Below are positions 1-64,000 of a stretch of 64,000 bases of DNA, in pieces. Within the stretch, counting starts at the first letter, position 1. The number at the start of each line of letters is the position of its first letter. Source of the DNA: Echinicola soli (lineage in GTDB: Bacteria; Bacteroidota; Bacteroidia; Cytophagales; Cyclobacteriaceae); the NCBI RefSeq assembly GCF_006575665.1, contig NZ_CP041253.1:4315001-4379000 (forward strand). Reading direction: 5' to 3'. Under the pieces are notes generated by a model, which had not been told where the DNA came from, ran no database searches, and was given only the letters and a program-made list of their open reading frames with translations. The position numbers were made by a program, and so were the translations under genes.

Positions 1-360
1 CTGATCGGAAAAACAGGAATGTTAAAGTTCTTTCCTTCTAGCTTCTTTACCCCACCAAGGTCTTTGGCCCACAGGCTTTTTGGAACGGATAAGAAAGAAT
101 TGTTAAACAGTATTTTGGACCTTACCGACACATTATTCACCAAATGGGCAGTAATACAGCTGGTGAAATGGAAAAATAGAAAGAGAATTGAAAATTTAAT
201 TAAAATATCGGGAACCAAAGACAAACTAAACCCTGCTAGCAATATTGATAAAAATACCTACCTTATCGTAAACGGAGAACACTTTATGATCGTTGATAAA
301 GCAGATGAAATAAGTCAACTTATCAATCAACAGTTACCATTACTTTTCACTGACCAATAG
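1..360 (+). CDS. alpha/beta hydrolase, C-terminal part (5' cut by window edge)
   Basis: The reading frame is open from base 1, so the gene begins before the window; the first internal ATG at 19 is unlikely to be the true start. The visible ~119 residues contain a 'ISGTKDKLNP' segment, which in alpha/beta hydrolases carries the catalytic acid region, and 'VNGEHFMIVDKADEIS', which matches the strand-loop bearing the catalytic histidine. The nucleophile region lies outside the window. It precedes another alpha/beta hydrolase by about 55 bp on the same strand, so the two could be co-transcribed. Substrate is unknown. The fold assignment rests only on the C-terminal signature. Confidence 0.6.
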   Translation: MIGKTGMLKFFPSSFFTPPRSLAHRLFGTDKKELLNSILDLTDTLFTKWAVIQLVKWKNRKRIENLIKISGTKDKLNPASNIDKNTYLIVNGEHFMIVDKADEISQLINQQLPLLFTDQ

Positions 361-414
361 ACCCATTATGGTAACCTGGCCTTTAAGAACCATAAAAACC
401 TTGCGGATACCATT

Positions 415-1419
415 ATGAAGACGAACTTGATTTTAGCATTAACCATGTTTTTAGGTGTAACCTACAATGTCTCTGCCCAAAGCGAAGGCCTCAAGTGGCT
501 GGATATTGAACTCTCCAATTACCAATATCCTTATGAAGTTCACACCATCGATCTGGACGTGCAGGAACAACATCTCCACATGGCCTACATGGATGTAAAA
601 CCCAGTAACTATAATGGCAAAAATATCCTCCTGCTGCATGGCAAAAACTTTAATGGAGCCTATTGGGAGACCACCATCGAGGCACTGACCCAGAAAGGAT
701 TCAGGGTCATTGTGCCTGATCAGATCGGCTTTGGCAAAAGCTCCAAACCAAGCCATTTTCATTATACCTTCCAGCAATTGGCCCAAAATACCAAAGCAGT
801 ACTGGACGAGATTGGTGTTGACCAGACCGCAGTACTTGGCCATTCCATGGGCGGTATGTTGGCGACCAGGTTCGCGCTGATGTATCCTGAAATCACCGAA
901 AAGCTGGTCTTGGAAAATCCCATCGGACTGGAGGATTGGAAGCTGAAAGTTCCCTACAAACCTGTGGAATGGTGGTACCAAAATGAACTGAAGAAAGACT
1001 ACGATGCCATCAAAAATTACCAGAAGGAAAGCTACTATGACAATAAATGGAAGCCTGAATACGACGAATGGGTAAATTTACTGGCCGGATGGACCTTTAA
1101 TTCCGACTATGAAACCATCGCTTGGAATGCAGCACTCACCTACGACATGATCTTTACCCAGCCAGTGGTATATGAATTTAAAAATGTCACCGCACCTACA
1201 CTATTGATCATCGGTACCCGTGACAGAACTGCGCTGGGAAAACCATTGGTCACCGAAGAAGTCAGGACGACGATGGGGCTTTATGAAGAGTTAGGCAAAA
1301 AAACACAAAATCGCATACCCGATGCCCAATTGGTGGAAATCGACAACATCGGTCACTTACCACATATCGAAAGTTTCGATCGATTTATCCAGCCACTGGT
1401 TCACTTTCTAAGTGAATAA
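415..1419 (+). CDS. exported alpha/beta fold hydrolase
   Basis: 334 residues beginning with a Sec-type signal peptide (residues ~1-21, ending V-S-A-Q), so the enzyme probably acts in the periplasm. The oxyanion strand 'ILLLHGKNFNGAYW' lies at ~71-84, the nucleophile elbow G-H-S-M-G-G at 142-147 (Ser144), and 'NIGHLPHIE' near the C-terminus supplies the catalytic His. Together these are a complete Ser-Asp-His hydrolase core with a cap insertion after the elbow. Members of this family include epoxide hydrolases, haloperoxidases and esterases; the sequence does not say which reaction is catalysed. It lies 54 bp after another hydrolase on the same strand. Confidence 0.85.
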   Translation: MKTNLILALTMFLGVTYNVSAQSEGLKWLDIELSNYQYPYEVHTIDLDVQEQHLHMAYMDVKPSNYNGKNILLLHGKNFNGAYWETTIEALTQKGFRVIVPDQIGFGKSSKPSHFHYTFQQLAQNTKAVLDEIGVDQTAVLGHSMGGMLATRFALMYPEITEKLVLENPIGLEDWKLKVPYKPVEWWYQNELKKDYDAIKNYQKESYYDNKWKPEYDEWVNLLAGWTFNSDYETIAWNAALTYDMIFTQPVVYEFKNVTAPTLLIIGTRDRTALGKPLVTEEVRTTMGLYEELGKKTQNRIPDAQLVEIDNIGHLPHIESFDRFIQPLVHFLSE

Positions 1420-1563
1420 CACCAATATGCTCAACCTCATTGCCCACAAAGATAATGTTGATTTTTTCACAGAACTCACCAAAACCTAGCCCACTCTGTG
1501 AATTCCGTGTGTTCTGATAGCAATTCAACCTTATGACTTTAATGTAATTCGCTCTATTCCACC

Positions 1564-2811
1564 ATGGCCAACCGCTTTCAAAACACCTTTCGCGCCTTAC
1601 ATTCTTCCAATTATAGGATTTTCATTACAGGCCAAGCCATTTCACGCATTGGAACGTGGATGGAAAGGACGGCTGTGAGTTGGGTAGTATACGAAATGAC
1701 CAACTCCACTTTTATGCTTGGACTTACTGCTTTCGTTTCACAATTTCCATCCTTCCTGTTTTCCTTGTACGGTGGTATTTTGTCAGACAAGTATCCAAGG
1801 CTCAAAATCGTCATGATCACCCAAGTCGCCTCCTTTTTGCAAGCGGCTCTTTTAGCTTTTATCGTGCTAAGTGGAGATACGGAAATATGGCATATTCTGA
1901 CCCTGATCACCCTTTTGGGCATTATAAATGCCTTTGACATTCCTGCCAGGCAATCTCTCCTACATCAGCTGCTCTCCCACCCAGAGGACTTACCAAACGC
2001 CGTAGCACTCAATTCTTCTGTGGTGAATTTAGCAAGGCTGATAGGCCCTGCAATAGCCGGACTGGTGCTGAGTACTTTGGGCGCTGGTATCTGTTTTTCT
2101 CTTAATGCCCTGAGTTATTTGGCAGTAATCGTTTCACTATTATTTCTCCGGCTAACGCCACAACCAAAAAAGGTGAAAAAGCAAAGCAACCTCTCAGAAA
2201 TAAAAGAGACTTTTGCTTACTTAAAGCATCACCCTATCCTCGCCCCTACGATGGTCTACATTGCCGTCATCAGCCTTTTGGTCATTCCATACAATACACT
2301 CTTGCCGGAATTTGCAAAAGAAGTATTTCAGGGAAATGCCCAGACATATGGCTTTATGGTCAGCAGCATTGGTTTAGGGGCATTTTTAGGAACCCTATTT
2401 TTGGCATCCTTGTCCCCTAAAACCAAAAAATCCTGGATTTTGATCATCAATGCGACTATTTTGGGAGGCTCATTGATTGTTTTTTCGATTACCGAGCTGC
2501 TGCCTTTTGCCCTGTTTCTGGCAGTCATAACAGGCTTTACCGGATTGACTCAGTCCACCATATGCCTGACCATCGTCCAGACGGAATCTGATGCGGAGAA
2601 AAGAGGCCAGCTCATCAGCCTGTACGCCATGGCGCTGTTTGGCATGATGCCCTTGGGAAGCTTATTGGTCGGATTGACCTCCAACCACATTGGAAGTTCG
2701 ATCACATTACTGGTCCAAGGATTGATCGCCATAGCCATAGCCTTTTCGTTCTTTCAGTTCCTGAAAAAGAAAAAACTAAAATCAATAGCAAAAAAGGTCG
2801 CTACAGAATAA
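1564..2811 (+). CDS. MFS transporter, DHA3/EntS-like exporter
   Basis: 415 residues with repeated hydrophobic segments consistent with the 12-helix major facilitator fold. The N-terminal 'NYRIFITGQAISRIGTWME' and the loop 'GGILSDKYPRLKIVMITQ' (motif A position between helices 2 and 3) match the EntS/DHA3 drug and siderophore exporter branch. It likely sits in the inner membrane and expels a small molecule using the proton gradient. No siderophore or resistance gene is adjacent, so the substrate cannot be inferred. A ~145-bp gap separates it from the hydrolase upstream. Confidence 0.85.
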   Translation: MANRFQNTFRALHSSNYRIFITGQAISRIGTWMERTAVSWVVYEMTNSTFMLGLTAFVSQFPSFLFSLYGGILSDKYPRLKIVMITQVASFLQAALLAFIVLSGDTEIWHILTLITLLGIINAFDIPARQSLLHQLLSHPEDLPNAVALNSSVVNLARLIGPAIAGLVLSTLGAGICFSLNALSYLAVIVSLLFLRLTPQPKKVKKQSNLSEIKETFAYLKHHPILAPTMVYIAVISLLVIPYNTLLPEFAKEVFQGNAQTYGFMVSSIGLGAFLGTLFLASLSPKTKKSWILIINATILGGSLIVFSITELLPFALFLAVITGFTGLTQSTICLTIVQTESDAEKRGQLISLYAMALFGMMPLGSLLVGLTSNHIGSSITLLVQGLIAIAIAFSFFQFLKKKKLKSIAKKVATE

Positions 2812-2876
2812 GGATATTCATAACCCCATACCTTGAATTCCGTAAAACTACTTAACAGTGTGGAAGAGAAAACACT

Positions 2877-3344
2877 ATGAAAAATAAAAATCAACCTCTT
2901 AATTTTCCTTACGACAAGCTTTCTATTACTTTATAATTTTTCAGTGGCACAGAATATTGATGAAAGCCAGCTAATAGGAAAGTGGAAGCTAAAAAGTTTT
3001 GACACCATCGAAATGATTCGGATGTCTCCGGGATACCAAAGCGTGCCTGAAAACACCCGCAAAGAAATGTACCAGCATATTGACAAACAACTTATTACAC
3101 CATCTACCATTTCACCGGCAAGGACAGTCTGGTGTATACAGACATAGAGGCTGGTAAAGTACTCAAGCGGAGTGCCGTCTATAATATCAGCGGGGAATGC
3201 CTTACGCTAAAGGAATTGGATCGATCTTACAACCGACAAGCTAAAATCATAAATCTGGATGAAGAACCCCTGATTCTTACCCCTAAAGTGGAAGGAAGAG
3301 ATGGAAAGGGAAAGATGGTTTTCAGCAGAATATCAAGGGATTAA
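2877..3344 (+). pseudogene. lipocalin-like exported protein broken by two frameshifts
   Basis: The parts reassemble into one small exported protein. ATG at 2877 is followed by a run of five A; removing one A opens a frame reading a good signal peptide (M-K-I-K-I-N-L-L-I-F-L ... F-S-V-A-Q). That frame continues into 'SQLIGKWKLKSFD' and onward to about 3087. A second one-base shift near 3087-3092 moves the frame to 'YYTIYHFTGKDSLVYTD' and on to the stop at 3342-3344. The opening 'LIGKWKL' and length resemble lipocalin-like proteins of Bacteroidetes. Both shifts lie at or near short A-rich runs, so sequencing error is possible but two in 470 bp favours decay. Confidence 0.65.
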
Positions 3345-3379
3345 TTAAAAAAAAGTGCGCATTTTAAACTTTTAGATAA

Positions 3380-3401
3380 ATTTAATCGTTTACGATATAA
3401 T
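3380..3401 (+). promoter_or_regulatory. putative OhrR/MarR operator upstream of ohr
   Basis: A 22-bp imperfect palindrome has arms ATTTAATCGT and ACGATATAAT around a central TT; 8 of 10 arm positions are complementary. It lies about 38 bp before the preferred ohr start, and a MarR regulator with the OhrR redox cysteine lies 1.1 kb downstream. Assignment to that regulator is inference. Confidence 0.4.
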
Positions 3402-3439
3402 CGCAAATGAATTTAAATCCTAATAGTAAATTTATCATT

Positions 3440-3862
3440 ATGAAAACTCTATTTGAAACTCGTGCTACGGCAGTTGGCGGTAGAAATGGCCATGTAAAAA
3501 GTGAAGATGGCATTTTGGACTTAGACGTCCGTGTTCCCACCGGAATGGGCGGCAATGGCGGTGGATTCACCAATCCGGAACAACTATTTGCTGCAGGCTA
3601 TTCCGCTTGCTTTGACAACGCTATCATCCACGTGGCTGCCATGAAAAAGGTGAAAATACAATCCCAAACCACCGCCACCGTTGGATTGGCCATGACAGAC
3701 GATAAAAGTTATCAATTGACCGTCGCGCTTGATGTAACCATTCAAGGTGCTGATCAGGCCACGGCCGAGGAAATCGTGACCACCGCACACGCGACATGCC
3801 CTTACTCCAATGCCATAAAAGGAAATGTGGATGTAAACATCCATGTAACTACAGAAGCATAA
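3440..3862 (+). CDS. ohr: organic hydroperoxide resistance protein (Ohr/OsmC family)
   Basis: 140 residues from ATG 3440, the usual length for Ohr; an in-frame ATG at 3407 would add 11 residues absent from the family. The two redox cysteines are visible in 'GYSACFDNAI' and 'HATCPYSNA', and the N-terminal 'TRATAVGGRNGHVKSEDG' is typical. Ohr reduces organic and lipid hydroperoxides in the cytoplasm through a Cys-Cys disulfide that lipoylated proteins recycle. A palindrome at 3380-3401 and an OhrR-type regulator at 4509-4952 point to peroxide-inducible expression. Confidence 0.93.
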   Translation: MKTLFETRATAVGGRNGHVKSEDGILDLDVRVPTGMGGNGGGFTNPEQLFAAGYSACFDNAIIHVAAMKKVKIQSQTTATVGLAMTDDKSYQLTVALDVTIQGADQATAEEIVTTAHATCPYSNAIKGNVDVNIHVTTEA

Positions 3863-3929
3863 ATAACATATTTATAAATCAGACTATAAATCAACTACAA
3901 ATTGTCATTTGGGAGAAGATAAAACGAAG

Positions 3930-3983
3930 TAATCCCGTATCCTGAATACGAGATTGCTTCACTCCTTCTTCACTGCGTTTGCC
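3930..3983 (+). repeat. REP-like palindromic element, partial copy
   Basis: This stretch, containing AGATTGCTTCACTCCTT and a TGCGTTTGC end, matches the right half of the complete palindromic element at 56682-56789, including the preceding AATCCCGTAT. The left half is missing. It occupies the gap between ohr and the DoxX gene. A short hairpin follows at about 3984-4000 (CCCCG ... CGGGG). Confidence 0.55.
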
Positions 3984-4023
3984 CCGCTACTATCGGGGAA
4001 GGTTCTTAAGTCGAACTCATGTT

Positions 4024-4470
4024 ATGACACTAACCCCGACCTCCATGACCACCACAACGATCAAAACTTCCCTAGTTCAAAATATCTTTCGCATACTGCT
4101 CGGGCTAAACATGCTCTTTGCGGGTTTCGGGCACATGACCTTTCTGAGGGCTGAATTCCAGGCCCAGGTTCCAGATTGGATGCCCTTTTCAAAAGATTTC
4201 GTTGTACTTGCCTCAGGTGTGGCAGAGATCCTCTTTGGGCTTGGCATGGTCATCGGTACAAAATATAAAGTGCATACAGGACTGGCACTAGCGCTCTTTT
4301 TTGTGGTTATATTCCCTGGTAATATCGCTCAATACATTAATGGCATCAACGCCTTTGGTCTGGATACCGACACTAAAAGATTGGTAAGACTCTTTTTCCA
4401 ACCTGTACTTATCGCCTGGGCACTTTGGAGTAGTGGCGCGTACCAATACTGGATAAAGCGAAAAATCTGA
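4024..4470 (+). CDS. DoxX family integral membrane protein
   Basis: 148 residues from ATG 4024 (ATG 4045 is equally plausible; an earlier ATG at 3979 lies inside a repeat and was rejected). Four hydrophobic segments are visible: 'NIFRILLGLNMLFAGFGH', 'VLASGVAEILFGLGMVIG', 'TGLALALFFVVIFPGNIAQ' and 'FFQPVLIAWALWSSGAY'. The 'LLGLNMLFAGFGHM' opening is characteristic of DoxX-like quinone-interacting or redox-associated membrane proteins. Its position between ohr and an OhrR-type regulator suggests a role in oxidative stress, but no reaction is established. Confidence 0.8.
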   Translation: MTLTPTSMTTTTIKTSLVQNIFRILLGLNMLFAGFGHMTFLRAEFQAQVPDWMPFSKDFVVLASGVAEILFGLGMVIGTKYKVHTGLALALFFVVIFPGNIAQYINGINAFGLDTDTKRLVRLFFQPVLIAWALWSSGAYQYWIKRKI

Positions 4471-4508
4471 TGTAACTTGATTTGACAGATCGAACATAAT
4501 CACTGACA

Positions 4509-4952
4509 ATGGCAAAAACCGAAGATTACTCTAGCCTCAACCTCGAAAATCAGCTTTGCTTCCCTCTCTATGCCGCTTCCCGGCTGATGATAAAAGCCTA
4601 CCAGCCACACTTGAGCAAACTTGACCTGACCTATCCACAGTATTTAGTACTACTGGTGCTTTGGGAGGAAGATTACCTTACCGTAAGTCAGATCTCCCAT
4701 GCCCTGATACTGGAATCCAACACCCTGACCCCACTTTTGAAAAGATTGGAGGAAAAAGATATCTTAAAAAGAACACGGGACAAAGGTGACGAGCGAAAGG
4801 TATTTGTCACCTTGACCTCCCATGGCAAAGCACTGAAGAAAGAAGCTGTTTGCATCCCAACAGCCATTATGAAGAATGTAGATGTTCTGAGCTTGGACGA
4901 GATAAAAGCCCTCTACTACCACCTAGGGAAATTGATCAATCACTTAAAGTAG
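4509..4952 (+). CDS. ohrR: MarR family redox regulator, OhrR type
   Basis: 147 residues with a winged helix-turn-helix: 'LTVSQISHALILESNTLTPLLKRLE' is the recognition region and 'RDKGDERKVFVTLT' the wing. The N-terminal 'NQLCFPLYAASR' places a cysteine at residue 17, the position of the peroxide-sensing Cys in OhrR, with a second Cys near residue 116. OhrR represses ohr until organic peroxide oxidises this Cys. The gene is on the same strand as ohr and the DoxX gene, 38 bp after the latter. The symbol is inferred from the Cys motif and context. Confidence 0.85.
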   Translation: MAKTEDYSSLNLENQLCFPLYAASRLMIKAYQPHLSKLDLTYPQYLVLLVLWEEDYLTVSQISHALILESNTLTPLLKRLEEKDILKRTRDKGDERKVFVTLTSHGKALKKEAVCIPTAIMKNVDVLSLDEIKALYYHLGKLINHLK

Positions 4953-5247
4953 CTGAAAATAGGGAAACCTTCTTCCCGCATTCTTGTGGCTCCTGATATT
5001 TCTGCAAATCACGAAAAATATATCAGCGGAAACTCCCCCCAACTTTCCCACTTTATCCCTAGCCTTTCCTATTGTGCCCTATGTGATTACCAACAAACCA
5101 GCTCCCAAAGGATAACCCTGTAGATGGTCTTGAGTTAAAAACTCAATGTTCGTGGTTCCGCAGCACAGCTGTCTGAACAACAGGAGCACAATGGCACATG
5201 GTTTAAAGTTTCACGTCCATATCTCAAGACTACCTACTAAATACTCA

Positions 5248-6756
5248 TCAATCCACTCTGTTCAGTACAGAATCAGGGAAGTATTTATTGGTCAGGGCCA
5301 CCATTTCATCACCTTTTACAAACATGCTAATGTCAATTTCATTGGTATGTTTGACCCCACAAGCACCCAATAATTCCAGTACGGCATGCATCGTATTGTG
5401 GTGGAAGTTAAATACCCTTTCTGCTTTATCCTCTACTACAAGACCTTTTACAAGCATTTTATTCTGGGTAGCCACACCTGTTGGGCAATCGTTGGTATTG
5501 CAGCGGAGGGCTTGGATGCAGCCCACAGTAAACATAAAGGCACGTGCGGAATTACACATATCAGCTCCCAACGCACGCATCCTCAAGATGGAAAAAGCCG
5601 TCAGCACTTTGCCACTGGCAATTACCTTGATTTCTTGCCGCAGCCCAAATTTCTCCAAGGTCCTGTTTACAAAAATCAAGGCTGGCTCCAGCGGAATGCC
5701 CACCGAATCGGAAAACTCCAAAGGAGCCGCTCCTGTACCTCCTTCTGCCCCATCCACCGTGATAAAATCAGGCACCACTCCACTCTTTTTCATGACTGCA
5801 CAAAGGTCTATAAACTCTTCAGTCCTTCCCACGCACAACTTGAATCCTATCGGCTTACCATCGCTAAGTTCCCTTAATTCACTGATAAATCTGATAAGGC
5901 CTTCTGGATCAGAAAACTTCCGATGACTGGGAGGTGACACGATAGTCGTATGGGGCTTTACACCTCTGATTTTAGCAATTTCTGGCGTGTTTTTCTCTCC
6001 AGGAAGAACCCCGCCATGGCCTGGCTTGGCACCTTGGGAGATTTTGATTTCTATCATCTTTACCTGCTCATGTGCTGCTCTCTGCTTGAATTTTTCCGGA
6101 TCAAAATTTCCATCCTCAGTACGACAGCCAAAGTAACCGGTACCTATCTGCCAGACAAGGTCTCCACCGCCTTCCATGTGGTAAGGAGAAAGCCCTCCTT
6201 CCCCTGTATTATGATAAAAGTGCCCTTTTTTGGCACCTCGGTTAAGGGCCATGATGGCATTTTTGCTCAATGAGCCAAAACTCATCGCTGAAACATTCAA
6301 AATCGAGGCACTGTAGGGATGCTTGCAAGCCTTGCTGCCGACAATCACCCTGGGAATCTCTGATACCGGCGGTGTAGCATAAATCGAATGCCGGATGGCT
6401 TCGTAGTTTTCTCCTGTGATTTCCAGCTGCGTTCCAAAGGGATGCGTGTCATTTACATTCTTGGCCCTTCTATAAACCAATGCCCGATGGTTGCGGCTAA
6501 AAGGTTTGCCATCAGTGGTCCTCTCGATAAAATACTGTTGGATTTCTGGTGAAATCATCTCAAAAAAATACCTGAAATAACCCAAAATCGGAAAATTCCT
6601 TAAAATCGTATGGCGCTTCTGAAAACGATTATAAATACCAATAATGGCTATGGGACCAATGATGAGAAAAGCCCAAACCCATTGCTCATAATAGTACGTC
6701 AGAATAGCAAAGAAAACGACAAGGATAATGGTGATATTATAAAAAAGATAGCGCAT
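5248..6756 (-). CDS. FMN-binding glutamate synthase family protein
   Basis: 502 residues. Two N-terminal hydrophobic segments (~3-23 and ~27-44) anchor the protein; the rest resembles the FMN-binding synthase barrel of glutamate synthase. Recognisable parts are 'NVSAMSFGSLSKNAI', 'HNTGEGGLSPYHMEGGGDLVWQIGTGYFG', 'QGAKPGHGGVLPG', 'FITVDGAEGGTGAAP' and 'CPTGVATQ'. The glutaminase domain of GltB is absent. Stand-alone proteins of this type are common and their physiological reaction is poorly defined. It is monocistronic, with 315 bp of non-coding DNA on its upstream side. Confidence 0.88.
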   Translation of the reverse strand: MRYLFYNITIILVVFFAILTYYYEQWVWAFLIIGPIAIIGIYNRFQKRHTILRNFPILGYFRYFFEMISPEIQQYFIERTTDGKPFSRNHRALVYRRAKNVNDTHPFGTQLEITGENYEAIRHSIYATPPVSEIPRVIVGSKACKHPYSASILNVSAMSFGSLSKNAIMALNRGAKKGHFYHNTGEGGLSPYHMEGGGDLVWQIGTGYFGCRTEDGNFDPEKFKQRAAHEQVKMIEIKISQGAKPGHGGVLPGEKNTPEIAKIRGVKPHTTIVSPPSHRKFSDPEGLIRFISELRELSDGKPIGFKLCVGRTEEFIDLCAVMKKSGVVPDFITVDGAEGGTGAAPLEFSDSVGIPLEPALIFVNRTLEKFGLRQEIKVIASGKVLTAFSILRMRALGADMCNSARAFMFTVGCIQALRCNTNDCPTGVATQNKMLVKGLVVEDKAERVFNFHHNTMHAVLELLGACGVKHTNEIDISMFVKGDEMVALTNKYFPDSVLNRVD

Positions 6757-7072
6757 AATTTTGGTATTTATTATTTAATCTGACACCTTGGCCAAGTATT
6801 TTATATTAACAAATGACCTGTTAAATTCAATAGGTTTAAATATAAGCTTTTTGAATCATGCGAAAAACTATTTAATACCCTAAACCATCAAATCAGCAAA
6901 AGGTTTTGGGCACTATAATAAACCTAGCTGGTTTTAGCCTAAAAGTTACTAGAAAGTAGTATGTTGGGTACAGGATTGTTTCGTCATACTTCTCCTTCTC
7001 ACAATGACAGTTTCATGAAGGCATAGCCCATCGGAAAGTTATTTTTTCATGCTAAGGTATTAAGCCGCCCGT
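6757..7072. other. intergenic region without recognised features
   Basis: This 316-bp gap lies between the start of the glutamate-synthase-like gene and the end of the YheT-like gene, both on the minus strand. It is AT-rich near 6770-6900 and presumably holds the promoter of the former. I found no convincing ORF, repeat or terminator. Confidence 0.5.
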
Positions 7073-8038
7073 CTACTTCGAATCCAAAAACTCCAGCAAC
7101 CGTCGTTCTACCCAGGTAAATTCCTGCCCTTTGACGGCAAACCCCGTATGTCCACCTCTTTTAGGCATTTCCAGATAGATCATTTCGTGCAGAGCGGACA
7201 GTTCCACTGGATAGCATCGGTCGATCAGCAGTGGATCGTTCTGGGCATTGACAATGAGCGTAGGAATGGATATCTCCTCCATCCAATTGTCTGGGCTTAC
7301 CTGATGATAAAAATCACTGGCATCCTTAAAACCATGTAACTTGGCGGTAAAATGATCATCAAACGTATCAAAATCACTTACCTTCTGCAGTAGAGCTTCG
7401 TCAATGATGCCTGGAAACTGTTTGGCTTTATTGGCCATTTTTACCTTTAACTTGGCGAGGAATTTATTTTTGTAGAAGATATTAACAGGAAAACGTAAGG
7501 TAGCTGCACTGTCCGGTAAATTGCAAGGAGTGCTATAAACCGCGGCCTTTTTTATCTGCTCAGGTAGGTTGTTTCCTTCTTCGCCTAGGTATTTGAGTGT
7601 TTGAGCTCCCCCCATACTGATCCCTGCAAGGTAAATTTCCTCGTACTCCTCAGTAGCCAACACATGCTTAATGACAGTTTTCAAGTCATGCGATGCTCCA
7701 TGATGGTAAAGTACTTGCTGAAGGTTCATTTCACCACTGCACGAGCGATTGTTCCAAGCCAATGCATCTACCTGATGATCGTTAAACAATTTCACCAGAC
7801 CAGTGACATAGTGTCTTTCAGAGCTTCCTTCCAGCCCATGGGAAATAATCAGGAGTTTTTTGCTCCCTGTTTTACTCCAGTCCAAGTCCAAAAAATCCCT
7901 GTCAGGCGTACCAATCCGCTCACGCTGGTATACGACACCAGTGATCTTCCGAAACACACTGGGTAAAATGGTTTCGAAATGGCCATTAAAGTAATGTATT
8001 GGTGGACCGGGATAGGTAGATTGTTTTATTAAAGGCAT
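7073..8038 (-). CDS. YheT-like alpha/beta hydrolase
   Basis: 321 residues, close to the E. coli YheT length. The N-terminal 'HFETILPSVFRKITGVVYQRERI' and 'DFLDLDWSKTGSKKLLIISHGLEGSSERHY' are typical of the YheT/ABHD1-3 family. The nucleophile elbow is A-G-I-S-M-G-G, the acid lies in 'NAQNDPLL' and the histidine in 'KRGGHTGFA'. It is cytosolic with no signal peptide. Eukaryotic relatives are lipid hydrolases; the bacterial substrate is not established. It stands alone, flanked by a dispersed repeat upstream. Confidence 0.88.
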   Translation of the reverse strand: MPLIKQSTYPGPPIHYFNGHFETILPSVFRKITGVVYQRERIGTPDRDFLDLDWSKTGSKKLLIISHGLEGSSERHYVTGLVKLFNDHQVDALAWNNRSCSGEMNLQQVLYHHGASHDLKTVIKHVLATEEYEEIYLAGISMGGAQTLKYLGEEGNNLPEQIKKAAVYSTPCNLPDSAATLRFPVNIFYKNKFLAKLKVKMANKAKQFPGIIDEALLQKVSDFDTFDDHFTAKLHGFKDASDFYHQVSPDNWMEEISIPTLIVNAQNDPLLIDRCYPVELSALHEMIYLEMPKRGGHTGFAVKGQEFTWVERRLLEFLDSK

Positions 8039-8170
8039 GGAAATTTCACTCTGTATTGCCTGACAAAGTAAAGGGTATTAGACTGATGGAGCAACAAACT
8101 TTTCAAAAAGAAATCATATTGAAAAATAGCGTTAAATTCGAATAGGTAAGCATCCGAATAACAATAATTA

Positions 8171-8583
8171 AGGATCAATCAATATTTCTGGGGGCGGGAG
8201 AAGATTTATATTCATTTGGTAGGTCGCCACAAAGTCGCCAAGACACGAAGTTTTTTGTAGGCGGATTCCAAATTTCATGGAAAACAAACAGCTTTGGGTC
8301 TTAGAATCTTTGTGGCAAAAAAACAAAAAGGAAATCCTATTAAAATAAAGGGATTCATGCCCTCAACTTTTTCGCTTGCCTCCTTTTTAGCACATTTTGA
8401 GGACCAAGCAATATTTCTGGAAGATGAGAGATTTCCAGGTGGTTTTGGTAAGCATATTTCTCTTTAATTTAGCAATAGTAATGCGTGCTCCAGTATAAAA
8501 AAATCAGCGTAAATCTTATTAATCTGCATCATCTGCGTGCTATCGAAACCAACCCTAATCCCCCCAGCATTTCCGCTTGATCC
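8171..8583 (+). repeat. long dispersed repeat, copy 1 (~410 bp)
   Basis: This non-coding block recurs, in the same orientation, at 56344-56896 and 60883-61287. Each copy begins near GATCAA-GCAATATTTCTGG and contains a second GACCAAGCAATATTTCTGG about 240 bp later, so the unit has an internal direct repeat. It ends with CTGCGTGCTATCGAAACC, CCCTAATCCCCCCA and a TTGATCC-type end. Short ORFs within it are not conserved in length between copies. No transposase or terminal inverted repeat was found. Confidence 0.75.
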
Positions 8584-8754
8584 ATAATTAATAGTAGTGT
8601 TGAAGAATATATATTATCCTTAAAAACCACTTAGGTCTGATTTGACATCCTCAAATTCAACCTAAGAGACCAGAAGAAGTAAAGGGTAAAAAGAGTAGTC
8701 AAAGGGGGGAATAATAATCATAGAAATATATAAGGATAAGTCGATCCGGCTGAC

Positions 8755-9123
8755 TTACTCATTCATTTCATGGATCTCGCGAAGCAATTCATCAATTACC
8801 TTTAAAAACTGCTCGTGGTGGACATTGATTTTTTCCTCCAATTCATCATGACGGATAATTTGTTTTCCTTCATCCAGTACTTGACTGAGATTTCGTAATT
8901 CGAAGATGGTAACAGTAGGCCTTACCTTATGTCTGGCTTGGTGCAGCAAGTCCTCATCTCGCTGGGCCATGGCTTCTTCATATCTATCCTTTAGTTCTTC
9001 TACCGAACTCGCGATAGCTTGAAGCAGCTCCTTCTGAAATTCCATATCTCCTTCTGACATTTCATGGACTTTATCCATGTTGATATTCCTGCTTTTAATC
9101 ATGTTAGGCATGGTGTTGATCAT
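8755..9123 (-). CDS. solitary HPt (histidine phosphotransfer) domain protein
   Basis: 122 residues, nearly all predicted helical. The segment 'HQARHKVRPTVTIFELRNL' matches the HPt phosphorylation helix (H-x-x-K/R, then hydrophobic positions and a loop), with His65 the likely phosphoacceptor. HPt proteins relay phosphate between hybrid kinases and response regulators; none is encoded nearby, so the partner is unknown. It starts 2 bp after the flavoprotein gene upstream, so the two are probably co-transcribed. In-frame ATGs at residues 5, 8 and 16 leave the start uncertain. Confidence 0.65.
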   Translation of the reverse strand: MINTMPNMIKSRNINMDKVHEMSEGDMEFQKELLQAIASSVEELKDRYEEAMAQRDEDLLHQARHKVRPTVTIFELRNLSQVLDEGKQIIRHDELEEKINVHHEQFLKVIDELLREIHEMNE

Positions 9124-9125
9124 AG

Positions 9126-10334
9126 TTAGTTATGTGTTGATTGTCCTGCAATATAACCTGTGGTCCAGGCCGCTTGAAAGTTAAAACCACCGGTAATTCC
9201 ATCAATATCTAAAACTTCTCCTGCAAAAAACAAGTTCGGTACTAAACGACTTTCCATGGTGGTTGGATTTACTTCGTTTAGGGCAATTCCCCCCGCAGTA
9301 ACGAACTCCTCTTTGAAGGTCGTTTTTCCTTTCATTTGTAATATATAGCAAAAAATATGCTGTTCCAAAATATTTATTTGTTTTTTGACACATTCTTGCC
9401 ATGTAAGTGAGTCGTCAATACCTGCACTTTTTAACAAGTGTTCCCATAACCTTTTAGGTAGATCAAAAAGGGGATGGCTATGGACTTTTCGTTTAGGGTG
9501 ATGTTGTTTATATGTTCTGAGCGCCTCACGAATTTCCTCCACCTTCATATCCGCTTTCCATCTGATATGTACATTGGTGCAGTACGTTTGCTCATGCAAC
9601 CATTTCGCACCAAATGCTGACAACTTCAACACCACTGGCCCGCTAATTCCCCAGTGTGTAATCAACAGCGGCCCTTCGTAAGCCAACTTCGTACCCTCTA
9701 TCCTAACTTGGGCATTTGGTACTGTCAATCCCGGTAATTTTTTAAGGCCTGTTTCGGGTGTATTGAAAGTAAAAAGACTGGGAATAGGGTCTACCACATG
9801 GTGTCCCAGTTCCCTGTACATTTGATAACTATTGGATTTTGGGCTCCCTCCGGCCGAAACGATCACTTTGTCCACCGCCCTATCTTTTCCATTCACTTGA
9901 AGTACAAACCCGCACCCAACACGGGCAATCTGCTCCACAGAAGCCCTTAATTCAATCACCACACCTAGTGTTTCTGCCTCCTTACGCAGCAGGTCAATGA
10001 TCGTCTGGGAACTGTCGGTGATGGGAAACATCCTACCGTCACTTTCTGTTTTTAGCTTTACTCCCCTGGTTTCGAACCACTCCACCGTGTCTTTTGCTTG
10101 GAATTTCCCGAACGCCTTCTTGAGAAATTTCTCACCTCTTGGGTAATGCTTTACCAATGTTGATATTTGAAAAGCATCGTGGGTCACATTACACCTTCCA
10201 CCACCTGAAACTTTCACTTTTGACAGGGTTTTCCCTGTTTTTTCGAAGATGATCACCTTGGTTCCGTGCTGTGCCGCTTGAATCGCTGCAAAAAAACCAG
10301 CAGCCCCGCCACCTATTACTCCAATAACTCCCAT
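9126..10334 (-). CDS. BaiN/HI0933-type FAD-dependent oxidoreductase
   Basis: 402 residues. The N-terminal dinucleotide-binding motif 'GVIGGGAAGFFAAIQAAQHG' (G-x-G-x-x-G) is followed by 'KVKVSGGGRCNVTH', a hallmark of the HI0933/YhiN/BaiN family. The C-terminal 'LFFAGEVLDIDGITGGFN' and 'AWTTGYIAG' close the FAD site. Members are flavoproteins; BaiN of Clostridium reduces bile-acid enones, but in this organism the substrate is unknown. It is followed at 2 bp by the HPt gene and preceded at 109 bp by the HerA-like ATPase on the same strand. Confidence 0.9.
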   Translation of the reverse strand: MGVIGVIGGGAAGFFAAIQAAQHGTKVIIFEKTGKTLSKVKVSGGGRCNVTHDAFQISTLVKHYPRGEKFLKKAFGKFQAKDTVEWFETRGVKLKTESDGRMFPITDSSQTIIDLLRKEAETLGVVIELRASVEQIARVGCGFVLQVNGKDRAVDKVIVSAGGSPKSNSYQMYRELGHHVVDPIPSLFTFNTPETGLKKLPGLTVPNAQVRIEGTKLAYEGPLLITHWGISGPVVLKLSAFGAKWLHEQTYCTNVHIRWKADMKVEEIREALRTYKQHHPKRKVHSHPLFDLPKRLWEHLLKSAGIDDSLTWQECVKKQINILEQHIFCYILQMKGKTTFKEEFVTAGGIALNEVNPTTMESRLVPNLFFAGEVLDIDGITGGFNFQAAWTTGYIAGQSTHN

Positions 10335-10443
10335 AGTTTACAAAAATATTCAACTCATCCTTTATTTTAAAAGATCATTACTGATTTCTCCGTTTCAAAA
10401 AGGATGAATTGACTAATATAGAAAGATCTTGCAAAAATTAAAA

Positions 10444-11973
10444 CTATCTTCGTTTTCCAGACAAAGTGCCCAAGATACTTCTGGTCAACTCCCGGAAAAT
10501 CGTTCTCCCGATCTGCCTTACCATGGTGTTTTTTGACAATTCCTCAAACAGATTGTCTTCTCCTTTTGAGGAAGCCTCGCCTGTGTTTTGCGAAGCCACT
10601 TTTTCCTTTGCCGTCTCTTCGGCTTGTTGGAGTTTGGTTTCCAATATTTCATGGGCACTCTCCCTGTCTATTTGCTGATTGTATTTGGAAGCAATATTTG
10701 AGCTGTTGGCCAATTCATTGATTTCGCTTTCTGAAAGGACATCCATTCTTGAAATGGGTGCACGGACCAGTGTATGGGCCAGCGGTGTGGGTATGCCCTT
10801 TTCATTTAAGGCCGTGACCAGTGCCTCGCCTATCCCCATGGACGTGAGTACTGCTTTGGTATCATAAAATTCGGAGATGGGATAGTTTTCGGACGTTTTG
10901 CCGATTGCCTTACGGTCTTTGGCGGTAAAAGCCCGCAAGGCATGCTGGACTTTTAGTCCTAATTGGCCCAATACATTGTCGGGAATATCAGTCGGACTTT
11001 GAGTACAGAAATAAACCCCTACCCCTTTTGACCTGATCAATTTCACAATAGCTTCAATCTTATCAATCAGATCTGTGGAAGCATTATCAAATACGAGATG
11101 CGCCTCATCAATGAACAAACAAAGCTTGGGCTTATCCCCATCGCCCTGCTCTGGAAAGGTCTCATAAATCTCTGACAAAAGGCTCAACATAAACGTAGAA
11201 AAAAGCTTCGGTCGATCCTGAATATCTGTCAGGCGAATAATGGAAATTAACCCTTTACCGTCTTTTTGCCTTACCAGGTCGTTGACATCAAAAGACACCT
11301 CTCCAAAAAACGATGTCGCTCCCTGCTGTTCCAATTCGATGATCTTTCTCATGATGGTATTCACAGAGGCGGCTGATACTGCTCCAAATTCCTTTTTGAT
11401 TTCTTCTTTGCCCTCATTGATCACATATTGCAGGACTTCTTTTAAGTCTTCTAAATCCAACAAGGGCAGCTTCTTGATATCGCAAAATCTAAAAACCAAG
11501 GCGATAATCCCCTGCTGGGTACTATTGAGGCCCAGTATCTGCGAAATCAGCACTGGCCCAAACTCGGTCACCGTCGCCCTTAATTTTGTCCCTGGCTCTT
11601 GGCTGATCGTCAATAGCTCCACCGGAAAGCCGGTAGGCTCATAATCCACTCCTATGGCATCACTTCGCCAGACAATATGATCATTGGAAGTGCCCGGACC
11701 AGCGAGGCCAGAAAGATCACCTTTTAAATCCATTAGTACACTCGGGACTCCTTTCAGTGAAAGCTGCTCTGCCATCACTTGCAATGTCTTGGTTTTTCCG
11801 GTACCTGTAGCGCCAGCTATTAAGCCATGGCGATTGAGCGTCTTGAGCGGAATCCTTACCGTAGCCTCCTTTACCGGATCCTTTTCCAGTATACCTGTCC
11901 CCAATACAAAAAAGTCCTTTTTCGTTTGGTACCCTGCTGAAATATGTTGCTGGAAATGTTCTTTGGTAGTCAT
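10444..11973 (-). CDS. HerA-like helicase domain protein (DUF853, YjgR-like)
   Basis: 509 residues. The Walker A motif is 'GATGTGKTKT' near residue 55, 'VLMDLKGDLSGLAG' follows, and 'LCLFIDEAHLVF' provides the Walker B. The layout matches the DUF853/YjgR branch of HerA/FtsK-type ATPases. A Gln/Glu-rich linker ('KLQQAEETAKEKVASQ') precedes a basic C-terminal tail 'RELTRSILGTLSGKRR'. The family is presumed to act on nucleic acid, but no partner nuclease such as NurA is adjacent and function is unproven. It appears monocistronic or loosely grouped with the flavoprotein. Confidence 0.88.
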   Translation of the reverse strand: MTTKEHFQQHISAGYQTKKDFFVLGTGILEKDPVKEATVRIPLKTLNRHGLIAGATGTGKTKTLQVMAEQLSLKGVPSVLMDLKGDLSGLAGPGTSNDHIVWRSDAIGVDYEPTGFPVELLTISQEPGTKLRATVTEFGPVLISQILGLNSTQQGIIALVFRFCDIKKLPLLDLEDLKEVLQYVINEGKEEIKKEFGAVSAASVNTIMRKIIELEQQGATSFFGEVSFDVNDLVRQKDGKGLISIIRLTDIQDRPKLFSTFMLSLLSEIYETFPEQGDGDKPKLCLFIDEAHLVFDNASTDLIDKIEAIVKLIRSKGVGVYFCTQSPTDIPDNVLGQLGLKVQHALRAFTAKDRKAIGKTSENYPISEFYDTKAVLTSMGIGEALVTALNEKGIPTPLAHTLVRAPISRMDVLSESEINELANSSNIASKYNQQIDRESAHEILETKLQQAEETAKEKVASQNTGEASSKGEDNLFEELSKNTMVRQIGRTIFRELTRSILGTLSGKRR

Positions 11974-12165
11974 ATATGATGATCAAGCTGGTGGCTGGAC
12001 TTCAGAAATCCCTAACAATTCTACGATGAGATCCCTTCGGATAACGCCAGGTTTTAGTTATTTCATTTTTTTGATTAACGCTAGGCCATGAATCCGGTAG
12101 CACAATTCGGGGGAAAAGCATTTTTTTGTTCTATGCTATAGGATCAGCCATGCTAAAACGAAAAC

Positions 12166-12191
12166 ACCTTGGACGGCAAACCATCCAAGGT
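12166..12191 (-). terminator. intrinsic terminator after the DUF4332 gene
   Basis: ACCTTGGA and TCCAAGGT arms (8 bp) flank a 10-nt loop. Read on the minus strand the hairpin is followed by GTTTTCGTTTT. It lies 20 bp after the stop of the gene at 12212-12619. Confidence 0.7.
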
Positions 12192-12211
12192 ATTTCTTTC
12201 TGTTGCTGATA

Positions 12212-12619
12212 TCAGTGGGTAACCACAGGATCCAATGATTTGGCCTGATCTATAAAATCTTCAATTTGGCTTAATGCAGGGACTGTTCTGGTAAGCTTTT
12301 TGGCTTCATTGGTTTCCGTAAGCGACTTGTGGAGATTTTCGGGATTCCGGGTACGAAGCTCTTTGACCGTATCCACTCCCGTAGCTTTAAGAAGTTCTGC
12401 AAATTGGCTGGCGACACCATTTATTCTAAAAAGATCAGCCATATTAACAAAATCCAAGATCTTACCTTCATCAATTCCTGTAGCTTCGGCCAGTTCTTTC
12501 CTTCCTTTTTTTGAAGCTCCTTTTTCCAATAATGCTTCCACGGTTTTCACCGTTGCTTTGGCAAATTTCTCTTGGTACGCAGGACCAATTCCTTCAATAC
12601 TTGTGATAGTTTTTGACAT
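12212..12619 (-). CDS. DUF4332 helix-hairpin-helix protein
   Basis: 135 residues from ATG 12619; a longer frame from 12631 adds only M-F-T-T. The sequence opens 'TSIEGIGPAYQEKFAKATVKTVEALLEKG' and repeats the pattern at 'FRINGVASQFAELLKATGVDTVKELRTRN'. These are two helix-hairpin-helix-like units, as in DUF4332 proteins and the tails of some ribosomal or topoisomerase-type proteins. DNA or RNA binding is plausible but untested. It is monocistronic and followed by a good terminator. Confidence 0.8.
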   Translation of the reverse strand: MSKTITSIEGIGPAYQEKFAKATVKTVEALLEKGASKKGRKELAEATGIDEGKILDFVNMADLFRINGVASQFAELLKATGVDTVKELRTRNPENLHKSLTETNEAKKLTRTVPALSQIEDFIDQAKSLDPVVTH

Positions 12620-12772
12620 GGTTGTAAACAAATTATAAAATTGAAAATAAATATAAACTTGGGGTGCGATAACAATGCTGTCCGTTAAAGCACTAAGACA
12701 AAGCCTTTTAGACAGAGTTTAGTACAATCCAGCGCTACCGCTCTATAAATTCATATTGAAAAGAGTAGGCTA

Positions 12773-13222
12773 TCATTTAAACATATTGCCCAGGCCACCC
12801 AGCATATCTCCTGCCTTTCCTTTGAGGATGTCACCGGCACTACCTCCGATAAGCTTCATTAAGTCCCCTTTTCCGGCATTTCCACCTGTTTGTCCCATGA
12901 TCTTATCGAGTACCAATGGCAGGACAAAGTTGCTGATCTGCTGTGCAATCCCTTCAGAAACACCCAGTTTGGAGATATAATCACTGGCCAAGTTTCCTGC
13001 AAATTTCTGGAACATGCTGCCTCCAGCTGCTCCACTTCCTTGATTGATCATATTGAGCAGTCCATCCAGGTTACCGCCTGCGGCTTCTTTAGTCGCCGTG
13101 GCAGTGAGGGATTCTTGTGTCGTGTCCACTGCTTTGGAGGCTTGCTCTTCTGACAATCCAAACTGACTGGTAATTTTTGAAATCACCTCTGGCCCCACAT
13201 TTTTTAAAATTTCATTAATCAT
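12773..13222 (-). CDS. DUF937-like (YidB-type) protein
   Basis: 149 residues with no signal peptide or charged core, rich in Gly, Ala and Ser. It opens 'EILKNVGPEVISKITSQFGLSEEQASKAV', typical of DUF937/YidB proteins, and ends in a flexible Gly-rich stretch 'LGGLGNMFK'. The family's function is unknown. It is separated from DUF4332 by ~150 bp and from the divergent secreted zinc-binding protein by 350 bp. Confidence 0.65.
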   Translation of the reverse strand: MINEILKNVGPEVISKITSQFGLSEEQASKAVDTTQESLTATATKEAAGGNLDGLLNMINQGSGAAGGSMFQKFAGNLASDYISKLGVSEGIAQQISNFVLPLVLDKIMGQTGGNAGKGDLMKLIGGSAGDILKGKAGDMLGGLGNMFK

Positions 13223-13572
13223 GTTAAAACAGTTAAGTTGTGTATTACTTCAAAAAGATGGAGGTTACAATTCATCCATAACCCTGCCTGCTTTTTAACA
13301 AATCACTTTTAATATAATAAAAATTTACAAATCATTTAACACCTCTCCCTGATATTAACAGTAAATTATAAAATCCTTAACAAAAACCCATAACAATCAC
13401 CCGAACCGACTTATTTCATCGTGATTTTCACATCCTGGTCATTGTTCCTTTTTTGTTAAAGGTCAAAAAAGGACCTGATAATGTTAATAAAACTTAAAAA
13501 AACGGAAAAAACTGCGGACATTTCCTACAAATTTAAGTTCTTTAGGCTCGATTAGACAGAGAGTAGATTACT
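13223..13572. other. divergent intergenic region with a hairpin
   Basis: This 350-bp region separates two divergent genes and should contain both promoters. The clearest structure is a 9-bp inverted repeat, CCTTTTTTG/CAAAAAAGG at 13447-13472, with an 8-nt loop. A near copy of its sequence occurs at ~55535-55562, so it may be a small dispersed motif. No small gene was found. Confidence 0.45.
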
Positions 13573-14334
13573 ATGCCGCGAAAGAGAAATTATCAGGACC
13601 AATCCTGCCTATCCACGCTAAAATTCCTTTTTGTGATCATCTTCCTAATGCTAGGGATAGGGATTCATAGCACTTCTTTGGCCCAGGGCAGTCCGAATTT
13701 AGGAAAGACCGATCGATTGATGGAAATGGCCAAAACCTCCATCTCCAGCAGCGAATATGAAAAGGCCAATTATTATTTTCGCCAGATTATTGAAAGTAGT
13801 GCTTCCATCCCACCGGAAATGCCTTACTATTTCGCTGAGACCCTTTTCGAATTAAAGCAATACGACAATAGCGCGAAATTTCTCAACAAATATTTAGAAA
13901 TAAACGGCTTCAAAGCTGAAAATTACGAAGCGGCCAAAAACCTCGAAAAAAAGTTAAAAGCCCCATTGGAGGCCATTGCGGCTTGTAAGCTATGTGACTC
14001 CAAAGGCTATCGGTACCAGCCTTGTCCTACTTGCCAAGGAGACAAAGTCATCCAACAAGATTGTAGTTACTGTAAAGGAAAAGGTATCGTAGGATGCAGC
14101 CGCTGTAAAGCCACGGGCATCGTCACCAAGAAAAATGTCTTCAACATCACTGAATATTATCAATGCTCCCGATGCAAAGGGGAAGGCAGGCTCACCTGCC
14201 CACGATGCGATGGTAGCCTAAAGGAAGTCAGTGCCTGTCACACCTGCTCAGGTTTTGGTGAAGTACATTCAGAAAAGCTGTGTGATCATCAAGTGCACCA
14301 TGAGCACGCTGATGAGAAAACAACTGCACAATAA
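13573..14334 (+). CDS. exported TPR-like protein with DnaJ-type CxxCxGxG zinc repeats
   Basis: 253 residues. A membrane-spanning signal segment ('FLFVIIFLMLGIGIHSTSLAQG', ~17-38) is followed by a helical TPR-like region (~45-140: 'YEKANYYFRQIIE', 'LKQYDNSAKFLNKYLE'). The rest holds repeated zinc-binding motifs like those of DnaJ: C-K-L-C-D-S-K-G, C-P-T-C-Q-G, C-S-Y-C-K-G-K-G, C-S-R-C-K-A-T-G, C-S-R-C-K-G-E-G, C-P-R-C-D-G and C-H-T-C-S-G-F-G. There is no J domain. A periplasmic scaffold or chaperone-like role is possible but unproven. It precedes phnA by 24 bp and is probably co-transcribed with it. Confidence 0.7.
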   Translation: MPRKRNYQDQSCLSTLKFLFVIIFLMLGIGIHSTSLAQGSPNLGKTDRLMEMAKTSISSSEYEKANYYFRQIIESSASIPPEMPYYFAETLFELKQYDNSAKFLNKYLEINGFKAENYEAAKNLEKKLKAPLEAIAACKLCDSKGYRYQPCPTCQGDKVIQQDCSYCKGKGIVGCSRCKATGIVTKKNVFNITEYYQCSRCKGEGRLTCPRCDGSLKEVSACHTCSGFGEVHSEKLCDHQVHHEHADEKTTAQ

Positions 14335-14358
14335 TTCATTAAATAGATTACACTTATC

Positions 14359-14703
14359 ATGTCTGACCATATTCCTCCTTGCCCAAAATGTAATTCAGCA
14401 TTCACCTATCCTACAGGGATCTCCATGATGTGCCCTGAGTGTGGTCACGAGTGGAACCCAGAAACAGCAGCTGAGGAAGCAGAAGAAAGTTTAGATGTCA
14501 AGGATGCCAACGGAAATCCCCTCCAGGACGGCGACGATGTGGTAATGATCAAAAACCTCCCTGTAAAAGGGGCAGCCCACCCCATAAAAGCGGGCACCAA
14601 AGTAAAAAACATCCGTTTGGTGGATGGAGACCACAACATTGATTGTAAAATCCCCGGTTTTGGTGCAATGGCTTTAAAGTCCATTTTTGTAAAAAAAGCC
14701 TAG
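14359..14703 (+). CDS. phnA: PhnA/YjdM family zinc-ribbon protein
   Basis: 114 residues with an N-terminal zinc ribbon ('[13 protein letters not shown]', 'MCPECGHEW') and a C-terminal beta domain beginning '[25 protein letters not shown]'. This layout is characteristic of PhnA (YjdM). The name comes from an association with alkylphosphonate use in E. coli, but the protein itself has no proven role there and no phn genes are adjacent. It lies 24 bp after the CxxCxGxG protein, whose zinc-binding character it shares. Confidence 0.9.
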
Positions 14704-15058
14704 GGAAAAATCTTGCTATTGTATCTGGAACGGAGAAAGCAGGCGTTTTGATTTTTGCAAGGCAAGAATAAGAGGACAATTTGCAATAGGCAGTTCACTG
14801 TAACGGTATAGGAAACAGCTCTATACCCTTTACAATTGGAACAAACCACCTCTAATCAGAAACAAACTGCCGCACAGGGACAATCAACACTTCCAATCGT
14901 TTATCCAAGATCCCGTAAGCTTTTTGACTCGTTCACAATTTATGCACCACTATTTCCTGTGGCAGTTCTCAGTATATTAGCTGAGAAAATCCTATATTGC
15001 CGGAATAACTAGCTGATTGCTATTTTTTTATCAACCGACTTTATCTTATCATTATTTT
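14704..15058. other. intergenic region, one short hairpin
   Basis: In this 355-bp gap the only structure I see is GGTATAG/CTATACC at about 14806-14830 (7-bp arms, 9-nt loop), without a following T-run. It presumably contains the promoter of the DUF2339 gene. Confidence 0.4.
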
Positions 15059-17398
15059 ATGGCCGAAAATCACGAAAAGCTGGACATACTTCTCAAAAAG
15101 CTGGAAGTACTACTGGAAAAACAAGAAGCATTTTCTAAGGAAGTCAATCAGCTACAATCTGAGATCCAGCAGCTAAAAGGAACGACTACCTCCACTGCAG
15201 AAAAGGAAAAACCTCAACCCAACATCCCCAAAACGGAACCAAAACTACGTCCTTTCCGCGAGCAGGCAAAGTCAAAAAAAGCAGCTCTGGACTGGGACTT
15301 CCCCCCCAAACCTCAAAAGTCAAAAACCGACTTTGAAAAGTTTATCGGAGAAAACCTTGCCAATAAGATCGGTATTATCATTGTCATCATCGGGGTCGCC
15401 ATAGGAGCCAAATACACCATTGAAAACCATCTTATTGGTCCGCTGACCAGAATTATCATTGGCTACACCGTGGGCATTGGCCTCATGGGATTTGCCATAA
15501 AGCTAAAAGAGAAATACGAAAACTTCAGTGCTGTACTGCTCAGTGGAGCCATGGCAATCATGTATTTCATTACTTTTGCAGCATTTAGTTTTTATGGCTT
15601 GATCGGGCTTCCGGTAACCTTTATACTGATGGTCATATTCACAGCCTTTACGGTTCTGGCGGCATTGCATTACGATAAGCAGGTCATCTCACACATTGGA
15701 CTGGTAGGTGCCTACGCCGTCCCTTTTCTTCTCAGCGATGGATCCGGCAATGTTGGTTTTCTCTTTTCCTATATTGCTATTATCAATGCGGGGATCCTCG
15801 TCATAGCCATCAAAAAATACTGGAAAGCACTTTACTATTCCGCTTTTGGACTGACCTGGGTCATCTATTTGGTATGGTTTATTTTCGAGTATGATCGACT
15901 GGATCATTTTGGTTTGGCCATGATATTTCTGGCAATATTTTTTATACTCTTCTACCTGGCATTCCTTGCTTATAAATTCCTTCAAAAAGAAAAGTTCAGT
16001 TCAGCAGACATTGTCATGCTGTTGAGCAATGCCTTTATCTTCTACGCGCTAGGATACGCACTCCTCGCAGACCACTCCGAAAAAGAGTCGTTTCTGGGAG
16101 TGTTCACACTTGCCAATGCTATTATTCATTTCTTGGTCAGCTTGCCCATTTATAGACGAAAACTCGCCGACCGTAACCTCTTCTATTTGGTTATAGGATT
16201 AGTCTTGATCTTTATTACCCTTGCTTTCCCGGTACAGTTGGATGGCAATTGGGTAACACTGCTATGGACTGGTGAAGCCGCATTGCTATACTGGATTGGG
16301 AGAACCAAGCAGGTAGCATTTTACGAAAAATTGGCCTATCCTCTCATGCTCATCGCCTTCTTCAGCCTGATCCAAGACTGGTCTATCGTTTATGGAAAGT
16401 ATTCTTTTGAAATTGAAGCTAATCATTTCACCCCACTGATCAACATTCACTTTCTATCCTCACTGCTTTTTTTAGCAGGCTTTGGATGGATCTATTGGCT
16501 GCAGTCCAAAACGGATTTCTCACCGTCGTGGAAACCATCCAAGGGGACTGTCAATATCATTTCCTTTGGGATTCCTGCCATTCTACTCTTTAGTACTTTC
16601 TACACTTTCCTTGTAGAAATCAATGCCTATTGGCAGCAGCTGTATGTAAGGTCTGAGGTGGTGATAGGAAATATAGGTTTAACTACAGAAGGATCCGTTA
16701 GAAATGAGGATATATTGCATTTTAAGGCCGTTTGGGCTATCTGCTATTCGCTGTTCTTCCTGTCGGGATTGGCGTTTTTAAATTCCAAAAAGCTCCGCAG
16801 CCAGCCACTCGGCTGGGTAAACCTGGTTTTAATCGCCTTTACCTTACTGATCTTTCTGGCCAGTGGTCTTTATGCGTTAAGTGAGCTTAGGGTGACTTAT
16901 CTGGATCCACCACATCCGGAATACTTCGTTTATGGCTTTGGAAATATCCTCATGCGATATATCTCCTTTGTTTTTGTAGGTATAGCCATAGTAGCTGCTT
17001 ATCTCTACCAAAGACAACCCTTTATTAATCAACCGTTTGTAATGGAATTTGATTTTGGATTACACCTAACATTAGTATGGGCACTCAGTAGTGAACTGAT
17101 TCATTGGATGGATATGGCCGGATGGTCCAAGCAATATAAGCTTGGGCTCAGCATCTTTTGGGGCATTTATGCGTTGACATTGATAGGAATTGGAATCTGG
17201 AAAAATAAAAAGTACCTGCGGATCGCAGCGATCGCGCTGTTTGGCCTTACGCTGCTCAAATTGTTTTTCTATGACATCAGTCACTTGGACACCATCGCCA
17301 AAACTGTGGTATTCATTTCCCTTGGCATTTTGTTGCTGATCATCTCATTTTTGTATAACAAATTCAAGCACATTATTTCTGATGAGACCAATCATTAA
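15059..17398 (+). CDS. DUF2339 polytopic membrane protein
   Basis: 779 residues from ATG 15059, which directly precedes a typical 'MAENHEKLDILLKKLEVLLEK' coiled-coil opening; the frame continues upstream to 15017 but those residues look non-native. After a ~60-residue coiled coil and a Lys/Pro-rich linker, 'FIGENLANKIGIIIVIIGVAIG' begins about 20 hydrophobic segments that fill the protein. This is the DUF2339 architecture. Function is unknown; the family is inner-membrane. It overlaps the next gene by 17 bp, indicating translational coupling with the DUF3999-like protein. Confidence 0.85.
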   Translation: MAENHEKLDILLKKLEVLLEKQEAFSKEVNQLQSEIQQLKGTTTSTAEKEKPQPNIPKTEPKLRPFREQAKSKKAALDWDFPPKPQKSKTDFEKFIGENLANKIGIIIVIIGVAIGAKYTIENHLIGPLTRIIIGYTVGIGLMGFAIKLKEKYENFSAVLLSGAMAIMYFITFAAFSFYGLIGLPVTFILMVIFTAFTVLAALHYDKQVISHIGLVGAYAVPFLLSDGSGNVGFLFSYIAIINAGILVIAIKKYWKALYYSAFGLTWVIYLVWFIFEYDRLDHFGLAMIFLAIFFILFYLAFLAYKFLQKEKFSSADIVMLLSNAFIFYALGYALLADHSEKESFLGVFTLANAIIHFLVSLPIYRRKLADRNLFYLVIGLVLIFITLAFPVQLDGNWVTLLWTGEAALLYWIGRTKQVAFYEKLAYPLMLIAFFSLIQDWSIVYGKYSFEIEANHFTPLINIHFLSSLLFLAGFGWIYWLQSKTDFSPSWKPSKGTVNIISFGIPAILLFSTFYTFLVEINAYWQQLYVRSEVVIGNIGLTTEGSVRNEDILHFKAVWAICYSLFFLSGLAFLNSKKLRSQPLGWVNLVLIAFTLLIFLASGLYALSELRVTYLDPPHPEYFVYGFGNILMRYISFVFVGIAIVAAYLYQRQPFINQPFVMEFDFGLHLTLVWALSSELIHWMDMAGWSKQYKLGLSIFWGIYALTLIGIGIWKNKKYLRIAAIALFGLTLLKLFFYDISHLDTIAKTVVFISLGILLLIISFLYNKFKHIISDETNH

Positions 17399-18614
17399 AC
17401 TCCTTATCCCCCTTTACCTGCTAGTGTACCAGAATGCTTATGGACAAATCAAAAATTACGCTTATATGCGTGAATTGGAAGGCATCACAGATACGTGGCA
17501 CCGAATCCCTTTACCGGGTGAGTTGTTCGGAAAAGTCAGCCAGCAGCTAGATGATCTCCGTATTTATGGCATCACAGCACAACAGGACACGATAGAAGCC
17601 CCTTACCTGCTCAGGTCCACTGCGCCAAAAGTAGACAAAACCTCTATAGATTTCAAAACGCTAAATATCTCGCAAAATGGCGGCCATCATTTTTTCACTT
17701 TTAAAGTAGCGGATGAAACGATCACGGACCATATTACCCTTGATTTTGGCCAACAAAACTTTGACTGGAAAGTCAAGCTGCATGGGAGCCATGACCAAAA
17801 AGAATGGTTCACCTTGCTGGAAGATTACAGGATACTTTCCATCAAAAATGCTTCCAATGATTTTCGGTTTACCACCTTGAAGTTCCCCGCATCCAATTAT
17901 CCTTATTATCAGCTGACCATCCCCAGCAGCAAAAAGCCCAACCTGCAAAAGGCAACGCTAGAACGACAGGTCATCGCAAAAGGAAAGCTCCAAAATCACC
18001 AAGTCAGCAGCATTCACTCCCATCAGGATGATAAAACAAAATCAACGCATATCAATATAAAACTGGCCATGCCGGTACCGATAAGTCAGGTAAAGATCAA
18101 TATCAATGAAGATGTGGACTATTATCGCCCGGTCACCATAAGCTACCTTTCGGACAGTGTAAAAACAGAAAAGGGCTGGCATTATCGGTATCGGCAGTTG
18201 GGTTCTGGGGTACTCAATTCACTCTCGGGCAACCAATTTGACCTGTCTCCAACCACGTTACAGCAACTCCTCATCACCATCCACAATCAGGACAATGCCC
18301 CCCTCAGGGTAAATGGTGTAGAAGCCAAAGGATTTGAATATTCGCTGATCGCCCGCTTTACGGTGCCGGCTGATTATTTTATAGTGTATGGCCAGGCCGA
18401 TGCCACTGCACCGAATTATGATATTGCCCAATTCACGGAGAATATCCCCGCTTCACCAAAAGCACTAAATCTAAAACCAGCAGTTTCCATTAAAACAACT
18501 CCTGCTTCAACTACACAATCGCTATTTGAAAATAAAGCCTGGCTTTGGGCCATAATGGCTATCATCATTGTCGTTTTGGGTTGGTTTTCGCTCAAGATGA
18601 TCAAAAAGGCCTAA
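17382..18614 (+). CDS. DUF3999-like exported, membrane-anchored protein
   Basis: 410 residues. A signal peptide (~1-21) precedes beta-rich sequence that includes 'FGKVSQQLDDLRIYG', 'APYLLRST' and 'ITLDFGQQNFDWKVKLHGSHDQKEWFTL'; the latter resembles a carbohydrate-binding-like beta sandwich. A single C-terminal helix ('AWLWAIMAIIIVVLGWFSLKMI') leaves the bulk in the periplasm. DUF3999 genes are often next to DUF2339 genes, and here the two overlap by 17 bp. The pair probably forms one envelope complex of unknown role. The domain name is based on neighbourhood and general form, less on motif. Confidence 0.65.
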   Translation: MRPIIKLLIPLYLLVYQNAYGQIKNYAYMRELEGITDTWHRIPLPGELFGKVSQQLDDLRIYGITAQQDTIEAPYLLRSTAPKVDKTSIDFKTLNISQNGGHHFFTFKVADETITDHITLDFGQQNFDWKVKLHGSHDQKEWFTLLEDYRILSIKNASNDFRFTTLKFPASNYPYYQLTIPSSKKPNLQKATLERQVIAKGKLQNHQVSSIHSHQDDKTKSTHINIKLAMPVPISQVKININEDVDYYRPVTISYLSDSVKTEKGWHYRYRQLGSGVLNSLSGNQFDLSPTTLQQLLITIHNQDNAPLRVNGVEAKGFEYSLIARFTVPADYFIVYGQADATAPNYDIAQFTENIPASPKALNLKPAVSIKTTPASTTQSLFENKAWLWAIMAIIIVVLGWFSLKMIKKA

Positions 18615-18697
18615 TCGCTGTGCAAATAGAAACGATATCCACAAAATGCACGAATGTTCGCAAATAATTATTGTTTCCGCACATTCAGTGAACACTT

Positions 18698-19723
18698 TCA
18701 CTTCCCAATACAAAACAGCGTTTCGCCTTTGTTTACGGGTGGTGTGCCCACTTTATAAAGCACAATACCCGATGAAGGTGCTGAAATATCTTCCAGTTTC
18801 TCTCCAAAAATATTCGTGATATTACCCAGTACCTGCCCTTTGGTGACCTTGTCGCCGCTCTTTATTTTGCTATAAAAAAGCCCTGTGGAAGGACTTTTTA
18901 GATAAACTTGTGCCTCAAACCATTTTTGATTTACGGAACTGTTGATTTCAGACGGGTACATTCCCATGTCAGTAAGCATATTCATTACACCCGTGCTGAT
19001 CATTTCGACCATAACAGGCTGTACACTTCCCAACTTTCCGGCTTCGATGCTTAAAGCCGTTTTCCCTTGCTGAACAGCCTCCTTAAAGGCGTATTCCGAG
19101 GGGGCATCCGGAGCCAGGGTGTAGGGATAGATCACATTGTATTCAAAATTGGCAGCTTCCGTAAGCTGATGCGCCAAGGCTACTTGCTCAGGCTTGTCGG
19201 TTCTATTGTAATAACATACGAACGGCAACAAATCCTCACTGGCATCACCACCATGAATATCCAAAAACACATCCGAAACGGGAATAACTTCCTGACTGAT
19301 CCAGTATGCAATCTGCTCGGTAACAGTCCCTTCAGCTTTTCCGGGAAAAACACGGTTGAGATTTTTGCCATCCACTGGATTTGTAAAGACAGAGCGCCCA
19401 TAAAATGCTGCTTCATTGGCCAAGGGAAGGATTACCAAAGTGCCGTGGAGTTTTTCAGGTTGGATCTTTTGCATAAGTTCCTGAACGGCCATAATAGGAG
19501 GATATTCAAAACCGTGAACACCGGCTACCATTGAAAACACCGGGCCATCATGCTTTCCTTTAATGACGGTCACAGCCAATGAATCTTCTTTGCCAAAATA
19601 CACCACAGTATCCCTCCTACTTCCTAACGGAATGTCCTTAATCTGTTGAGCGTGCAAGATACCTGGCATACAACACACCACTATTGGAATAAAAAACCTT
19701 ATAAATAGCTTTGGATTAATCAT
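18698..19723 (-). CDS. exported AstE/AspA-type zinc hydrolase
   Basis: 341 residues with a signal peptide ending near residue 26 ('GILHAQQ'). Zinc ligands of the succinylglutamate desuccinylase/aspartoacylase (M14-like) family are visible: 'AGVHGFEYPP' gives His and Glu, and 'FLDIHGGDASED' the second His. 'NPVDGKNLNRVFPG' is the conserved substrate-binding segment. The C-terminal beta-barrel region is present ('GLFYSKIKSGDKVTKGQVLG'). It likely cleaves an amide in the periplasm. It follows the COG0523 GTPase by 28 bp on the same strand, so a zinc enzyme and a zinc metallochaperone share a probable transcript. Confidence 0.85.
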   Translation of the reverse strand: MINPKLFIRFFIPIVVCCMPGILHAQQIKDIPLGSRRDTVVYFGKEDSLAVTVIKGKHDGPVFSMVAGVHGFEYPPIMAVQELMQKIQPEKLHGTLVILPLANEAAFYGRSVFTNPVDGKNLNRVFPGKAEGTVTEQIAYWISQEVIPVSDVFLDIHGGDASEDLLPFVCYYNRTDKPEQVALAHQLTEAANFEYNVIYPYTLAPDAPSEYAFKEAVQQGKTALSIEAGKLGSVQPVMVEMISTGVMNMLTDMGMYPSEINSSVNQKWFEAQVYLKSPSTGLFYSKIKSGDKVTKGQVLGNITNIFGEKLEDISAPSSGIVLYKVGTPPVNKGETLFCIGK

Positions 19724-19751
19724 ACTACCTCTTTCTTAAAGTTAAAATTGA

Positions 19752-20735
19752 TTACGCTTCACCGATATACCGGGACATTGCCCCATGATCAAAGCCTTTG
19801 GAAAATAATTTCATAATTCCTTTCCTGGTAAGCCCTTTTCCGATTACTACTAAAAACGGCTTTTGATCCTTTTTACTTTCAACTGGTATAATGCTAAGCT
19901 GCTGGCCCACACTTTGTACCAAGTAAAGTCCCTTACTTTCATTGACACGGACAAAGCCTTTGATCCTATAAATCTGGTGATAATGAAGAAACAGCGACAC
20001 GGTCAAGATACTTCGCAAACGACCAAGATCAAAAACGGCATCCTTAAAATCCAATAAAATGGATTTGACATCACTATGTGTATGGGGATGGGTTTCTTGA
20101 TAATCAAACAACTGAGTGTCCCTTGTTAGATTCTGTGCCACCATCTCTTTGGTTACTTTACCGTGATTGGTAGGGAATACAACAGAAAGTGGGTTTATAT
20201 GCTTGATTTTCTGTTCAAGGGATTTAGTGTAGCCATTAGCGACCATTGCTTCCTTATTCAGTAAAATCAGGTCAGCAATAGCCAATTGTCTTCCCGCCTC
20301 GGGCACTTGTGTCAAGCTGTCTTCGAATAAAACAGCATCTACCACCCCTATAACGCTCTTAACCACAAAATACTCACTAATCGTTTCGAAAATAAAAACA
20401 CTTGCCAGTGCTCCGGGGTCTGCCAATCCTGAAGCTTCTATGAATACATTGTCTGGTGGTGTGGACAGCTCGGCAATCTCCCTTAGGACTGCATATAACT
20501 CCTCCCCCAATGAACAGCAAATGCAGCCATTGTTAAGCTCAAATACTCGCTCTTGTTTTAATTTCACCAAATTACCGTCTACGGATTCTGATCCAAACTC
20601 ATTCTCAATCACCATGTTTTTTTGATTGGAGTATAGGATCAGCAAGTTATTAAGAACGGATGTTTTACCAGCCCCTAGAAAGCCAGTCAAGATAATGACA
20701 TTTATTTTAGTTTCCTGCATAGCCATTTGCTTCAC
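19752..20735 (-). CDS. COG0523 (CobW/YjiA) GTP-dependent metallochaperone
   Basis: 327 residues. The P-loop 'TGFLGAGKTSVLNNLL' lies at ~17-32. The conserved metal-binding motif C-I-C-C is in 'LNNGCICCSLGEEL', followed by 'FIEASGLADPGALA'. A histidine-rich 'THPHTHSD' precedes the C-terminal domain. COG0523 proteins deliver Zn, Co or Fe to target enzymes in a GTP-dependent way. A perfect Zur-like palindrome lies 60 bp upstream of the start and a zinc hydrolase gene follows, so zinc allocation is the likely role. The start may be ATG 20735 or the nearer 20720; both leave the P-loop intact. Confidence 0.88.
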   Translation of the reverse strand: MKQMAMQETKINVIILTGFLGAGKTSVLNNLLILYSNQKNMVIENEFGSESVDGNLVKLKQERVFELNNGCICCSLGEELYAVLREIAELSTPPDNVFIEASGLADPGALASVFIFETISEYFVVKSVIGVVDAVLFEDSLTQVPEAGRQLAIADLILLNKEAMVANGYTKSLEQKIKHINPLSVVFPTNHGKVTKEMVAQNLTRDTQLFDYQETHPHTHSDVKSILLDFKDAVFDLGRLRSILTVSLFLHYHQIYRIKGFVRVNESKGLYLVQSVGQQLSIIPVESKKDQKPFLVVIGKGLTRKGIMKLFSKGFDHGAMSRYIGEA

Positions 20736-20794
20736 CTGATAAGTGTGGGTTCAAAGCGATTACGATGATGCAAACTTAATGGCTGCCAGTATAT

Positions 20795-20813
20795 TTTGCA
20801 ACAAAGTTGCAAA
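20795..20813 (-). promoter_or_regulatory. Zur/Fur-family-like operator
   Basis: TTTGCAAC-AAA-GTTGCAAA is a perfect 8-bp inverted repeat with a 3-bp spacer. It ends 60 bp before the start of the COG0523 gene. The form, two outward TTGCAAC half-sites, resembles Zur boxes described for several bacteria. Binding by Zur is inference; no zur gene is in the window. Confidence 0.6.
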
Positions 20814-20927
20814 TTTAATTCAACCTAAAAATTGTTGTGAGATGATGTTTTTCCCTTAATTCGTCCACACTTATTTGAGTAATACTGGTATGTGATTATA
20901 CGAAATCGTGCCAGCAATCATTTTTTT

Positions 20928-21152
20928 GGTGCTATGTGATTTATAGTGGATAAGTAGAGCGGTATTGAGCTATTGGAATAGAAGTAATACGTGGACGGAT
21001 AAATTTGGCTCTTATGCTCCTGATGCAGTCGATAATCATACATTCTTTCGGAGTCAGTACCTACGGCACTGTTAGGATACTACATTCACTTTCTATTACC
21101 AAGCTAATCCTCCTAACGGAGCATCACTGCTGCCCCTTCTGTCCGCTAAAAA
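20928..21152 (+). repeat. ~220-bp dispersed repeat, copy 1
   Basis: This block matches the reverse complement of 56967-57176 over nearly its whole length with scattered substitutions. Shared stretches include GGTGCTATGTGAT, TAAGTAGAGCGGTA, CTTATGCTCCTGATGCAGTC, GTACCTACGGCACTGTT and CACTTTCTATTACCAAGCTA. Copy 1 carries ~25 extra bases near 21110-21135 that form a CTCC-TAAC-GGAG hairpin. It encodes no conserved ORF. It ends about 40 bp from the IS200-type element. Confidence 0.75.
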
Positions 21153-21194
21153 GTGAGGTGGACGTCCTGGCGAATGCCGCTAGGCAATGAACTA

Positions 21195-21755
21195 CCATGA
21201 CCCAGAGCGATCGAGGTATCAAAATAATGTTAGTTGATTTGTATATAACCTTTTGTATTCTTTTTCTGTTCCTTGATCCTTTACGTAAGCCCTTATCACT
21301 TCTTCATTAGCGTATTGACCAACTGTCTTGGCGTAAAATCCACTTGTCCAAAATTCCCCTCCCCATAACTTCGCCTTGATTTCTGGAAACCTCTTGAACA
21401 ATTCTTTTACCGTGATACTCTTCAACATCGTTATCATTTTTGAAACCGAATAGCTCGGAACACTTTGAACTAAAAAATGAACATGGTCCGGTTCGTGTCC
21501 TATCTCTACAAAATGTACTTCATATCGCTCCGAAATATCCAAGCAGATTTGCTTTAAACCTGACCCTATTTCATCTGTTATAACTGATTTCCTGTACTTC
21601 AATGGAAAAACCAGATGATACAACAATAGTGTCTTATTATGCATTTTGAAAATATGATCTCCCATTTCTCAAAAGTACACTTTTCAAAGTGTCATGAAAA
21701 ACTCTCTGTTTTTCAAACTTTTCAGCTGAACCCCGACGCAGAGCGTCGAGGAATT
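21195..21755 (-). mobile_element. IS200/IS605-type insertion sequence
   Basis: The element contains a single tnpA gene. Upstream of the gene, 21731-21751 is a hairpin (CCCCGACGC-AGA-GCGTCGAGG), as expected of an IS200 left end. Immediately after the tnpA stop, 21195-21216 holds a closely related sequence ending GAGCGATCGAGG, the probable right end. Exact ends are estimated. IS200-type elements move as single strands and leave no target duplication, and none is seen. Confidence 0.7.
21219..21665 (-). CDS. tnpA: IS200/IS605 family transposase TnpA (Y1 HUH)
   Basis: 148 residues. The HUH motif is H-V-H within 'EPDHVHFLVQ', and the catalytic tyrosine is expected in 'TVGQYANEEVIRAYVKDQG'. 'AKLWGGEFWTSGFY' is characteristic of Bacteroidetes TnpA. 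The protein looks intact. The first residues (M-G-D-H-I-F-K) could be extra; ATG at residue 8 gives a more usual start. No tnpB accompanies it, so this is an IS200-type element. Confidence 0.92.
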   Translation of the reverse strand: MGDHIFKMHNKTLLLYHLVFPLKYRKSVITDEIGSGLKQICLDISERYEVHFVEIGHEPDHVHFLVQSVPSYSVSKMITMLKSITVKELFKRFPEIKAKLWGGEFWTSGFYAKTVGQYANEEVIRAYVKDQGTEKEYKRLYTNQLTLF

Positions 21756-21835
21756 CTTCAGATTAAAAAGTATATGATCATATAAGTGTTTCCCTAAAAG
21801 CTAATTTGAATTTTTCCGGATTCGATTCCTGATTC

Positions 21836-22867
21836 TTATAAACCTGCAAACTCGAACGGTTCAGTGTCTTCGAAATGATCCAGGGCATCTCCTTGGTAGG
21901 TCTCATTATTTGACAAAGCTAGTTTAAGTATTGAAGTAGTACCAAAATCTAGATTCTTGATATCGACCCAAAAAGTATTTGGTGTCATGACAGACTCAAA
22001 ATAATACACCCGGTGCTTTTGATCTGAAACGGTACGCCATCTAGTAGAAGAAATATTTGGTTCATTTTCGGAGGATATACCATAAGGAACAGAACAATTC
22101 CTGATCACACTAAAAACACTCGCAACAGCTGTTCGTCTATCAGCTGTTTTGGGAATGGCGTTAATATAGTAAGAAGCTCGGACAAATCGATCTGCAGCAT
22201 TATTGGTTCCTGGCAGCATCATCGTTCCTGGAATTCGTTCCCAATAAGCATTCAGGGCCAACTGTTGCTCGTAAACAGGAGAATTGGTCATCACCACATA
22301 CGAGGGATCATGATGGATGACAAGCTTCCCTCCGACATACTCAAAAACAGCATTATCTCCTTTGGCATCTGAAATGGATAAATGACAGGTAGCAAACCTC
22401 TCCGTCCCAGGAATATTACTGGAAACAACCACAAAATCCTCCTTTTTCATCCTTTGCACAGCTTCGTCTACTGTGGCAAAGTTATCCAAAACGTATTGTG
22501 CCCAAGCAGCTATAGACAGTCCCTGTTGTTTTCCATCGTAGGAAGGATATTCTGATTCTGTCAGCCAGAGGATATTGGCCACTAAGCCTTCTTCGTTCAT
22601 CCCATCTACAGTCGCTACATCGAATGAGCTGGCCACTATGCTTCCGTATTTGGAACGCCAGGTCAAAGAATTGGAGCCTACCTTCCCTTCGCGCTCCATA
22701 TCCCGGGGAAAAATCCACAAGTTAACTGGAATTTCATCCTTCCAATCCATAGACCTTGCCGTAATCACCAAATTCCCTGGCCCCTTATACACCACACGTG
22801 TACATGGAACCGCTATGCGTACCAGGAAAAAGAAAACAAAAACAATCAACACATGCTTGGTCTTCAT
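21836..22867 (-). CDS. linear amide C-N hydrolase (choloylglycine hydrolase / penicillin V acylase family)
   Basis: 343 residues from ATG 22867, which precedes a clean signal peptide ('MKTKHVLIVFVFFFLVRIAV'); the frame runs upstream to 22918 but those residues are not part of the signal. Cleavage before Cys in 'AVPCTRVVYKG' would expose the N-terminal nucleophile Cys, as in Ntn hydrolases. 'ITARSMDWKDE' and 'VDGMNEEGLVANILWL' carry the family's Arg/Asp and loop. The enzyme would hydrolyse an amide (bile salt, penicillin V or N-acyl homoserine lactone in relatives) in the periplasm. It is monocistronic. Confidence 0.88.
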   Translation of the reverse strand: MKTKHVLIVFVFFFLVRIAVPCTRVVYKGPGNLVITARSMDWKDEIPVNLWIFPRDMEREGKVGSNSLTWRSKYGSIVASSFDVATVDGMNEEGLVANILWLTESEYPSYDGKQQGLSIAAWAQYVLDNFATVDEAVQRMKKEDFVVVSSNIPGTERFATCHLSISDAKGDNAVFEYVGGKLVIHHDPSYVVMTNSPVYEQQLALNAYWERIPGTMMLPGTNNAADRFVRASYYINAIPKTADRRTAVASVFSVIRNCSVPYGISSENEPNISSTRWRTVSDQKHRVYYFESVMTPNTFWVDIKNLDFGTTSILKLALSNNETYQGDALDHFEDTEPFEFAGL

Positions 22868-23032
22868 AACATCATTTCTTTTAACATTAAACAAGTACTT
22901 ATCACCTACTCTAAACAAGCCAAAAAATGTAAAACAGGCCTCAGCAATGGGAAATCATTCAAAAATCAAATGGGACAACTCCATATTGCTGGTAAAATTT
23001 ACAAAATAAATATAACTTTTTTGGTAAAAAAT

Positions 23033-23197
23033 TACTGGTGTCCGAGAAAACAATCGTCAAATTGAAAAAAATCAACTGCTTTCACCCCTAAATCCCCTAA
23101 AGGGGATGGGGGCATATTAGGGATTGGAATAAAATCCCTCAAATTTCTATTTAAAGACAGTTTTTGATCATATTTGAAATTTAGTCGGGCGTCAGTA
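23033..23197 (+). repeat. MITE-like element A, copy 1 (short form)
   Basis: It begins TACTGGTGTCCGA and ends TCGGGCGTCAGTA, imperfect inverted repeats. It shares AACAATCGTCAAATTG and TTGATCATATTTGAAATTTAG with copies at 43544-43734 and 55794-55984. It lacks ~26 bp of the internal hairpin present in the others, keeping only ATCCCC-TAAA-GGGGAT. It has no coding capacity. Confidence 0.75.
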
Positions 23198-23442
23198 AAA
23201 AAAATATATTTATTTCACCTGTAAATGTAAAAACCGTAGCTCGTCCAATCCAAAACCAACGGACTTGTTAATCATTTTTGATCTTTCTGTTCATTACCAC
23301 ACAACATTTATTTTTGCCTCTCCTAAAAGGATTAAGTAAAAAAGGCCGATTATATGATGATATAAGCAAACAATCATCAAAATTTAAAATAATTACGTGA
23401 ATAACGTGTTTATGTAATTAACAAGTAAATAATCAAGCATAA

Positions 23443-23892
23443 ATGATATTAATCACCATCATTTTTCCCACCCTTCTTTCATTGGCATTTTCTTGGTTTG
23501 TAGGGGTTATGATTTGTCATTGGACCAAAGGCCATCACCTTTATTCCAAATATGGAAATCGTTTCCTGATCCATGACCGGAAATGGGAAAAGTTCATCGC
23601 CCTAAAATGGTTCGAGAAATTCATTTCTTATTTTCCATTAGAATATTGGGAGTTCAAATTGATGTATGGCAAAAAACAAGACAGCTATAGACTGGAGGAA
23701 ATAAAAGAAAAGCACTTCACCCGCGAAATTGAATATATTATCGCCTTGATCGTCTTAACAGGTATTGCCATATTTATTTATTTCACCGGCAATACCCTGT
23801 TCTTTTACCTGCTCTTGACTGCCAATGTCTTTGGCAACATATACCCCTTTTTGGTCCATCAGCGCATCAGGAGGAAACTGAATAGAAACTAG
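23443..23892 (+). CDS. small membrane protein, weakly CrtO-acyltransferase-like
   Basis: 149 residues. Helices at ~3-25 and ~100-135 bracket a hydrophilic loop with many Trp, Lys and Tyr ('RKWEKFIALKWFEKFISYFPLEYWEFKLMYGKK'). The loop contains 'FTREIEYI', and the C-terminal 'TANVFGNIYPFLVHQRIRRKL' recalls the 'N-x-Y-P-x-x-x-Q-R' end of CrtO-type acyltransferases that esterify glycosyl carotenoids. The resemblance is limited and no carotenoid genes are adjacent. I regard it as an unassigned membrane protein that might be an acyltransferase relative. Confidence 0.6.
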   Translation: MILITIIFPTLLSLAFSWFVGVMICHWTKGHHLYSKYGNRFLIHDRKWEKFIALKWFEKFISYFPLEYWEFKLMYGKKQDSYRLEEIKEKHFTREIEYIIALIVLTGIAIFIYFTGNTLFFYLLLTANVFGNIYPFLVHQRIRRKLNRN

Positions 23893-23956
23893 GCTAAGAT
23901 GGTTTTGAGCGCTGTTTGGTCACTCAGATTTAACCAATTAAATCGAGCAAAGGAAT

Positions 23957-26428
23957 TTAATATGCCTCAATTGTCTCTTCTCCTTTTCTGAGTCCTTTTC
24001 CTGTTGCTTTCACATGGATTTTCCCGGCATTTTCAGGCGAAACGATAAGCGTGAGTTGTCCATTAAAAACCTTCATACTGGGCTTATGGAAAAGCTCCAC
24101 GCTAGTTGGGTCACCATTTGCTACAGCCTTGAAGCTACCAGCGCCTTCCACAGTAAAAGACAATGAACGCTGATCTGTGGGGCAAACGCGCCCCTCTTTA
24201 TCCACGACCTGCACACGGACAAAAGCCAGTTCTTGGCCATCCACAGACACTTTTTCTTTCTCAGGGACCAGTTTGATGTGATGTGCTTTTCCTGCTGTAG
24301 ACAGGACTTTTTCAGCCGCCCTGTGTCCTTTGTCATCGTAGGCTATCACCTTCACCTCACCAGGAAGATAGGCCACATCCATCCACATCAGTCTGTAGCG
24401 TTCCTGCAGGCTACCTTCCTTGGTCTTGGTCTTTTTTCCTTGGCTCTTGCCGTTAATGAAGAGTTCGGCAGATGGATAGTTGGTATAAACGAATACAGGA
24501 GTTTTCTTACCTTCTCTTCCTTCCCAATTCCAATGCGGTAAAATATGAAGGGTTTCTTCTTCCGGCTTCCACACACTTTTGTACAAATAGTACCTGTCCT
24601 TGGGAATTCCTGCCAAGTCTACAATCCCGAACATCGAACTGTGATTGGGCCAAGCATCAGTATCGTATGGGGTGGGCTCTCCCAAATAGTCAAACCCGGT
24701 CCACACAAACTGTCCCAAGGTCCAGTCGTAGTCTTCTGCAAGCGCAAAATCATCCTCTGGGAGATTTGACCAGCTGCAGTATTCCAATCCATAAGCACTG
24801 GATTGTTGGTCATCATGGATCACCTGTGCGCCCTTTTCTACCGGAAAATGATACACTCCCCTGGAGCTTACCGTAGATCCTGTCTCTGAGCCAAGCACCA
24901 AACTGTGCGGCAGCTTTTCATAGCCTTCCTGATACCGATGTGTCCGGTAATTAAAACCAGTAACATCGATCATCGCAGCAAAACCATTGTCCAATACGCA
25001 GGAAATGCGGTCCATTCCAGCGGTGACCAACCGGGTAGGATCCTCGCGGTGGCAGATATCCTGTAGGAATTTGGCTACTTTATACCCGTCAGCGCTGCAC
25101 TGTGTAGGCACTTCATTGCCGATACTCCACATCACCACGCTTGGATTGTTTCGGTAATGACGCACCATATTGACCAGGTCTTTTTCTGCCCACTCTTCAA
25201 AGAAGCGATGATAACCGTTTTTGCATTTGGCTACATCCCATTCATCAAAGGACTCCACCATCACCATCAATCCCATCTCGTCGCATAGTGCCACCAATTC
25301 CGGAGCTGGCATATTATGTGAAGTCCGTATGGCATCAGCGCCCATGTCTTTCATGAGCCGCAGCTGTCTCTTGATAGCGGAGCGGTTGACCGCGGCTCCT
25401 AAGGGTCCTAGGTCATGGTGAAGATTTACACCTTGGAATTTCCTTTGCTTCCCGTTGAGGAAAAAACCTTTATCTGCAATAAATTCAATTTTCCGAATAC
25501 CAAATCGCGTTGTAAACTCATCTATCTCCTTACCATCAATGGAAATGGTGGACTTGGCAAAATACAACTGTGGCGTTTCAGGTGACCAAAGTAGAGGGTC
25601 ATTCACCGTCAAAAACTGCTCAAGTGGCCGACCGTGATTAAGTTTTTGGGTGTTCTCTTTTTGTGTCACCTCTTTTCCTGCAGCATCGGTAATGATCGTT
25701 TTGATAGTGATGTCTGTACCTTCTGGTACATTCTTCACCTCCGTTTTCACATTGACCGATGCATATTCCCCAGAGACATGCGGTGTGGTCACAAAAGTCC
25801 CCCAAATGGGCACATGCGTTTTAGGAGTAACTTGCAGATGTACATTACGGTAAAGCCCGGCTCCCGGGTACCATCGAGAAGATTGCTCCTTGTTTTCCAG
25901 CCTTACGGCCAATTGGTTTTCCGCCCCGTCTGTATTGAGGTAATCCGTCACATCGAAGTAAAATGAATTATAGCCATAAGGCCAAAAACCAACTTTTTCC
26001 CCATTGACATACACTTGTGCCTCGCTCATTGCCCCATCAAAAACCAGCTTTACCCGTTTTATTTCCGGATCAAAATCAGGTACCTCAAAAGTTCTTCTGT
26101 ACCAGCCCACGCCCATGTAGGGCAAACCACCTGTTCTCCCGGTTTTCTTTGTGGCCACTTTCTCGCCATTTTGGCTTACAGCCACGATTTGTAAGTCATT
26201 GTTCTCATCAAAAGGCCCGTATATAGCCCAATCATGAGGAACGCTCACCGCTTCCCAGGCACCATCATCAAAATCCTTCTTAAATGCTCCTTCTTGCTCC
26301 CCTTTACTGAACTTCCAACCTTCTTCTAGGGGCCAGGATTTCCGGGTATTTTGGGCAAAGATGAAAGAGGGAATACAGGCCACTAAAAGCAGACAAGAAA
26401 TAGCTAATGGGAAACGCATGATCTTCAT
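23957..26428 (-). CDS. exported glycoside hydrolase family 2 (beta-galactosidase-type)
   Basis: 823 residues with a signal peptide (~1-25). The jelly-roll domain comes first ('WKFSKGEQEG', 'VSVPHDWAIYGPFD', 'VGWYRRTFEVPD'), then an immunoglobulin-like domain and the TIM barrel. The acid/base Glu439 is in 'MWSIGNEVPT' and the nucleophile Glu515 in 'VLGSETGSTV'. A C-terminal DUF4982-like domain follows ('PVFVYTNYPSAELFINGKSQG'). It hydrolyses beta-glycosides in the periplasm. It is not in a polysaccharide utilisation locus here, as no SusC/SusD pair is adjacent. Confidence 0.93.
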   Translation of the reverse strand: MKIMRFPLAISCLLLVACIPSFIFAQNTRKSWPLEEGWKFSKGEQEGAFKKDFDDGAWEAVSVPHDWAIYGPFDENNDLQIVAVSQNGEKVATKKTGRTGGLPYMGVGWYRRTFEVPDFDPEIKRVKLVFDGAMSEAQVYVNGEKVGFWPYGYNSFYFDVTDYLNTDGAENQLAVRLENKEQSSRWYPGAGLYRNVHLQVTPKTHVPIWGTFVTTPHVSGEYASVNVKTEVKNVPEGTDITIKTIITDAAGKEVTQKENTQKLNHGRPLEQFLTVNDPLLWSPETPQLYFAKSTISIDGKEIDEFTTRFGIRKIEFIADKGFFLNGKQRKFQGVNLHHDLGPLGAAVNRSAIKRQLRLMKDMGADAIRTSHNMPAPELVALCDEMGLMVMVESFDEWDVAKCKNGYHRFFEEWAEKDLVNMVRHYRNNPSVVMWSIGNEVPTQCSADGYKVAKFLQDICHREDPTRLVTAGMDRISCVLDNGFAAMIDVTGFNYRTHRYQEGYEKLPHSLVLGSETGSTVSSRGVYHFPVEKGAQVIHDDQQSSAYGLEYCSWSNLPEDDFALAEDYDWTLGQFVWTGFDYLGEPTPYDTDAWPNHSSMFGIVDLAGIPKDRYYLYKSVWKPEEETLHILPHWNWEGREGKKTPVFVYTNYPSAELFINGKSQGKKTKTKEGSLQERYRLMWMDVAYLPGEVKVIAYDDKGHRAAEKVLSTAGKAHHIKLVPEKEKVSVDGQELAFVRVQVVDKEGRVCPTDQRSLSFTVEGAGSFKAVANGDPTSVELFHKPSMKVFNGQLTLIVSPENAGKIHVKATGKGLRKGEETIEAY

Positions 26429-26501
26429 ATTATTGGTTAAGCTAAAAATAAATATAGTTACTTTAAGGATACCTCCTTTAACACACCTGAAAATTCCAAC
26501 C

Positions 26502-27311
26502 TCATTGTGCTGTACTGTGCTGTTTTCTTAGGTAAGCTCTCAACAATCGCTGACTGTCCCTATCGTCTGTTTTGGGCTGAATGATAGTGCTTAAATGAAC
26601 ATCCTTTTCTAGCTCCCCCTTAAAATACCCATAGCCTCGGTAAACACCATTTTCAATCAAGACCACCCCTCTCTCCCCTGCTGTTCTTCCTTCCAGCAGA
26701 ATGGTTCGATCCTCTTTGGGAAGGCTGATATCTTGGACAAATTGCCGCACCCTATCATTATAAACCCAAGTGGGCTCTTCTCCTAGGCAGGCACCTTTAC
26801 ATGTTTTTAAGGAGTATTGGAAGCAGGCTCCGCTGGAAGGGTACAACCCATTTATTTTTTGACAAAGTTGATACTGCTCTGTTACACGAAAAAGGTATTC
26901 CTTTCCTTCGGATTTGGCTGTGAAAGCCATCAATTCCCGCTGGTCTTTATTGATTTTTTTCAATTGCAAGGCCATATATCCTTCCGCAGTATCCACCAAG
27001 TAAAGCCCCCACAAAAAAACACTTCTTCTCAAAGCTCGGTTAAAAACAGGCTTGTGGACTTTGATCAGTTCTGACTCTCTCAGTAAGGCCATCAGTTCAT
27101 TGCCCATGTTTTCATACTTCACCTGATCCACCTGATTTTGCATCCTTAAGGCCTTGGAAGTAGTATTATGGAAATGCTGGTGGAGTCGTTTTCTGATATC
27201 GTTGCTTTTGCCGATGTAGAGGATCCGACCACTTCGGTCCACAAAAAAATATACCCCCGTAATGGCCGGAGGTATATTGCTTAGGATATTTTTTAAGTTA
27301 TCTGATAACAT
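26502..27311 (-). CDS. stand-alone UvrC-like GIY-YIG nuclease
   Basis: 269 residues. The GIY-YIG domain is N-terminal: 'GVYFFVDRSGRILYIGKSNDIRKRLHQHF', with the Glu in 'LLRESELIKVHKPVFNR'. The second half has the cysteine pattern 'YQLCQKINGLYPSSGACFQY' and 'CKGACLGEEPTWVYNDRV', as found in the UvrC-like part of DnaQ-UvrC fusion proteins. Here the DnaQ exonuclease half is missing. A role in DNA repair incision is likely by family. It is monocistronic, 123 bp from the PepSY operon. Confidence 0.85.
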   Translation of the reverse strand: MLSDNLKNILSNIPPAITGVYFFVDRSGRILYIGKSNDIRKRLHQHFHNTTSKALRMQNQVDQVKYENMGNELMALLRESELIKVHKPVFNRALRRSVFLWGLYLVDTAEGYMALQLKKINKDQRELMAFTAKSEGKEYLFRVTEQYQLCQKINGLYPSSGACFQYSLKTCKGACLGEEPTWVYNDRVRQFVQDISLPKEDRTILLEGRTAGERGVVLIENGVYRGYGYFKGELEKDVHLSTIIQPKTDDRDSQRLLRAYLRKQHSTAQ

Positions 27312-27434
27312 TTATTACCTGCCTAAACTATTTATGAATATGGGATCCTATTGCTCAGAAAGACTATCGGTCCGCATTAAGTTAAGTGCTATTAAATTAA
27401 CCCACAAACAGTGGAAATGTTATAAGTTTTTCGG

Positions 27435-29102
27435 CTAATTGTAGAACTGAGGAATTGTACGTTTCACGAGTTCTTTATCTACACCGCTGTTCAAGTGGCC
27501 GGAATCTTTTTTTCGTTTTGCAGAAGCCTTTTTTGCCGGCTGCTTTTTTACCTTACTGGCGACCCACAGCGAGGTAGCGCCCAGTACCAACCACAAAAAG
27601 TCTACCGTGAACATCTGATAAAAACCAACTTCATAGGATTTCCAAAGCCAATTGCCCGTCGTGAGTCCATTGGCCACAGGAACGGCCAGGCCCAGAATTC
27701 CTCCAGAAATGAGACAAAACTTATTGATAAAGAAATTGTTTTTGGTAGCAGTAAGCCCTACAGAACACACCAGCCAAGCGTAGAAGAACACCTGATATAT
27801 AAAGGTCATTCTAGTTTCATCAAACTCGAGCGGAAATAATTTGATGATTATAAAAGAGAAAGCAGATACCGGCAGCATGCTTAGGCAAATTGCCAAGTAT
27901 GTTGCCACCAGCCACGCGTTGAATTTTCTTTTGACAGGAGAGACATGTTTCTTGTCCCGTGCCACCAGCCAGATCAATACCCCTGAAATGATTACAAAAC
28001 ACGTCACTAAACCTAAGATAAAATAAACGACCCTAAGCGGTATCCCGCCAAAATCTCCATAGTGCAACTGGGTAATAATAGCCGCAGCAGCATCTTGATA
28101 GCTAGTTTCGGTGTAAGGGTTCACTTCATACACCTGCTCCCCCGTTGCCATATTGTACATGACACCACCTCTTCCGAGGAATTTTGAATCCGTATGGGTA
28201 TTTCCCTCGATCAATGCATGCATGTTTTGATCGCCGTAATTGAACAGCTGAACGGATTTAACGTCGAATTCGGGCCATTTAGCCTCTACTTGGTCCACAA
28301 AACCATTAACACTTGGTACTGAAGCCATCGCCTGGCCGACAGGTGCTATTTTTGGCGGATTAAACCCAAAATCATCATATAACATTGTCATATCCCCATC
28401 ATACATATAGGTCACGATGGCGGGAGAAAGCACAGTCGTACCAATGATCAGATAACAACCCGTCACAGCAAAAACAAACTGATATGGCAATCCCAACACC
28501 CCTAAGGCGGTGTGGGCATCGGTCCAAATATTCTTCAAACTCGCTTTTGGCCTAAAAACGTATAAATTGGAAACGATCTTTTTCCAATGCACCAATACAC
28601 CCGTCACTATTGCAAACAAGAAGAAAAATGCCACAAAGCCCGCCAATAGATAGCCAGAAGTGCCCCATAAGTTGAGCTGTGCAAAAAAATGTAGCCTATA
28701 AAAAAATTCTCCCAAACTATAACTGGTCACATAAGTGTACGCATCCAGCGTCTCGGGATCCAAATAAAAAAACTCCCCCCTACTCCTGCTTTCTTTCTGA
28801 GCCGTAGTATCCTTGGGGGCACTAAGGTTGACATTGATCCGGCGCTCTTCAAAATGCTTATAAAAAGATACATCCCTCCCCGCTAGCCCCTTTCTGGCGT
28901 CCAACGTATCCAATACGTGATCTAGATCAAGATACTTGAGGTTAGCATTTTCACTGATCGGCTCATTCCTTTCCCAGCCTACGATTTCATCCCTGAAAAA
29001 AGAAAGAGAACCCGCAAAAAAGATCACATACAATGCAGCACTGATGATAATACCGCTGATGGTATGGGTATGAAACAGGATATTGTAAATTCTATTACTC
29101 AT
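27435..29102 (-). CDS. PepSY-associated TM helix protein (iron-uptake reductase type)
   Basis: 555 residues with several membrane helices: ~12-34 ('TISGIIISAALYVIFFAGSL'), ~150-175 and a cluster in the last third. Two periplasmic PepSY-type segments lie between them. The architecture matches PepSY_TM proteins found with TonB-dependent siderophore receptors, proposed to reduce ferric siderophores. It is the last of three tightly packed genes (gap 3 bp), the usual DUF3325 and small-membrane-protein partners. The C-terminal tail is basic ('KVKKQPAKKASAKRKK'). Confidence 0.85.
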   Translation of the reverse strand: MSNRIYNILFHTHTISGIIISAALYVIFFAGSLSFFRDEIVGWERNEPISENANLKYLDLDHVLDTLDARKGLAGRDVSFYKHFEERRINVNLSAPKDTTAQKESRSRGEFFYLDPETLDAYTYVTSYSLGEFFYRLHFFAQLNLWGTSGYLLAGFVAFFFLFAIVTGVLVHWKKIVSNLYVFRPKASLKNIWTDAHTALGVLGLPYQFVFAVTGCYLIIGTTVLSPAIVTYMYDGDMTMLYDDFGFNPPKIAPVGQAMASVPSVNGFVDQVEAKWPEFDVKSVQLFNYGDQNMHALIEGNTHTDSKFLGRGGVMYNMATGEQVYEVNPYTETSYQDAAAAIITQLHYGDFGGIPLRVVYFILGLVTCFVIISGVLIWLVARDKKHVSPVKRKFNAWLVATYLAICLSMLPVSAFSFIIIKLFPLEFDETRMTFIYQVFFYAWLVCSVGLTATKNNFFINKFCLISGGILGLAVPVANGLTTGNWLWKSYEVGFYQMFTVDFLWLVLGATSLWVASKVKKQPAKKASAKRKKDSGHLNSGVDKELVKRTIPQFYN

Positions 29103-29105
29103 AAA

Positions 29106-29405
29106 TCAGAAAATTGGCAGGTACATTTTATTGAAGTAAATCACCACACTAAACACCACCGTGATGATGAGGTAAAGCCCCCAAGCTTTCCATCCGTTTT
29201 TAAATAGAAAGGCAAGCAAAAACAACGTCACCCATAGCATAAACCCTCCAAAACGTAAAGTCATCAGGACATTGACGTGGTCTAGCCAGTATGCTACCAT
29301 CATAAATGCTGCAACAGTCACGGCATATCCCCCAAAAAAACCTGCTGTGATCTTCGCAAATCGCTGAAGTGGTGAAGTAGTTAAGTATTTTCTATTTGCT
29401 GGCAT
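29106..29405 (-). CDS. small membrane protein of PepSY iron operon (DUF3649-like)
   Basis: 99 residues with three hydrophobic stretches: 'KITAGFFGGYAVTVAAFMMVAYWL', 'RFGGFMLWVTLFLLAFLF' and 'LYLIITVVFSVVIYF'. Size and position between a DUF3325 gene and a PepSY_TM gene match the DUF3649-type proteins of iron-uptake operons. Gaps on both sides are 3 bp. Biochemical role unknown; iron-responsive expression is inferred from context. Confidence 0.75.
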   Translation of the reverse strand: MPANRKYLTTSPLQRFAKITAGFFGGYAVTVAAFMMVAYWLDHVNVLMTLRFGGFMLWVTLFLLAFLFKNGWKAWGLYLIITVVFSVVIYFNKMYLPIF

Positions 29406-29408
29406 GGA

Positions 29409-29735
29409 TTAAAGGATTTCAAGAAGTAAACTCACTGAAAACAACAGCACCATCATGCTTGGATGGAGTATTCTTAGCGGATTTAGCAATACCACCAAGC
29501 TTCCCACAGTCATCAGTACCACGGCATAGGCGAATATCCCAGCCCCGATGCCCAAGACAATTACCGAAAGGAGTCCTCCAAAAACCAACAATACGCCTCC
29601 TACTCTTTTGGCAATATGTGGCTTATGCTGCCCCCATTTTACGATAGACAGTTCTCTATCCAACACGGCTCTTTTGGAAGTGATATAGAAGCAGATAAAT
29701 CCTGCCAAGGCAATCAAGACGGTTATGGTGATCAT
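29409..29735 (-). CDS. DUF3325 membrane protein
   Basis: 108 residues from ATG 29735; upstream in-frame residues to 29786 were rejected because they do not resemble the family. Hydrophobic helices are 'ITITVLIALAGFICFYITSKR', 'VGGVLLVFGGLLSVIVLGIGAGIFAYAVVLM' and 'MMVLLFSVSLLLEIL'. It is the first gene of the three-gene PepSY operon. About 63 bp upstream, TTTAATT-TAAAT-AATTAAA (29798-29816) is a perfect 7-bp inverted repeat that could be an iron-regulator site, though its AT-richness weakens this. Confidence 0.78.
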   Translation of the reverse strand: MITITVLIALAGFICFYITSKRAVLDRELSIVKWGQHKPHIAKRVGGVLLVFGGLLSVIVLGIGAGIFAYAVVLMTVGSLVVLLNPLRILHPSMMVLLFSVSLLLEIL

Positions 29736-30090
29736 TTTTTCGATGCAATTTTCCACAAATATAGAAGTGCACCCAATGTATCGCAACTTTAATTAGATTT
29801 AATTTAAATAATTAAACAAACATTACATATGCCCCATCCTTCGACTTATTATTTGGAAAAACAACCTAAAGCCAAATAAAGTAACCACTTATAAAAATCA
29901 ATAGATAATATCAATAGAAAACGTAGGCCTTTATTCTACGTAAACTGTTTGGCATTATCAGGTATACTGGGGAAATCCATCGATAAAAAATAATGCCTTA
30001 ACAGTCAAATTGACACCGGATATAAATGAGGCAAGCTTGAGATTATGGCCTGCACCTAAAGTCCAACACGGTAAGCAGGCCATGGTTTAC
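29736..30090. other. intergenic region upstream of the PepSY operon
   Basis: This 355-bp AT-rich gap holds the promoter of the DUF3325-PepSY operon and the short palindrome at 29798-29816. I see no gene. It also contains the 3' flank of trmH, where no clear terminator is visible. Confidence 0.4.
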
Positions 30091-30789
30091 CTACTGTTCA
30101 ATCTTTCCCTCGTAAAATTTCCGAATATGTGCTTCTACATTTTTGACCATGCTTTTATACCATCTAAAGCGGATTTCGGCTTTTTCTTTTTCACTTAAAA
30201 AATAGACTTCCGGCTGTGAACGCACGATCTTTTGCTGCAAATCATATAAACAAATGGAAGCACTGACCGAAATATTAAAACTCTCAGTAAATCCGGTCAT
30301 GGGGATGTGTACCACACCATCACTTTTTTGGATGACCTCTTCGCTTACCCCTGCATGTTCATTGCCAAATACCAAAGCCGTTTTCTGGTCTGCCTTTAGT
30401 TCATGCAATGGATTGCTTTCGCCATGTGGCGAAGTAGCCATGATCTTATACCCCTGCGACCTCAGCTCGTCAAAGCAAGCATCCACAGATGATTGGTCGG
30501 GAGCATCTTGGTATTTATGGATGTCCACCCATTGGGCTGCCCCCCTGGTGACATAGGGATTGACATTGTAAGAATTGGCTTTTTCAATGATATGAATGTC
30601 CTGCACTCCGAAACAATCACAAGTCCTGATGACAGCACTGGCATTATGGGGCTTATAGATATCTTCCAAAACCAGCGTGAAAAATCGGGACCTTAAAGCC
30701 AGGACTTCTTCCATCCTGGCTTTTTTATGATCCGTTACATACTGGGACAAGTAAGCTAGTAAATCGGCGTCCAAAAAACTATTTTCCAT
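30091..30789 (-). CDS. trmH: tRNA (guanosine-2'-O)-methyltransferase, SpoU/TrmH type
   Basis: 232 residues. The three SPOUT motifs are present: 'NASAVIRTCDCFGVQDIHII' (motif 1), 'LVFGNEHAGVSEEVI' (motif 2) and 'VHIPMTGFTESFNISVSASICLYDL' (motif 3). An N-terminal helix and a C-terminal extension ('RFRWYKSMVKNVEAHIRKFYEG') match TrmH, which methylates G18 of tRNA with SAM. The start overlaps the end of parC by 11 bp, so the two are translationally coupled. Confidence 0.9.
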   Translation of the reverse strand: MENSFLDADLLAYLSQYVTDHKKARMEEVLALRSRFFTLVLEDIYKPHNASAVIRTCDCFGVQDIHIIEKANSYNVNPYVTRGAAQWVDIHKYQDAPDQSSVDACFDELRSQGYKIMATSPHGESNPLHELKADQKTALVFGNEHAGVSEEVIQKSDGVVHIPMTGFTESFNISVSASICLYDLQQKIVRSQPEVYFLSEKEKAEIRFRWYKSMVKNVEAHIRKFYEGKIEQ

Positions 30790-33400
30790 TTTTGAACAAT
30801 CCTAGCTGATCCTTATCATCATCATCCTTCACATTCAGGTCGATGGTCGAACCAATTTCCAAATCATCTTTATCCTCTTTTTCTTCCTTAGAAGGCGAAT
30901 CCTTCTTCACTGGCTCCAATAACTTGATGTTTTTGACAATGTGAGAACTTAGCTTATTCCCAACTGACTTCCATCCCTTTACATCAATAAGCATATCCAG
31001 ATCGTATTCCACTTTTTCCGTCTCCTTGTCCTTTTTGAGGGTTACCTCCACCTGTGGTTGTTTGTCCGTAGAGACGATATCCAGTGTAGACCTGCGATGA
31101 TCAGAAATGAAGCTGAATTTCTTATTTACAGTACTGGTTTCTATATTGAACCGCTTCACATAATGATTTTTGCTGGTGCCATCATAGTAAACACAAGAAA
31201 TTACCGCCAGCGGATCAAATTTCTCGATAAGCAGGAGTGTGTTGGGGTCATACCGATTGGTCAGTTCATAGGAAGTAAGCTCATAACTTCCATCCTTATA
31301 AAAAGCAATGATCTTATCATCACCTAAAAAGTTGCCAATCAGTTTTCCTCTTTCATCTGTATTGATCCTGCCTACCGCATCGTCATAATACACATCCAAT
31401 CCGCCTAATGTGGACACCCCTTCCATTTTCAACTGGATTTTTCTGACAGTGTATTTGGTCAGGATATTTCCACCGGCCCCCCTACCTTTAATGTCCAGCT
31501 CCTTAAAGTCAAAGTCAAATACCTTCACCCTGGCTTTGCTTCCTTGTGTAAGGTAAACAGTCACGATCTCCGCTTCCCCATTGGCATTGGCGGTAAAGTA
31601 CAGTACTTTGGAACCCTTGGTTCCTTTAGTGAGGATATACTCTCTATCGCGGGTTACGCTCAGGATCTGAAAACGCTTCACCATGGTTCTTCCGGACGTT
31701 CCATCAAGGTAAATCATATTATAGACCATGCGCTCATCCCCCTTGCGGAAAATCCCTACATGAATGATGTCCTTACCGACAAACACCTTGTCTTGAATCT
31801 TGGTCACCACACAAGTTCCGTCCTTTTTGAAAGCAATGATATCATCAAGATCAGAGCAGTCGCAAACAAACTCGTCCTTTTTCAGCCCATGACCGATAAA
31901 GCCGTCCTTACGGTTAACATAAAGCTTGGCATTGTTCGCGGCTACCACCGTCGCTTGGATGGTCTCAAAATTGCGTATTTCTGTTTTCCTTTCCCTGCCC
32001 TTACCATGTTTCTTCAACAGGTTTTTATAATAGTCTATGGCAAATTCCGTGAGATGCTCCAGGTTATGCTCGACTTCCTTCAGCTCATCCTCAAGCTTAC
32101 GCATGAGCTCATCCGCTTTGAAACTGTCAAATCTGGAGATCCTTTTGATCTTGATCTCCGTCAGTCTGATGATGTCATCTCGGGTGATTTCACGGTAAAA
32201 TTCCGGCTTATAAGGATCCAGTCCCTTGTCGATCGTGGCAATGACATCCTCCCAAGTTTCACACTCCTCGATGTCGCGGTAAATCCTGTTTTCGATGAAT
32301 ATTTTCTCCAACGAAGAAAACAGCAACTTCTCCATCAACTCGCCCTTACGAATCTCCAACTCTCGCTTCAGGAGTTCTTTGGTCTGGCGGGTATTGTAGG
32401 TGAGGATATCATTTACACCGATGAACACCGGTTTGTCTTTGATGATCACACAGGCATTTGGTGAAATGGACTGCTCACAATCCGTGAAAGCATATAAGGC
32501 ATCAATGGTCATATCAGGAGATTGGCCAGAGGCCAGGAACACCTGTATTTCTACATCCTTGGCAGTATTGTCCACCACTTTTTTGATTTTGATCTTGCCC
32601 TTATCATTGGCCTTGATAATGGAGTCGATCAGTGAGGTGGTCGTCGTTCCAAAAGGAATATCCTTGATCAAAAGGCTTTTGCCCTCTCCTTCCTCTATTC
32701 TTGCTCTTACTTTGATCCTTCCCCCACGAAGGCCTTCATTGTATTCCGAAAAATCCGCCAATCCACCGGTGGGGAAGTCAGGGACAATACTGGCTTTTTT
32801 ACCTTTCAGCACATCAATAGAGGCATTGATCAACTCACAGAAGTTGTGAGGAAGGATTTTGGTAGATAGTCCCACGGCAATTCCTTCCACGCCTTGTGCC
32901 AACAGCAAAGGGAATTTCACTGGCAAGGTTACCGGCTCGCGCTTCCTGCCATCATAGGATACTTGCCAATCAGTCGTCTGTGGGTTAAAGACCACTTCCA
33001 AGGCAAACTTCGACAGCCGTGCTTCGATATAACGCGCTGCAGCAGCCCCATCACCGGTACGGATATCGCCCCAGTTCCCCTGCGTTTCGATCAGCAGGTC
33101 TTTTTGGCCCAGATTGACGATGGCATCACTGATGGAAGCATCCCCATGCGGGTGGTACTGCATGGTTTGGCCGATAATATTGGCCACCTTGTTGAACCGG
33201 CCATCGTCCATTTCCTTCATTGCATGTAGAATCCTCCGCTGTACGGGCTTAAGACCATCTTCAATGGCAGGAACGGCCCGTTCTAAAATCACATAGGATG
33301 CATAATCTAAAAACCACTCTTGATACATGCCGGTCACCGGTACGGAATCATGCAAAGCATCTCCGTTTTCACTTTGACCGTTGTTTTCTATATCACTCAT
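30779..33400 (-). CDS. parC: DNA topoisomerase IV subunit A
   Basis: 873 residues. The breakage-reunion domain includes 'LERAVPAIEDGLKPVQRRIL', the helix 'QTMQYHPHGDASISDAIV' (quinolone-determining region) and catalytic Tyr124 in 'AARYIEARLSKF'. The C-terminal part ('VKRFNIETSTVN' and neighbours) forms a beta-pinwheel, and there is an acidic tail. ParE is encoded 68 bp upstream on the same strand, so the enzyme that decatenates daughter chromosomes is made from one cluster. I call it parC rather than gyrA because it pairs with a ParE-type subunit and lacks a clear GyrA box. Confidence 0.9.
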   Translation of the reverse strand: MSDIENNGQSENGDALHDSVPVTGMYQEWFLDYASYVILERAVPAIEDGLKPVQRRILHAMKEMDDGRFNKVANIIGQTMQYHPHGDASISDAIVNLGQKDLLIETQGNWGDIRTGDGAAAARYIEARLSKFALEVVFNPQTTDWQVSYDGRKREPVTLPVKFPLLLAQGVEGIAVGLSTKILPHNFCELINASIDVLKGKKASIVPDFPTGGLADFSEYNEGLRGGRIKVRARIEEGEGKSLLIKDIPFGTTTTSLIDSIIKANDKGKIKIKKVVDNTAKDVEIQVFLASGQSPDMTIDALYAFTDCEQSISPNACVIIKDKPVFIGVNDILTYNTRQTKELLKRELEIRKGELMEKLLFSSLEKIFIENRIYRDIEECETWEDVIATIDKGLDPYKPEFYREITRDDIIRLTEIKIKRISRFDSFKADELMRKLEDELKEVEHNLEHLTEFAIDYYKNLLKKHGKGRERKTEIRNFETIQATVVAANNAKLYVNRKDGFIGHGLKKDEFVCDCSDLDDIIAFKKDGTCVVTKIQDKVFVGKDIIHVGIFRKGDERMVYNMIYLDGTSGRTMVKRFQILSVTRDREYILTKGTKGSKVLYFTANANGEAEIVTVYLTQGSKARVKVFDFDFKELDIKGRGAGGNILTKYTVRKIQLKMEGVSTLGGLDVYYDDAVGRINTDERGKLIGNFLGDDKIIAFYKDGSYELTSYELTNRYDPNTLLLIEKFDPLAVISCVYYDGTSKNHYVKRFNIETSTVNKKFSFISDHRRSTLDIVSTDKQPQVEVTLKKDKETEKVEYDLDMLIDVKGWKSVGNKLSSHIVKNIKLLEPVKKDSPSKEEKEDKDDLEIGSTIDLNVKDDDDKDQLGLFKNGK

Positions 33401-33468
33401 ATTTGGATGTTATGACATTAATAAGGTTGAAAGGTTTTAATGTTTTGAAGGGTCCAAAAATCGAGGAC

Positions 33469-35373
33469 TTATGCTGCCTCAGTCTCTTCTGAATCCACTT
33501 TGGTTCCTCCATCTTTTTCCTCGACGATGTCTTTTTCTATTTTCAGGTTATCGATAATAAAAGTCTGTCGGCTTGGGGTGTTTTTGCCCATAAAGAACGA
33601 AAGCAAATCAGCTATCTTGGTGTCCTTATTGAGGATAATTGGTTCCAAGCGGATATCTTCACCGATAAAGCCACCAAACTCTTCGGGCGAAATCTCGCCC
33701 AGCCCCTTAAACCGTGTGATTTCAGGCTTATTTCCCAGCTTAGCGATAGCTTTTCTTTTCTCGTCCTCCGAATAGCAATAAATGGTTTCCTTCTTATTTC
33801 TCACCCTAAACAATGGGGTATCAAGGATGTACAAATGTCCATTTTTCACCAGTTCAGGAAAAAACTGCAGGAAATAGGTCATGATCAATAACCTGATGTG
33901 CATACCGTCCACATCGGCATCCGTCGCAATAACAATTTTACGATACCGTAAGCCATCTATCCCATCTTCAATGTTCAGCGCATGCTGCAGCAGGTTAAAC
34001 TCTTCATTTTCATACACCACTTTCTTGGTCATGCCAAAGCAGTTTAACGGCTTACCCCTTAGGGAAAATACTGCTTGTGTCTGCACATCCCTGGATTTGG
34101 TAATGGAACCTGAGGCCGAGTCCCCTTCTGTGATAAACAGCATGGTATCGTTCTTCCTTTCCTCGTTGGCCTTGGCATCGTCGTAGTGCACACGGCAATC
34201 CCTTAGTTTCTTATTGTGAAGATTGGCCTTTTTGGCCCTTTCGTTGGCCAGTTTTTTTATCCCGGAGATTTCTTTTCGTTCTCGCTCCGATTGCAGGATC
34301 CGCTTGAGCAGGGCATTGGCCGTTTCTGTATTTTTATGAAGGTAATTATCCAGTTCGGTCTTCACAAAATCATTCACAAAGGTCCGCAAGGTCGGTCCAT
34401 CAGGCCCCACGCTATGCGACCCTAGCTTGGTCTTGGTCTGCGACTCAAACACCGGTTCTTGTACCCTGACGGCAATCGCTGCTGCGATACTTTGGCGGAT
34501 GTCAGCAGCATCGTAATCTTTCTTAAAAAACTCCCTTACGGCCTTGACAATCGCCTCCCTAAAAGCAGCCAGATGGGTTCCTCCTTGGGTCGTATATTGG
34601 CCATTCACAAAAGAATGGTACTCTTCACCATACTGATTGGTATGGGTCAAGGCCATTTCTATGTCATCGCCTCTCAAGTGGATGATCGGGTACCGCTTGC
34701 TATCATCATCAACCTTCCTGTCCAAAAGATCATGAAGGCCTTTGTCAGAAAAGTACTTTTTACCGTTGAAATTAATGGTCAATCCTGAATTAAGGAAGGC
34801 ATAATTCCAAATTTGGTTTTCCAGGTATTCGGGAATAAAGTGGTAATTCTTAAATACGGAAGCATCAGGGCTAAACACAATCTTAGTCCCATTTCTATCA
34901 GAGCTTTTCTCCACTGGACGGTCTTCTTTCAGCTCCCCCCTTTCAAATTCTGCAATTTTCGTTTCCCCATCCCGGTAGGATTGTACTTTAAAATACTGGG
35001 AAAGGGCATTCACGGCTTTGGTACCCACACCATTTAGCCCAACAGACTTTTGAAAGGCACCCGAATCGTACTTACCACCGGTATTGATTTTCGATACACA
35101 ATCGACTACTTTGCCCAGCGGAATTCCACGGCCATAGTCCCTTACCTCTACTTTGTGTTCACTGATCTTGATATCTATGGTACGCCCATACCCCATCATG
35201 TGCTCATCGATACTATTATCAAGTACCTCCTTCACAAGCACATAAATACCGTCATCCTGGGCACTCCCATCACCCAATTTCCCGATATACATCCCCGGAC
35301 GAAGCCGGATATGCTCTTTCCAGTCGAGTGACCTGATACTATCTTCGGTATATTGTACGTTCTTTTCTGCCAT
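33469..35373 (-). CDS. parE: DNA topoisomerase IV subunit B
   Basis: 634 residues. The GHKL ATPase has '[14 protein letters not shown]', '[11 protein letters not shown]', '[14 protein letters not shown]' and '[17 protein letters not shown]'. The TOPRIM domain contains '[12 protein letters not shown]' and '[14 protein letters not shown]'. These show a complete type IIA B subunit. The length and partnership with the adjacent A subunit favour ParE over GyrB. It supplies ATP hydrolysis and Mg-binding for decatenation. Confidence 0.92.
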
Positions 35374-35419
35374 GTGTGGTTATTATGTTTTCTTGGCTAC
35401 TTAATTTTCTCTTCGCTCT

Positions 35420-35914
35420 TTACTTGTTGGACTGGACACTCTTCATTTTTCGGGTCAATAATATAAATAAAATGACCGTCCATATCACAAATAAAACAGG
35501 CAAAATATATAATCCTAATCCTGACGGACGCCCTGTTTCCTCAATGGTTCCGTTCAACTGGAATAGGTACATCACCACCACGATAATAGAAACATTAATG
35601 ATACCAACAAAAGAATAAATCCATGTCAACATCTGTTCGCGGAAAGGGTCTCCTTTGGCAAACAACTTTTTGATATTTGGACTGGCTCCACTCTCAATGA
35701 GTTTAGCCGGGGTCACCAGCAGGATATTCAACACTAAAAAAATGCCTATGACAATATAGAAAAATATATTCTTATTCATCACTCCATGGGCAAACCCTTC
35801 CTCGTTCAGTTCAAAGCCCACCATCTCAGGCAAACCCGAATAGATGTACATGAAAATAACAATAAAAGCCAATACAGTAATTAGGTGGAATGCTTTAGCA
35901 AATCTATGATTCAT
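35420..35914 (-). CDS. uncharacterised four-helix membrane protein
   Basis: 164 residues from ATG 35914 ('MNHRFAKAFHLI'); the longer frame to 36019 adds a polar stretch without family-like features. Four helices are visible: 'LITVLAFIVIFMYIYSGLP', 'FFYIVIGIFLVLNILLVTPA', 'WIYSFVGIINVSIIVVVMYLF' and 'LYILPVLFVIWTVILFILL'. It lies 46 bp upstream of parE on the same strand and could share its transcript. I do not recognise the family. Confidence 0.65.
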   Translation of the reverse strand: MNHRFAKAFHLITVLAFIVIFMYIYSGLPEMVGFELNEEGFAHGVMNKNIFFYIVIGIFLVLNILLVTPAKLIESGASPNIKKLFAKGDPFREQMLTWIYSFVGIINVSIIVVVMYLFQLNGTIEETGRPSGLGLYILPVLFVIWTVILFILLTRKMKSVQSNK

Positions 35915-36077
35915 ATATGCGTATTTTAAACTGCTAATATAAGGGTTAAGATGATAGAATGCCTGATTCTGAAGTATTAGATTTCCGCATCCTTCTGCCC
36001 CATATTTCTGGATAACCATAATCTACTGACTGTAAGTAGCATTTGAAAGAATATGTCATATTAGTCTTAACTTTGTC

Positions 36078-36115
36078 AAGATTGCTTCACTCCGTTGCTC
36101 TGCGTTCGCATGACG
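36078..36115 (+). repeat. REP-like palindromic element, right-end fragment
   Basis: GATTGCTTCACTCCGTTGCT and the following CTGCGTTCGCA match the right half of the full element at 56682-56789. The final CAATGACG is changed to CATGACG. Confidence 0.55.
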
Positions 36116-36259
36116 TACCGATAAGTCAGGAAACTTTGTCTTAAGTCTCACTAATCATTACTAGATTCTTGGGCCTAGATACTTGCTACTGGCTACCACA
36201 CTTGTATCCCCCCCTTTCTTGAACTACCTTTGGCATCAAATTATTATATATTATTCCCC

Positions 36260-36652
36260 ATGAGAAAAACAGTTTTTCCCCTTATCATATTTACCATAAT
36301 ATTGGCGGCTTTCACCAGCTGTCTATCTAAGCTGGATACAGGCAATATCAATATGGACAATTGGAAAAACGATCGCGATGGCTGTAAAGGGCTCCGTATA
36401 AAGGATCTTGACGAACTCCAATCGCTTAAAAACACCTTTCTAGGCGCTACCAATCAAGAGCTCATCGTTACCTTTGGGCGCCCTGACAGGGTGGAATTGT
36501 TAAATAAAAGCCAGAGTTTTTTCTTTTATTTTCTCGAACCTTCCAGTGAATGTGATAGCCACAACAAAGAAAAAGAGCCCCTAAAGGCCCTTTTTCGCTT
36601 AAATGCAATCAATAAGGTCAGTGAAGTGACCATCACTACACTCAATCCATAG
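36260..36652 (+). CDS. putative lipoprotein, SmpA/BamE-like fragment
   Basis: 130 residues from ATG 36260; ten residues read upstream are not signal-like. The signal 'VFPLIIFTIILAAFTSCLSK' has a lipobox with Cys at ~21. The mature part contains 'GATNQELIVTFGRPDRVELL', which recalls the small BamE/SmpA fold motif ('...G-x-P-x'), followed by an aromatic 'SFFFYFLEPSSEC'. Function is not known. It is alone on the plus strand. Confidence 0.65.
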   Translation: MRKTVFPLIIFTIILAAFTSCLSKLDTGNINMDNWKNDRDGCKGLRIKDLDELQSLKNTFLGATNQELIVTFGRPDRVELLNKSQSFFFYFLEPSSECDSHNKEKEPLKALFRLNAINKVSEVTITTLNP

Positions 36653-36882
36653 CGTCAATACTGGTCAGAGTCGTAGACTCAATTTTCATAGAGCCGAGCC
36701 ACATACCCGGCACAATGTGTACTTCCCTGATTATAGTTGACCGGATTCATTATTAGATTTCATTGTCAAACATAGTAACAATTGGTCTTTCCTTAGATGA
36801 AAGTTTTGACCACTTCTTTTCAAACTCCTCTGGACTTTTGCTCATTTTTGCTTTAACGAGAGCTACAACCATGCATAACCAA

Positions 36883-36962
36883 TGTCTGGTGCAAAACAGG
36901 CTTGTCTGGTGCCAAACAGGCTTGTCCGGTGCAAAACAGGCTTGTCTGGTGCCAAGCAAGGA
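36883..36962 (+). repeat. 20-bp tandem repeat, 3 full units and one partial
   Basis: Units starting TGTCTGGTGC and ending ACAGGCT repeat every 20 bp from 36883 (units at 36883, 36903, 36923 and 36943). A and C alternate at one position and a T to C change occurs in unit 3. The fourth unit decays into the adjoining REP-like element. There is no spacer between units, so it is not CRISPR. Confidence 0.85.
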
Positions 36963-37053
36963 GGAACAGCTTATCCCGGAGGATATCGGGAACGAGGCAG
37001 TCTCGTCTAAAGAGAAGGAGATTGCTTCCCTCCGTTGCTCTGCGTTCGCAATA
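36961..37053 (+). repeat. REP-like palindromic element, near-complete copy
   Basis: It aligns with 56692-56782, sharing GAGGAA at the start, ATCGGGAACG, GAGATTGCTTC, CCTCCGTTGCTCTGCGTTCG and CAAT. The terminal CCGTCATTG/CAATGACGG ends are missing. It abuts the tandem repeat and lies downstream of the ROK kinase gene. Confidence 0.6.
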
Positions 37054-37139
37054 GCCTGCCCCGATACTTTCGGGAATGTTATTCTCAAGTCTCAATACTC
37101 ATATCTCACTACTGGATACTTACATCTTCATACTGTCAG

Positions 37140-38057
37140 TTAAAAGCAAAGTGCAGCAGCCCCTTGTGTTCCGGCATTGTTGCCTAAAATGGCTTTTTTG
37201 AGTTGAATGTCTTTGGTGTAATAATGAGTAAGGTATTGCCTAACGGTCTTTTCGAGTGCAGGCATCATAAACTCCAATCCAGCGGAGATTCCTCCTCCAA
37301 AATACACTTCATTTATGTCTAAAATACGGATTGTGGAGACAATCGCCTCGCCAAGGATATTCCCCACTTCCTCAAATGTGTTCAAGGAAACTTCATTTCC
37401 CACACGAGCTGTATCTACTAGCAAATGGGTCCCCAATTCTTTGTCCAATAGCTCTCCGGCCTTTTCAGGATAAGCATTGATCATCCTTTCCAGAATGTTC
37501 AATATGCCATTTCTGCCAATAATGGTTTCCAAGCGGGCATTTCCCCTAGAGAGCATATGCCCCATTTCCATAGCGTTGCCGCGTGCTCCTTTAAAAATCT
37601 TCCCTTCCACTACAGCAGCACTTCCGATCCCTGTTCCCATCGTGATAAACAGAAAATTAGGAGAGGGCTTCGACGAAGCAAACTTAAACTCCCCCATGGC
37701 CGCCGCACTGGCATCATTTTCCAGGAAAAAGCTCTTTTCAGGATACTTCTCCAAAAGTGCCCCCTTCAGGTCAAATCCATCCAGTTCAGGTATAGCAGGA
37801 ATTTCCAGTGTGGTCGTTCGCTCTTTATTGATCAAGCCCGGTAAGCCTATGCCTACCTTATTGACATCGGGATATTTTGACAAGTACTTCCCAATGACAT
37901 CCACAAAGCAGGAATTAAAGCCTTTTGGGTCATCCTTGTAGTGACTGGTATCTTCTTTATCAAAAGAAACGATATCTCCTTGCTGACTCACTTTACCAAT
38001 TTTCAGGTGGGTTCCACCCACGTCTACACCCAGAAAGTGTTCGTTTTGATTACTCAT
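37140..38057 (-). CDS. ROK family sugar kinase
   Basis: 305 residues. 'FLGVDVGGTHLKIGKV' is the N-terminal phosphate-binding site, 'FLENDASAAAMGEFKF' contains the catalytic Asp segment and 'LFITMGTGIGSAAVVEG' the sugar-binding loop. This is the size and form of a glucokinase-like ROK protein. The usual ROK zinc site (H...C-x-C-G-x-x-G-C) is replaced here by 'GHMLSRGNARLETIIGRNGI', with no cysteines. It probably phosphorylates a hexose with ATP, glucose being most likely. It is monocistronic. Confidence 0.85.
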   Translation of the reverse strand: MSNQNEHFLGVDVGGTHLKIGKVSQQGDIVSFDKEDTSHYKDDPKGFNSCFVDVIGKYLSKYPDVNKVGIGLPGLINKERTTTLEIPAIPELDGFDLKGALLEKYPEKSFFLENDASAAAMGEFKFASSKPSPNFLFITMGTGIGSAAVVEGKIFKGARGNAMEMGHMLSRGNARLETIIGRNGILNILERMINAYPEKAGELLDKELGTHLLVDTARVGNEVSLNTFEEVGNILGEAIVSTIRILDINEVYFGGGISAGLEFMMPALEKTVRQYLTHYYTKDIQLKKAILGNNAGTQGAAALCF

Positions 38058-38106
38058 GGTTTACGGTTTAATAGGTTTTGGATTCTAAAATACTAAACAG
38101 ATCAGT

Positions 38107-38595
38107 TTACTTCCTAAATTCTTTGGAAAAGACTTGAAAGATTTCATTAACGGCAGGACAAACCAAGGTGTTTTTTAACGTCAAACCGAGAATTCCATGC
38201 ATGTTTTTCCGATTGGTATGTGGATATTCCCGGCATGCCTTGGGGCGAGACTCATACACAAAACACTTGTTATCATCACCCAAAAAAGGACATGGGGCAC
38301 TGTTCAGCACAAAATCCCCTTCCTCATCCCGGTGCAAATACGAATCGATAAATTCCGAAGTCTTCATGCGAAGCTTCTTTGCCAGTCGATCAATATCAAT
38401 TTGCAAAAAAATAGGACTAGTGGTCTTGCAGCAGTTGGCACATTCCAGGCAATCCATCTTTTCAAATTGTTCCTCATGAGCTTCTTTAAACCTTTCATCA
38501 AGCACCTTGGGTTTGATCTTTCCCAATCGTGCCCGGAGTTTCTTGTTATGGCTATAATCCGAAAGGGATTTTTGCCTGAAATTTTCTAGGTCCAT
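38107..38595 (-). CDS. YkgJ-type cysteine cluster protein
   Basis: 162 residues. Cysteines are arranged as C-L-E-C-A-N-C-C, 'SAPCPFLGDDNKCFVYESRPKACREYP' and 'LVCPA', the Fe- or Zn-binding cluster of the YkgJ (UPF0153/CxxCxxCC) family. The N-terminal is helical. Family function is not defined, although a metal cluster is expected. It lies 49 bp upstream of the ROK kinase on the same strand and may be co-transcribed. Confidence 0.85.
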   Translation of the reverse strand: MDLENFRQKSLSDYSHNKKLRARLGKIKPKVLDERFKEAHEEQFEKMDCLECANCCKTTSPIFLQIDIDRLAKKLRMKTSEFIDSYLHRDEEGDFVLNSAPCPFLGDDNKCFVYESRPKACREYPHTNRKNMHGILGLTLKNTLVCPAVNEIFQVFSKEFRK

Positions 38596-38812
38596 ACTTT
38601 ACTTTTGTTGAATTGCCTGATTGTCGAACTGGTAAATCGTAGGTGACAACTCAATAAATTTAACGGCTCAGCAGTTATACGGCTCAGCGATTTCACACTT
38701 CCCAGTCCCTTAAAACCATATTTTCACCTATTACAGGTATATTTTAAGGTAAAATATTTGGATTTTACAATATTATTCGTAGTTTTATTAGTAATTCCAA
38801 ACCAGTTTCGAC

Positions 38813-39172
38813 ATGAAAATGCACCCTAACGAATTGTTCTTCTATTATATTCCCTCGCATACTATTGACAAACAAGCCAGGGCGTATGCGCGATCGGTAT
38901 CTCGGTATGTCAATGAGATCAATATTGAAAAAGAACACATTACCACGACGGGATGGCGAACCATCTTGGACAAGTTGCATTTACGTCCCAAAGATTTACT
39001 CAACCGTGCTCATCCTGAATATCAAAGCCAAATAGCAGGCAAAACCTGGGATGATGAAAGCTGGCTGCACATCCTGGTAAAACACCCTTACCTGCTCAAG
39101 GCTCCCATCGCCATTAAACGTGATAAGGCGGTTCTATGTATTAATCCTGGAGAGATATTTAAACTGAATTAA
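38813..39172 (+). CDS. ArsC/Spx-fold protein lacking the catalytic cysteine
   Basis: 119 residues. 'ILDKLHLRPKDLLNRAHPEY' and 'DESWLHILVKHPYLLKAPIAIKRDKAVLC' match the ArsC/Spx/YffB thioredoxin-like fold, including the Arg in 'APIAIKR'. Where the family has its N-terminal Cys (C-x-x-C or C-S-T-S) this protein reads 'FYYIPSHTIDKQARAY', so it cannot act by the usual Cys chemistry. The single remaining Cys is near the C-terminus ('VLCIN'). It may be a binding or structural protein. Its 3' end overlaps the convergent CvfB gene by 4 bp. Confidence 0.75.
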   Translation: MKMHPNELFFYYIPSHTIDKQARAYARSVSRYVNEINIEKEHITTTGWRTILDKLHLRPKDLLNRAHPEYQSQIAGKTWDDESWLHILVKHPYLLKAPIAIKRDKAVLCINPGEIFKLN

Positions 39173-40017
39173 TCTATCAGGCTGATACCGTCTTCCTTGA
39201 TTTCGATTTTCCTACTTTTATAAAGTTGACCAATGGATTGTTTAAAGTGCTTTTTACTCATCCCTAAAGTCTTTTTGATTTCTTCGGGGGATGATTTATC
39301 ATGAAGGGGCAAAAAATGCTTAACTTTTAAAAGGTTTAAGATTTTTTCTGCCCCTTCTTCGTATTTCTGGCGGCCGATGGGCGTTAGCTGTAAGTCCAAT
39401 TTCCCGTCATCCCTTCGCTTCTTAATATACACCTTCACATTGTCTCCCACTTCTATATCCTTAAAGGTCTCATTCTCATAGAGCAGCCCCTCATAATGCT
39501 GGTTGATCAACACCTTGTAGCCCAGATCAGATGATTCAAACACTAAGCCATCCACTTCCTGTCCTTCTTCGAAGATAGCCGTATCACTGAGCATAAAATC
39601 CTGGTACTTGGATACGCCGATCAGTCGGCTGGTTTTAAAGTCAACACAGATCATGACCAAGTGCTTTTCCCCCTGTCTCATGGGCTTGCCCATTTCAGAG
39701 ATAGGGACAAAAAGGTCCTTGGGCAGTCCCCAGTCCATAAAAGCCCCAAACTTGGTTACCTCTTTTACTTCCATTACTGCAAATTCATCTGCCAAAGCCA
39801 CCGGTCTGTCGGTTATGGCCACAGGACGGTCTTCACTGTCAGTATAAACAAACACGGCTACTTCATCCCCCTCTTTCTCATCTCCCAAAAGATAGCCCTT
39901 TGGCAATAGCACTTCGTTGCCGTTGGATAAATTTAAATATGCGCCATTTGCCGTAAAGCGGGTGATTGGTAGCGTAGAAATCTTCCCTAGTTCTTTAATA
40001 GTATCCATATCCTGCAA
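39169..40017 (-). CDS. CvfB-type S1 RNA-binding protein
   Basis: 282 residues built from consecutive S1-like domains: 'AVMEVKEVTKFGAFMDWGLPKDLFVPISEM' is a clear S1 motif, 'LVFESSDLGYKVLINQHYEGLLYENE' a second. A C-terminal winged helix follows ('EIKKTLGMSKKHFKQSIGQLYKSRKIEI'). This order is that of CvfB/YitL, an RNA-binding regulator of virulence and gene expression in Firmicutes. Function here is presumed post-transcriptional. ATG at residue 4 is an alternative start. Confidence 0.88.
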   Translation of the reverse strand: MQDMDTIKELGKISTLPITRFTANGAYLNLSNGNEVLLPKGYLLGDEKEGDEVAVFVYTDSEDRPVAITDRPVALADEFAVMEVKEVTKFGAFMDWGLPKDLFVPISEMGKPMRQGEKHLVMICVDFKTSRLIGVSKYQDFMLSDTAIFEEGQEVDGLVFESSDLGYKVLINQHYEGLLYENETFKDIEVGDNVKVYIKKRRDDGKLDLQLTPIGRQKYEEGAEKILNLLKVKHFLPLHDKSSPEEIKKTLGMSKKHFKQSIGQLYKSRKIEIKEDGISLID

Positions 40018-40290
40018 AGGTAACTAAAAGTGTGCAAATAGTAAGAAGCTGACTCTGGCAGGTGCAAAGTATCAAGAGGACAAGATCCTAACGGGTGGTT
40101 GGAGAGAAAAGAAAAGAGTGTCATCCCTCCCTTGTCTCACCTGCTCTATAAATCCTGAATTAATAGCTTGCTAAACCCAAGGATAAAAATTAGTTTTATA
40201 TAAATCCAATATGTCAGTACCTGTAGGAATCAACAGATCTCGCACTGCATATACCAAGGGCAATGAGCCAAGTAATAAAACCACTATTTA

Positions 40291-41181
40291 ATGTTGAAAA
40301 TAGCAGTAATAGGATCAGGGACCATGGGAAACGGAATCGCCCATGTCTTTGCCCAACATGGTCGTCAGGTAGTTCTTATTGACACCAATGAAAAGGCTTT
40401 GGAAAAGGGTTTGTCGACAATTGGTAAAAACCTGGATAGGCAGATCTCCAGAGGGATCATCCAAGCAGAAGAAAAGGGGGTCGTTTTGGCGAATATCACC
40501 ACCCATACCCAATTGGAAAGCGGAGTGCAAAACGCAGACATCGTGGTAGAAGCCGCTACCGAAAACACCCAACTGAAGCTGGACATTTTCCGACAGCTGG
40601 ATCGGCACTGTCCAAAAAACACCATTTTGGCCACGAACACTTCCTCCATTTCCATTACCAAAATAGCCGCTGCTACCGAGCGGCCGGAAAAGGTCATTGG
40701 GATGCACTTTATGAATCCAGTCCCCATCATGCAGTTGGTAGAAGTCATCAAAGGGTACAAGACCTCTGAAGAAACCACCCATCAGATCATGTCCATAGCG
40801 AAAGGATTGGACAAGCTACCAGTAGAGGTCAACGACTACCCTGGTTTCGTCGCCAATCGCATCCTGATGCCCATGATCAATGAAGCCATCTATACCCTGT
40901 TTGAAGGAGTGGCTGGGGTAGAAGAAATCGACACCGTCATGAAACTCGGCATGGCACACCCCATGGGGCCGCTACAGCTCGCCGATTTTATTGGTTTGGA
41001 TGTCTGCCTTTCTATTTTAAATGTACTTTACGAAGGCCTGGGTAATCCCAAATACGCACCTTGCCCCCTGCTGGTCAACATGGTCGAAGCTGGCAATAAA
41101 GGCGTCAAATCCGGAGAAGGTTTTTACATCCATACTCAAGGAAGCAAAGAACTGATCGTTTCAGAACGGTTTAAAAAGTAA
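40291..41181 (+). CDS. 3-hydroxybutyryl-CoA dehydrogenase
   Basis: 296 residues. The Rossmann NAD site is 'KIAVIGSGTMGNGIAHVFAQHG'. 'TNTSSISITKIAAATERPEKVIGMHFMNPVPIM' carries the catalytic His, and 'NDYPGFVANRILMPMINEAIYTLFEGVAG' is the typical C-terminal domain entry with the conserved Asn. Size and motifs match FadB2x/Hbd-type enzymes, which oxidise 3-hydroxyacyl-CoA with NAD. It is not in an obvious fatty-acid operon but lies 122 bp before the deoxynucleoside kinase on the same strand. Confidence 0.9.
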   Translation: MLKIAVIGSGTMGNGIAHVFAQHGRQVVLIDTNEKALEKGLSTIGKNLDRQISRGIIQAEEKGVVLANITTHTQLESGVQNADIVVEAATENTQLKLDIFRQLDRHCPKNTILATNTSSISITKIAAATERPEKVIGMHFMNPVPIMQLVEVIKGYKTSEETTHQIMSIAKGLDKLPVEVNDYPGFVANRILMPMINEAIYTLFEGVAGVEEIDTVMKLGMAHPMGPLQLADFIGLDVCLSILNVLYEGLGNPKYAPCPLLVNMVEAGNKGVKSGEGFYIHTQGSKELIVSERFKK

Positions 41182-41303
41182 TCAGTAGGCAGTTTTAGGA
41201 TTTATACAGATTCGTTCAGTCTCACAGGATGCCATTTTGGCCATTGGGCCTTCACCTTTAGCCCCACTCACCGACCATTAACCTTTCATCAAAACAACCA
41301 ATC

Positions 41304-41921
41304 ATGCACATCGCTATAGCTGGCAATATCGGAAGTGGCAAAACAACCCTTGCTAAAAAACTGGGCAAACATTATGGCTGGAAAATCAAGCTTGAGGATG
41401 CTGAAGACAATCCCTATTTGGAGGATTTCTACGAAGACATGAAAAAATGGGCCTTTCACCTACAGATTTATTTTTTAAACAGTCGTTTTCAACAAGTCAA
41501 GGAGATCGCAAAGTCCGCAACATCCACTGTTCAGGACAGGACAATCTACGAAGACGCCCACATTTTTGCGGCCAACCTGCACCAATCTGGCTGTTTTGAA
41601 GAGCGAGATTACCAAAATTACCTAAAACTCTTCCATTCGATGATGGAATATGCCGCACCGCCAGATCTTTTGATCTACCTGCGCGCCGATATCCCTAAAC
41701 TGGTAAGCCAGATTGAAAAAAGGGGGCGGGACTACGAAACCACTATCAGCATCAATTATCTCAAAAACCTCAATAAGCACTATGAAAACTGGATCAATCA
41801 CTACGACAAAGGCAAATTACTGATCATCGATGTCAACGACCTCGACTTTGTGTCCAACAGGGAGGACTTTAGCTTTATCGTCAACCAGATCGACAGGGAA
41901 ATCAACGGGCTGTTTTCGTAA
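41304..41921 (+). CDS. deoxynucleoside kinase
   Basis: 205 residues. The P-loop is 'IAGNIGSGKTTLAKKL', followed by 'DAEDNPYLEDFY', 'FLNSRFQQVKEI' and the D-R-T/S-type motif 'TVQDRTIYEDAHIFAA' that is diagnostic of the dNK/dGK/dAK family. 'YLRADIPKLVSQIEKRGRDYE' is the lid. It phosphorylates deoxynucleosides (dA/dG-type most often in this clade) for salvage. An IS4-type element lies directly downstream, 10 bp after the stop codon, and is outside the gene. Confidence 0.92.
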   Translation: MHIAIAGNIGSGKTTLAKKLGKHYGWKIKLEDAEDNPYLEDFYEDMKKWAFHLQIYFLNSRFQQVKEIAKSATSTVQDRTIYEDAHIFAANLHQSGCFEERDYQNYLKLFHSMMEYAAPPDLLIYLRADIPKLVSQIEKRGRDYETTISINYLKNLNKHYENWINHYDKGKLLIIDVNDLDFVSNREDFSFIVNQIDREINGLFS

Positions 41922-41941
41922 GGTCTTTTAACCTGAAATAT

Positions 41942-43335
41942 CAATGTCGTTTAGTTAAGGATTTTTTTTAATTTTTGGGTAAGAAAAGGGAGCGTAGTTT
42001 TTTTGAAAGAAATCTGACAACGAGAAAGTCCTTTTCCTTTTCGGAGGACTTTTTAAAACTATTAAAAAGCAATATAGAAAATGGATTGACACGAGACAGG
42101 TTCCGTACGACTAACAAAGCATTTGTTCGCCAGCGGTGTTTGGGGTTTACTGATCTTATCTACTTTATGTTAGGTTTAGGTTAATCCAGTGTTCAGCAAG
42201 AGCTGGATGATTTTTTTCGGATAAATTGGTCAGCTATTCCAAAGGAGCTTTCAGTCAGCAGCGATCCAAACTAAACCCCAAGGTGTTTACCTGGCTGAAT
42301 GGAAAACAATGTTCTTTTTATTATAATAAAGCCAGCCATGTCCGTAGATGGAAAGGTTTTCGGCTTATAGGTATTGACGGCAGTACTCAGCAGCTTCCTT
42401 ACAGTAAAGAACTGGCAAAAGGTTTTGGCCAGTTCGAAACCCGGACTGAAAACGGCAGAAAAGTAGTCCTGGCCCGTGTTTCCCAAGCCTACGATGTACT
42501 CAATCAAATCAGCATAGATGCCAAAATCAAGCATTACAGGACAAGTGAACTTTCTCTCTGTGAAAGTCACCTTCCCTGTCTGGGGCAGGGAGACCTGCTT
42601 ATAATGGATCGGGCCTATGCGGCCTTTTGGCTCATGTCCTCATTGGTTCAGCAACAAAAATCTTTTGTCATCAGGGTAAAGGCAAACAGGTGGAAACAGG
42701 CAAAGGCATTTTTAGCATCTACCCAAAAACAGCAGTTAATAGAGGTCTCCCCTTCCAAAGAGGCCATATACAGGTGTAAGGAAAGGAATATTTCTACTGA
42801 GGCACTCAAATTAAGACTGGTACGGGTACCGATTGAATCAGGAGAAGACCATATATTGGTAACCAACCTGGTTGACCATAAAAAGTACCCTGTCAGGGAA
42901 ATCCGTGAGCTTTATAGGAAAAGATGGCCTGTTGAAGAGTCGTTCAAACTACTGAAAACCAGGGCGGAACTTGAAAACCTGAGCGGAAAGACGGCCAGGG
43001 CCGTTCTCCAAGATTTTAACAGCATCATTCTCAGGGCCAACTTGAGCAACATCCTCAGTAAAACACTTACCAAAAAAGGGGTTGACTACTGTAACAAAAA
43101 ACGGAAAAATACTTATCAGATCAACAGAACCCAGGCTTATCGTAAAACCAAACCTATACTTGATCAACTGAACAAAGGGATCGACAAAATCATCGGAAAA
43201 ATATCCGATTACGCTTTCAAACTATTGCTTCAGCTTGAAATAGTGCGGCCCAACAGGTCAGTTCCAAGAATAAAAAGGTATATAGCGCTAGACCCAGCAA
43301 TTTTATAACTTATAATCCTTAACTAAACGACATTG
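41942..43335 (+). mobile_element. IS4-family insertion sequence with perfect ends and target duplication
   Basis: The 1,394-bp element starts CAATGTCGTTTAGTTAAGG and ends with its exact inverse, CCTTAACTAAACGACATTG; the repeat extends to 22 bp. The 10-bp sequence CCTGAAATAT flanks both ends (41932-41941 and 43336-43345), a target duplication of the size expected for IS4-type elements. The right flank is a ~180-bp repeat also found at 56054-56235. The transposase inside is broken. Confidence 0.88.
41975..43308 (+). pseudogene. IS4-family transposase, disrupted
   Basis: The N-terminal part (41975-42184, TTG start) reads 'RKSFSFSEDFLKLLKS' to 'FMLGLG' and stops at TAA 42182. Its continuation 'SSVQQELDDFF' lies in the same frame, so the TAA is a nonsense change. 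After a T7 run at 42211-42217 the frame shifts by -1 to 'KGAFSQQRSKLNPKVFTWLN' and stays open to 43308. The C-terminal half has the DDE features 'RLIGIDGSTQQLP', 'LLIMDRAYAAFW' and 'YRKRWPVEESFKLLKTR' (Y-R-E/K-R-W signature). Two lesions make the protein non-functional unless read-through and frameshift both occur. Confidence 0.8.
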
Positions 43336-43510
43336 CCTGAAATATGCATTAGCCTATTTATTACGACCTGAAACTACTTTAAAATCAGACGCTTTGCTTT
43401 AGTTTTCAACATCACCATAGCGGTGCTATGCTTCTGCCTCCAAACTAGCTGATTTTCTTTCATTTATAAGTTTCACTATATTGCATAATCCAGGTTTAAC
43501 CAGACAGACA
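43336..43510 (+). repeat. ~180-bp dispersed repeat R1, copy 1
   Basis: It matches 56054-56235, sharing CCTGAAATATGCATTAGC, TATTTATTACGACCTGAAAC, ACTTTAAAATCAGACGCTTT, CATCACCATAGC and later TGCATAA...CCGGGTTTAA-type sequence. It contains a short hairpin, CATAGC-GGT-GCTATG. It begins at the IS4 insertion point. Confidence 0.7.
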
Positions 43511-43543
43511 CTCTTTGGAATTTTATATTCTATAGTAAAATAT

Positions 43544-43734
43544 TACTGGAGTACGAGAAAACAATCGTCAAATTGAAAAAAAACCAACTGTTTTCATCCC
43601 TAAATCCCCTAAAAGGGACTTTCTAAAGCTCCCCTTTTGGGGATGGGTGTAATTTTTGGGATTGGAATAAAAACCTCAAATTTCTATTTAAAGAAAGTTT
43701 TTGATCATATTTGAAATTTAGTCGGACGCCAGTA
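43544..43734 (+). repeat. MITE-like element A, copy 2
   Basis: 191 bp, beginning TACTGGAGTACGA and ending TCGGACGCCAGTA (imperfect inverted ends). The middle holds the hairpin ATCCCCTAAAAGGG/CCCCTTTTGGGGAT with a bulge. The outer sequence is nearly identical to copy 3. It has no coding capacity. Confidence 0.8.
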
Positions 43735-43840
43735 ATTATAAACCCGACTTTATGCCAGTCCGGAGTTACTCCGTCAGGAGTTTCCAGGGCATAAATACCG
43801 AACAACAATAAAGAAATCGCCGGAACTGGTCCCCCATCCA

Positions 43841-44485
43841 TCAAACGGCTTTTCGCTGCAGCCAATTTAAGATCGCGTTGTAATTTTCCTCCTTTGGATT
43901 CATCAGCAGCTGATCGATTTTTTTGAGGCTACCACCCGTCATGATATTTTCATACATGGGAATACGGATGATCTTGTAGCCATGTAGCCTGCTCAGTAGA
44001 TCGTATTGGGCATCATTATAGGCATTTAGCTTCCACCCTGCCGCGCCGTTTCCAGTGAGATCTCCCGGCTCCATGGACTCTCCAAAGCATTTGGTGGCAA
44101 TGGGTGGGCCATTCCAAATCCTATCATGCTGGCCAGCCTTATGACATTCCCGCTCAAAAGTCCGGCACAACCGCTTATAACTGTCCAGCCAGGAAAAAGT
44201 AAATACTTCATACAGAGAAGCCTTCAGTGTAGCCAAACGATAACGGTTAAAATGCACCGCATCGTCATATATGAACAGAAATCGATCAATTCTAAAATCA
44301 AATCGCAACCTCTCCAACAAAACCGGTTCCCCAATACCACCCATACACTCGTAGAGTTCTGCTTGCAGCCCGGCAGCTTTATCGTCCAGTAACTTTTTAT
44401 TGATTTCCAACCGGAAGTCCTCTTCCAGATCGACATTATTCTCTAGCAGTACCTTGATAAGGTTTTGGACTTTTAATTGGTGCAC
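43841..44485 (-). CDS. uncharacterised 214-residue protein
   Basis: No signal peptide or membrane segment. The middle has 'LERLRFDFRIDRFLFIYDDAVHFNRYR', rich in acidic and aromatic residues, then 'FTFSWLDSYKRLCRTFERECHKAG', and the C-terminal half has 'HGYKIIRIPMYENI'. The pattern (acidic pairs, a later Lys-containing strand) could fit a nuclease-like fold, but I cannot confirm a PD-(D/E)XK motif. I do not recognise the family. It is alone, with MITE A copy 2 just beyond its 3' end and HPt and small TM genes nearby. Confidence 0.6.
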   Translation of the reverse strand: MHQLKVQNLIKVLLENNVDLEEDFRLEINKKLLDDKAAGLQAELYECMGGIGEPVLLERLRFDFRIDRFLFIYDDAVHFNRYRLATLKASLYEVFTFSWLDSYKRLCRTFERECHKAGQHDRIWNGPPIATKCFGESMEPGDLTGNGAAGWKLNAYNDAQYDLLSRLHGYKIIRIPMYENIMTGGSLKKIDQLLMNPKEENYNAILNWLQRKAV

Positions 44486-44522
44486 TTGTATATTTCTTTT
44501 GTGATAATGTGGATGATTGATG

Positions 44523-44672
44523 TTATTCGGAATCCGAATTGATAATCCTTTCTTTTAGGCTTCCCTTGGAGCCCGGAAAGGTCGTTTTGGAAGAGATATC
44601 AAGTCCGATCAAGATCATGATGATCAGAAAAACGATACTTACCAGTAGAAATATTTTTTTCTTTGTTTTCAT
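44523..44672 (-). CDS. small single-helix membrane protein
   Basis: 49 residues from ATG 44672: a basic start (M-K-T-K-K-K), one helix ('IFLLVSIVFLIIMILIGLDI') and a polar tail ending 'NSDSE'. The frame extends upstream to 44777 but that part reads as an unrelated hydrophobic stretch. A gene this short is uncertain, though a basic start followed by a helix is coherent. No family recognised. Confidence 0.45.
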   Translation of the reverse strand: MKTKKKIFLLVSIVFLIIMILIGLDISSKTTFPGSKGSLKERIINSDSE

Positions 44673-44847
44673 ATTGAAATCTTTTCGCCTATTTTTCCAA
44701 TATAAATTTTGCCAAAAGTAGTTTAAACTTAACGTTAATAAAAAACTAAAAGCCCCTAAAAACGTTAAAACAGCCAAATCTTGGTTTATTTCATATAAGG
44801 CAAAATTGACAAACTATTACTTCTTAACCATTTTCTTTAACTACCAA

Positions 44848-45180
44848 ATGTACGAACTTATCAATAAGGATGTTATTTTTCAGTTCTTAGGAGATGACCC
44901 TGAACTCATTCGCCCTATGCTGGAAATGGTATTGAACAACAACCTCACCGAACTGGAGGAACTCGACAGCCTTTATCAGAAGGGCAACTACGACGAAGTG
45001 AGAATAAAAGTACACAAAGCAAAGTCCGCGATGGGCTATGTCGGCGCTTCTTCCACCAAAAATTTGCTTCAGGAAATCGAAAAGGATGTGGCCAATACCT
45101 ATCCAAAAAACATCTCAGCGCTTAAGGCGGAAATTGAAATCATCAAAAAGGAAATTTCCGATTTTTTGAAAAGCATGTAA
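44848..45180 (+). CDS. solitary HPt domain protein
   Basis: 110 residues from ATG 44848. The HPt helix 'VRIKVHKAKSAMGYVGASS' contains H-x-x-K-S with His56 as the likely phosphoacceptor, followed by the usual Gly-containing turn. It has helices on both sides ('DDPELIRPMLEMVLNNNLTELEEL', 'NISALKAEIEIIKKEISDFL'). It presumably carries phosphate in a multistep relay; no kinase or receiver is adjacent. A second solitary HPt protein occurs at 8755-9123. Confidence 0.78.
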   Translation: MYELINKDVIFQFLGDDPELIRPMLEMVLNNNLTELEELDSLYQKGNYDEVRIKVHKAKSAMGYVGASSTKNLLQEIEKDVANTYPKNISALKAEIEIIKKEISDFLKSM

Positions 45181-45271
45181 CGGGCTTTTATTCATAAGCT
45201 TTCGTAACCATTTAACCTTTTTGCCTTGCAAGATTTAGACTTCTTGATCATATTGGGGAAAAATCCCAAAT

Positions 45272-47635
45272 ATGAAAAAAATTTGTTTACTGTTTTTAGT
45301 TGTTTTCGGTACCATCGTAAGTACCTTCGCCCAAAAAAGTGTACTTTCCGTGGAAAAGATCATGCAAGATCCCTCTTGGATGGGCACTTTTCCCTCAGAT
45401 GTCCACTGGAGTGCAGATAGCAAAACCATCTACTTCAACTATAATCCAGAAAATAACCCTACCGATTCCCTTTATAAAATACAGCTATCCGATACTGAAA
45501 AAATCATCAAAGTCCCCGCTAAAGAAGCTCTTGGCCTTATCCCCTCTTCCGGTGATTTTAATGAAGCCCAAGACCTAAAAGTCTACACCCGCAATGGGAT
45601 TTTATTTTTATATGATTTTAACGAGCATCAGGAGCAACAACTCCTTGAACTGGGAGACCGAATTTCCCAACCAGAATTCCTGGCTGATGAAGCAGTCATT
45701 GCATTTCAGCTTTCAAACAACATGTTCACCTATCACCTGGCTTCAGGTGAAATCAAAAAGCTCACCCACATCAAAGATGGAGAAAAGCCCGCAAAAAAAG
45801 AAGCACAATTATCTGAAAAGGACAATTGGCTGAAATCCGAAAATCTTGACTTGCTCCAAGTCATCCACGAGCGGGAGACCAAAAAAGAAAAGCGAAAAGC
45901 CTATCGTGAAGCGACGAAAGAAGCTGAAAAATTCACCTTTTATACTGAGGAAAAGCGATTGGCAAACCTTAAGATATCCCCAGATGCGAAATTCGTCACT
46001 TTCAATTTAATTACCCCTTCGAAAGAACGGAAAAACACCTTTGTCCCTGATTACACAGACGTCACAGGATACACCAGTGACCTTGATACCCGCCCAAAAG
46101 TAGGCGATGAAGCCTCCAAGGTAGAAATGGCTATTTATAACTTGGAAAAGGACACCGTCTACTATGTCCAAACCGACCAATTGCCGGGTATCAAAGACCT
46201 TCCTGACTATGTAAAAGACTATCCTGAACGGAAATGGAAAGAAGAAAACCGCCCAGTCATTACTTCAGGAGCTTATTTTTCTCAAAACAGCCAAGCGATG
46301 GTCAACATCCGCTCCACAGACAATAAGGATCGGTGGATTGCACTTCTTGACTTGGAAGATGGCACTTTAAAAACACTTGACAGGCAGCGTGATGAAGCCT
46401 GGATTGCTGGTCCTGGCATCGGCTATAGTTTTGGGGGAGGCACCTTGGGGTGGCTTCCAGATGGTGAGCATATTTACTTCCAATCAGAAGCTACTGGATA
46501 TTCCCACTTGTATCTTTACAATGTAAAAAACAATAAGAAAAAAGCCCTTACCAAAGGAGCATTTGAAGTATTTTCCCCATCCCTTTCACGTGATGGCAAA
46601 CACTGGTATTTAAGCTCCTCCGCCATTCATCCCGGGGAGCGCCATTTCTACAGGATGCCCGTTATGGGCGGAAAAATGGAAAAACTCTCCTCCATGGAAG
46701 GAAACAACAAGGTAAGCCTCTCTCCAGATGAAAAGCACCTGGCAATCTTGCACAGTTACAGTAACCAGCCTTGGGAACTATACCTAAAACAAAACAGTGA
46801 TAAAGCCAAAGCCGTCCAGCTTACTTCAGGCCAAAGTGAAGCATTCAAAGCCTATGATTGGAAGGACCCTGAATTGATCCATTTTGAGGCACAGGACGGT
46901 GCCAAGGTGCCGGCTAGACTGTATACCCCTGCCCCATCCACTGCCAATGGCGCAGCGGTGATCTTCGTCCACGGAGCAGGATACCTCCAAAATGCCCATA
47001 AATGGTGGTCCAGCTATTTCAGGGAATATATGTTTCACAATTTACTAACCGACTTAGGCTACACCGTTCTGGATATTGATTACAGGGGAAGCGCCGGCTA
47101 CGGCCGGGATTGGAGGACGGGGATCTACCGTCACATGGGCGGTAAAGACCTTTCTGACCAAGTGGATGGTGCCCAATACCTGATCGATGAATTGGATATT
47201 GATTCGGAAAAAATAGGCATTTATGGCGGCAGCTACGGTGGCTTCATCACCCTGATGGCCTTATTTAACGAAGCTGACACCTTTACCTCTGGAGCGGCCT
47301 TGCGCTCCGTGACAGACTGGGCACATTATAATCACGGTTACACTTCCAATATCCTTAATGAGCCGTTTAACGACCCCATTGCCTACCGCAGGAGTTCGCC
47401 GATTTACTTTGCCGAAGGGCTGGAAGGCAATCTCCTTATCGCCCATGGCATGATAGACGTCAATGTGCATTTCCAGGATGTGGTCAGGCTTTCACAACGG
47501 TTGATCGAATTGGGCAAAGACAACTGGGAAATGGCCGTTTATCCGGTGGAAGACCACGGTTTTGTAGAGCCTAGCAGCTGGACAGATGAGTACAAGCGCA
47601 TCCTCAAGCTCTTTAATGAAACACTACTGGATTAA
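45272..47635 (+). CDS. exported S9 family prolyl oligopeptidase-type peptidase
   Basis: 787 residues with a signal peptide (~1-20, 'FGTIVSTFAQ'). A beta-propeller with TolB/DPP-IV-like repeats fills ~30-520 ('SADSKTIYFNYNPENNPTD', 'LSRDGKHWYLSSSAIHPGERHF'). The C-terminal alpha/beta hydrolase domain has 'IFVHGAGYLQ', nucleophile Ser654 in 'IYGGSYGGFITLM', Asp729 in 'HGMIDVNV' and His762 in 'PVEDHGF'. The catalytic triad is complete. It probably removes dipeptides or cuts after proline in imported peptides in the periplasm. It is followed by a strong hairpin. Confidence 0.92.
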   Translation: MKKICLLFLVVFGTIVSTFAQKSVLSVEKIMQDPSWMGTFPSDVHWSADSKTIYFNYNPENNPTDSLYKIQLSDTEKIIKVPAKEALGLIPSSGDFNEAQDLKVYTRNGILFLYDFNEHQEQQLLELGDRISQPEFLADEAVIAFQLSNNMFTYHLASGEIKKLTHIKDGEKPAKKEAQLSEKDNWLKSENLDLLQVIHERETKKEKRKAYREATKEAEKFTFYTEEKRLANLKISPDAKFVTFNLITPSKERKNTFVPDYTDVTGYTSDLDTRPKVGDEASKVEMAIYNLEKDTVYYVQTDQLPGIKDLPDYVKDYPERKWKEENRPVITSGAYFSQNSQAMVNIRSTDNKDRWIALLDLEDGTLKTLDRQRDEAWIAGPGIGYSFGGGTLGWLPDGEHIYFQSEATGYSHLYLYNVKNNKKKALTKGAFEVFSPSLSRDGKHWYLSSSAIHPGERHFYRMPVMGGKMEKLSSMEGNNKVSLSPDEKHLAILHSYSNQPWELYLKQNSDKAKAVQLTSGQSEAFKAYDWKDPELIHFEAQDGAKVPARLYTPAPSTANGAAVIFVHGAGYLQNAHKWWSSYFREYMFHNLLTDLGYTVLDIDYRGSAGYGRDWRTGIYRHMGGKDLSDQVDGAQYLIDELDIDSEKIGIYGGSYGGFITLMALFNEADTFTSGAALRSVTDWAHYNHGYTSNILNEPFNDPIAYRRSSPIYFAEGLEGNLLIAHGMIDVNVHFQDVVRLSQRLIELGKDNWEMAVYPVEDHGFVEPSSWTDEYKRILKLFNETLLD

Positions 47636-48013
47636 CGTATTATAAAAAGTATTTGCTCAATGGAAGTTTATTCTCCTACTGGGTACGAAAAGGTACCCAG
47701 TAGGTAATTCGGTGGTAGTTGCCCCCTGTAGCGCTGCGGTTAAGTTAACAGCACCTCTTGTCCCGACTGCCTGGACAAAAAGGATAACAGCAGGTGCAGG
47801 ATCGATAAACCGGTGGTCATCCTTGCCTATCTATGGTCAACCGCTACTTTAGCCTGACCACATAGAAAGGTGCAAAGGATTAAAAATATGCACTATACTT
47901 TCCGCCACTACACCATCAAACAATTATTTTAGGTGTGTTAATTTAACCAAAAATAATTTTAACTTAGTAGACAAAACTTACTTTACCCCCCAATTTTAAC
48001 CTAAATAACCTGT
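47636..48013. other. intergenic region with a perfect hairpin
   Basis: This 378-bp gap contains CCTACTGGGTAC/GTACCCAGTAGG at 47675-47704 (12-bp arms, 6-nt loop), without a following T-run. A second, imperfect hairpin (CTATGGTCA...TGACC-CATAG) lies near 47830-47865. The AT-rich stretch ~47925-48013 is the likely promoter of the SRPBCC gene. Confidence 0.55.
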
Positions 48014-48553
48014 ATGAAAATCCTAAAAATCATCCTGCTGTCGATCCTGGGACTTGCGTTATTGGTACTCATCATTGCCTTCTTTGTGCCCAGGGAAATG
48101 AATGTCCAAAAAAGTGTGGTCATCAATCGCCCTGTGGAGCAGGTTTTTGACTATGTCAAGATGCTCAAAAATCAAAATGAATTTTCCGTTTGGATGACGA
48201 TTGACCCCAAAATGAAAAAGGCATACGAAGGAGTAGATGGCACAGTAGGAGCCATCACTAAGTGGGACAGCCAACATAACGACGTAGGACAAGGAGAGCA
48301 GGAAATTATAGGTATCGAAGAGAATACACGTATCGATTATGAACTCCGATTTATCAGGCCATTTGAGTCCACCGCCCAAGCTTATATGATCACAGAAAGC
48401 ACCTCTGCAAACCAAACCAAGGTAACTTGGGGCTTTCATAGTGAAAGTAAATATCCAATGAACCTTGTCCAAAAAGTGATCGGACTAGAGAAAATGCTAG
48501 GGGACCAACTTCAGCAAGGACTGGACACGCTCAAAGGACAAATGGAGGAGTAA
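48014..48553 (+). CDS. membrane-anchored SRPBCC (START-like) protein
   Basis: 179 residues. An N-terminal helix (~3-23) precedes an SRPBCC domain: 'VINRPVEQVFDYVKMLKNQNEFSVW' is the first strand and helix, with 'DGTVGAITKWDSQ' and 'GFHSESKYPMNLVQKVIGLEKMLG' at the end. The domain binds hydrophobic ligands and the anchor places it at the membrane, either side. Ligand unknown. It ends at a hairpin shared with the convergent OmpA gene. Confidence 0.85.
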   Translation: MKILKIILLSILGLALLVLIIAFFVPREMNVQKSVVINRPVEQVFDYVKMLKNQNEFSVWMTIDPKMKKAYEGVDGTVGAITKWDSQHNDVGQGEQEIIGIEENTRIDYELRFIRPFESTAQAYMITESTSANQTKVTWGFHSESKYPMNLVQKVIGLEKMLGDQLQQGLDTLKGQMEE

Positions 48554-48667
48554 AGTTTAGATTACAGTAAACATTATATGAATTACATCCGCTGTTCTTG
48601 GCTCTTCTCCTGAGCGCACGTCGAAGGATGAAGTGCTGTTCCTTTATTGTAATCAGGAGCTTCCCTT

Positions 48668-48690
48668 AAAGGGGGGGTATACTCCCCTTT
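48668..48690. terminator. bidirectional terminator-like hairpin
   Basis: AAAGGGG/CCCCTTT (7 bp) encloses a 9-nt loop between the converging SRPBCC and OmpA genes. T-runs on either side are short. Confidence 0.5.
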
Positions 48691-48698
48691 AGATTACC

Positions 48699-50504
48699 TT
48701 AATCGATTACGACCATCTCCACTCTCCTGTTCTTTTCCCTTCCTTCGGTGGTACCATTATCTGCAATAGGCTCACTCCCACCCAATCCGCGAAGCATGAT
48801 CCGCTCAAATTGGACGCCATGGTCTACCATATAATCCCTGATGGCACCTGCCCGCTCCATAGAAAGCTGCTTGTTGAGGGCTACATTGCCGACATTGTCC
48901 GTGTGGCCTTCCAATCTGATCTTCTTGGATGGATTCTCCTTCATAAAATCCACCAATTGATCGATATAGGTCAAGGAATTTTGATCAGCTAGTTCTGCTG
49001 TCCCCTTCTTAAATAAAACCTCTTGTAAAACCAAACTCGTTCCTTTATCGGCCGGTGTAAGCATCACCAGTTCCTTTTCTCCAAAATCAGTCACCAAGAT
49101 CGTCTCAGGAAGGTAGTTTTCGGATGAGATGGTCACTTTCGCGGTGTTTTCCCGCAAGGGAAGTTCTTGGGCTCCTTTAAGCCCTTCCTCGACACCTACT
49201 TTATCTCCGTTTGCATTCTTAAAAGTCACTTTAAAAGGAATTTCAGCATTGGTGTTTTTATCCAAAGCACTGACTTTGATAAGGCTATTGAGAGTGGCTG
49301 CTTCCATCACAGTTTCCTGGTCCTCCGAAACTTTCTCCACTAATTTCTCCTCAACAACGACCGTTTCTTCAGTCAGCTCCTCTTTTTCCTGAGCTATTTC
49401 AGCTACCTGCTCTTGTTCCTTCTCAGCAGCAAAAGGGACATTTTCTTCTCCTCCAGGCAACGTGGCCACTTCTGAGACAGTTTCTTCCACAGCTACCTCA
49501 CTGGTCACATTGGCCGTACTGGTCACTGGAGCTGGGGTGTTTTCACTTACAGGGAAACTGGCTGCCAGGAATCGACCATTTTCCGCGGGCGAGACTTCTT
49601 CCAGGACGATCTCTTCCTTCCTTCTCATCAGAATATCGCCATAACCTTCACTGTTTTGGGTAGTGGTGACAAAAGCTGTAAATGGGCTGTTAGGATCGAT
49701 AAAATACGAGAGTTCGACCCCTCTGGAATTGATGTCGTCCTTTAGCATTTTGGGTTTGCTCCATCGCTCCCAAGAATCATCGAGTCGCTGGGAATAGTAA
49801 ATGTCCCTGCCTTCACCAGTGCCGTGTCCGTTGGAAGAAAAATACAGCACTTGTTTGTCATTGGATAAAAAAGGCGTCATTTCCTGCTCATAGCTGTTGA
49901 CATCAGCACCAATATTCTTTGGCACCGACCATTTTCCTTCAGCCTGCTTAAAACTCACATAGATATCCTCATTGCCAAAAGTCCCATATGTATTCATGGA
50001 CATGATCAGGATATCACCGGAGGGGTGCAGCCGTGCGCTAAAACTCTTTCCGTTATTCTTAAAACTCCCAAAATCAAGCTGGTACTCATATTTCCAGTCT
50101 GTTTCACCAGTACGCCGATAAAGGTGAATGCCATGGGGTTTCTTCTTGCCATCGTGATACACCAATGCCGAATTGTCATCCGGAAACCCAATGAACAGAT
50201 CGTAGCCCGTGGTACTCAGACTGGCCACGGGCTTGGCTTCTTGCCATTGGTTAAAATCATCCTTTTTGCTGTACCAAACATCGCCATAATCCCTACTGCC
50301 TCCAGTATTATCAGGATGGAAGGCCACGCTGAGGAACAGCTCTTCCCTTGAAGAAAGCACGGGCTGCTGCTCATCATATGGGGTATTGACCTGCTTGAGG
50401 GCATAGATCCCTTGGGCAAAAGATGGAGTAAATGCACAAAAAGCAAGCACAGGAACCGTGCTTGCTTTTAGAAATGTTGATTTAAGTTTTTCTGCTACGT
50501 TCAT
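48699..50504 (-). CDS. OmpA family protein with PD40-type beta-propeller
   Basis: 601 residues with a signal peptide ('STVPVLAFCAFTPSFAQG'). PD40/WD40-like repeats fill ~40-300 ('PFLSNDKQVLYFSSNGHGTGEGRDIYYSQR'). A ~80-residue acidic, Glu/Val-rich linker (~330-410) leads to a short beta domain. The C-terminal OmpA peptidoglycan-binding domain contains 'IRLEGHTDNVGNVALNKQLSMERAGAIRDY' and 'GSEPIADNGTTEGREKNRRVEM'. It links outer membrane to peptidoglycan. The start is 1 bp from the end of the deoxyhypusine-synthase-like gene upstream, so the two are co-transcribed. Confidence 0.92.
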   Translation of the reverse strand: MNVAEKLKSTFLKASTVPVLAFCAFTPSFAQGIYALKQVNTPYDEQQPVLSSREELFLSVAFHPDNTGGSRDYGDVWYSKKDDFNQWQEAKPVASLSTTGYDLFIGFPDDNSALVYHDGKKKPHGIHLYRRTGETDWKYEYQLDFGSFKNNGKSFSARLHPSGDILIMSMNTYGTFGNEDIYVSFKQAEGKWSVPKNIGADVNSYEQEMTPFLSNDKQVLYFSSNGHGTGEGRDIYYSQRLDDSWERWSKPKMLKDDINSRGVELSYFIDPNSPFTAFVTTTQNSEGYGDILMRRKEEIVLEEVSPAENGRFLAASFPVSENTPAPVTSTANVTSEVAVEETVSEVATLPGGEENVPFAAEKEQEQVAEIAQEKEELTEETVVVEEKLVEKVSEDQETVMEAATLNSLIKVSALDKNTNAEIPFKVTFKNANGDKVGVEEGLKGAQELPLRENTAKVTISSENYLPETILVTDFGEKELVMLTPADKGTSLVLQEVLFKKGTAELADQNSLTYIDQLVDFMKENPSKKIRLEGHTDNVGNVALNKQLSMERAGAIRDYMVDHGVQFERIMLRGLGGSEPIADNGTTEGREKNRRVEMVVID

Positions 50505-50505
50505 T

Positions 50506-51480
50506 TTATTGGTCTAATACAATCGCAAATACTAATGGAGCCACAATGGTCGCATCAGATTCGATGATGTATTTTGGCGTATCGATTCCCAGTTTTCCCC
50601 AGGTGATCTTTTCATTGGGGACGGCTCCTGAATAGGAACCATATGAGGTGGTCGAGTCAGAAATCTGGCAAAAATAGCCCCAAAGCGGCACATTTTCACG
50701 CTGTAGATCCTGATGAAGCATCGGCACTACACAGATCGGGAAATCCCCTGCTATTCCTCCTCCTATTTGGAAGAAACCAACTGTGCTATCCTCTTTGGCA
50801 TTTTCCGTATACCACTCTGCCAAATACATCATGTACTGAATACCGGTTTTTACGGTATGGACATTTTTCACATCTCCTGTGATCACATGTCCTGCAAACA
50901 TATTGCCCAGTGTAGAATCCTCCCATCCTGGTACGATGATCGGAAGATTCTTTTTGGCCGCTTCGAGCAGCCAACTGTTTTTAGGGTCGATCTGATAATC
51001 CTTTTCCAATTTTCCTGAAAGCAGGATCTTGTAGAAAAATTCATGTGGAAAATAGCTTTCGCCAGCACGATCGGCATTCACCCATTCCTCCAAAATGATA
51101 TCTTCTATCCTCCTCATCGCTTCCATTTCTGGAATACAGGTATCAGTGACCCTGTTCATGTGTCTGTCTAGCAAATCCTGTTCCTCTTGTGGAGAAAGCT
51201 GGCGATAATGTGGAACTCTTTCATAATAATCGTGTGCCACCAGGTTAAAAACGTCCTCTTCGAGGTTAGCACCGGTACAGGTGATGATCTGTACTTTGTC
51301 CTGTCGGATCATCTCCGCCAGTGAAATTCCCAATTCTGCAGTGGACATGGCACCGGCAAGGGTCACCATCATTTTCCCGTTATTGTCCAAATGGGCCTTG
51401 TAGCCTTCTGCTGCATCGATCAAAGCGGCAGCATTAAAATGTCTGTAGTTGTGTTTGAGAAATTCTGTTATTTTCATCAA
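50506..51480 (-). CDS. deoxyhypusine synthase family protein
   Basis: 324 residues. 'MVTLAGAMSTAELGISLAEMIRQ' is the NAD-binding strand, 'IITCTGANLEEDVFNL' follows, and 'NEKITWGKLGI' carries the catalytic lysine (Lys296). This is the deoxyhypusine synthase fold with the active-site Lys kept. Eukaryotic and archaeal enzymes modify eIF5A, which bacteria lack; bacterial members likely act on polyamines, e.g. as homospermidine-synthase-like enzymes. It is directly followed by an OmpA gene (1-bp gap), an unexpected partner. Confidence 0.88.
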   Translation of the reverse strand: MMKITEFLKHNYRHFNAAALIDAAEGYKAHLDNNGKMMVTLAGAMSTAELGISLAEMIRQDKVQIITCTGANLEEDVFNLVAHDYYERVPHYRQLSPQEEQDLLDRHMNRVTDTCIPEMEAMRRIEDIILEEWVNADRAGESYFPHEFFYKILLSGKLEKDYQIDPKNSWLLEAAKKNLPIIVPGWEDSTLGNMFAGHVITGDVKNVHTVKTGIQYMMYLAEWYTENAKEDSTVGFFQIGGGIAGDFPICVVPMLHQDLQRENVPLWGYFCQISDSTTSYGSYSGAVPNEKITWGKLGIDTPKYIIESDATIVAPLVFAIVLDQ

Positions 51481-51525
51481 GAATAGTGTTTACGTCCTCA
51501 CTAAAATTACTGATATTATTTGGTA

Positions 51526-51556
51526 CAAAAAAAAGCCCGGACAGTACCGGGCTTTT
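51526..51556 (-). terminator. intrinsic terminator of the OmpH-like gene
   Basis: AAAAGCCCGG/CCGGGCTTTT is a perfect 10-bp stem with a 6-nt loop, followed on the minus strand by an uninterrupted T-run. It lies 31 bp after the OmpH stop. Confidence 0.88.
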
Positions 51557-51586
51557 GATATTTTTTCAATGTCCCATCAGGATCGG

Positions 51587-52225
51587 TCACTCACCTGCTG
51601 CGGTACTGTCTTTATCAGCTTTTGCCGGTGTTGGGGTATCACCCGCCTTATAGGCCTCATTAAGGCCCTTGGTGACGTCCTTGGTCACATCCATGGCATC
51701 ATGGGCATACCATACACCGCCACCTCGCGTGTAGCTAAGTACCATTTCCAGGCCATTTTCTTCTGCATAGCCTTTCATAAACTCCTGAATCTTGTCATAT
51801 ACCTCATTGTAAAGGTTTGTTTCATCAGCAGAAAGTTCCTGCATCAAGTTATTTCTGTATGTCATCAGGTTTTGCTCCTTTTTCATCAGGTCCTCTTGCT
51901 TGGCCCTGGATTGATTAGGGGTCATGTTTTGGGCAGTTTGCTGAAAACTGGACACTTCCTGTTCAAACCCTTTGGCACGGTTGGCCAGCTCACTTTCATA
52001 GCGCTTGCCTTTCTGGGAAATCTCCTCTGATTTGTCTTTAAAAAACTGGTAGTTATTGATCACGCTGTCTGTGTTGATATATGCAATTTTCACTTCGCTC
52101 AAATCAACAGTACTACCCTTAGATCCATCATTACTTGTAGAGGTCGTTTGGTTTCCTTGGTTACAGGCTGTAAATAGAATTGCAGCCATTCCTAAGATGC
52201 CTAATGCTTTGCTTATGTTTTTCAC
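51587..52225 (-). CDS. OmpH/Skp-like lipoprotein
   Basis: 212 residues. The signal 'ALGILGMAAILFTACNQG' has a lipobox with Cys21, so the protein is lipid-anchored, unlike soluble Skp. The mature part has 'KIAYINTDSVINNYQFFKD', a long coiled coil ('LANRAKGFEQEVSSFQQTAQ', 'KQEDLMKKEQNLMTYRNNL') and the closing 'GLEMVLSYTRGGGVWYAHDAMDVT'. Skp/OmpH proteins guide outer-membrane proteins through the periplasm. A good terminator follows. Confidence 0.88.
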   Translation of the reverse strand: MKNISKALGILGMAAILFTACNQGNQTTSTSNDGSKGSTVDLSEVKIAYINTDSVINNYQFFKDKSEEISQKGKRYESELANRAKGFEQEVSSFQQTAQNMTPNQSRAKQEDLMKKEQNLMTYRNNLMQELSADETNLYNEVYDKIQEFMKGYAEENGLEMVLSYTRGGGVWYAHDAMDVTKDVTKGLNEAYKAGDTPTPAKADKDSTAAGE

Positions 52226-52341
52226 TTTTCTTGTTTATTATTTCAACTTGCCGCAAATATAAACAAAGTTCTCATTCTACAAATTGTTATTTGGTATTTT
52301 GAAGGCTAGATTTACTTGTGATCGTGCTCTGTGAAACGTCC

Positions 52342-53253
52342 TTAGAAAAATATCTCCTGTGCCAGGCGATACGTGTTGGCATGGGCCTCAATGATATGGC
52401 TAATCTTTTCAGCATATCCACCTCCCATACAGCACATCATTGGGATTTCATCCTGATGGGCCATTTCCAGCACCATCCGATCGCGAGCCTTGCACCCTTC
52501 AATGCTCAATCCCAGCCTGCCCAGCTTGTCAGTGGACAATACATCCACACCACACTGATAGATTATAAAATCAGGCTCCACCTGATCGATCAATCGCGGG
52601 AGATTTTCCTTAAGTGTCTTTATGTAGAATTCATCCCCCACTTTGTCGGGCAAAGGCACATCCAGATCGGACTTTTCTTTGTGCAAAGGGTAATTGGCAG
52701 CACCATGCATACTGAACGTAAAGACAGCCTTTTCGTCTTTAAAGATTTCGGCAGTACCATTGCCTTGGTGAACATCCAGGTCAACCACCAGGACTTTCTT
52801 GGCCAGTTGGTTTTTGATCAAGTAATTTGCGGAGATCCCGATATCATTGAGCAAACAAAACCCCTCTCCCCTGTCTGAAAAAGCATGGTGGGTTCCCCCC
52901 GCAATGTTCATCGCAATGCCATGCTCCAGTGCAAAAAGGCATGCTTGGACAGAGCCATCCATAATGTGAATTTCCCGATCCACCAAAGAGGCACTCAGCG
53001 GGAATCCTGTCTTTCTGATTTCTGATTTGGAAAGTGTAAGCTCAGTAAGTTTTCGCAGATATGCTTCCTCATGCGGGCCGATGATCCATCCCCTATCCAG
53101 CGCACCCGGTTCGAACAGGTTACGTTGCGCTATTGTCCCCTCATACAGCAATTGTTCCGGTAACAATTCATACTTTTCCATTGGAAACCTATGCCCTGCG
53201 GGTAAAGGGTGTGCATACTTGGAAGACCAGGCGATCTTTAACATAGCTGACAA
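52342..53253 (-). CDS. histone deacetylase family protein (arginase/deacetylase fold)
   Basis: 303 residues. Metal- and substrate-binding motifs of class I/II deacetylases are visible: 'AGGTHHAFSDRGEGFCLLNDIG' (His-His pair), 'VDLDVHQGNGTAEIF' (D-x-H) and 'MCCMGGGYAE' (final Gly-rich loop). Bacterial members include acetoin-use AcuC and acetylpolyamine amidohydrolases, so the target could be an acetylated small molecule or lysine. The C-terminus lies ~115 bp from the OmpH start and the gene is monocistronic. Confidence 0.9.
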   Translation of the reverse strand: MSAMLKIAWSSKYAHPLPAGHRFPMEKYELLPEQLLYEGTIAQRNLFEPGALDRGWIIGPHEEAYLRKLTELTLSKSEIRKTGFPLSASLVDREIHIMDGSVQACLFALEHGIAMNIAGGTHHAFSDRGEGFCLLNDIGISANYLIKNQLAKKVLVVDLDVHQGNGTAEIFKDEKAVFTFSMHGAANYPLHKEKSDLDVPLPDKVGDEFYIKTLKENLPRLIDQVEPDFIIYQCGVDVLSTDKLGRLGLSIEGCKARDRMVLEMAHQDEIPMMCCMGGGYAEKISHIIEAHANTYRLAQEIFF

Positions 53254-53257
53254 AATA

Positions 53258-53288
53258 AAACCGTTTGCTGGGGATCAACAAACGGTTT
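53258..53288 (-). terminator. intrinsic terminator of the acidic protein gene
   Basis: AAACCGTTTGCTG/CAACAAACGGTTT forms a 13-bp stem with one wobble pair and a 5-nt loop. On the minus strand it continues TTTATTTTG. It lies between the acidic protein stop (53316) and the HDAC-like start. Confidence 0.8.
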
Positions 53289-53315
53289 GGCCAATTAGTT
53301 TTGAAAAAACGGCAA

Positions 53316-53885
53316 TTACTCCTCAATATCCTCAGACTGGAAGGAATAAAGGGTATCATCCAGCTTAATGGTATCGTCGTTAAATTCCTTAATGAATTTT
53401 TTAATGACCGTATCATCGATGTGGTCCACGTACAGTGCTGCATCCACACCGATACCAAAGTCATGATTGGTGTCCATGTCTATAAACTCCTGTACCTTTA
53501 CGGCCTCTTCTTCTTCCAGGTCCATGATGATCTCTGTAATAAACCACCCGATCTCTTCTTCGTCATTGTCCAAAGGCTTAAGATTTCCATTTTCATCCTC
53601 CTCATAATTGATTCCCTTAAAATTAGGGAATTTCTGGGCAGCTTTATGTTCTGCCAGTTCATAGATTTCACTGGAGTGATGAAGCCTCAGCGTATAGAGC
53701 GCTGCGTCATAAATCACTTCCCTTCCCTCAAACATCCCTAGAAAGTAAAAATTTTTAAACTCTTCGTTGTTCCCATCAGAAGGTATCACCTTGTAGGATT
53801 TCCCTGAAGCCTTTAGCTCTTCTTTCAGGGCTTTGATTGTCTCGGGCCTAAACCCATCATTCTTATATAACATATCTACTGTCAA
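53316..53885 (-). CDS. uncharacterised acidic protein
   Basis: 189 residues, strongly acidic (e.g. 'YEEDENGNLKPLDNDEEEIG', 'DLEEEEAVKV', 'SEDIEE'), without signal peptide or membrane segment. It opens 'LYKNDGFRPETIKALKEELKASG'; the actual start could be ATG at residue 5. A composition like this is seen in cytosolic proteins of marine bacteria. I do not recognise the family. Its own terminator follows. Confidence 0.65.
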   Translation of the reverse strand: MTVDMLYKNDGFRPETIKALKEELKASGKSYKVIPSDGNNEEFKNFYFLGMFEGREVIYDAALYTLRLHHSSEIYELAEHKAAQKFPNFKGINYEEDENGNLKPLDNDEEEIGWFITEIIMDLEEEEAVKVQEFIDMDTNHDFGIGVDAALYVDHIDDTVIKKFIKEFNDDTIKLDDTLYSFQSEDIEE

Positions 53886-54056
53886 AAGGGTGTATTAACT
53901 AATAATCTAATCAATCGATATAAAAATGTACATCCTGAATTGTACCAATCTACACTCAAACTTTACTAAGTAATTAAATTACAATTAATTACAATAAAAA
54001 AAAATGAATGCAGAAAAATTTCAGGACCCATGATCCAACTTCAGCCTTATGCCGAA

Positions 54057-54428
54057 CTACTTCTCACTATCGAACAAAGAAACACCAAAAATGGCATTGA
54101 TGATCGATAAAATAAAACTGAACAACAGTGCCCACCAAAAACCATCCACTACAAAGCCCGGGATAATTTCAGCAGCAAACAAAATAATCAGCCCATTAAT
54201 TACCAGCAAAAACAAGCCCAATGTCACGATCGTAATCGGAATGGTCAATATGATCAGGATAGGTTTAATGGTATAGTTCAATAAACTGATGACCACCGCG
54301 ATGAGCACACCAATCCAAAAATCCTCTACATAAACCCCTGGTAAAAGGTATCCAGTAACAATTACAGCCAAACCAGCCACAACCAACTGGATGAGGATAT
54401 TACCCCAGCTATTGCGTTTACTCCTCAT
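54057..54428 (-). CDS. phage holin family / YvlD-like membrane protein
   Basis: 123 residues from ATG 54428 ('MRSKRNSWGNIL'); the frame upstream to 54524 is not family-like. Four helices occur with the family's order 'LIQLVVAGLAVIVTGYLLPGVYVEDFWIGVLIAVVISLLNY', 'TIPITIVTLGLFLLVINGLIILFA' and 'GFWWALLFSFILSIINAIFG'. The YvlD-like family (DUF360) is common in Bacteroidetes and is annotated as phage holin family though no lysis role is proven. It diverges from the desaturase gene. Confidence 0.88.
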   Translation of the reverse strand: MRSKRNSWGNILIQLVVAGLAVIVTGYLLPGVYVEDFWIGVLIAVVISLLNYTIKPILIILTIPITIVTLGLFLLVINGLIILFAAEIIPGFVVDGFWWALLFSFILSIINAIFGVSLFDSEK

Positions 54429-54619
54429 ATTTTCAATTATTGCTTTATTAAGTTCTGTATAAAAGTAAGTGCATAATACCAGTTTAAAAACGCTAATACA
54501 ATAAAAATCGTTACTAAAAATCATGAATTATATCATGTTTAACAAAATTTATCCGAGCTTACTCAAATTTTACGGTTTAAGAAATTATCTTTGTAATCTT
54601 AAATCAACAATAAAATCAA

Positions 54620-55369
54620 GTGATATTAATAGTATTCTTCCTTCTTCACTGGTATTTCTCGCTGTTTTGCCAGAGTTTCTTTCTGCACCGGTATGCTGCC
54701 CACCAGATGTTCATCATGAACAAATTCTGGGAAAAGTTCTTTTACTTTTTCACCTGGGCATGTCAAGGCAGCTCTTACCTATCACCAAGGGCTTATGCCA
54801 TTCTTCACAGAATGCACCATGCGTACAGTGACACCCCTAAAGATCCACATAGTCCACACCATACCGAGAACCTCTTTACCATGATGTGGAAGACCAAGAA
54901 CATTTATAACGATTATTTCAGCTTTAGGCTTAAGCCGGAAGAGCGGTTTTCAAAGGACGTTCCCGATTGGAAAAAATTTGATCTCATGGCCGACAGTATG
55001 GTTGTACGCGTCGCATGGGGTGTACTATATGTGGCGATCTATGTGTTAAGCATCAGTGTTTTTGATTTGCCAGGTACCCACTGGTGGATGTACTTCTTGC
55101 TCCCTATTCACTTCATGATGGGGCCGGTTCACGGTGCCATTGTAAACTGGAGTGGACATAAGTACGGTTATGCTAATTTTGACAATAACGATCATTCAAA
55201 AAACAGCTTACTACTGGATGTGCTCATGCTGGGTGAATTGTTCCAAAACAATCACCATAAACTGCCAAATCGTCCAAATTTCGCAGTAAAATGGTATGAG
55301 TTTGACCCTACCTACCCTGTAGTGAAATTACTTCATTTTACACGCATTATTAAATTGAGAACTAATTGA
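54620..55369 (+). CDS. acyl-CoA desaturase (delta-9 type)
   Basis: 249 residues with a GTG start. Histidine boxes of the membrane-bound diiron desaturase are intact: 'HRYAAH', 'HRMHHAYSD' and 'NNHH'. Helices lie at the N-terminus and ~130-180. It introduces a double bond into an acyl-CoA using O2, controlling membrane fluidity. It is monocistronic and ends at a strong terminator. The N-terminus is short compared with many desaturases, so an upstream start cannot be excluded. Confidence 0.9.
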   Translation: MILIVFFLLHWYFSLFCQSFFLHRYAAHQMFIMNKFWEKFFYFFTWACQGSSYLSPRAYAILHRMHHAYSDTPKDPHSPHHTENLFTMMWKTKNIYNDYFSFRLKPEERFSKDVPDWKKFDLMADSMVVRVAWGVLYVAIYVLSISVFDLPGTHWWMYFLLPIHFMMGPVHGAIVNWSGHKYGYANFDNNDHSKNSLLLDVLMLGELFQNNHHKLPNRPNFAVKWYEFDPTYPVVKLLHFTRIIKLRTN

Positions 55370-55398
55370 TCTAATTCTTGCAAAAAACATATTTAAAA

Positions 55399-55428
55399 GG
55401 ACTGCTTAGACAAGCAGTCCTTTTTTTT
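55399..55428 (+). terminator. intrinsic terminator after the desaturase
   Basis: GGACTGCTT/AAGCAGTCC is a perfect 9-bp stem with a 4-nt loop followed by eight T. Confidence 0.92.
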
Positions 55429-55444
55429 AATTTAACCCGGAATT

Positions 55445-56053
55445 GATGCCGTTTAGTTAGTAAGTATTAGGGATGACTGATTACTATTTCTCTTGCTAAA
55501 TTCCAGCTTGGTTTTCATCCCATTACCTTTGTTCCTTTTTTGCTACAGGTCAAAAAAGAATCCAAACCTGTCCGCCTGTGGAGGAAACTCCGCCGCGGTG
55601 CCTCTATTGTGCTAAAATTAAACCCCTCCTTTTTTTAGCTGCCAACCCCCTTTTTGATTAACATTCGTCAAATCTATCTGGCTACTAGACAGACAAGCCT
55701 GCCTTCTTGCCCGCCCACTTTATAATTTCTTAACGCCCAATACCTGCAAGGCGGAACATCTCATACAAGTTTTAAACGGCCCTAAATTAAAACTACTGGT
55801 GTCCGAGAAAACAATCGTCAAATTGAAAAAAATCAACTGCTTTCAGCCCTAAATCTCCTAAAGGGGACTTTCTAAAGCCCCCCTTTAGGAGATGGGGATC
55901 ATTTTAGGAATTGGAATAAAAACCTTGAAATTTCTATTTATAGACCGCTTTTGATCATATTTGAAATTTAGTCGGACGCCAGTAAATTAAAACCATGATT
56001 CCCTCAATAACCGCCCTTCAAACTGGAAAATCCCCCTTAACTAAACAGCATTG
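55445..56053 (+). mobile_element. degenerate IS4-like element remnant
   Basis: The left end GATGCCGTTTAGTTAG and right end CCTTAACTAAACAGCATTG are imperfect versions of the inverted repeats of the IS at 41942-43335. The right end matches in 17 of 19 positions. The 609-bp interval lacks transposase sequence. MITE A copy 3 sits inside it. Flanks AACCCGGAAT and AACCTGAAAT may be an old target duplication. Confidence 0.5.
55794..55984 (+). repeat. MITE-like element A, copy 3
   Basis: 191 bp, beginning TACTGGTGTCCGA and ending TCGGACGCCAGTA; 12 of 13 terminal bases are inverse-complementary. The internal hairpin ATCTCCTAAAGGGG/CCCCTTTAGGAGAT is a perfect 14-bp stem. It lies within the degenerate IS4-like remnant. 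Confidence 0.85.
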
Positions 56054-56235
56054 AACCTGAAATATGCATTAGCTTATTTATTACGACCTGAAACTACTTT
56101 AAAATCAGACGCTTTGCTCTAGTTCCCAACATCACCATAGCATTGCTAAACTTTTGTCTCCAAACTGACTGATTTTCTTGCATTTTCAAGGACAGGCTAT
56201 AACGATTTCTAATGCATAAACCGGGTTTAAGCTAC
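56054..56235 (+). repeat. ~180-bp dispersed repeat R1, copy 2
   Basis: It matches 43336-43510 (see that entry) and starts directly at the right end of the degenerate IS4-like remnant, the same relation as copy 1 has to the intact IS. Confidence 0.7.
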
Positions 56236-56343
56236 TTATGGATCATAGTGGGTAAATTATCCAGGGATCTGTCCCGCTTGGGCGAATAGATCAGGAAAAC
56301 AGGTTTGTACCCGCCCATAGCGAGGCAGGCCTACGGTACAAAG

Positions 56344-56896
56344 TGGATCAAGAAATATTTCTGGGGGCGGGAGAAGATTTATATTCATTTGGTATGTCGC
56401 CACGAAGTCGCCAAGACACGAAGTGTTTTGTAGGCGGATTCCAAGTTTCATGGAAAACAAACAGCTTTGGGTCTTAGAATCTTTGTGGCAAAAAAACAAA
56501 AAAGAAATCCTATTAAAATAAAGGGATTCATGCCCTCAACTTTTTCGCTTGCCTCCTCTTTAGCACATTTTGAGGACCAAGCAATATTTCTGGAAGATGA
56601 GAGATTTCCAGGTGGTTTTGGTAAGCATATTTCTCTTTAATGTAGCAATAGGAATGTGTAGATTATAAAATCAGTATAAATCCGTCATTGCGAGGAAGTA
56701 TAGCCTGTCCCGACCTATCGGGAACGTGGCAATCCCGTATTAAGAAAACGAGATTGCTTCACTCCGTTGCTCTGCATTCGCAATGACGGTATTTTAAATC
56801 GCGTTTATTATAAAAAATCAGCGTAAATCTTATTAATCTGCATCATCTGCGTGCTATCGAAACCAACCCTAATCCCCCCAACTTTTCCGCTTGAGC
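56344..56896 (+). repeat. long dispersed repeat, copy 2, with inserted REP-like element
   Basis: It matches 8171-8583 along its length, but at about 56665-56810 the sequence is interrupted by a REP-like palindrome (56682-56789) with short flanks. Sequence on both sides resumes as in copy 1 (TAGCAATAG..., then AAAATCAGCGTAAATC...). Confidence 0.8.
56682..56789 (+). repeat. REP-like palindromic element, full copy
   Basis: 108 bp bounded by CCGTCATTGCGA and TCGCAATGACGG, a perfect 12-bp inverted repeat. Inside are a CCCGA/TCGGG hairpin and paired GCAATCCCGT / ACGAGATTGC. Partial copies occur at 3930, 36078 and 36961. Confidence 0.85.
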
Positions 56897-56966
56897 CCAC
56901 AAAGTGCCCAGAGCCAACCTGATTTTTTTAAGCTTTAATGCCTAGTGGAATTCCCTAGCCCCTTTA

Positions 56967-57176
56967 TTTTTTAGCGGACAGAAGGAGCATTAGCTTGGTA
57001 ATAGAAAGTGAACACAGTATCCCAACAGTGCCGTAGGTACTAACCATAGGCAAGGAAAGAATGTATTATTGTCGACTGCATCAGGAGCATAAGTGCCAAA
57101 TTTATCAGTTCACGTGTTTCTTCGATCCCAATAGCCCAGTACCGCTCTACTTACCCACTATAATCACATAGCACCT
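56967..57176 (-). repeat. ~220-bp dispersed repeat, copy 2 (inverted)
   Basis: It is the reverse complement of the block at 20928-21152 with scattered substitutions. It lacks the ~25-bp insertion of copy 1. No ORF is conserved between copies. Confidence 0.75.
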
Positions 57177-57445
57177 CATTTTCTTAGCGCCCCCCCAACT
57201 GTCCCAATCCCGGTCGACCGGAAACAAAGACCGGCGAAAGGATCCCAGACAAACTCGTATGACGTTTTTAATGCCAATGATAAGTCAAGCGCAGGACACA
57301 ACTAATTATTTAATTAAAACTAATAAAATAGTTGTATAACTAGATTTTTCATCGTAATTTTATAATTGCCAAAAGGAAGACCTTTCCATATTTGCTATTT
57401 TCAAACTAAATGATTAAGTTGACAGAAAAACATACGAAAACCAAA

Positions 57446-57808
57446 ATGAGAGAGTTAACAAGAGCTGAGGAACAAGTAATGCAAATCTTATGGGGTATCG
57501 AGAAAGGCTTCGTCAAGGATATCCTGGCCAAAATGTCATCGCCCAAACCGGCCTACAATACCGTATCTACGATCATTAGGATCTTGGAGAAGAAGGGTTT
57601 TGTCAAGCACAAAGCTTATGGCAAGTCCCATGAATATTACCCGATCGTCACAAAAGACCAATACAGAAGTTTTTCGATCAAGAACCTGCTGACCGGTTAT
57701 TTTGGTGGTTCGTTTTCAAAACTGGCTTCCTTCTTTGCCAAAGATGAAAACTTGGACATTAAAGAATTGGAAAAATTGATGAATGAGGTAAAAGGCGATG
57801 TAAAATAA
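57446..57808 (+). CDS. BlaI/MecI/CopY family transcriptional repressor
   Basis: 120 residues from ATG 57446 (an in-frame ATG at 57410 would add a short polar leader). The winged helix is 'LTRAEEQVMQILWGIEKGFVKDILAKM' with 'AYNTVSTIIRILEKKGFVKHKAYGKSHEYYPIV', closely like BlaI/MecI. The C-terminal helix carries dimer contacts. It represses its own operon until a BlaR1-type protein inactivates it. The partner M56 gene begins 5 bp downstream. Confidence 0.92.
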   Translation: MRELTRAEEQVMQILWGIEKGFVKDILAKMSSPKPAYNTVSTIIRILEKKGFVKHKAYGKSHEYYPIVTKDQYRSFSIKNLLTGYFGGSFSKLASFFAKDENLDIKELEKLMNEVKGDVK

Positions 57809-57813
57809 ACTAG

Positions 57814-60261
57814 ATGGCACATCTGATCGACTATATCTGGCAGAGCTCATTCTGCTTGTTATTTTTTTTCGGGATATATTGGGTTTTCCTGAGGAGGGAA
57901 AAAGTATTTGGCTTTACACGGGTATTTTTACTCGTCACACCCGTTTTGGCCTTGCTGTTTCCCCTTATCGAAATTCCAGTGGAATTTTCAAAACCCACCA
58001 TATCCCTGGAAAACACGGACTTTTTACAGTATTTGACTGCGCAAGAGGCGAAAGATGACATAGCAGCAAGCTATGGACTGCCAGAAGTAACGGTAGAAAG
58101 CACCAAACTTCCCATTCTTTTGGAATGGAAAGACTACTTGTTCCTTGGATATGTGGCAATCGCACTTTTACTCACTTTCAGGCTGTTATGGCAATTTCTA
58201 CAGCTAAGACTACTTACTGAAAAGGGCTGGTACCAAACGGTCTTCAATTTGAAAAGCAGTTATTTTTTGATACCGACTTTTGGCCTGGCACCGGTTTTTT
58301 CTTTCTTTAACAGGCTCTTTTGGGACGATAGCCAGCAGCTAAAGCCAGAAGAAAAAGAGCACATCATCAAACACGAAATAGAGCATATCCGTCAGGGACA
58401 TTCCTGGGATATGATGTACTATCAGATATTGAGCATTTTGTTTTGGTTTAATCCGGGTATCCATTTGATGCGGAACGCCTTAATCGACACCCACGAATAT
58501 TCGGCAGATGCCAACGTGGTCAAACAAACCGCAAACAAAGACACCTATACCAATCTTATTGTCAAGATAGCATTTAAGGGACTGGATCTTCCTGTTGGCA
58601 ACTATTTTATAAGATCGACAACCTTAAAACGCATTATGATGATGAAAAGCAACAAAAAGACCAATTGGTTTAAACTACTGATGGTGGTACCCCTGACGGC
58701 CATGTTATTGGCATTGGTCTCCATGAAGACCATTTCCACCTCCAGTTTTTTTGATACTGGATCCAGTATGAGCTTGGCCAATATGAAAGAACTGATCGAG
58801 CAAGCACAGGATACCATCAGCGTGAGCACTAAAGTGATGCACATTCCCAATCCAAAACACTATGAATATGTATCTTCCCTAACAGAGGGAAAAGTCACTG
58901 CGCAGCTTGGAAACCTACAGTATGAAATTGGCAACATTTCAGATGACGAGGAATATGCCGATGTGCTGGAAATGATCAATATTTTCAAACACCACAGCCG
59001 CTTCACCAAAAACTACAACACACCAGATCTCCATACGACCGCGGATATAATGCCCGAGGCAAAAGGTGGCATGGACGAGTGGAATAAGTTTCTATCCAAA
59101 AACCTTAGGTACCCAACAGAGGCAAGAAAGATCGGAATGACTGGTGATATTTACATAGAGTTTGTGGTAAGCAAAGAAGGCAAAGTCCTACACCCCACCC
59201 TTAAACGATCTTTGGGTATGGGCTTGGACGATGAAATCCTGAGAATTTTCTCCTTGGAAAGTATGCCAGAATGGAATCCAGGCATCATCGATGGAAAGCC
59301 CGTCAACACGCTCATGGTCCTTCCCATCAGGTTTAAACTCGATGGAGAAGTGGCCAAGTCGAAGTCATTCTTTGGTACTCCCTCCTACTCATCTGACAAA
59401 GATGTGTTTGACGTAGTAGAAAAAATGCCCGCTCCCCAAGGGGGCATGGAAGGCTGGAGCGAATATATTTCCAGGAACATCGAATATCCTAAAGACGCCA
59501 TGGAAAAAGGCGTAGAAGGGACAGTTTACGTAACCTTTATTGTGGATAAGGATGGCACAACCAGGGATCCCCAGATTTTGAGGGGAATTGGCAGTGGCGC
59601 GGACGAAGAGGCCATGCGCTTGGTCATGAATTCACCTAAGTGGTCCCCTGGTGAACAAAAAGGCACCAATGTCCCTGTGAAAATGAGGCTTCCGATCAAG
59701 TTTGAATTAAACAAAAAAAACAAACCTGTCAAACCCAACAAGCTGGATGAAGTAGTCGTAGTGGGATATGGAGCGGTCACAGAAAATAAAAGCACTTCTC
59801 CTCTACTCAATTATAATACATTCGAAGAGGGAAAAGAACCTTTGTTAGTAATCGCTGGTAAGAAATATCAGAAAGAAAAACTTTCCCACCTATCCCCCGA
59901 GGACATCAAAAGCATCAATGTACTGAAAGATGAATCAGCGTTTGAGAAATATGATGAAGAAGGAAAATATGGTGTGATCGAAATCACACTAAAAGACGGC
60001 GTGTTATGGCCCAGAAAATCCGAGGAAAAATCTACCAGCAATATCCAAAACACAAATAAAGATCTCCCAAAACTAACAATTGGTAAAGACCCTCTATACA
60101 TTGTCGATGGGGCAATCACCAAAAAGTCAGCACTTAAGCATGCATATGGCCCAGATGATATCGAATCCATTTCTGTACTAAAAAATGGAGATGCCATTAA
60201 TCTTTATGGATCCAAGGCTCAAAATGGAGTCATCCAAATCACAACAAAAAACAAGCCGTAA
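57814..60261 (+). CDS. BlaR1-like M56 metallopeptidase fused to TonB and SusC-plug-like domains
   Basis: 815 residues. N-terminal helices (~5-50, ~105-130) precede the zinc motif H-E-I-E-H at 187-191 and another helix at ~280-305. Then come two TonB C-terminal domains (~405-505: 'GGMDEWNKFLSKNLRYPTEA'; ~530-635: 'GGMEGWSEYISRNIEYPKDA'). A 'LDEVVVVGYGAV' segment and two plug-like repeats follow ('PEDIKSINVLKDESA', 'PDDIESISVLKNGDA'). It should sense a periplasmic signal and cleave the BlaI-type repressor. The TonB and plug parts suggest that the signal is tied to outer-membrane transport. Confidence 0.9.
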   Translation: MAHLIDYIWQSSFCLLFFFGIYWVFLRREKVFGFTRVFLLVTPVLALLFPLIEIPVEFSKPTISLENTDFLQYLTAQEAKDDIAASYGLPEVTVESTKLPILLEWKDYLFLGYVAIALLLTFRLLWQFLQLRLLTEKGWYQTVFNLKSSYFLIPTFGLAPVFSFFNRLFWDDSQQLKPEEKEHIIKHEIEHIRQGHSWDMMYYQILSILFWFNPGIHLMRNALIDTHEYSADANVVKQTANKDTYTNLIVKIAFKGLDLPVGNYFIRSTTLKRIMMMKSNKKTNWFKLLMVVPLTAMLLALVSMKTISTSSFFDTGSSMSLANMKELIEQAQDTISVSTKVMHIPNPKHYEYVSSLTEGKVTAQLGNLQYEIGNISDDEEYADVLEMINIFKHHSRFTKNYNTPDLHTTADIMPEAKGGMDEWNKFLSKNLRYPTEARKIGMTGDIYIEFVVSKEGKVLHPTLKRSLGMGLDDEILRIFSLESMPEWNPGIIDGKPVNTLMVLPIRFKLDGEVAKSKSFFGTPSYSSDKDVFDVVEKMPAPQGGMEGWSEYISRNIEYPKDAMEKGVEGTVYVTFIVDKDGTTRDPQILRGIGSGADEEAMRLVMNSPKWSPGEQKGTNVPVKMRLPIKFELNKKNKPVKPNKLDEVVVVGYGAVTENKSTSPLLNYNTFEEGKEPLLVIAGKKYQKEKLSHLSPEDIKSINVLKDESAFEKYDEEGKYGVIEITLKDGVLWPRKSEEKSTSNIQNTNKDLPKLTIGKDPLYIVDGAITKKSALKHAYGPDDIESISVLKNGDAINLYGSKAQNGVIQITTKNKP

Positions 60262-60332
60262 AACGAGCTTCTTTACACCTCTCCCACCGGGATTGCTTTT
60301 AACCATTGATAGAAGCTAGCAATGCAATTTGT

Positions 60333-60402
60333 TGTCAGCCTTAGCGGACCTGTCTAGCCTTCGACTCTACCGGGCAGACAGACAGGTCCGCTCGGGCTGA
60401 CA
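60333..60402. repeat. 70-nt near-perfect hairpin
   Basis: TGTCAGCC then AGCGGACCTGTC pair with GACAGGTCCGCT then GGCTGACA, separated by a 2x2 mismatch, with a 26-nt loop. No T-run follows. It lies 72 bp after the M56 gene. Confidence 0.85.
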
Positions 60403-60529
60403 TCACTTCACTGATAGTTTAAAAGGGATTTCCCTGATCTATCCCCAAAGCATTTGTTGTTCTCTTTTATGGCTATTACCTTAGCATTACCAGATTAAAT
60501 AAATTCTTAAACCGTAAAATCATAAAAAT

Positions 60530-60652
60530 ATGGGCAAAGGAGACATGAAGACCAAAAGAGGTAAAACCCACAGGGGGACCTTTGGTAAAAGCAGACCGCG
60601 TAAAAATCAAAATATAGCTACCAAAAAAGAACAGTCACAAGCCACCAAGTAA
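60530..60652 (+). CDS. 30S ribosomal protein THX (bTHX)
   Basis: 40 residues: it opens M-G-K-G-D-M-K-T-K-R-G-K and continues T-H-R-G-T-F-G-K-S-R-P-R-K-N, the signature of the small basic THX protein bound to the head of the 30S subunit in Bacteroidetes and Thermus. It is too short for routine gene finders. It stands alone, about 270 bp after the M56 gene. The C-terminal tail (N-I-A-T-K-K-E-Q-S-Q-A-T-K) is more acidic and polar than the core. Confidence 0.9.
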   Translation: MGKGDMKTKRGKTHRGTFGKSRPRKNQNIATKKEQSQATK

Positions 60653-60683
60653 GGCTTTCTTTACATTATTTTTAAACACTTAA

Positions 60684-60838
60684 GGGACTGTCTCATAAGT
60701 GGACTTCCGCCAGGCCCCAAAGAAGAGCTTTGGGCTTGATCCAGTGCATAAGTGATCTTTCTATACGTGCAGCAAGCGTTAATCAAGATCCCTTCGTTCG
60801 GCCTGTGATGACGGAATCCGAAAAAATGAGACAGTCTC
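60684..60838 (+). repeat. candidate MITE with GACTGTCTCAT ends
   Basis: GACTGTCTCAT (60686-60696) and its exact inverse ATGAGACAGTC (60826-60836) bound ~150 bp of non-coding DNA; the match extends loosely to CTTCCG / CGGAAT. Such 'GACTGTCTCA' ends are common on IS elements of Bacteroidetes. Only one copy is seen in the window. Confidence 0.55.
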
Positions 60839-60882
60839 TTTTTATTTCCACCACTTTTTGGATGTTGTTTATTTAAAGATCC

Positions 60883-61287
60883 AGGATCAAGCAATATTTC
60901 TGGGGGCAAGAGAAGATTGACATCCATTTGGTATGTCGCCAAGACAGGAAGTACTTTGTAGGAAAGTTCCAAATCTTATGAAAAACAAACAGCTTTGGGT
61001 TTTAGAGAATCTTTGTGGCAAAAAAGAAATCATATTAAAATAAAGGGATTCATGTCCCCAACTTTTCCACTTGTCCCATGCTAACCTCCTAGGGTCATAA
61101 AAGGGGACCAAGCAATATTTCTGGGTGATGAGAGATTTCCAGGTGGTTTTGGTAAGCATATTTCTCTTTAATTTAGCAATAGGAATGCGTGCTCCAGTAT
61201 AAAAAAATCAGCGAAAACCTTATTAAAATGCGCCATCTGCGTGCTATCGAAACCAACCCTAATCCCCCCAACTTTTTCGTTTGATCC
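60883..61287 (+). repeat. long dispersed repeat, copy 3
   Basis: It matches 8171-8583 in the same orientation, with more substitutions in its middle (60960-61090). The second internal GACCAAGCAATATTTCTGG lies at about 61108. It ends CCCCCCAACTTTTTCG and TTGATCC. Confidence 0.75.
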
Positions 61288-61405
61288 AAGATCCACCCGT
61301 TTCACATACATATTCCACTATATAATCTACTATTTGTACTATTACGCAATCCAATCAATCCTTCAGCATCGTAAATAGTTTTCATAAATCACAACTCACT
61401 ATCTT

Positions 61406-62431
61406 ATGAAAACATTAACGAAAGCAATTTTAAGAACAAGCCTCATCGTCCTGCCTACTCTAGGTTTCTATTCCTGTGACAACGATGAGGAAATGGACAT
61501 GCCCGAGAATGAAGTAGCATCCTTATTCGTATCCAGCAATACGAGCGGGATGATTACCATTATTGATTTCTCATCAATGAATGATGTAAGCAGTAGTACT
61601 GTCGCTTCTGCAGGAACAGATGCCGATGGCATCTATTATGATGACCAAAATGACGAAATCATCCAATTGGTACGTTCTGACAATTCCCTCAATGTCTATT
61701 CGGATATCATGGCCTCTATGATGGACAAGGGACTGTCCATTTCATTGGGTCTAAGCGGAACAGGTAGTTTCGCCAGTGGCCGGGAAATCGCGGTTATGGA
61801 TGACATGGTCATCGTAGCAGACTCCCCGGCAGAAGCAAACGGCAACCAAAGCAGCCTTTATGTATACCAAAAAAATGCCAGTGGATTCTCCCTTCTAAAC
61901 ACCTATGAGGTGGATTTTGCCCTGTGGGGCATCCATATAGAAGGTAATACTCTCTATGCCATAGTAGATAAAACAGCGGACTTAGCCGTATTCAATAACT
62001 TCATGGCCAATACTGATGGCATGATCACTCCAGACAAACGCGTTACTATCGAAGGACTCGGAAGGACTCATGGACTGACTTATTCGATGGAAGATGACCT
62101 GATGGTCCTTACCGACATCGGCGAGGCTTCTTCAGATAGCGATGGAGGTTTGGTCATCATCACCGACTTTACCAGCACATTTAACAGCGCAGCAGACGGT
62201 GGCACCATCTCCATGGCTGATCAAGCCAGAATCGAGGGCAATAATACCATGCTGGGAAATCCTGTGGATGTCGCATACAGTGAAGATAGCAAAATGATTT
62301 TCGTCGCAGAAAGAGCCAACGGTGGTGGGAAAGTATTGGTCTACGACTACTTCTCCTCAAACGGCAACCCCGCTCCAGCATATAGCTGGGACGTCGCAGG
62401 TGCTTCTGCCGTTTACTATTACGAGGACTAA
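61406..62431 (+). CDS. beta-propeller-like lipoprotein of unknown function
   Basis: 341 residues with a lipoprotein signal ('SLIVLPTLGFYSCDNDEE', lipobox Cys24). The mature region is acidic with repeated blade-like strands ('VASLFVSSNTSGMITIIDFSSM', 'LYVYQKNASGFSLLNTYEV', 'KMIFVAERANGGGKVLVYDYFSSNG'). It would sit on the outer membrane or cell surface. No enzyme motif is evident; it resembles 'hypothetical protein' propellers of marine Bacteroidetes. A terminator follows at 62506. Confidence 0.75.
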   Translation: MKTLTKAILRTSLIVLPTLGFYSCDNDEEMDMPENEVASLFVSSNTSGMITIIDFSSMNDVSSSTVASAGTDADGIYYDDQNDEIIQLVRSDNSLNVYSDIMASMMDKGLSISLGLSGTGSFASGREIAVMDDMVIVADSPAEANGNQSSLYVYQKNASGFSLLNTYEVDFALWGIHIEGNTLYAIVDKTADLAVFNNFMANTDGMITPDKRVTIEGLGRTHGLTYSMEDDLMVLTDIGEASSDSDGGLVIITDFTSTFNSAADGGTISMADQARIEGNNTMLGNPVDVAYSEDSKMIFVAERANGGGKVLVYDYFSSNGNPAPAYSWDVAGASAVYYYED

Positions 62432-62505
62432 GCGGTAATTGATTTTAATCTAGCTGAAACATTCAATCAATATTTCACAAAAGAGCTACACACCCTTCTA
62501 CTACC

Positions 62506-62537
62506 AAAGGTGCCTTGATTTATTTAGGCACCTTTTT
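62506..62537 (+). terminator. intrinsic terminator after the lipoprotein gene
   Basis: AAAGGTGCC/GGCACCTTT is a 9-bp stem with a 12-nt loop and a T-run following. Confidence 0.85.
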
Positions 62538-62750
62538 ATATTTTGCCCACTTTCGATACCTTTCGAACAATAGGCCAAATACATTGCGCTTTTCAGGGCA
62601 CTATTTCAATTAAGAGCCTCAAAACCTAATTCTCTATCGATTTTATAGGGTTTTATAGAGAGTATTATTTTCAAAAAACTCTTTTTCGAATACTTGCAAA
62701 TTCAAAAATTGGATTGTTACTTTGTGTTATCCTTTACTTTTTAAAAGTAC

Positions 62751-62866
62751 AAGGATTTATACAGAAGAGGTGAGAGACAGGCTCGCAGACCCTCTGGCAA
62801 CCTGGAAAATCCAAGGTGCCAATTCCTGCCGAATGTGAATATCCGCATTTGGAAATATAAATTCTT
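62751..62866 (+). promoter_or_regulatory. SAM-I (S-box) riboswitch upstream of metX
   Basis: P1 is AAGGATTTATA with TATAAATTCTT (62856-62866). P2 pairs AGAGG with CCTCT. The core GGCAACCTGG and AGGTGCCAATTCCTGC are the classic S-box joining regions, and P4 pairs AATGTG with CGCATT. It lies ahead of metX, a methionine-biosynthesis gene, so SAM repression is expected. It ends 5 nt before a short leader ORF and no strong T-run terminator follows. Confidence 0.9.
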
Positions 62867-62871
62867 AAACA

Positions 62872-62994
62872 ATGAATTTTATAAAAAGGATACACACAGC
62901 AATACAACTTCACACACAAATCATCATCGAATTTCTTTTTATCGACAGGGATAACTTCATGCATCGTCGAATGTGCATGTGTATGTGCAACTAA
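62872..62994 (+). CDS. Met/Cys-rich leader peptide ORF (candidate)
   Basis: ATG 62872 opens a 40-codon ORF ending TAA 62992-62994. A nested ATG at 62959 gives an 11-residue peptide, M-H-R-R-M-C-M-C-M-C-N, with 4 Met and 3 Cys codons. The ORF starts 5 nt after riboswitch helix P1 and ends 100 bp before metX. Clustered codons for the pathway end products are typical of attenuation leader peptides. After the stop, short hairpins (AAGGA/TCCTT, GGAC/GTCC, GTGC/GCAC) could be alternative structures controlled by ribosome position. The function is inference; the codon pattern is direct observation. Confidence 0.5.
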   Translation: MNFIKRIHTAIQLHTQIIIEFLFIDRDNFMHRRMCMCMCN

Positions 62995-63094
62995 GGACTC
63001 TCCTTTTGTCCGTATCGGGCACTATAATTTCTTTTATTCCCAATATTGATGATCCCAGTTGACCGAAGTCAACGCTAAACTTAAGAGTAAGAAA

Positions 63095-64000
63095 ATGAAT
63101 CTAACATCACCGTATCTGATTACCGATATGACACAGGAAACATTCCACTGTGAAGAGGAATTAAATCTCGAATCAGGTGAATCACTACCAGGATTTGAGA
63201 TCAGCTATACTACTCAAGGGCATTTGACGCCAAAAAAAGATAATGTCATCTGGGTATTGCACGCACTGACAGGAGATGCCAATGTCCACGAATGGTGGAG
63301 TGGCCTGGTCGGAGAAGACAAGTTTTTTGTTCCTACAAAATACTTCATCGTCTGTGCCAACCTTCTAGGATCATGCTATGGATCCACGCAGCCACTTAGC
63401 GATAATCCCAACACCGGGAAACCATACTATTACGATTTCCCGAACCTGTCCACCCGTGACATGGCCAAGGCATTTGACCGTCTTCGCCAGCATTTGGGAA
63501 TCCAGCAGATAGACACCATCATCGGTGGATCGCTTGGTGGCCAAGTAGCACTTGAATGGTCTTATAATTTACAAGAGCACGTAAAAAAAACGATCATAGT
63601 AGCCTCCAATGCCAAAACCTCCCCTTGGACGATTGGCTTCAATGAGGCCCAAAGAATGGCTATCGAATCGGACAGCACCTGGGGACAGAACTCACCTGAT
63701 GCAGGCAAAAAAGGCCTGGAAGCGGCACGTGCCATCGGCATGCTCAGTTACCGCCATCAGGATATTTTCCATGCCAGCCAAGCCGAAACGGAAGAAAAGA
63801 CAGATCATTTCCGCGTAAGTTCTTATCTGCGCTACCAAGGGCAAAAGCTCTCCAATCGCTTTAACGCCCTCTCCTACTGGGTGCTCACCAAAGCCATGGA
63901 TAGCCATGATCTTGGAAGAGGCAGAGGTGGTACCGCCAAGGCACTTTCAGAGATTAAAGCGAAAGTACTCTCCATCGGGATCAATACAGATTTGCTCTTT
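63095..64000 (+). CDS. metX: homoserine O-acetyltransferase, 3' cut by window edge
   Basis: 302 residues visible, no stop before 64000. The alpha/beta hydrolase fold of MetX is clear: 'VIWVLHALTGDANVHEWWSGLVGE', 'CANLLGSCYGSTQP', the nucleophile Ser146 in 'IIGGSLGGQVALEWS' and 'TIIVASNAKTSPWTIGFNEAQRMAI'. The Asp and His of the triad lie outside the window. It transfers acetyl from acetyl-CoA to homoserine, the first committed step of methionine synthesis. The S-box riboswitch and Met/Cys leader ORF upstream suggest SAM and possibly Met/Cys-tRNA control. Confidence 0.93.
   Translation, partial: MNLTSPYLITDMTQETFHCEEELNLESGESLPGFEISYTTQGHLTPKKDNVIWVLHALTGDANVHEWWSGLVGEDKFFVPTKYFIVCANLLGSCYGSTQPLSDNPNTGKPYYYDFPNLSTRDMAKAFDRLRQHLGIQQIDTIIGGSLGGQVALEWSYNLQEHVKKTIIVASNAKTSPWTIGFNEAQRMAIESDSTWGQNSPDAGKKGLEAARAIGMLSYRHQDIFHASQAETEEKTDHFRVSSYLRYQGQKLSNRFNALSYWVLTKAMDSHDLGRGRGGTAKALSEIKAKVLSIGINTDLLF

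Follow-up and report, generated by a model that had tools for sequence, protein, structure and literature searches.

Organization of the metX leader

In Echinicola soli, metX is preceded by a SAM-I riboswitch and, immediately behind it, by a short open reading frame (ORF) that ends in alternating methionine and cysteine codons. This arrangement raises the question of whether the two elements act on the gene as separate devices or as parts of one regulator. A first-pass annotation proposed two sulfur sensors in series, one reading SAM and the other the charging of tRNA-Met or tRNA-Cys.

The window, meaning the whole stretch of 64,000 nucleotides analysed, corresponds to positions 4315001–4379000 of the single-contig genome; features lie on the + strand unless stated otherwise. 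The SAM-I aptamer spans 62754–62863 (Rfam RF00162). Its score of 80 bits, against a gathering threshold of 44.4, places it within the SAM-I covariance model, and SAM binding and repression are predicted here. The P1 helix is formed by the strands 62754–62761 (GATTTATA) and 62856–62863 (TATAAATT), and is extended outward by three base pairs between AAG (62751–62753) and CTT (62864–62866). The first-pass span of 62751–62866 is therefore the Rfam aptamer plus this extension.

The leader ORF (62872–62994, 40 codons and TAA) encodes MNFIKRIHTAIQLHTQIIIEFLFIDRDNFMHRRMCMCMCN. Its ATG is located 5 nt downstream of the extended helix and 8 nt past the end of the Rfam aptamer. The product ends in M-H-R-R-M-C-M-C-M-C-N, with the codons ATG-TGC-ATG-TGT-ATG-TGC at 62971–62988, and 100 nt then separate the leader from metX (63095–64000, start ATG at 63095), which encodes homoserine O-acetyltransferase and runs out of the window. 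The gene matches TIGR01392 with 310 bits, the cut-off of 500 applying to the whole protein and the gene being cut by the window edge. A homoserine dehydrogenase gene lies downstream of metX, beyond the window. The order of aptamer, Met/Cys-tailed ORF and metX read in the first pass is thus confirmed.

On the 5' side of the aptamer, folding and class-wide covariation define a hairpin, P0, at 62729–62756, with arms 62729–62740 and 62744–62756. Its 3' arm takes in GAT, the first three nucleotides of the P1 5' strand. Past the leader stop codon, a short hairpin, GTCC(G)/(C)GGGC, with a T-rich stretch behind it, is located at 63008–63020 and represents a possible terminator.

Farther upstream, an ORF (61406–62431) is followed by an intrinsic-terminator-like hairpin (AAAGGTGCC..GGCACCTTTTT) at 62506–62538, which would isolate the metX transcript. 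On the − strand, a long, nearly perfect inverted repeat (60334–60401) gave a mir-2071 match far below threshold; it is hardly a miRNA, and perhaps a terminator or a repeat. In an Rfam search of 60000–64000 for a T-box (E up to 1), only the SAM riboswitch and this chance match were returned, and a T-box or another known RNA as the second sensor was rejected on this ground.

Distribution of the arrangement

The E. soli genome has four SAM-I aptamers, and all 11 genus genomes likewise have four each (44 loci, all read). The 11 metH loci have a canonical P1 (CTTATC/GATGAG), and two of them carry an 11-codon ORF at +8. The remaining 33 have an AU-rich P1 of the GATTTATA/TATAAATT type, hereafter AU-P1, and a short ORF 6–9 nt downstream. 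They are located before metX/metY, metZ and a gene for a 163-residue protein without family, 11 loci each; genome G002 has an additional small ORF between the leader and metX/metY.

We define a Cys leader as a short ORF with at least two Cys among its last 12 codons, which 16 of the 33 genus leaders satisfy. These include all 11 before the 163-residue protein (for example KRCCC-stop), none of the 11 before metZ, and five of the 11 before metX/metY, with tails such as RMCMCMCN, RMCMCN and RMCFCMC. The tail expected from the first reading is therefore kept in part of the genus, but the other six metX/metY leaders carry Met with zero or one Cys (MICMLMPKTS and similar). Outside the genus the expectation holds more broadly, in 33 of 40 family leaders, 49 of 80 named metY loci and 17 of 17 AU-P1 leaders beyond the family.

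The 163-residue protein is a candidate new protein of sulfur metabolism. In E. soli its gene (L161:631–1122) is preceded by a SAM-I aptamer and by a leader whose tail is RCCC, and related genes have the same placement in all 11 genus genomes. The protein has no match in Pfam, NCBIfam or the PDB, and a PADLOC match with an E value of 0.009 was disregarded.

SAM-I aptamers are present in 116 of 118 genomes of the family. Our family set of 141 loci (44 from the genus and 97 from outside it, the latter taken from the matches listed) divides into 74 AU-P1 loci and 67 with another P1. An ATG lies 6–10 nt past the aptamer in 71 of the 74, against 6 of the 67 others at 5–15 nt. Across Bacteroidia, 239 loci were read as a non-random sample, in which a Cys leader occurs at 66 of 101 AU-P1 loci and 1 of 138 others. 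The class set comprised 30 automatic loci, 40 chosen from the matches listed so as to favour families with several riboswitches, and 29 further matches; L222 and L354 are the same place and were counted once. Among the 101 AU-P1 loci, the short ORF has fewer than two Cys in 25 (one of these, L222, is really metX directly behind the aptamer) and is absent from six.

In the named metY loci (the best 80 of 578 relatives), an AU-P1 aptamer comes with a leader that has at least two tail Cys in 49 cases and with a leader poorer in Cys in 17; three more have AU-P1 and no leader, three have another P1, and in eight a regular expression found no aptamer. Pararhodonellum marinum (Cyclobacteriaceae), Pontibacter lucknowensis, Chryseolinea serpens and Imperialibacter sp. 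are named species with the arrangement. The 27 AU-P1 loci outside the family of the window (f1) include 17 Cys leaders, five long ORFs at the leader position and five loci without an ATG. These Cys leaders belong to families f4, f8 and f9, and f97 has one with another P1. A strict sequence pattern gave 16 matches in 14 of 395 phylum genomes and added families f2 and f7; being too strict to measure breadth, it served as a source of leads. The combination of a SAM-I aptamer and a leader with sulfur-amino-acid codons is real and occurs in several families.

Eleven of the 17 low-Cys metY loci are labelled Algoriphagus (L236, L244, L248, L257, L258, L269, L271, L275, L278, L292 and L295). They keep the aptamer, the spacing and the leader, with fewer than two tail Cys, and the distance from aptamer to metY is just 132–197 nt. 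These leaders may form a natural loss series of the Cys tail.

Several other loci depart from the common layout. At L077 (G072) and L132 (G085), the first gene past the SAM-I aptamer and Cys leader is a ferredoxin-like ORF (INCGACEPECPN, INCAACEPECPN). In family f2, L213 and L214 have an AU-rich P1 (TTTTTATA/TATAAAAA) and an upstream hairpin with no ATG close by, perhaps another kind of platform. Also in f2, L152 has a SAM-I-like aptamer by pattern and a leader ending SCCCCC, and another ORF starts 360 nt on.

A proposed two-input model

These arrangements probably represent a cis-acting regulator with two inputs that serves sulfur amino acid genes, a SAM gate being combined with a Cys/Met-codon leader. 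Comparison between loci points to the gate and the codon sensor; the polarity of the gate and the termination step are what we infer from them.

At low SAM, the first RNA made would fold as P0 and tie up the start of the P1 5' strand, leaving the leader start region open and presumably allowing the leader to be translated. With SAM bound, P1 would close, extend toward the leader ATG and block initiation. A shortage of charged Cys-tRNA or Met-tRNA would stall the ribosome at the Cys/Met codons of the leader end. The stalled ribosome might then stop the RNA near or past the stop codon from forming a terminator, or keep Rho off. Stalling at low SAM would let transcription reach metX/metY, and high SAM, or a plentiful supply of both amino acids, would lead to an early stop. 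The expected logic is ON at low SAM AND low charging with either Cys or Met.

Such control would be sensible for metX/metY. MetY-type enzymes convert O-acetylhomoserine and sulfide to homocysteine, and homocysteine can feed cysteine. The metY stretch matches the NCBIfam subfamily O-acetylhomoserine aminocarboxypropyltransferase/cysteine synthase.

RNA pairing and termination past the leader

The first pass also proposed that a stalled ribosome switches between short hairpins just after the stop codon. The segments named exist (GTGC 62985–62988 with GCAC 63019–63022, and GGAC 62995–62998 with GTCC 63008–63011), but GGAC is not conserved in the three other aligned metX leaders. The GGAC/GTCC pair was accordingly rejected as a ribosome-set switch. 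In the window hairpin (63008–63011/63017–63020), four base pairs are kept in four species, one of them varying as UA/CG/UG; its score is reached by shuffled sequences in 262 of 500 cases and hence proves nothing.

Across 43 loci, the final 33 nt of a Cys leader pair better with the next 75 nt than with swapped partners (duplex 11/2000, joint fold 0/2000), and a control segment earlier in the ORF also pairs slightly better than permuted (45/2000). Hairpins with a U-rich tail are more stable than expected at the 61 loci with at least three Cys (−7.74 vs −4.72 shuffled), lying below all 12 shuffles in 21 of 61 where 4.7 were expected. Leaders with fewer than two Cys are equally enriched (6 of 17, 1.3 expected), which counts against the model. 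A uniform intrinsic terminator was looked for past the leaders and not found; this candidate was rejected, as the hairpins with U-rich tails vary between loci.

Such heterogeneity lends some weight to a variant of the same gate in which the second step is Rho-dependent, with leader translation and stalling at its end shielding the RNA and no intrinsic terminator involved. Leader bodies and spacers are G-poor (C/G ratios of 1.51 and 1.80 vs 1.05 in genes, 54 loci), which would suit Rho, although composition is a weak sign, and the excess of hairpins with U-rich tails over shuffles speaks against this version. We regard the Rho variant as a possibility to be taken seriously, if tentatively.

The aptamer as a probable gate on leader translation

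The SAM gate of the two-input model involves a structure that competes with P1. We folded the 30 nt 5' of the aptamer together with its first 4 nt. At the 74 AU-P1 loci the mean is −7.19 vs −3.27 kcal/mol for shuffled sequences, native being lower in 72, and members of the genus range from −8.4 to −10.7 kcal/mol. At the 67 loci with another P1 the mean is −2.34 vs −2.24, lower in 31. When P0 arms were swapped between the 74 AU-P1 loci, the native mean was reached in 0 of 1000 permutations (swapped −4.11, sd 0.25), a test that, like the other permutation tests here, ignores the relatedness of loci. The signal holds within two subclasses with like sequence beside P1 (14 and 19 loci) and is absent from the other-P1 class (243/1000). 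Outside f1, the same test gave 0/1000 for the 27 AU-P1 loci and 78/1000 for the other class.

P0 pairs at least two of the first four aptamer nucleotides, which belong to the P1 5' strand, at 65 of 74 AU-P1 loci and 20 of 67 others. Since they share these nucleotides, P0 and P1 are mutually exclusive, at least in part. On its other side, P1 extends outward toward the ATG by 2.31 contiguous pairs vs 1.04 permuted (sd 0.18, 52 loci), and outside f1 by 2.18 vs 1.05 (0/1000, 22 loci). The window is a member of the CT/CC subclass, and there no such excess is seen (2.53 vs 2.53, 15 loci), which counts against the gate.

Further evidence comes from family f8, where the own ATG of metX is located at +11 to +13 in L348, L354, L365 and L367, without a leader. 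These genes were identified as metX by TIGR01392 (232–248 bits on the first 200 residues); P0 is weak in L365 (−1.5 kcal/mol). The occurrence of a leader or of metX at one place behind the same platform is best read as a gate on translation initiation. In the same family, L353 has a long ORF at +9 in the place of the leader, and a Pfam scan of its first 100 residues gave no match.

We lean toward a composite gate in several Bacteroidia families, in which SAM-I and a 5'-side switching hairpin would control initiation of an attenuator leader and the ORF behind them is exchangeable: a leader in most loci, metX in some f8 genomes and, in Algoriphagus, leaders that no longer carry the Cys tail.

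The polarity of the gate could in principle be the reverse. Without SAM, the P1 3' strand would pair with the first leader codons and hide the start, and SAM would free the leader; Cys/Met sensing would then operate only at high SAM and low SAM would mean read-through (OR logic). Indeed, in 23 of 73 leaders, with 4.0 expected, the first codons could pair with the P1 3' strand by complementarity over at least 6 nt, the window included by sequence. By inspection, however, this complementarity is concentrated in some clades and is not general. Moreover, metX directly behind the same kind of P1 in the four f8 loci would be activated by SAM, contrary to known SAM feedback; SAM should repress metX there, which fits a SAM-OFF gate. 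Computed opening energies over −8 to +3 are 3.91 kcal/mol in the SAM state vs 2.51, with SAM costlier in 49 of 73 loci and cheaper in 12, but over −5 to +3 the two are equal (costlier in 22, cheaper in 23). The calculations would thus favour SAM-OFF only in part and do not settle the polarity. Taken together, we consider the reverse polarity unlikely.

The same observations bear on two independent devices in series, the aptamer working through a platform of its own and the leader separately. Both elements are present, as the first reading held. That they act independently is improbable, given that the near-fixed spacing of 6–10 nt and P0 are both restricted to the AU-P1 class, and given the exchange of leader and metX at the same place. 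The near-fixed distance from P1 to ATG and the 5' hairpin competing with P1 suggest that the aptamer most likely decides whether the leader is translated.

Codon content of the leader tails

The second input of the model concerns the codons of the tails. Clustered in-frame codons for amino acids of the regulated pathway are what identifies a leader-peptide attenuator, and such clusters are found here. In the 40 family leaders from outside the genus, Cys accounts for 30.1% of codons in the 12-codon tail vs 2.1% elsewhere, and Met for 9.7% vs 1.2%. The 143 in-frame Cys codons compare with a shuffle mean of 26.4 and a maximum of 43, so the clustering noticed in the first pass is beyond chance. 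Its reading of the tail as Met/Cys codons is borne out in that both are enriched, but the dominant codon is Cys, as in the tails FCCCCCCM and ACCCCCMCC, and Met comes second.

A very doubtful alternative is that the TGY run is maintained as RNA structure rather than as codons. The run does pair with downstream RNA, and in 16 closer, ungapped pairs the Cys columns comprise 31 identical and no synonymous codons. Against this, TGY counts by frame over the final 36 nt of the 40 leaders are 143/34/10. In 39 independent pairs drawn from 140 distinct leaders, Cys columns keep the same codon in 100 cases, a synonymous one in 33 and a replacement in 33, and changes at codon positions 1/2/3 number 22/28/58 in Cys columns and 301/276/392 in other columns, an excess at the third position obtained from a protein-guided alignment that favours matching Cys columns. 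Aligned metX leaders, in addition, vary by one in-frame copy of Met-Cys, two relatives having one pair fewer than the M-C-M-C-M-C of the window. Frame bias and the in-frame indel favour codons over RNA structure. The proposal that the ORF end is conserved as codons, and not only as RNA, is supported to this extent, but pairing of the same RNA letters is also seen.

That the leader yields a Cys-rich peptide acting as a protein, for instance in metal binding, is suggested by its C-termini but highly improbable, as the tail keeps its place beside the stop codon in leaders that otherwise differ freely in length and sequence, and the leader of the window has no match in Pfam or NCBIfam.

Comparison with known systems

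The first-pass annotation judged the pairing unusual, and among the open-access papers listed by our searches we found none that describes a SAM riboswitch combined with a Cys or Met leader ORF. If the model is true, two inputs would here be combined naturally in one gate: the metabolite riboswitch would determine whether the amino-acid sensor comes into play, in a phylum without Shine-Dalgarno sequences. SAM-I would gain a 5'-side expression platform, it would become directly testable how translation and termination are coupled in Bacteroidota, and the roughly 140 distinct short ORFs collected in this analysis would be explained. In the parts of the sources consulted, initiation in Bacteroidota is described as independent of Shine-Dalgarno sequences and tuned by mRNA structure (PMC6847099), and transcriptome studies mention leader-peptide-like ORFs or attenuation in general terms (PMC9723704, PMC7366714).

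With the SAM-I (S-box) family RF00162, the arrangement shares the sequence and fold of the aptamer and its location upstream of methionine biosynthesis genes. It differs by the AU-rich P1, the competing 5' hairpin P0 and a leader start codon adjoining P1. Cys leader attenuators such as uORFC-8-2 before cysS in Rhodobacterales (PMC8632094, as far as consulted) likewise have a short ORF, clustered codons and pairing at the codons, and those of Actinobacteria (PMC1262725, in the portion seen) a short ORF in which codons for the regulated amino acid cluster. Here, in contrast, a metabolite aptamer precedes the ORF at a short, nearly fixed distance; and uORFC-8-2 is described in that portion of its source with a 3'-end U run in all cases, whereas our loci have no uniform terminator.

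A riboswitch that governs a translated uORF needed by the downstream gene is known from the B12 riboswitch–uORF–ppe2 system of Mycobacterium tuberculosis (PMC11260477, in the sections available). There the ligand is another one, and overlapping ORFs are coupled by termination–reinitiation, unlike here; the uORF has a C-terminal poly-proline stretch, and those sections make no mention of amino-acid sensing.

Two further systems combine SAM with tRNA. The SAM-I riboswitch of Xanthomonas campestris shares a tRNA-related second input, uncharged tRNA-fMet, and translational control of methionine genes, but the uncharged tRNA binds the expression platform itself, and the term 'leader peptide' is absent from the text consulted (PMC7270179). 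Tandem T-box and SAM riboswitches in ssu operons of Bacillota place SAM and tRNA charging on one transcript (PMC12452182, in the part consulted). Both sensors are RNA in that case, whereas here the putative charging sensor is a translated ORF and no T-box was found. Each part of the present arrangement thus belongs to a kind already described; what appears to be new is the way the parts are coupled and the P0 switch on the 5' side.
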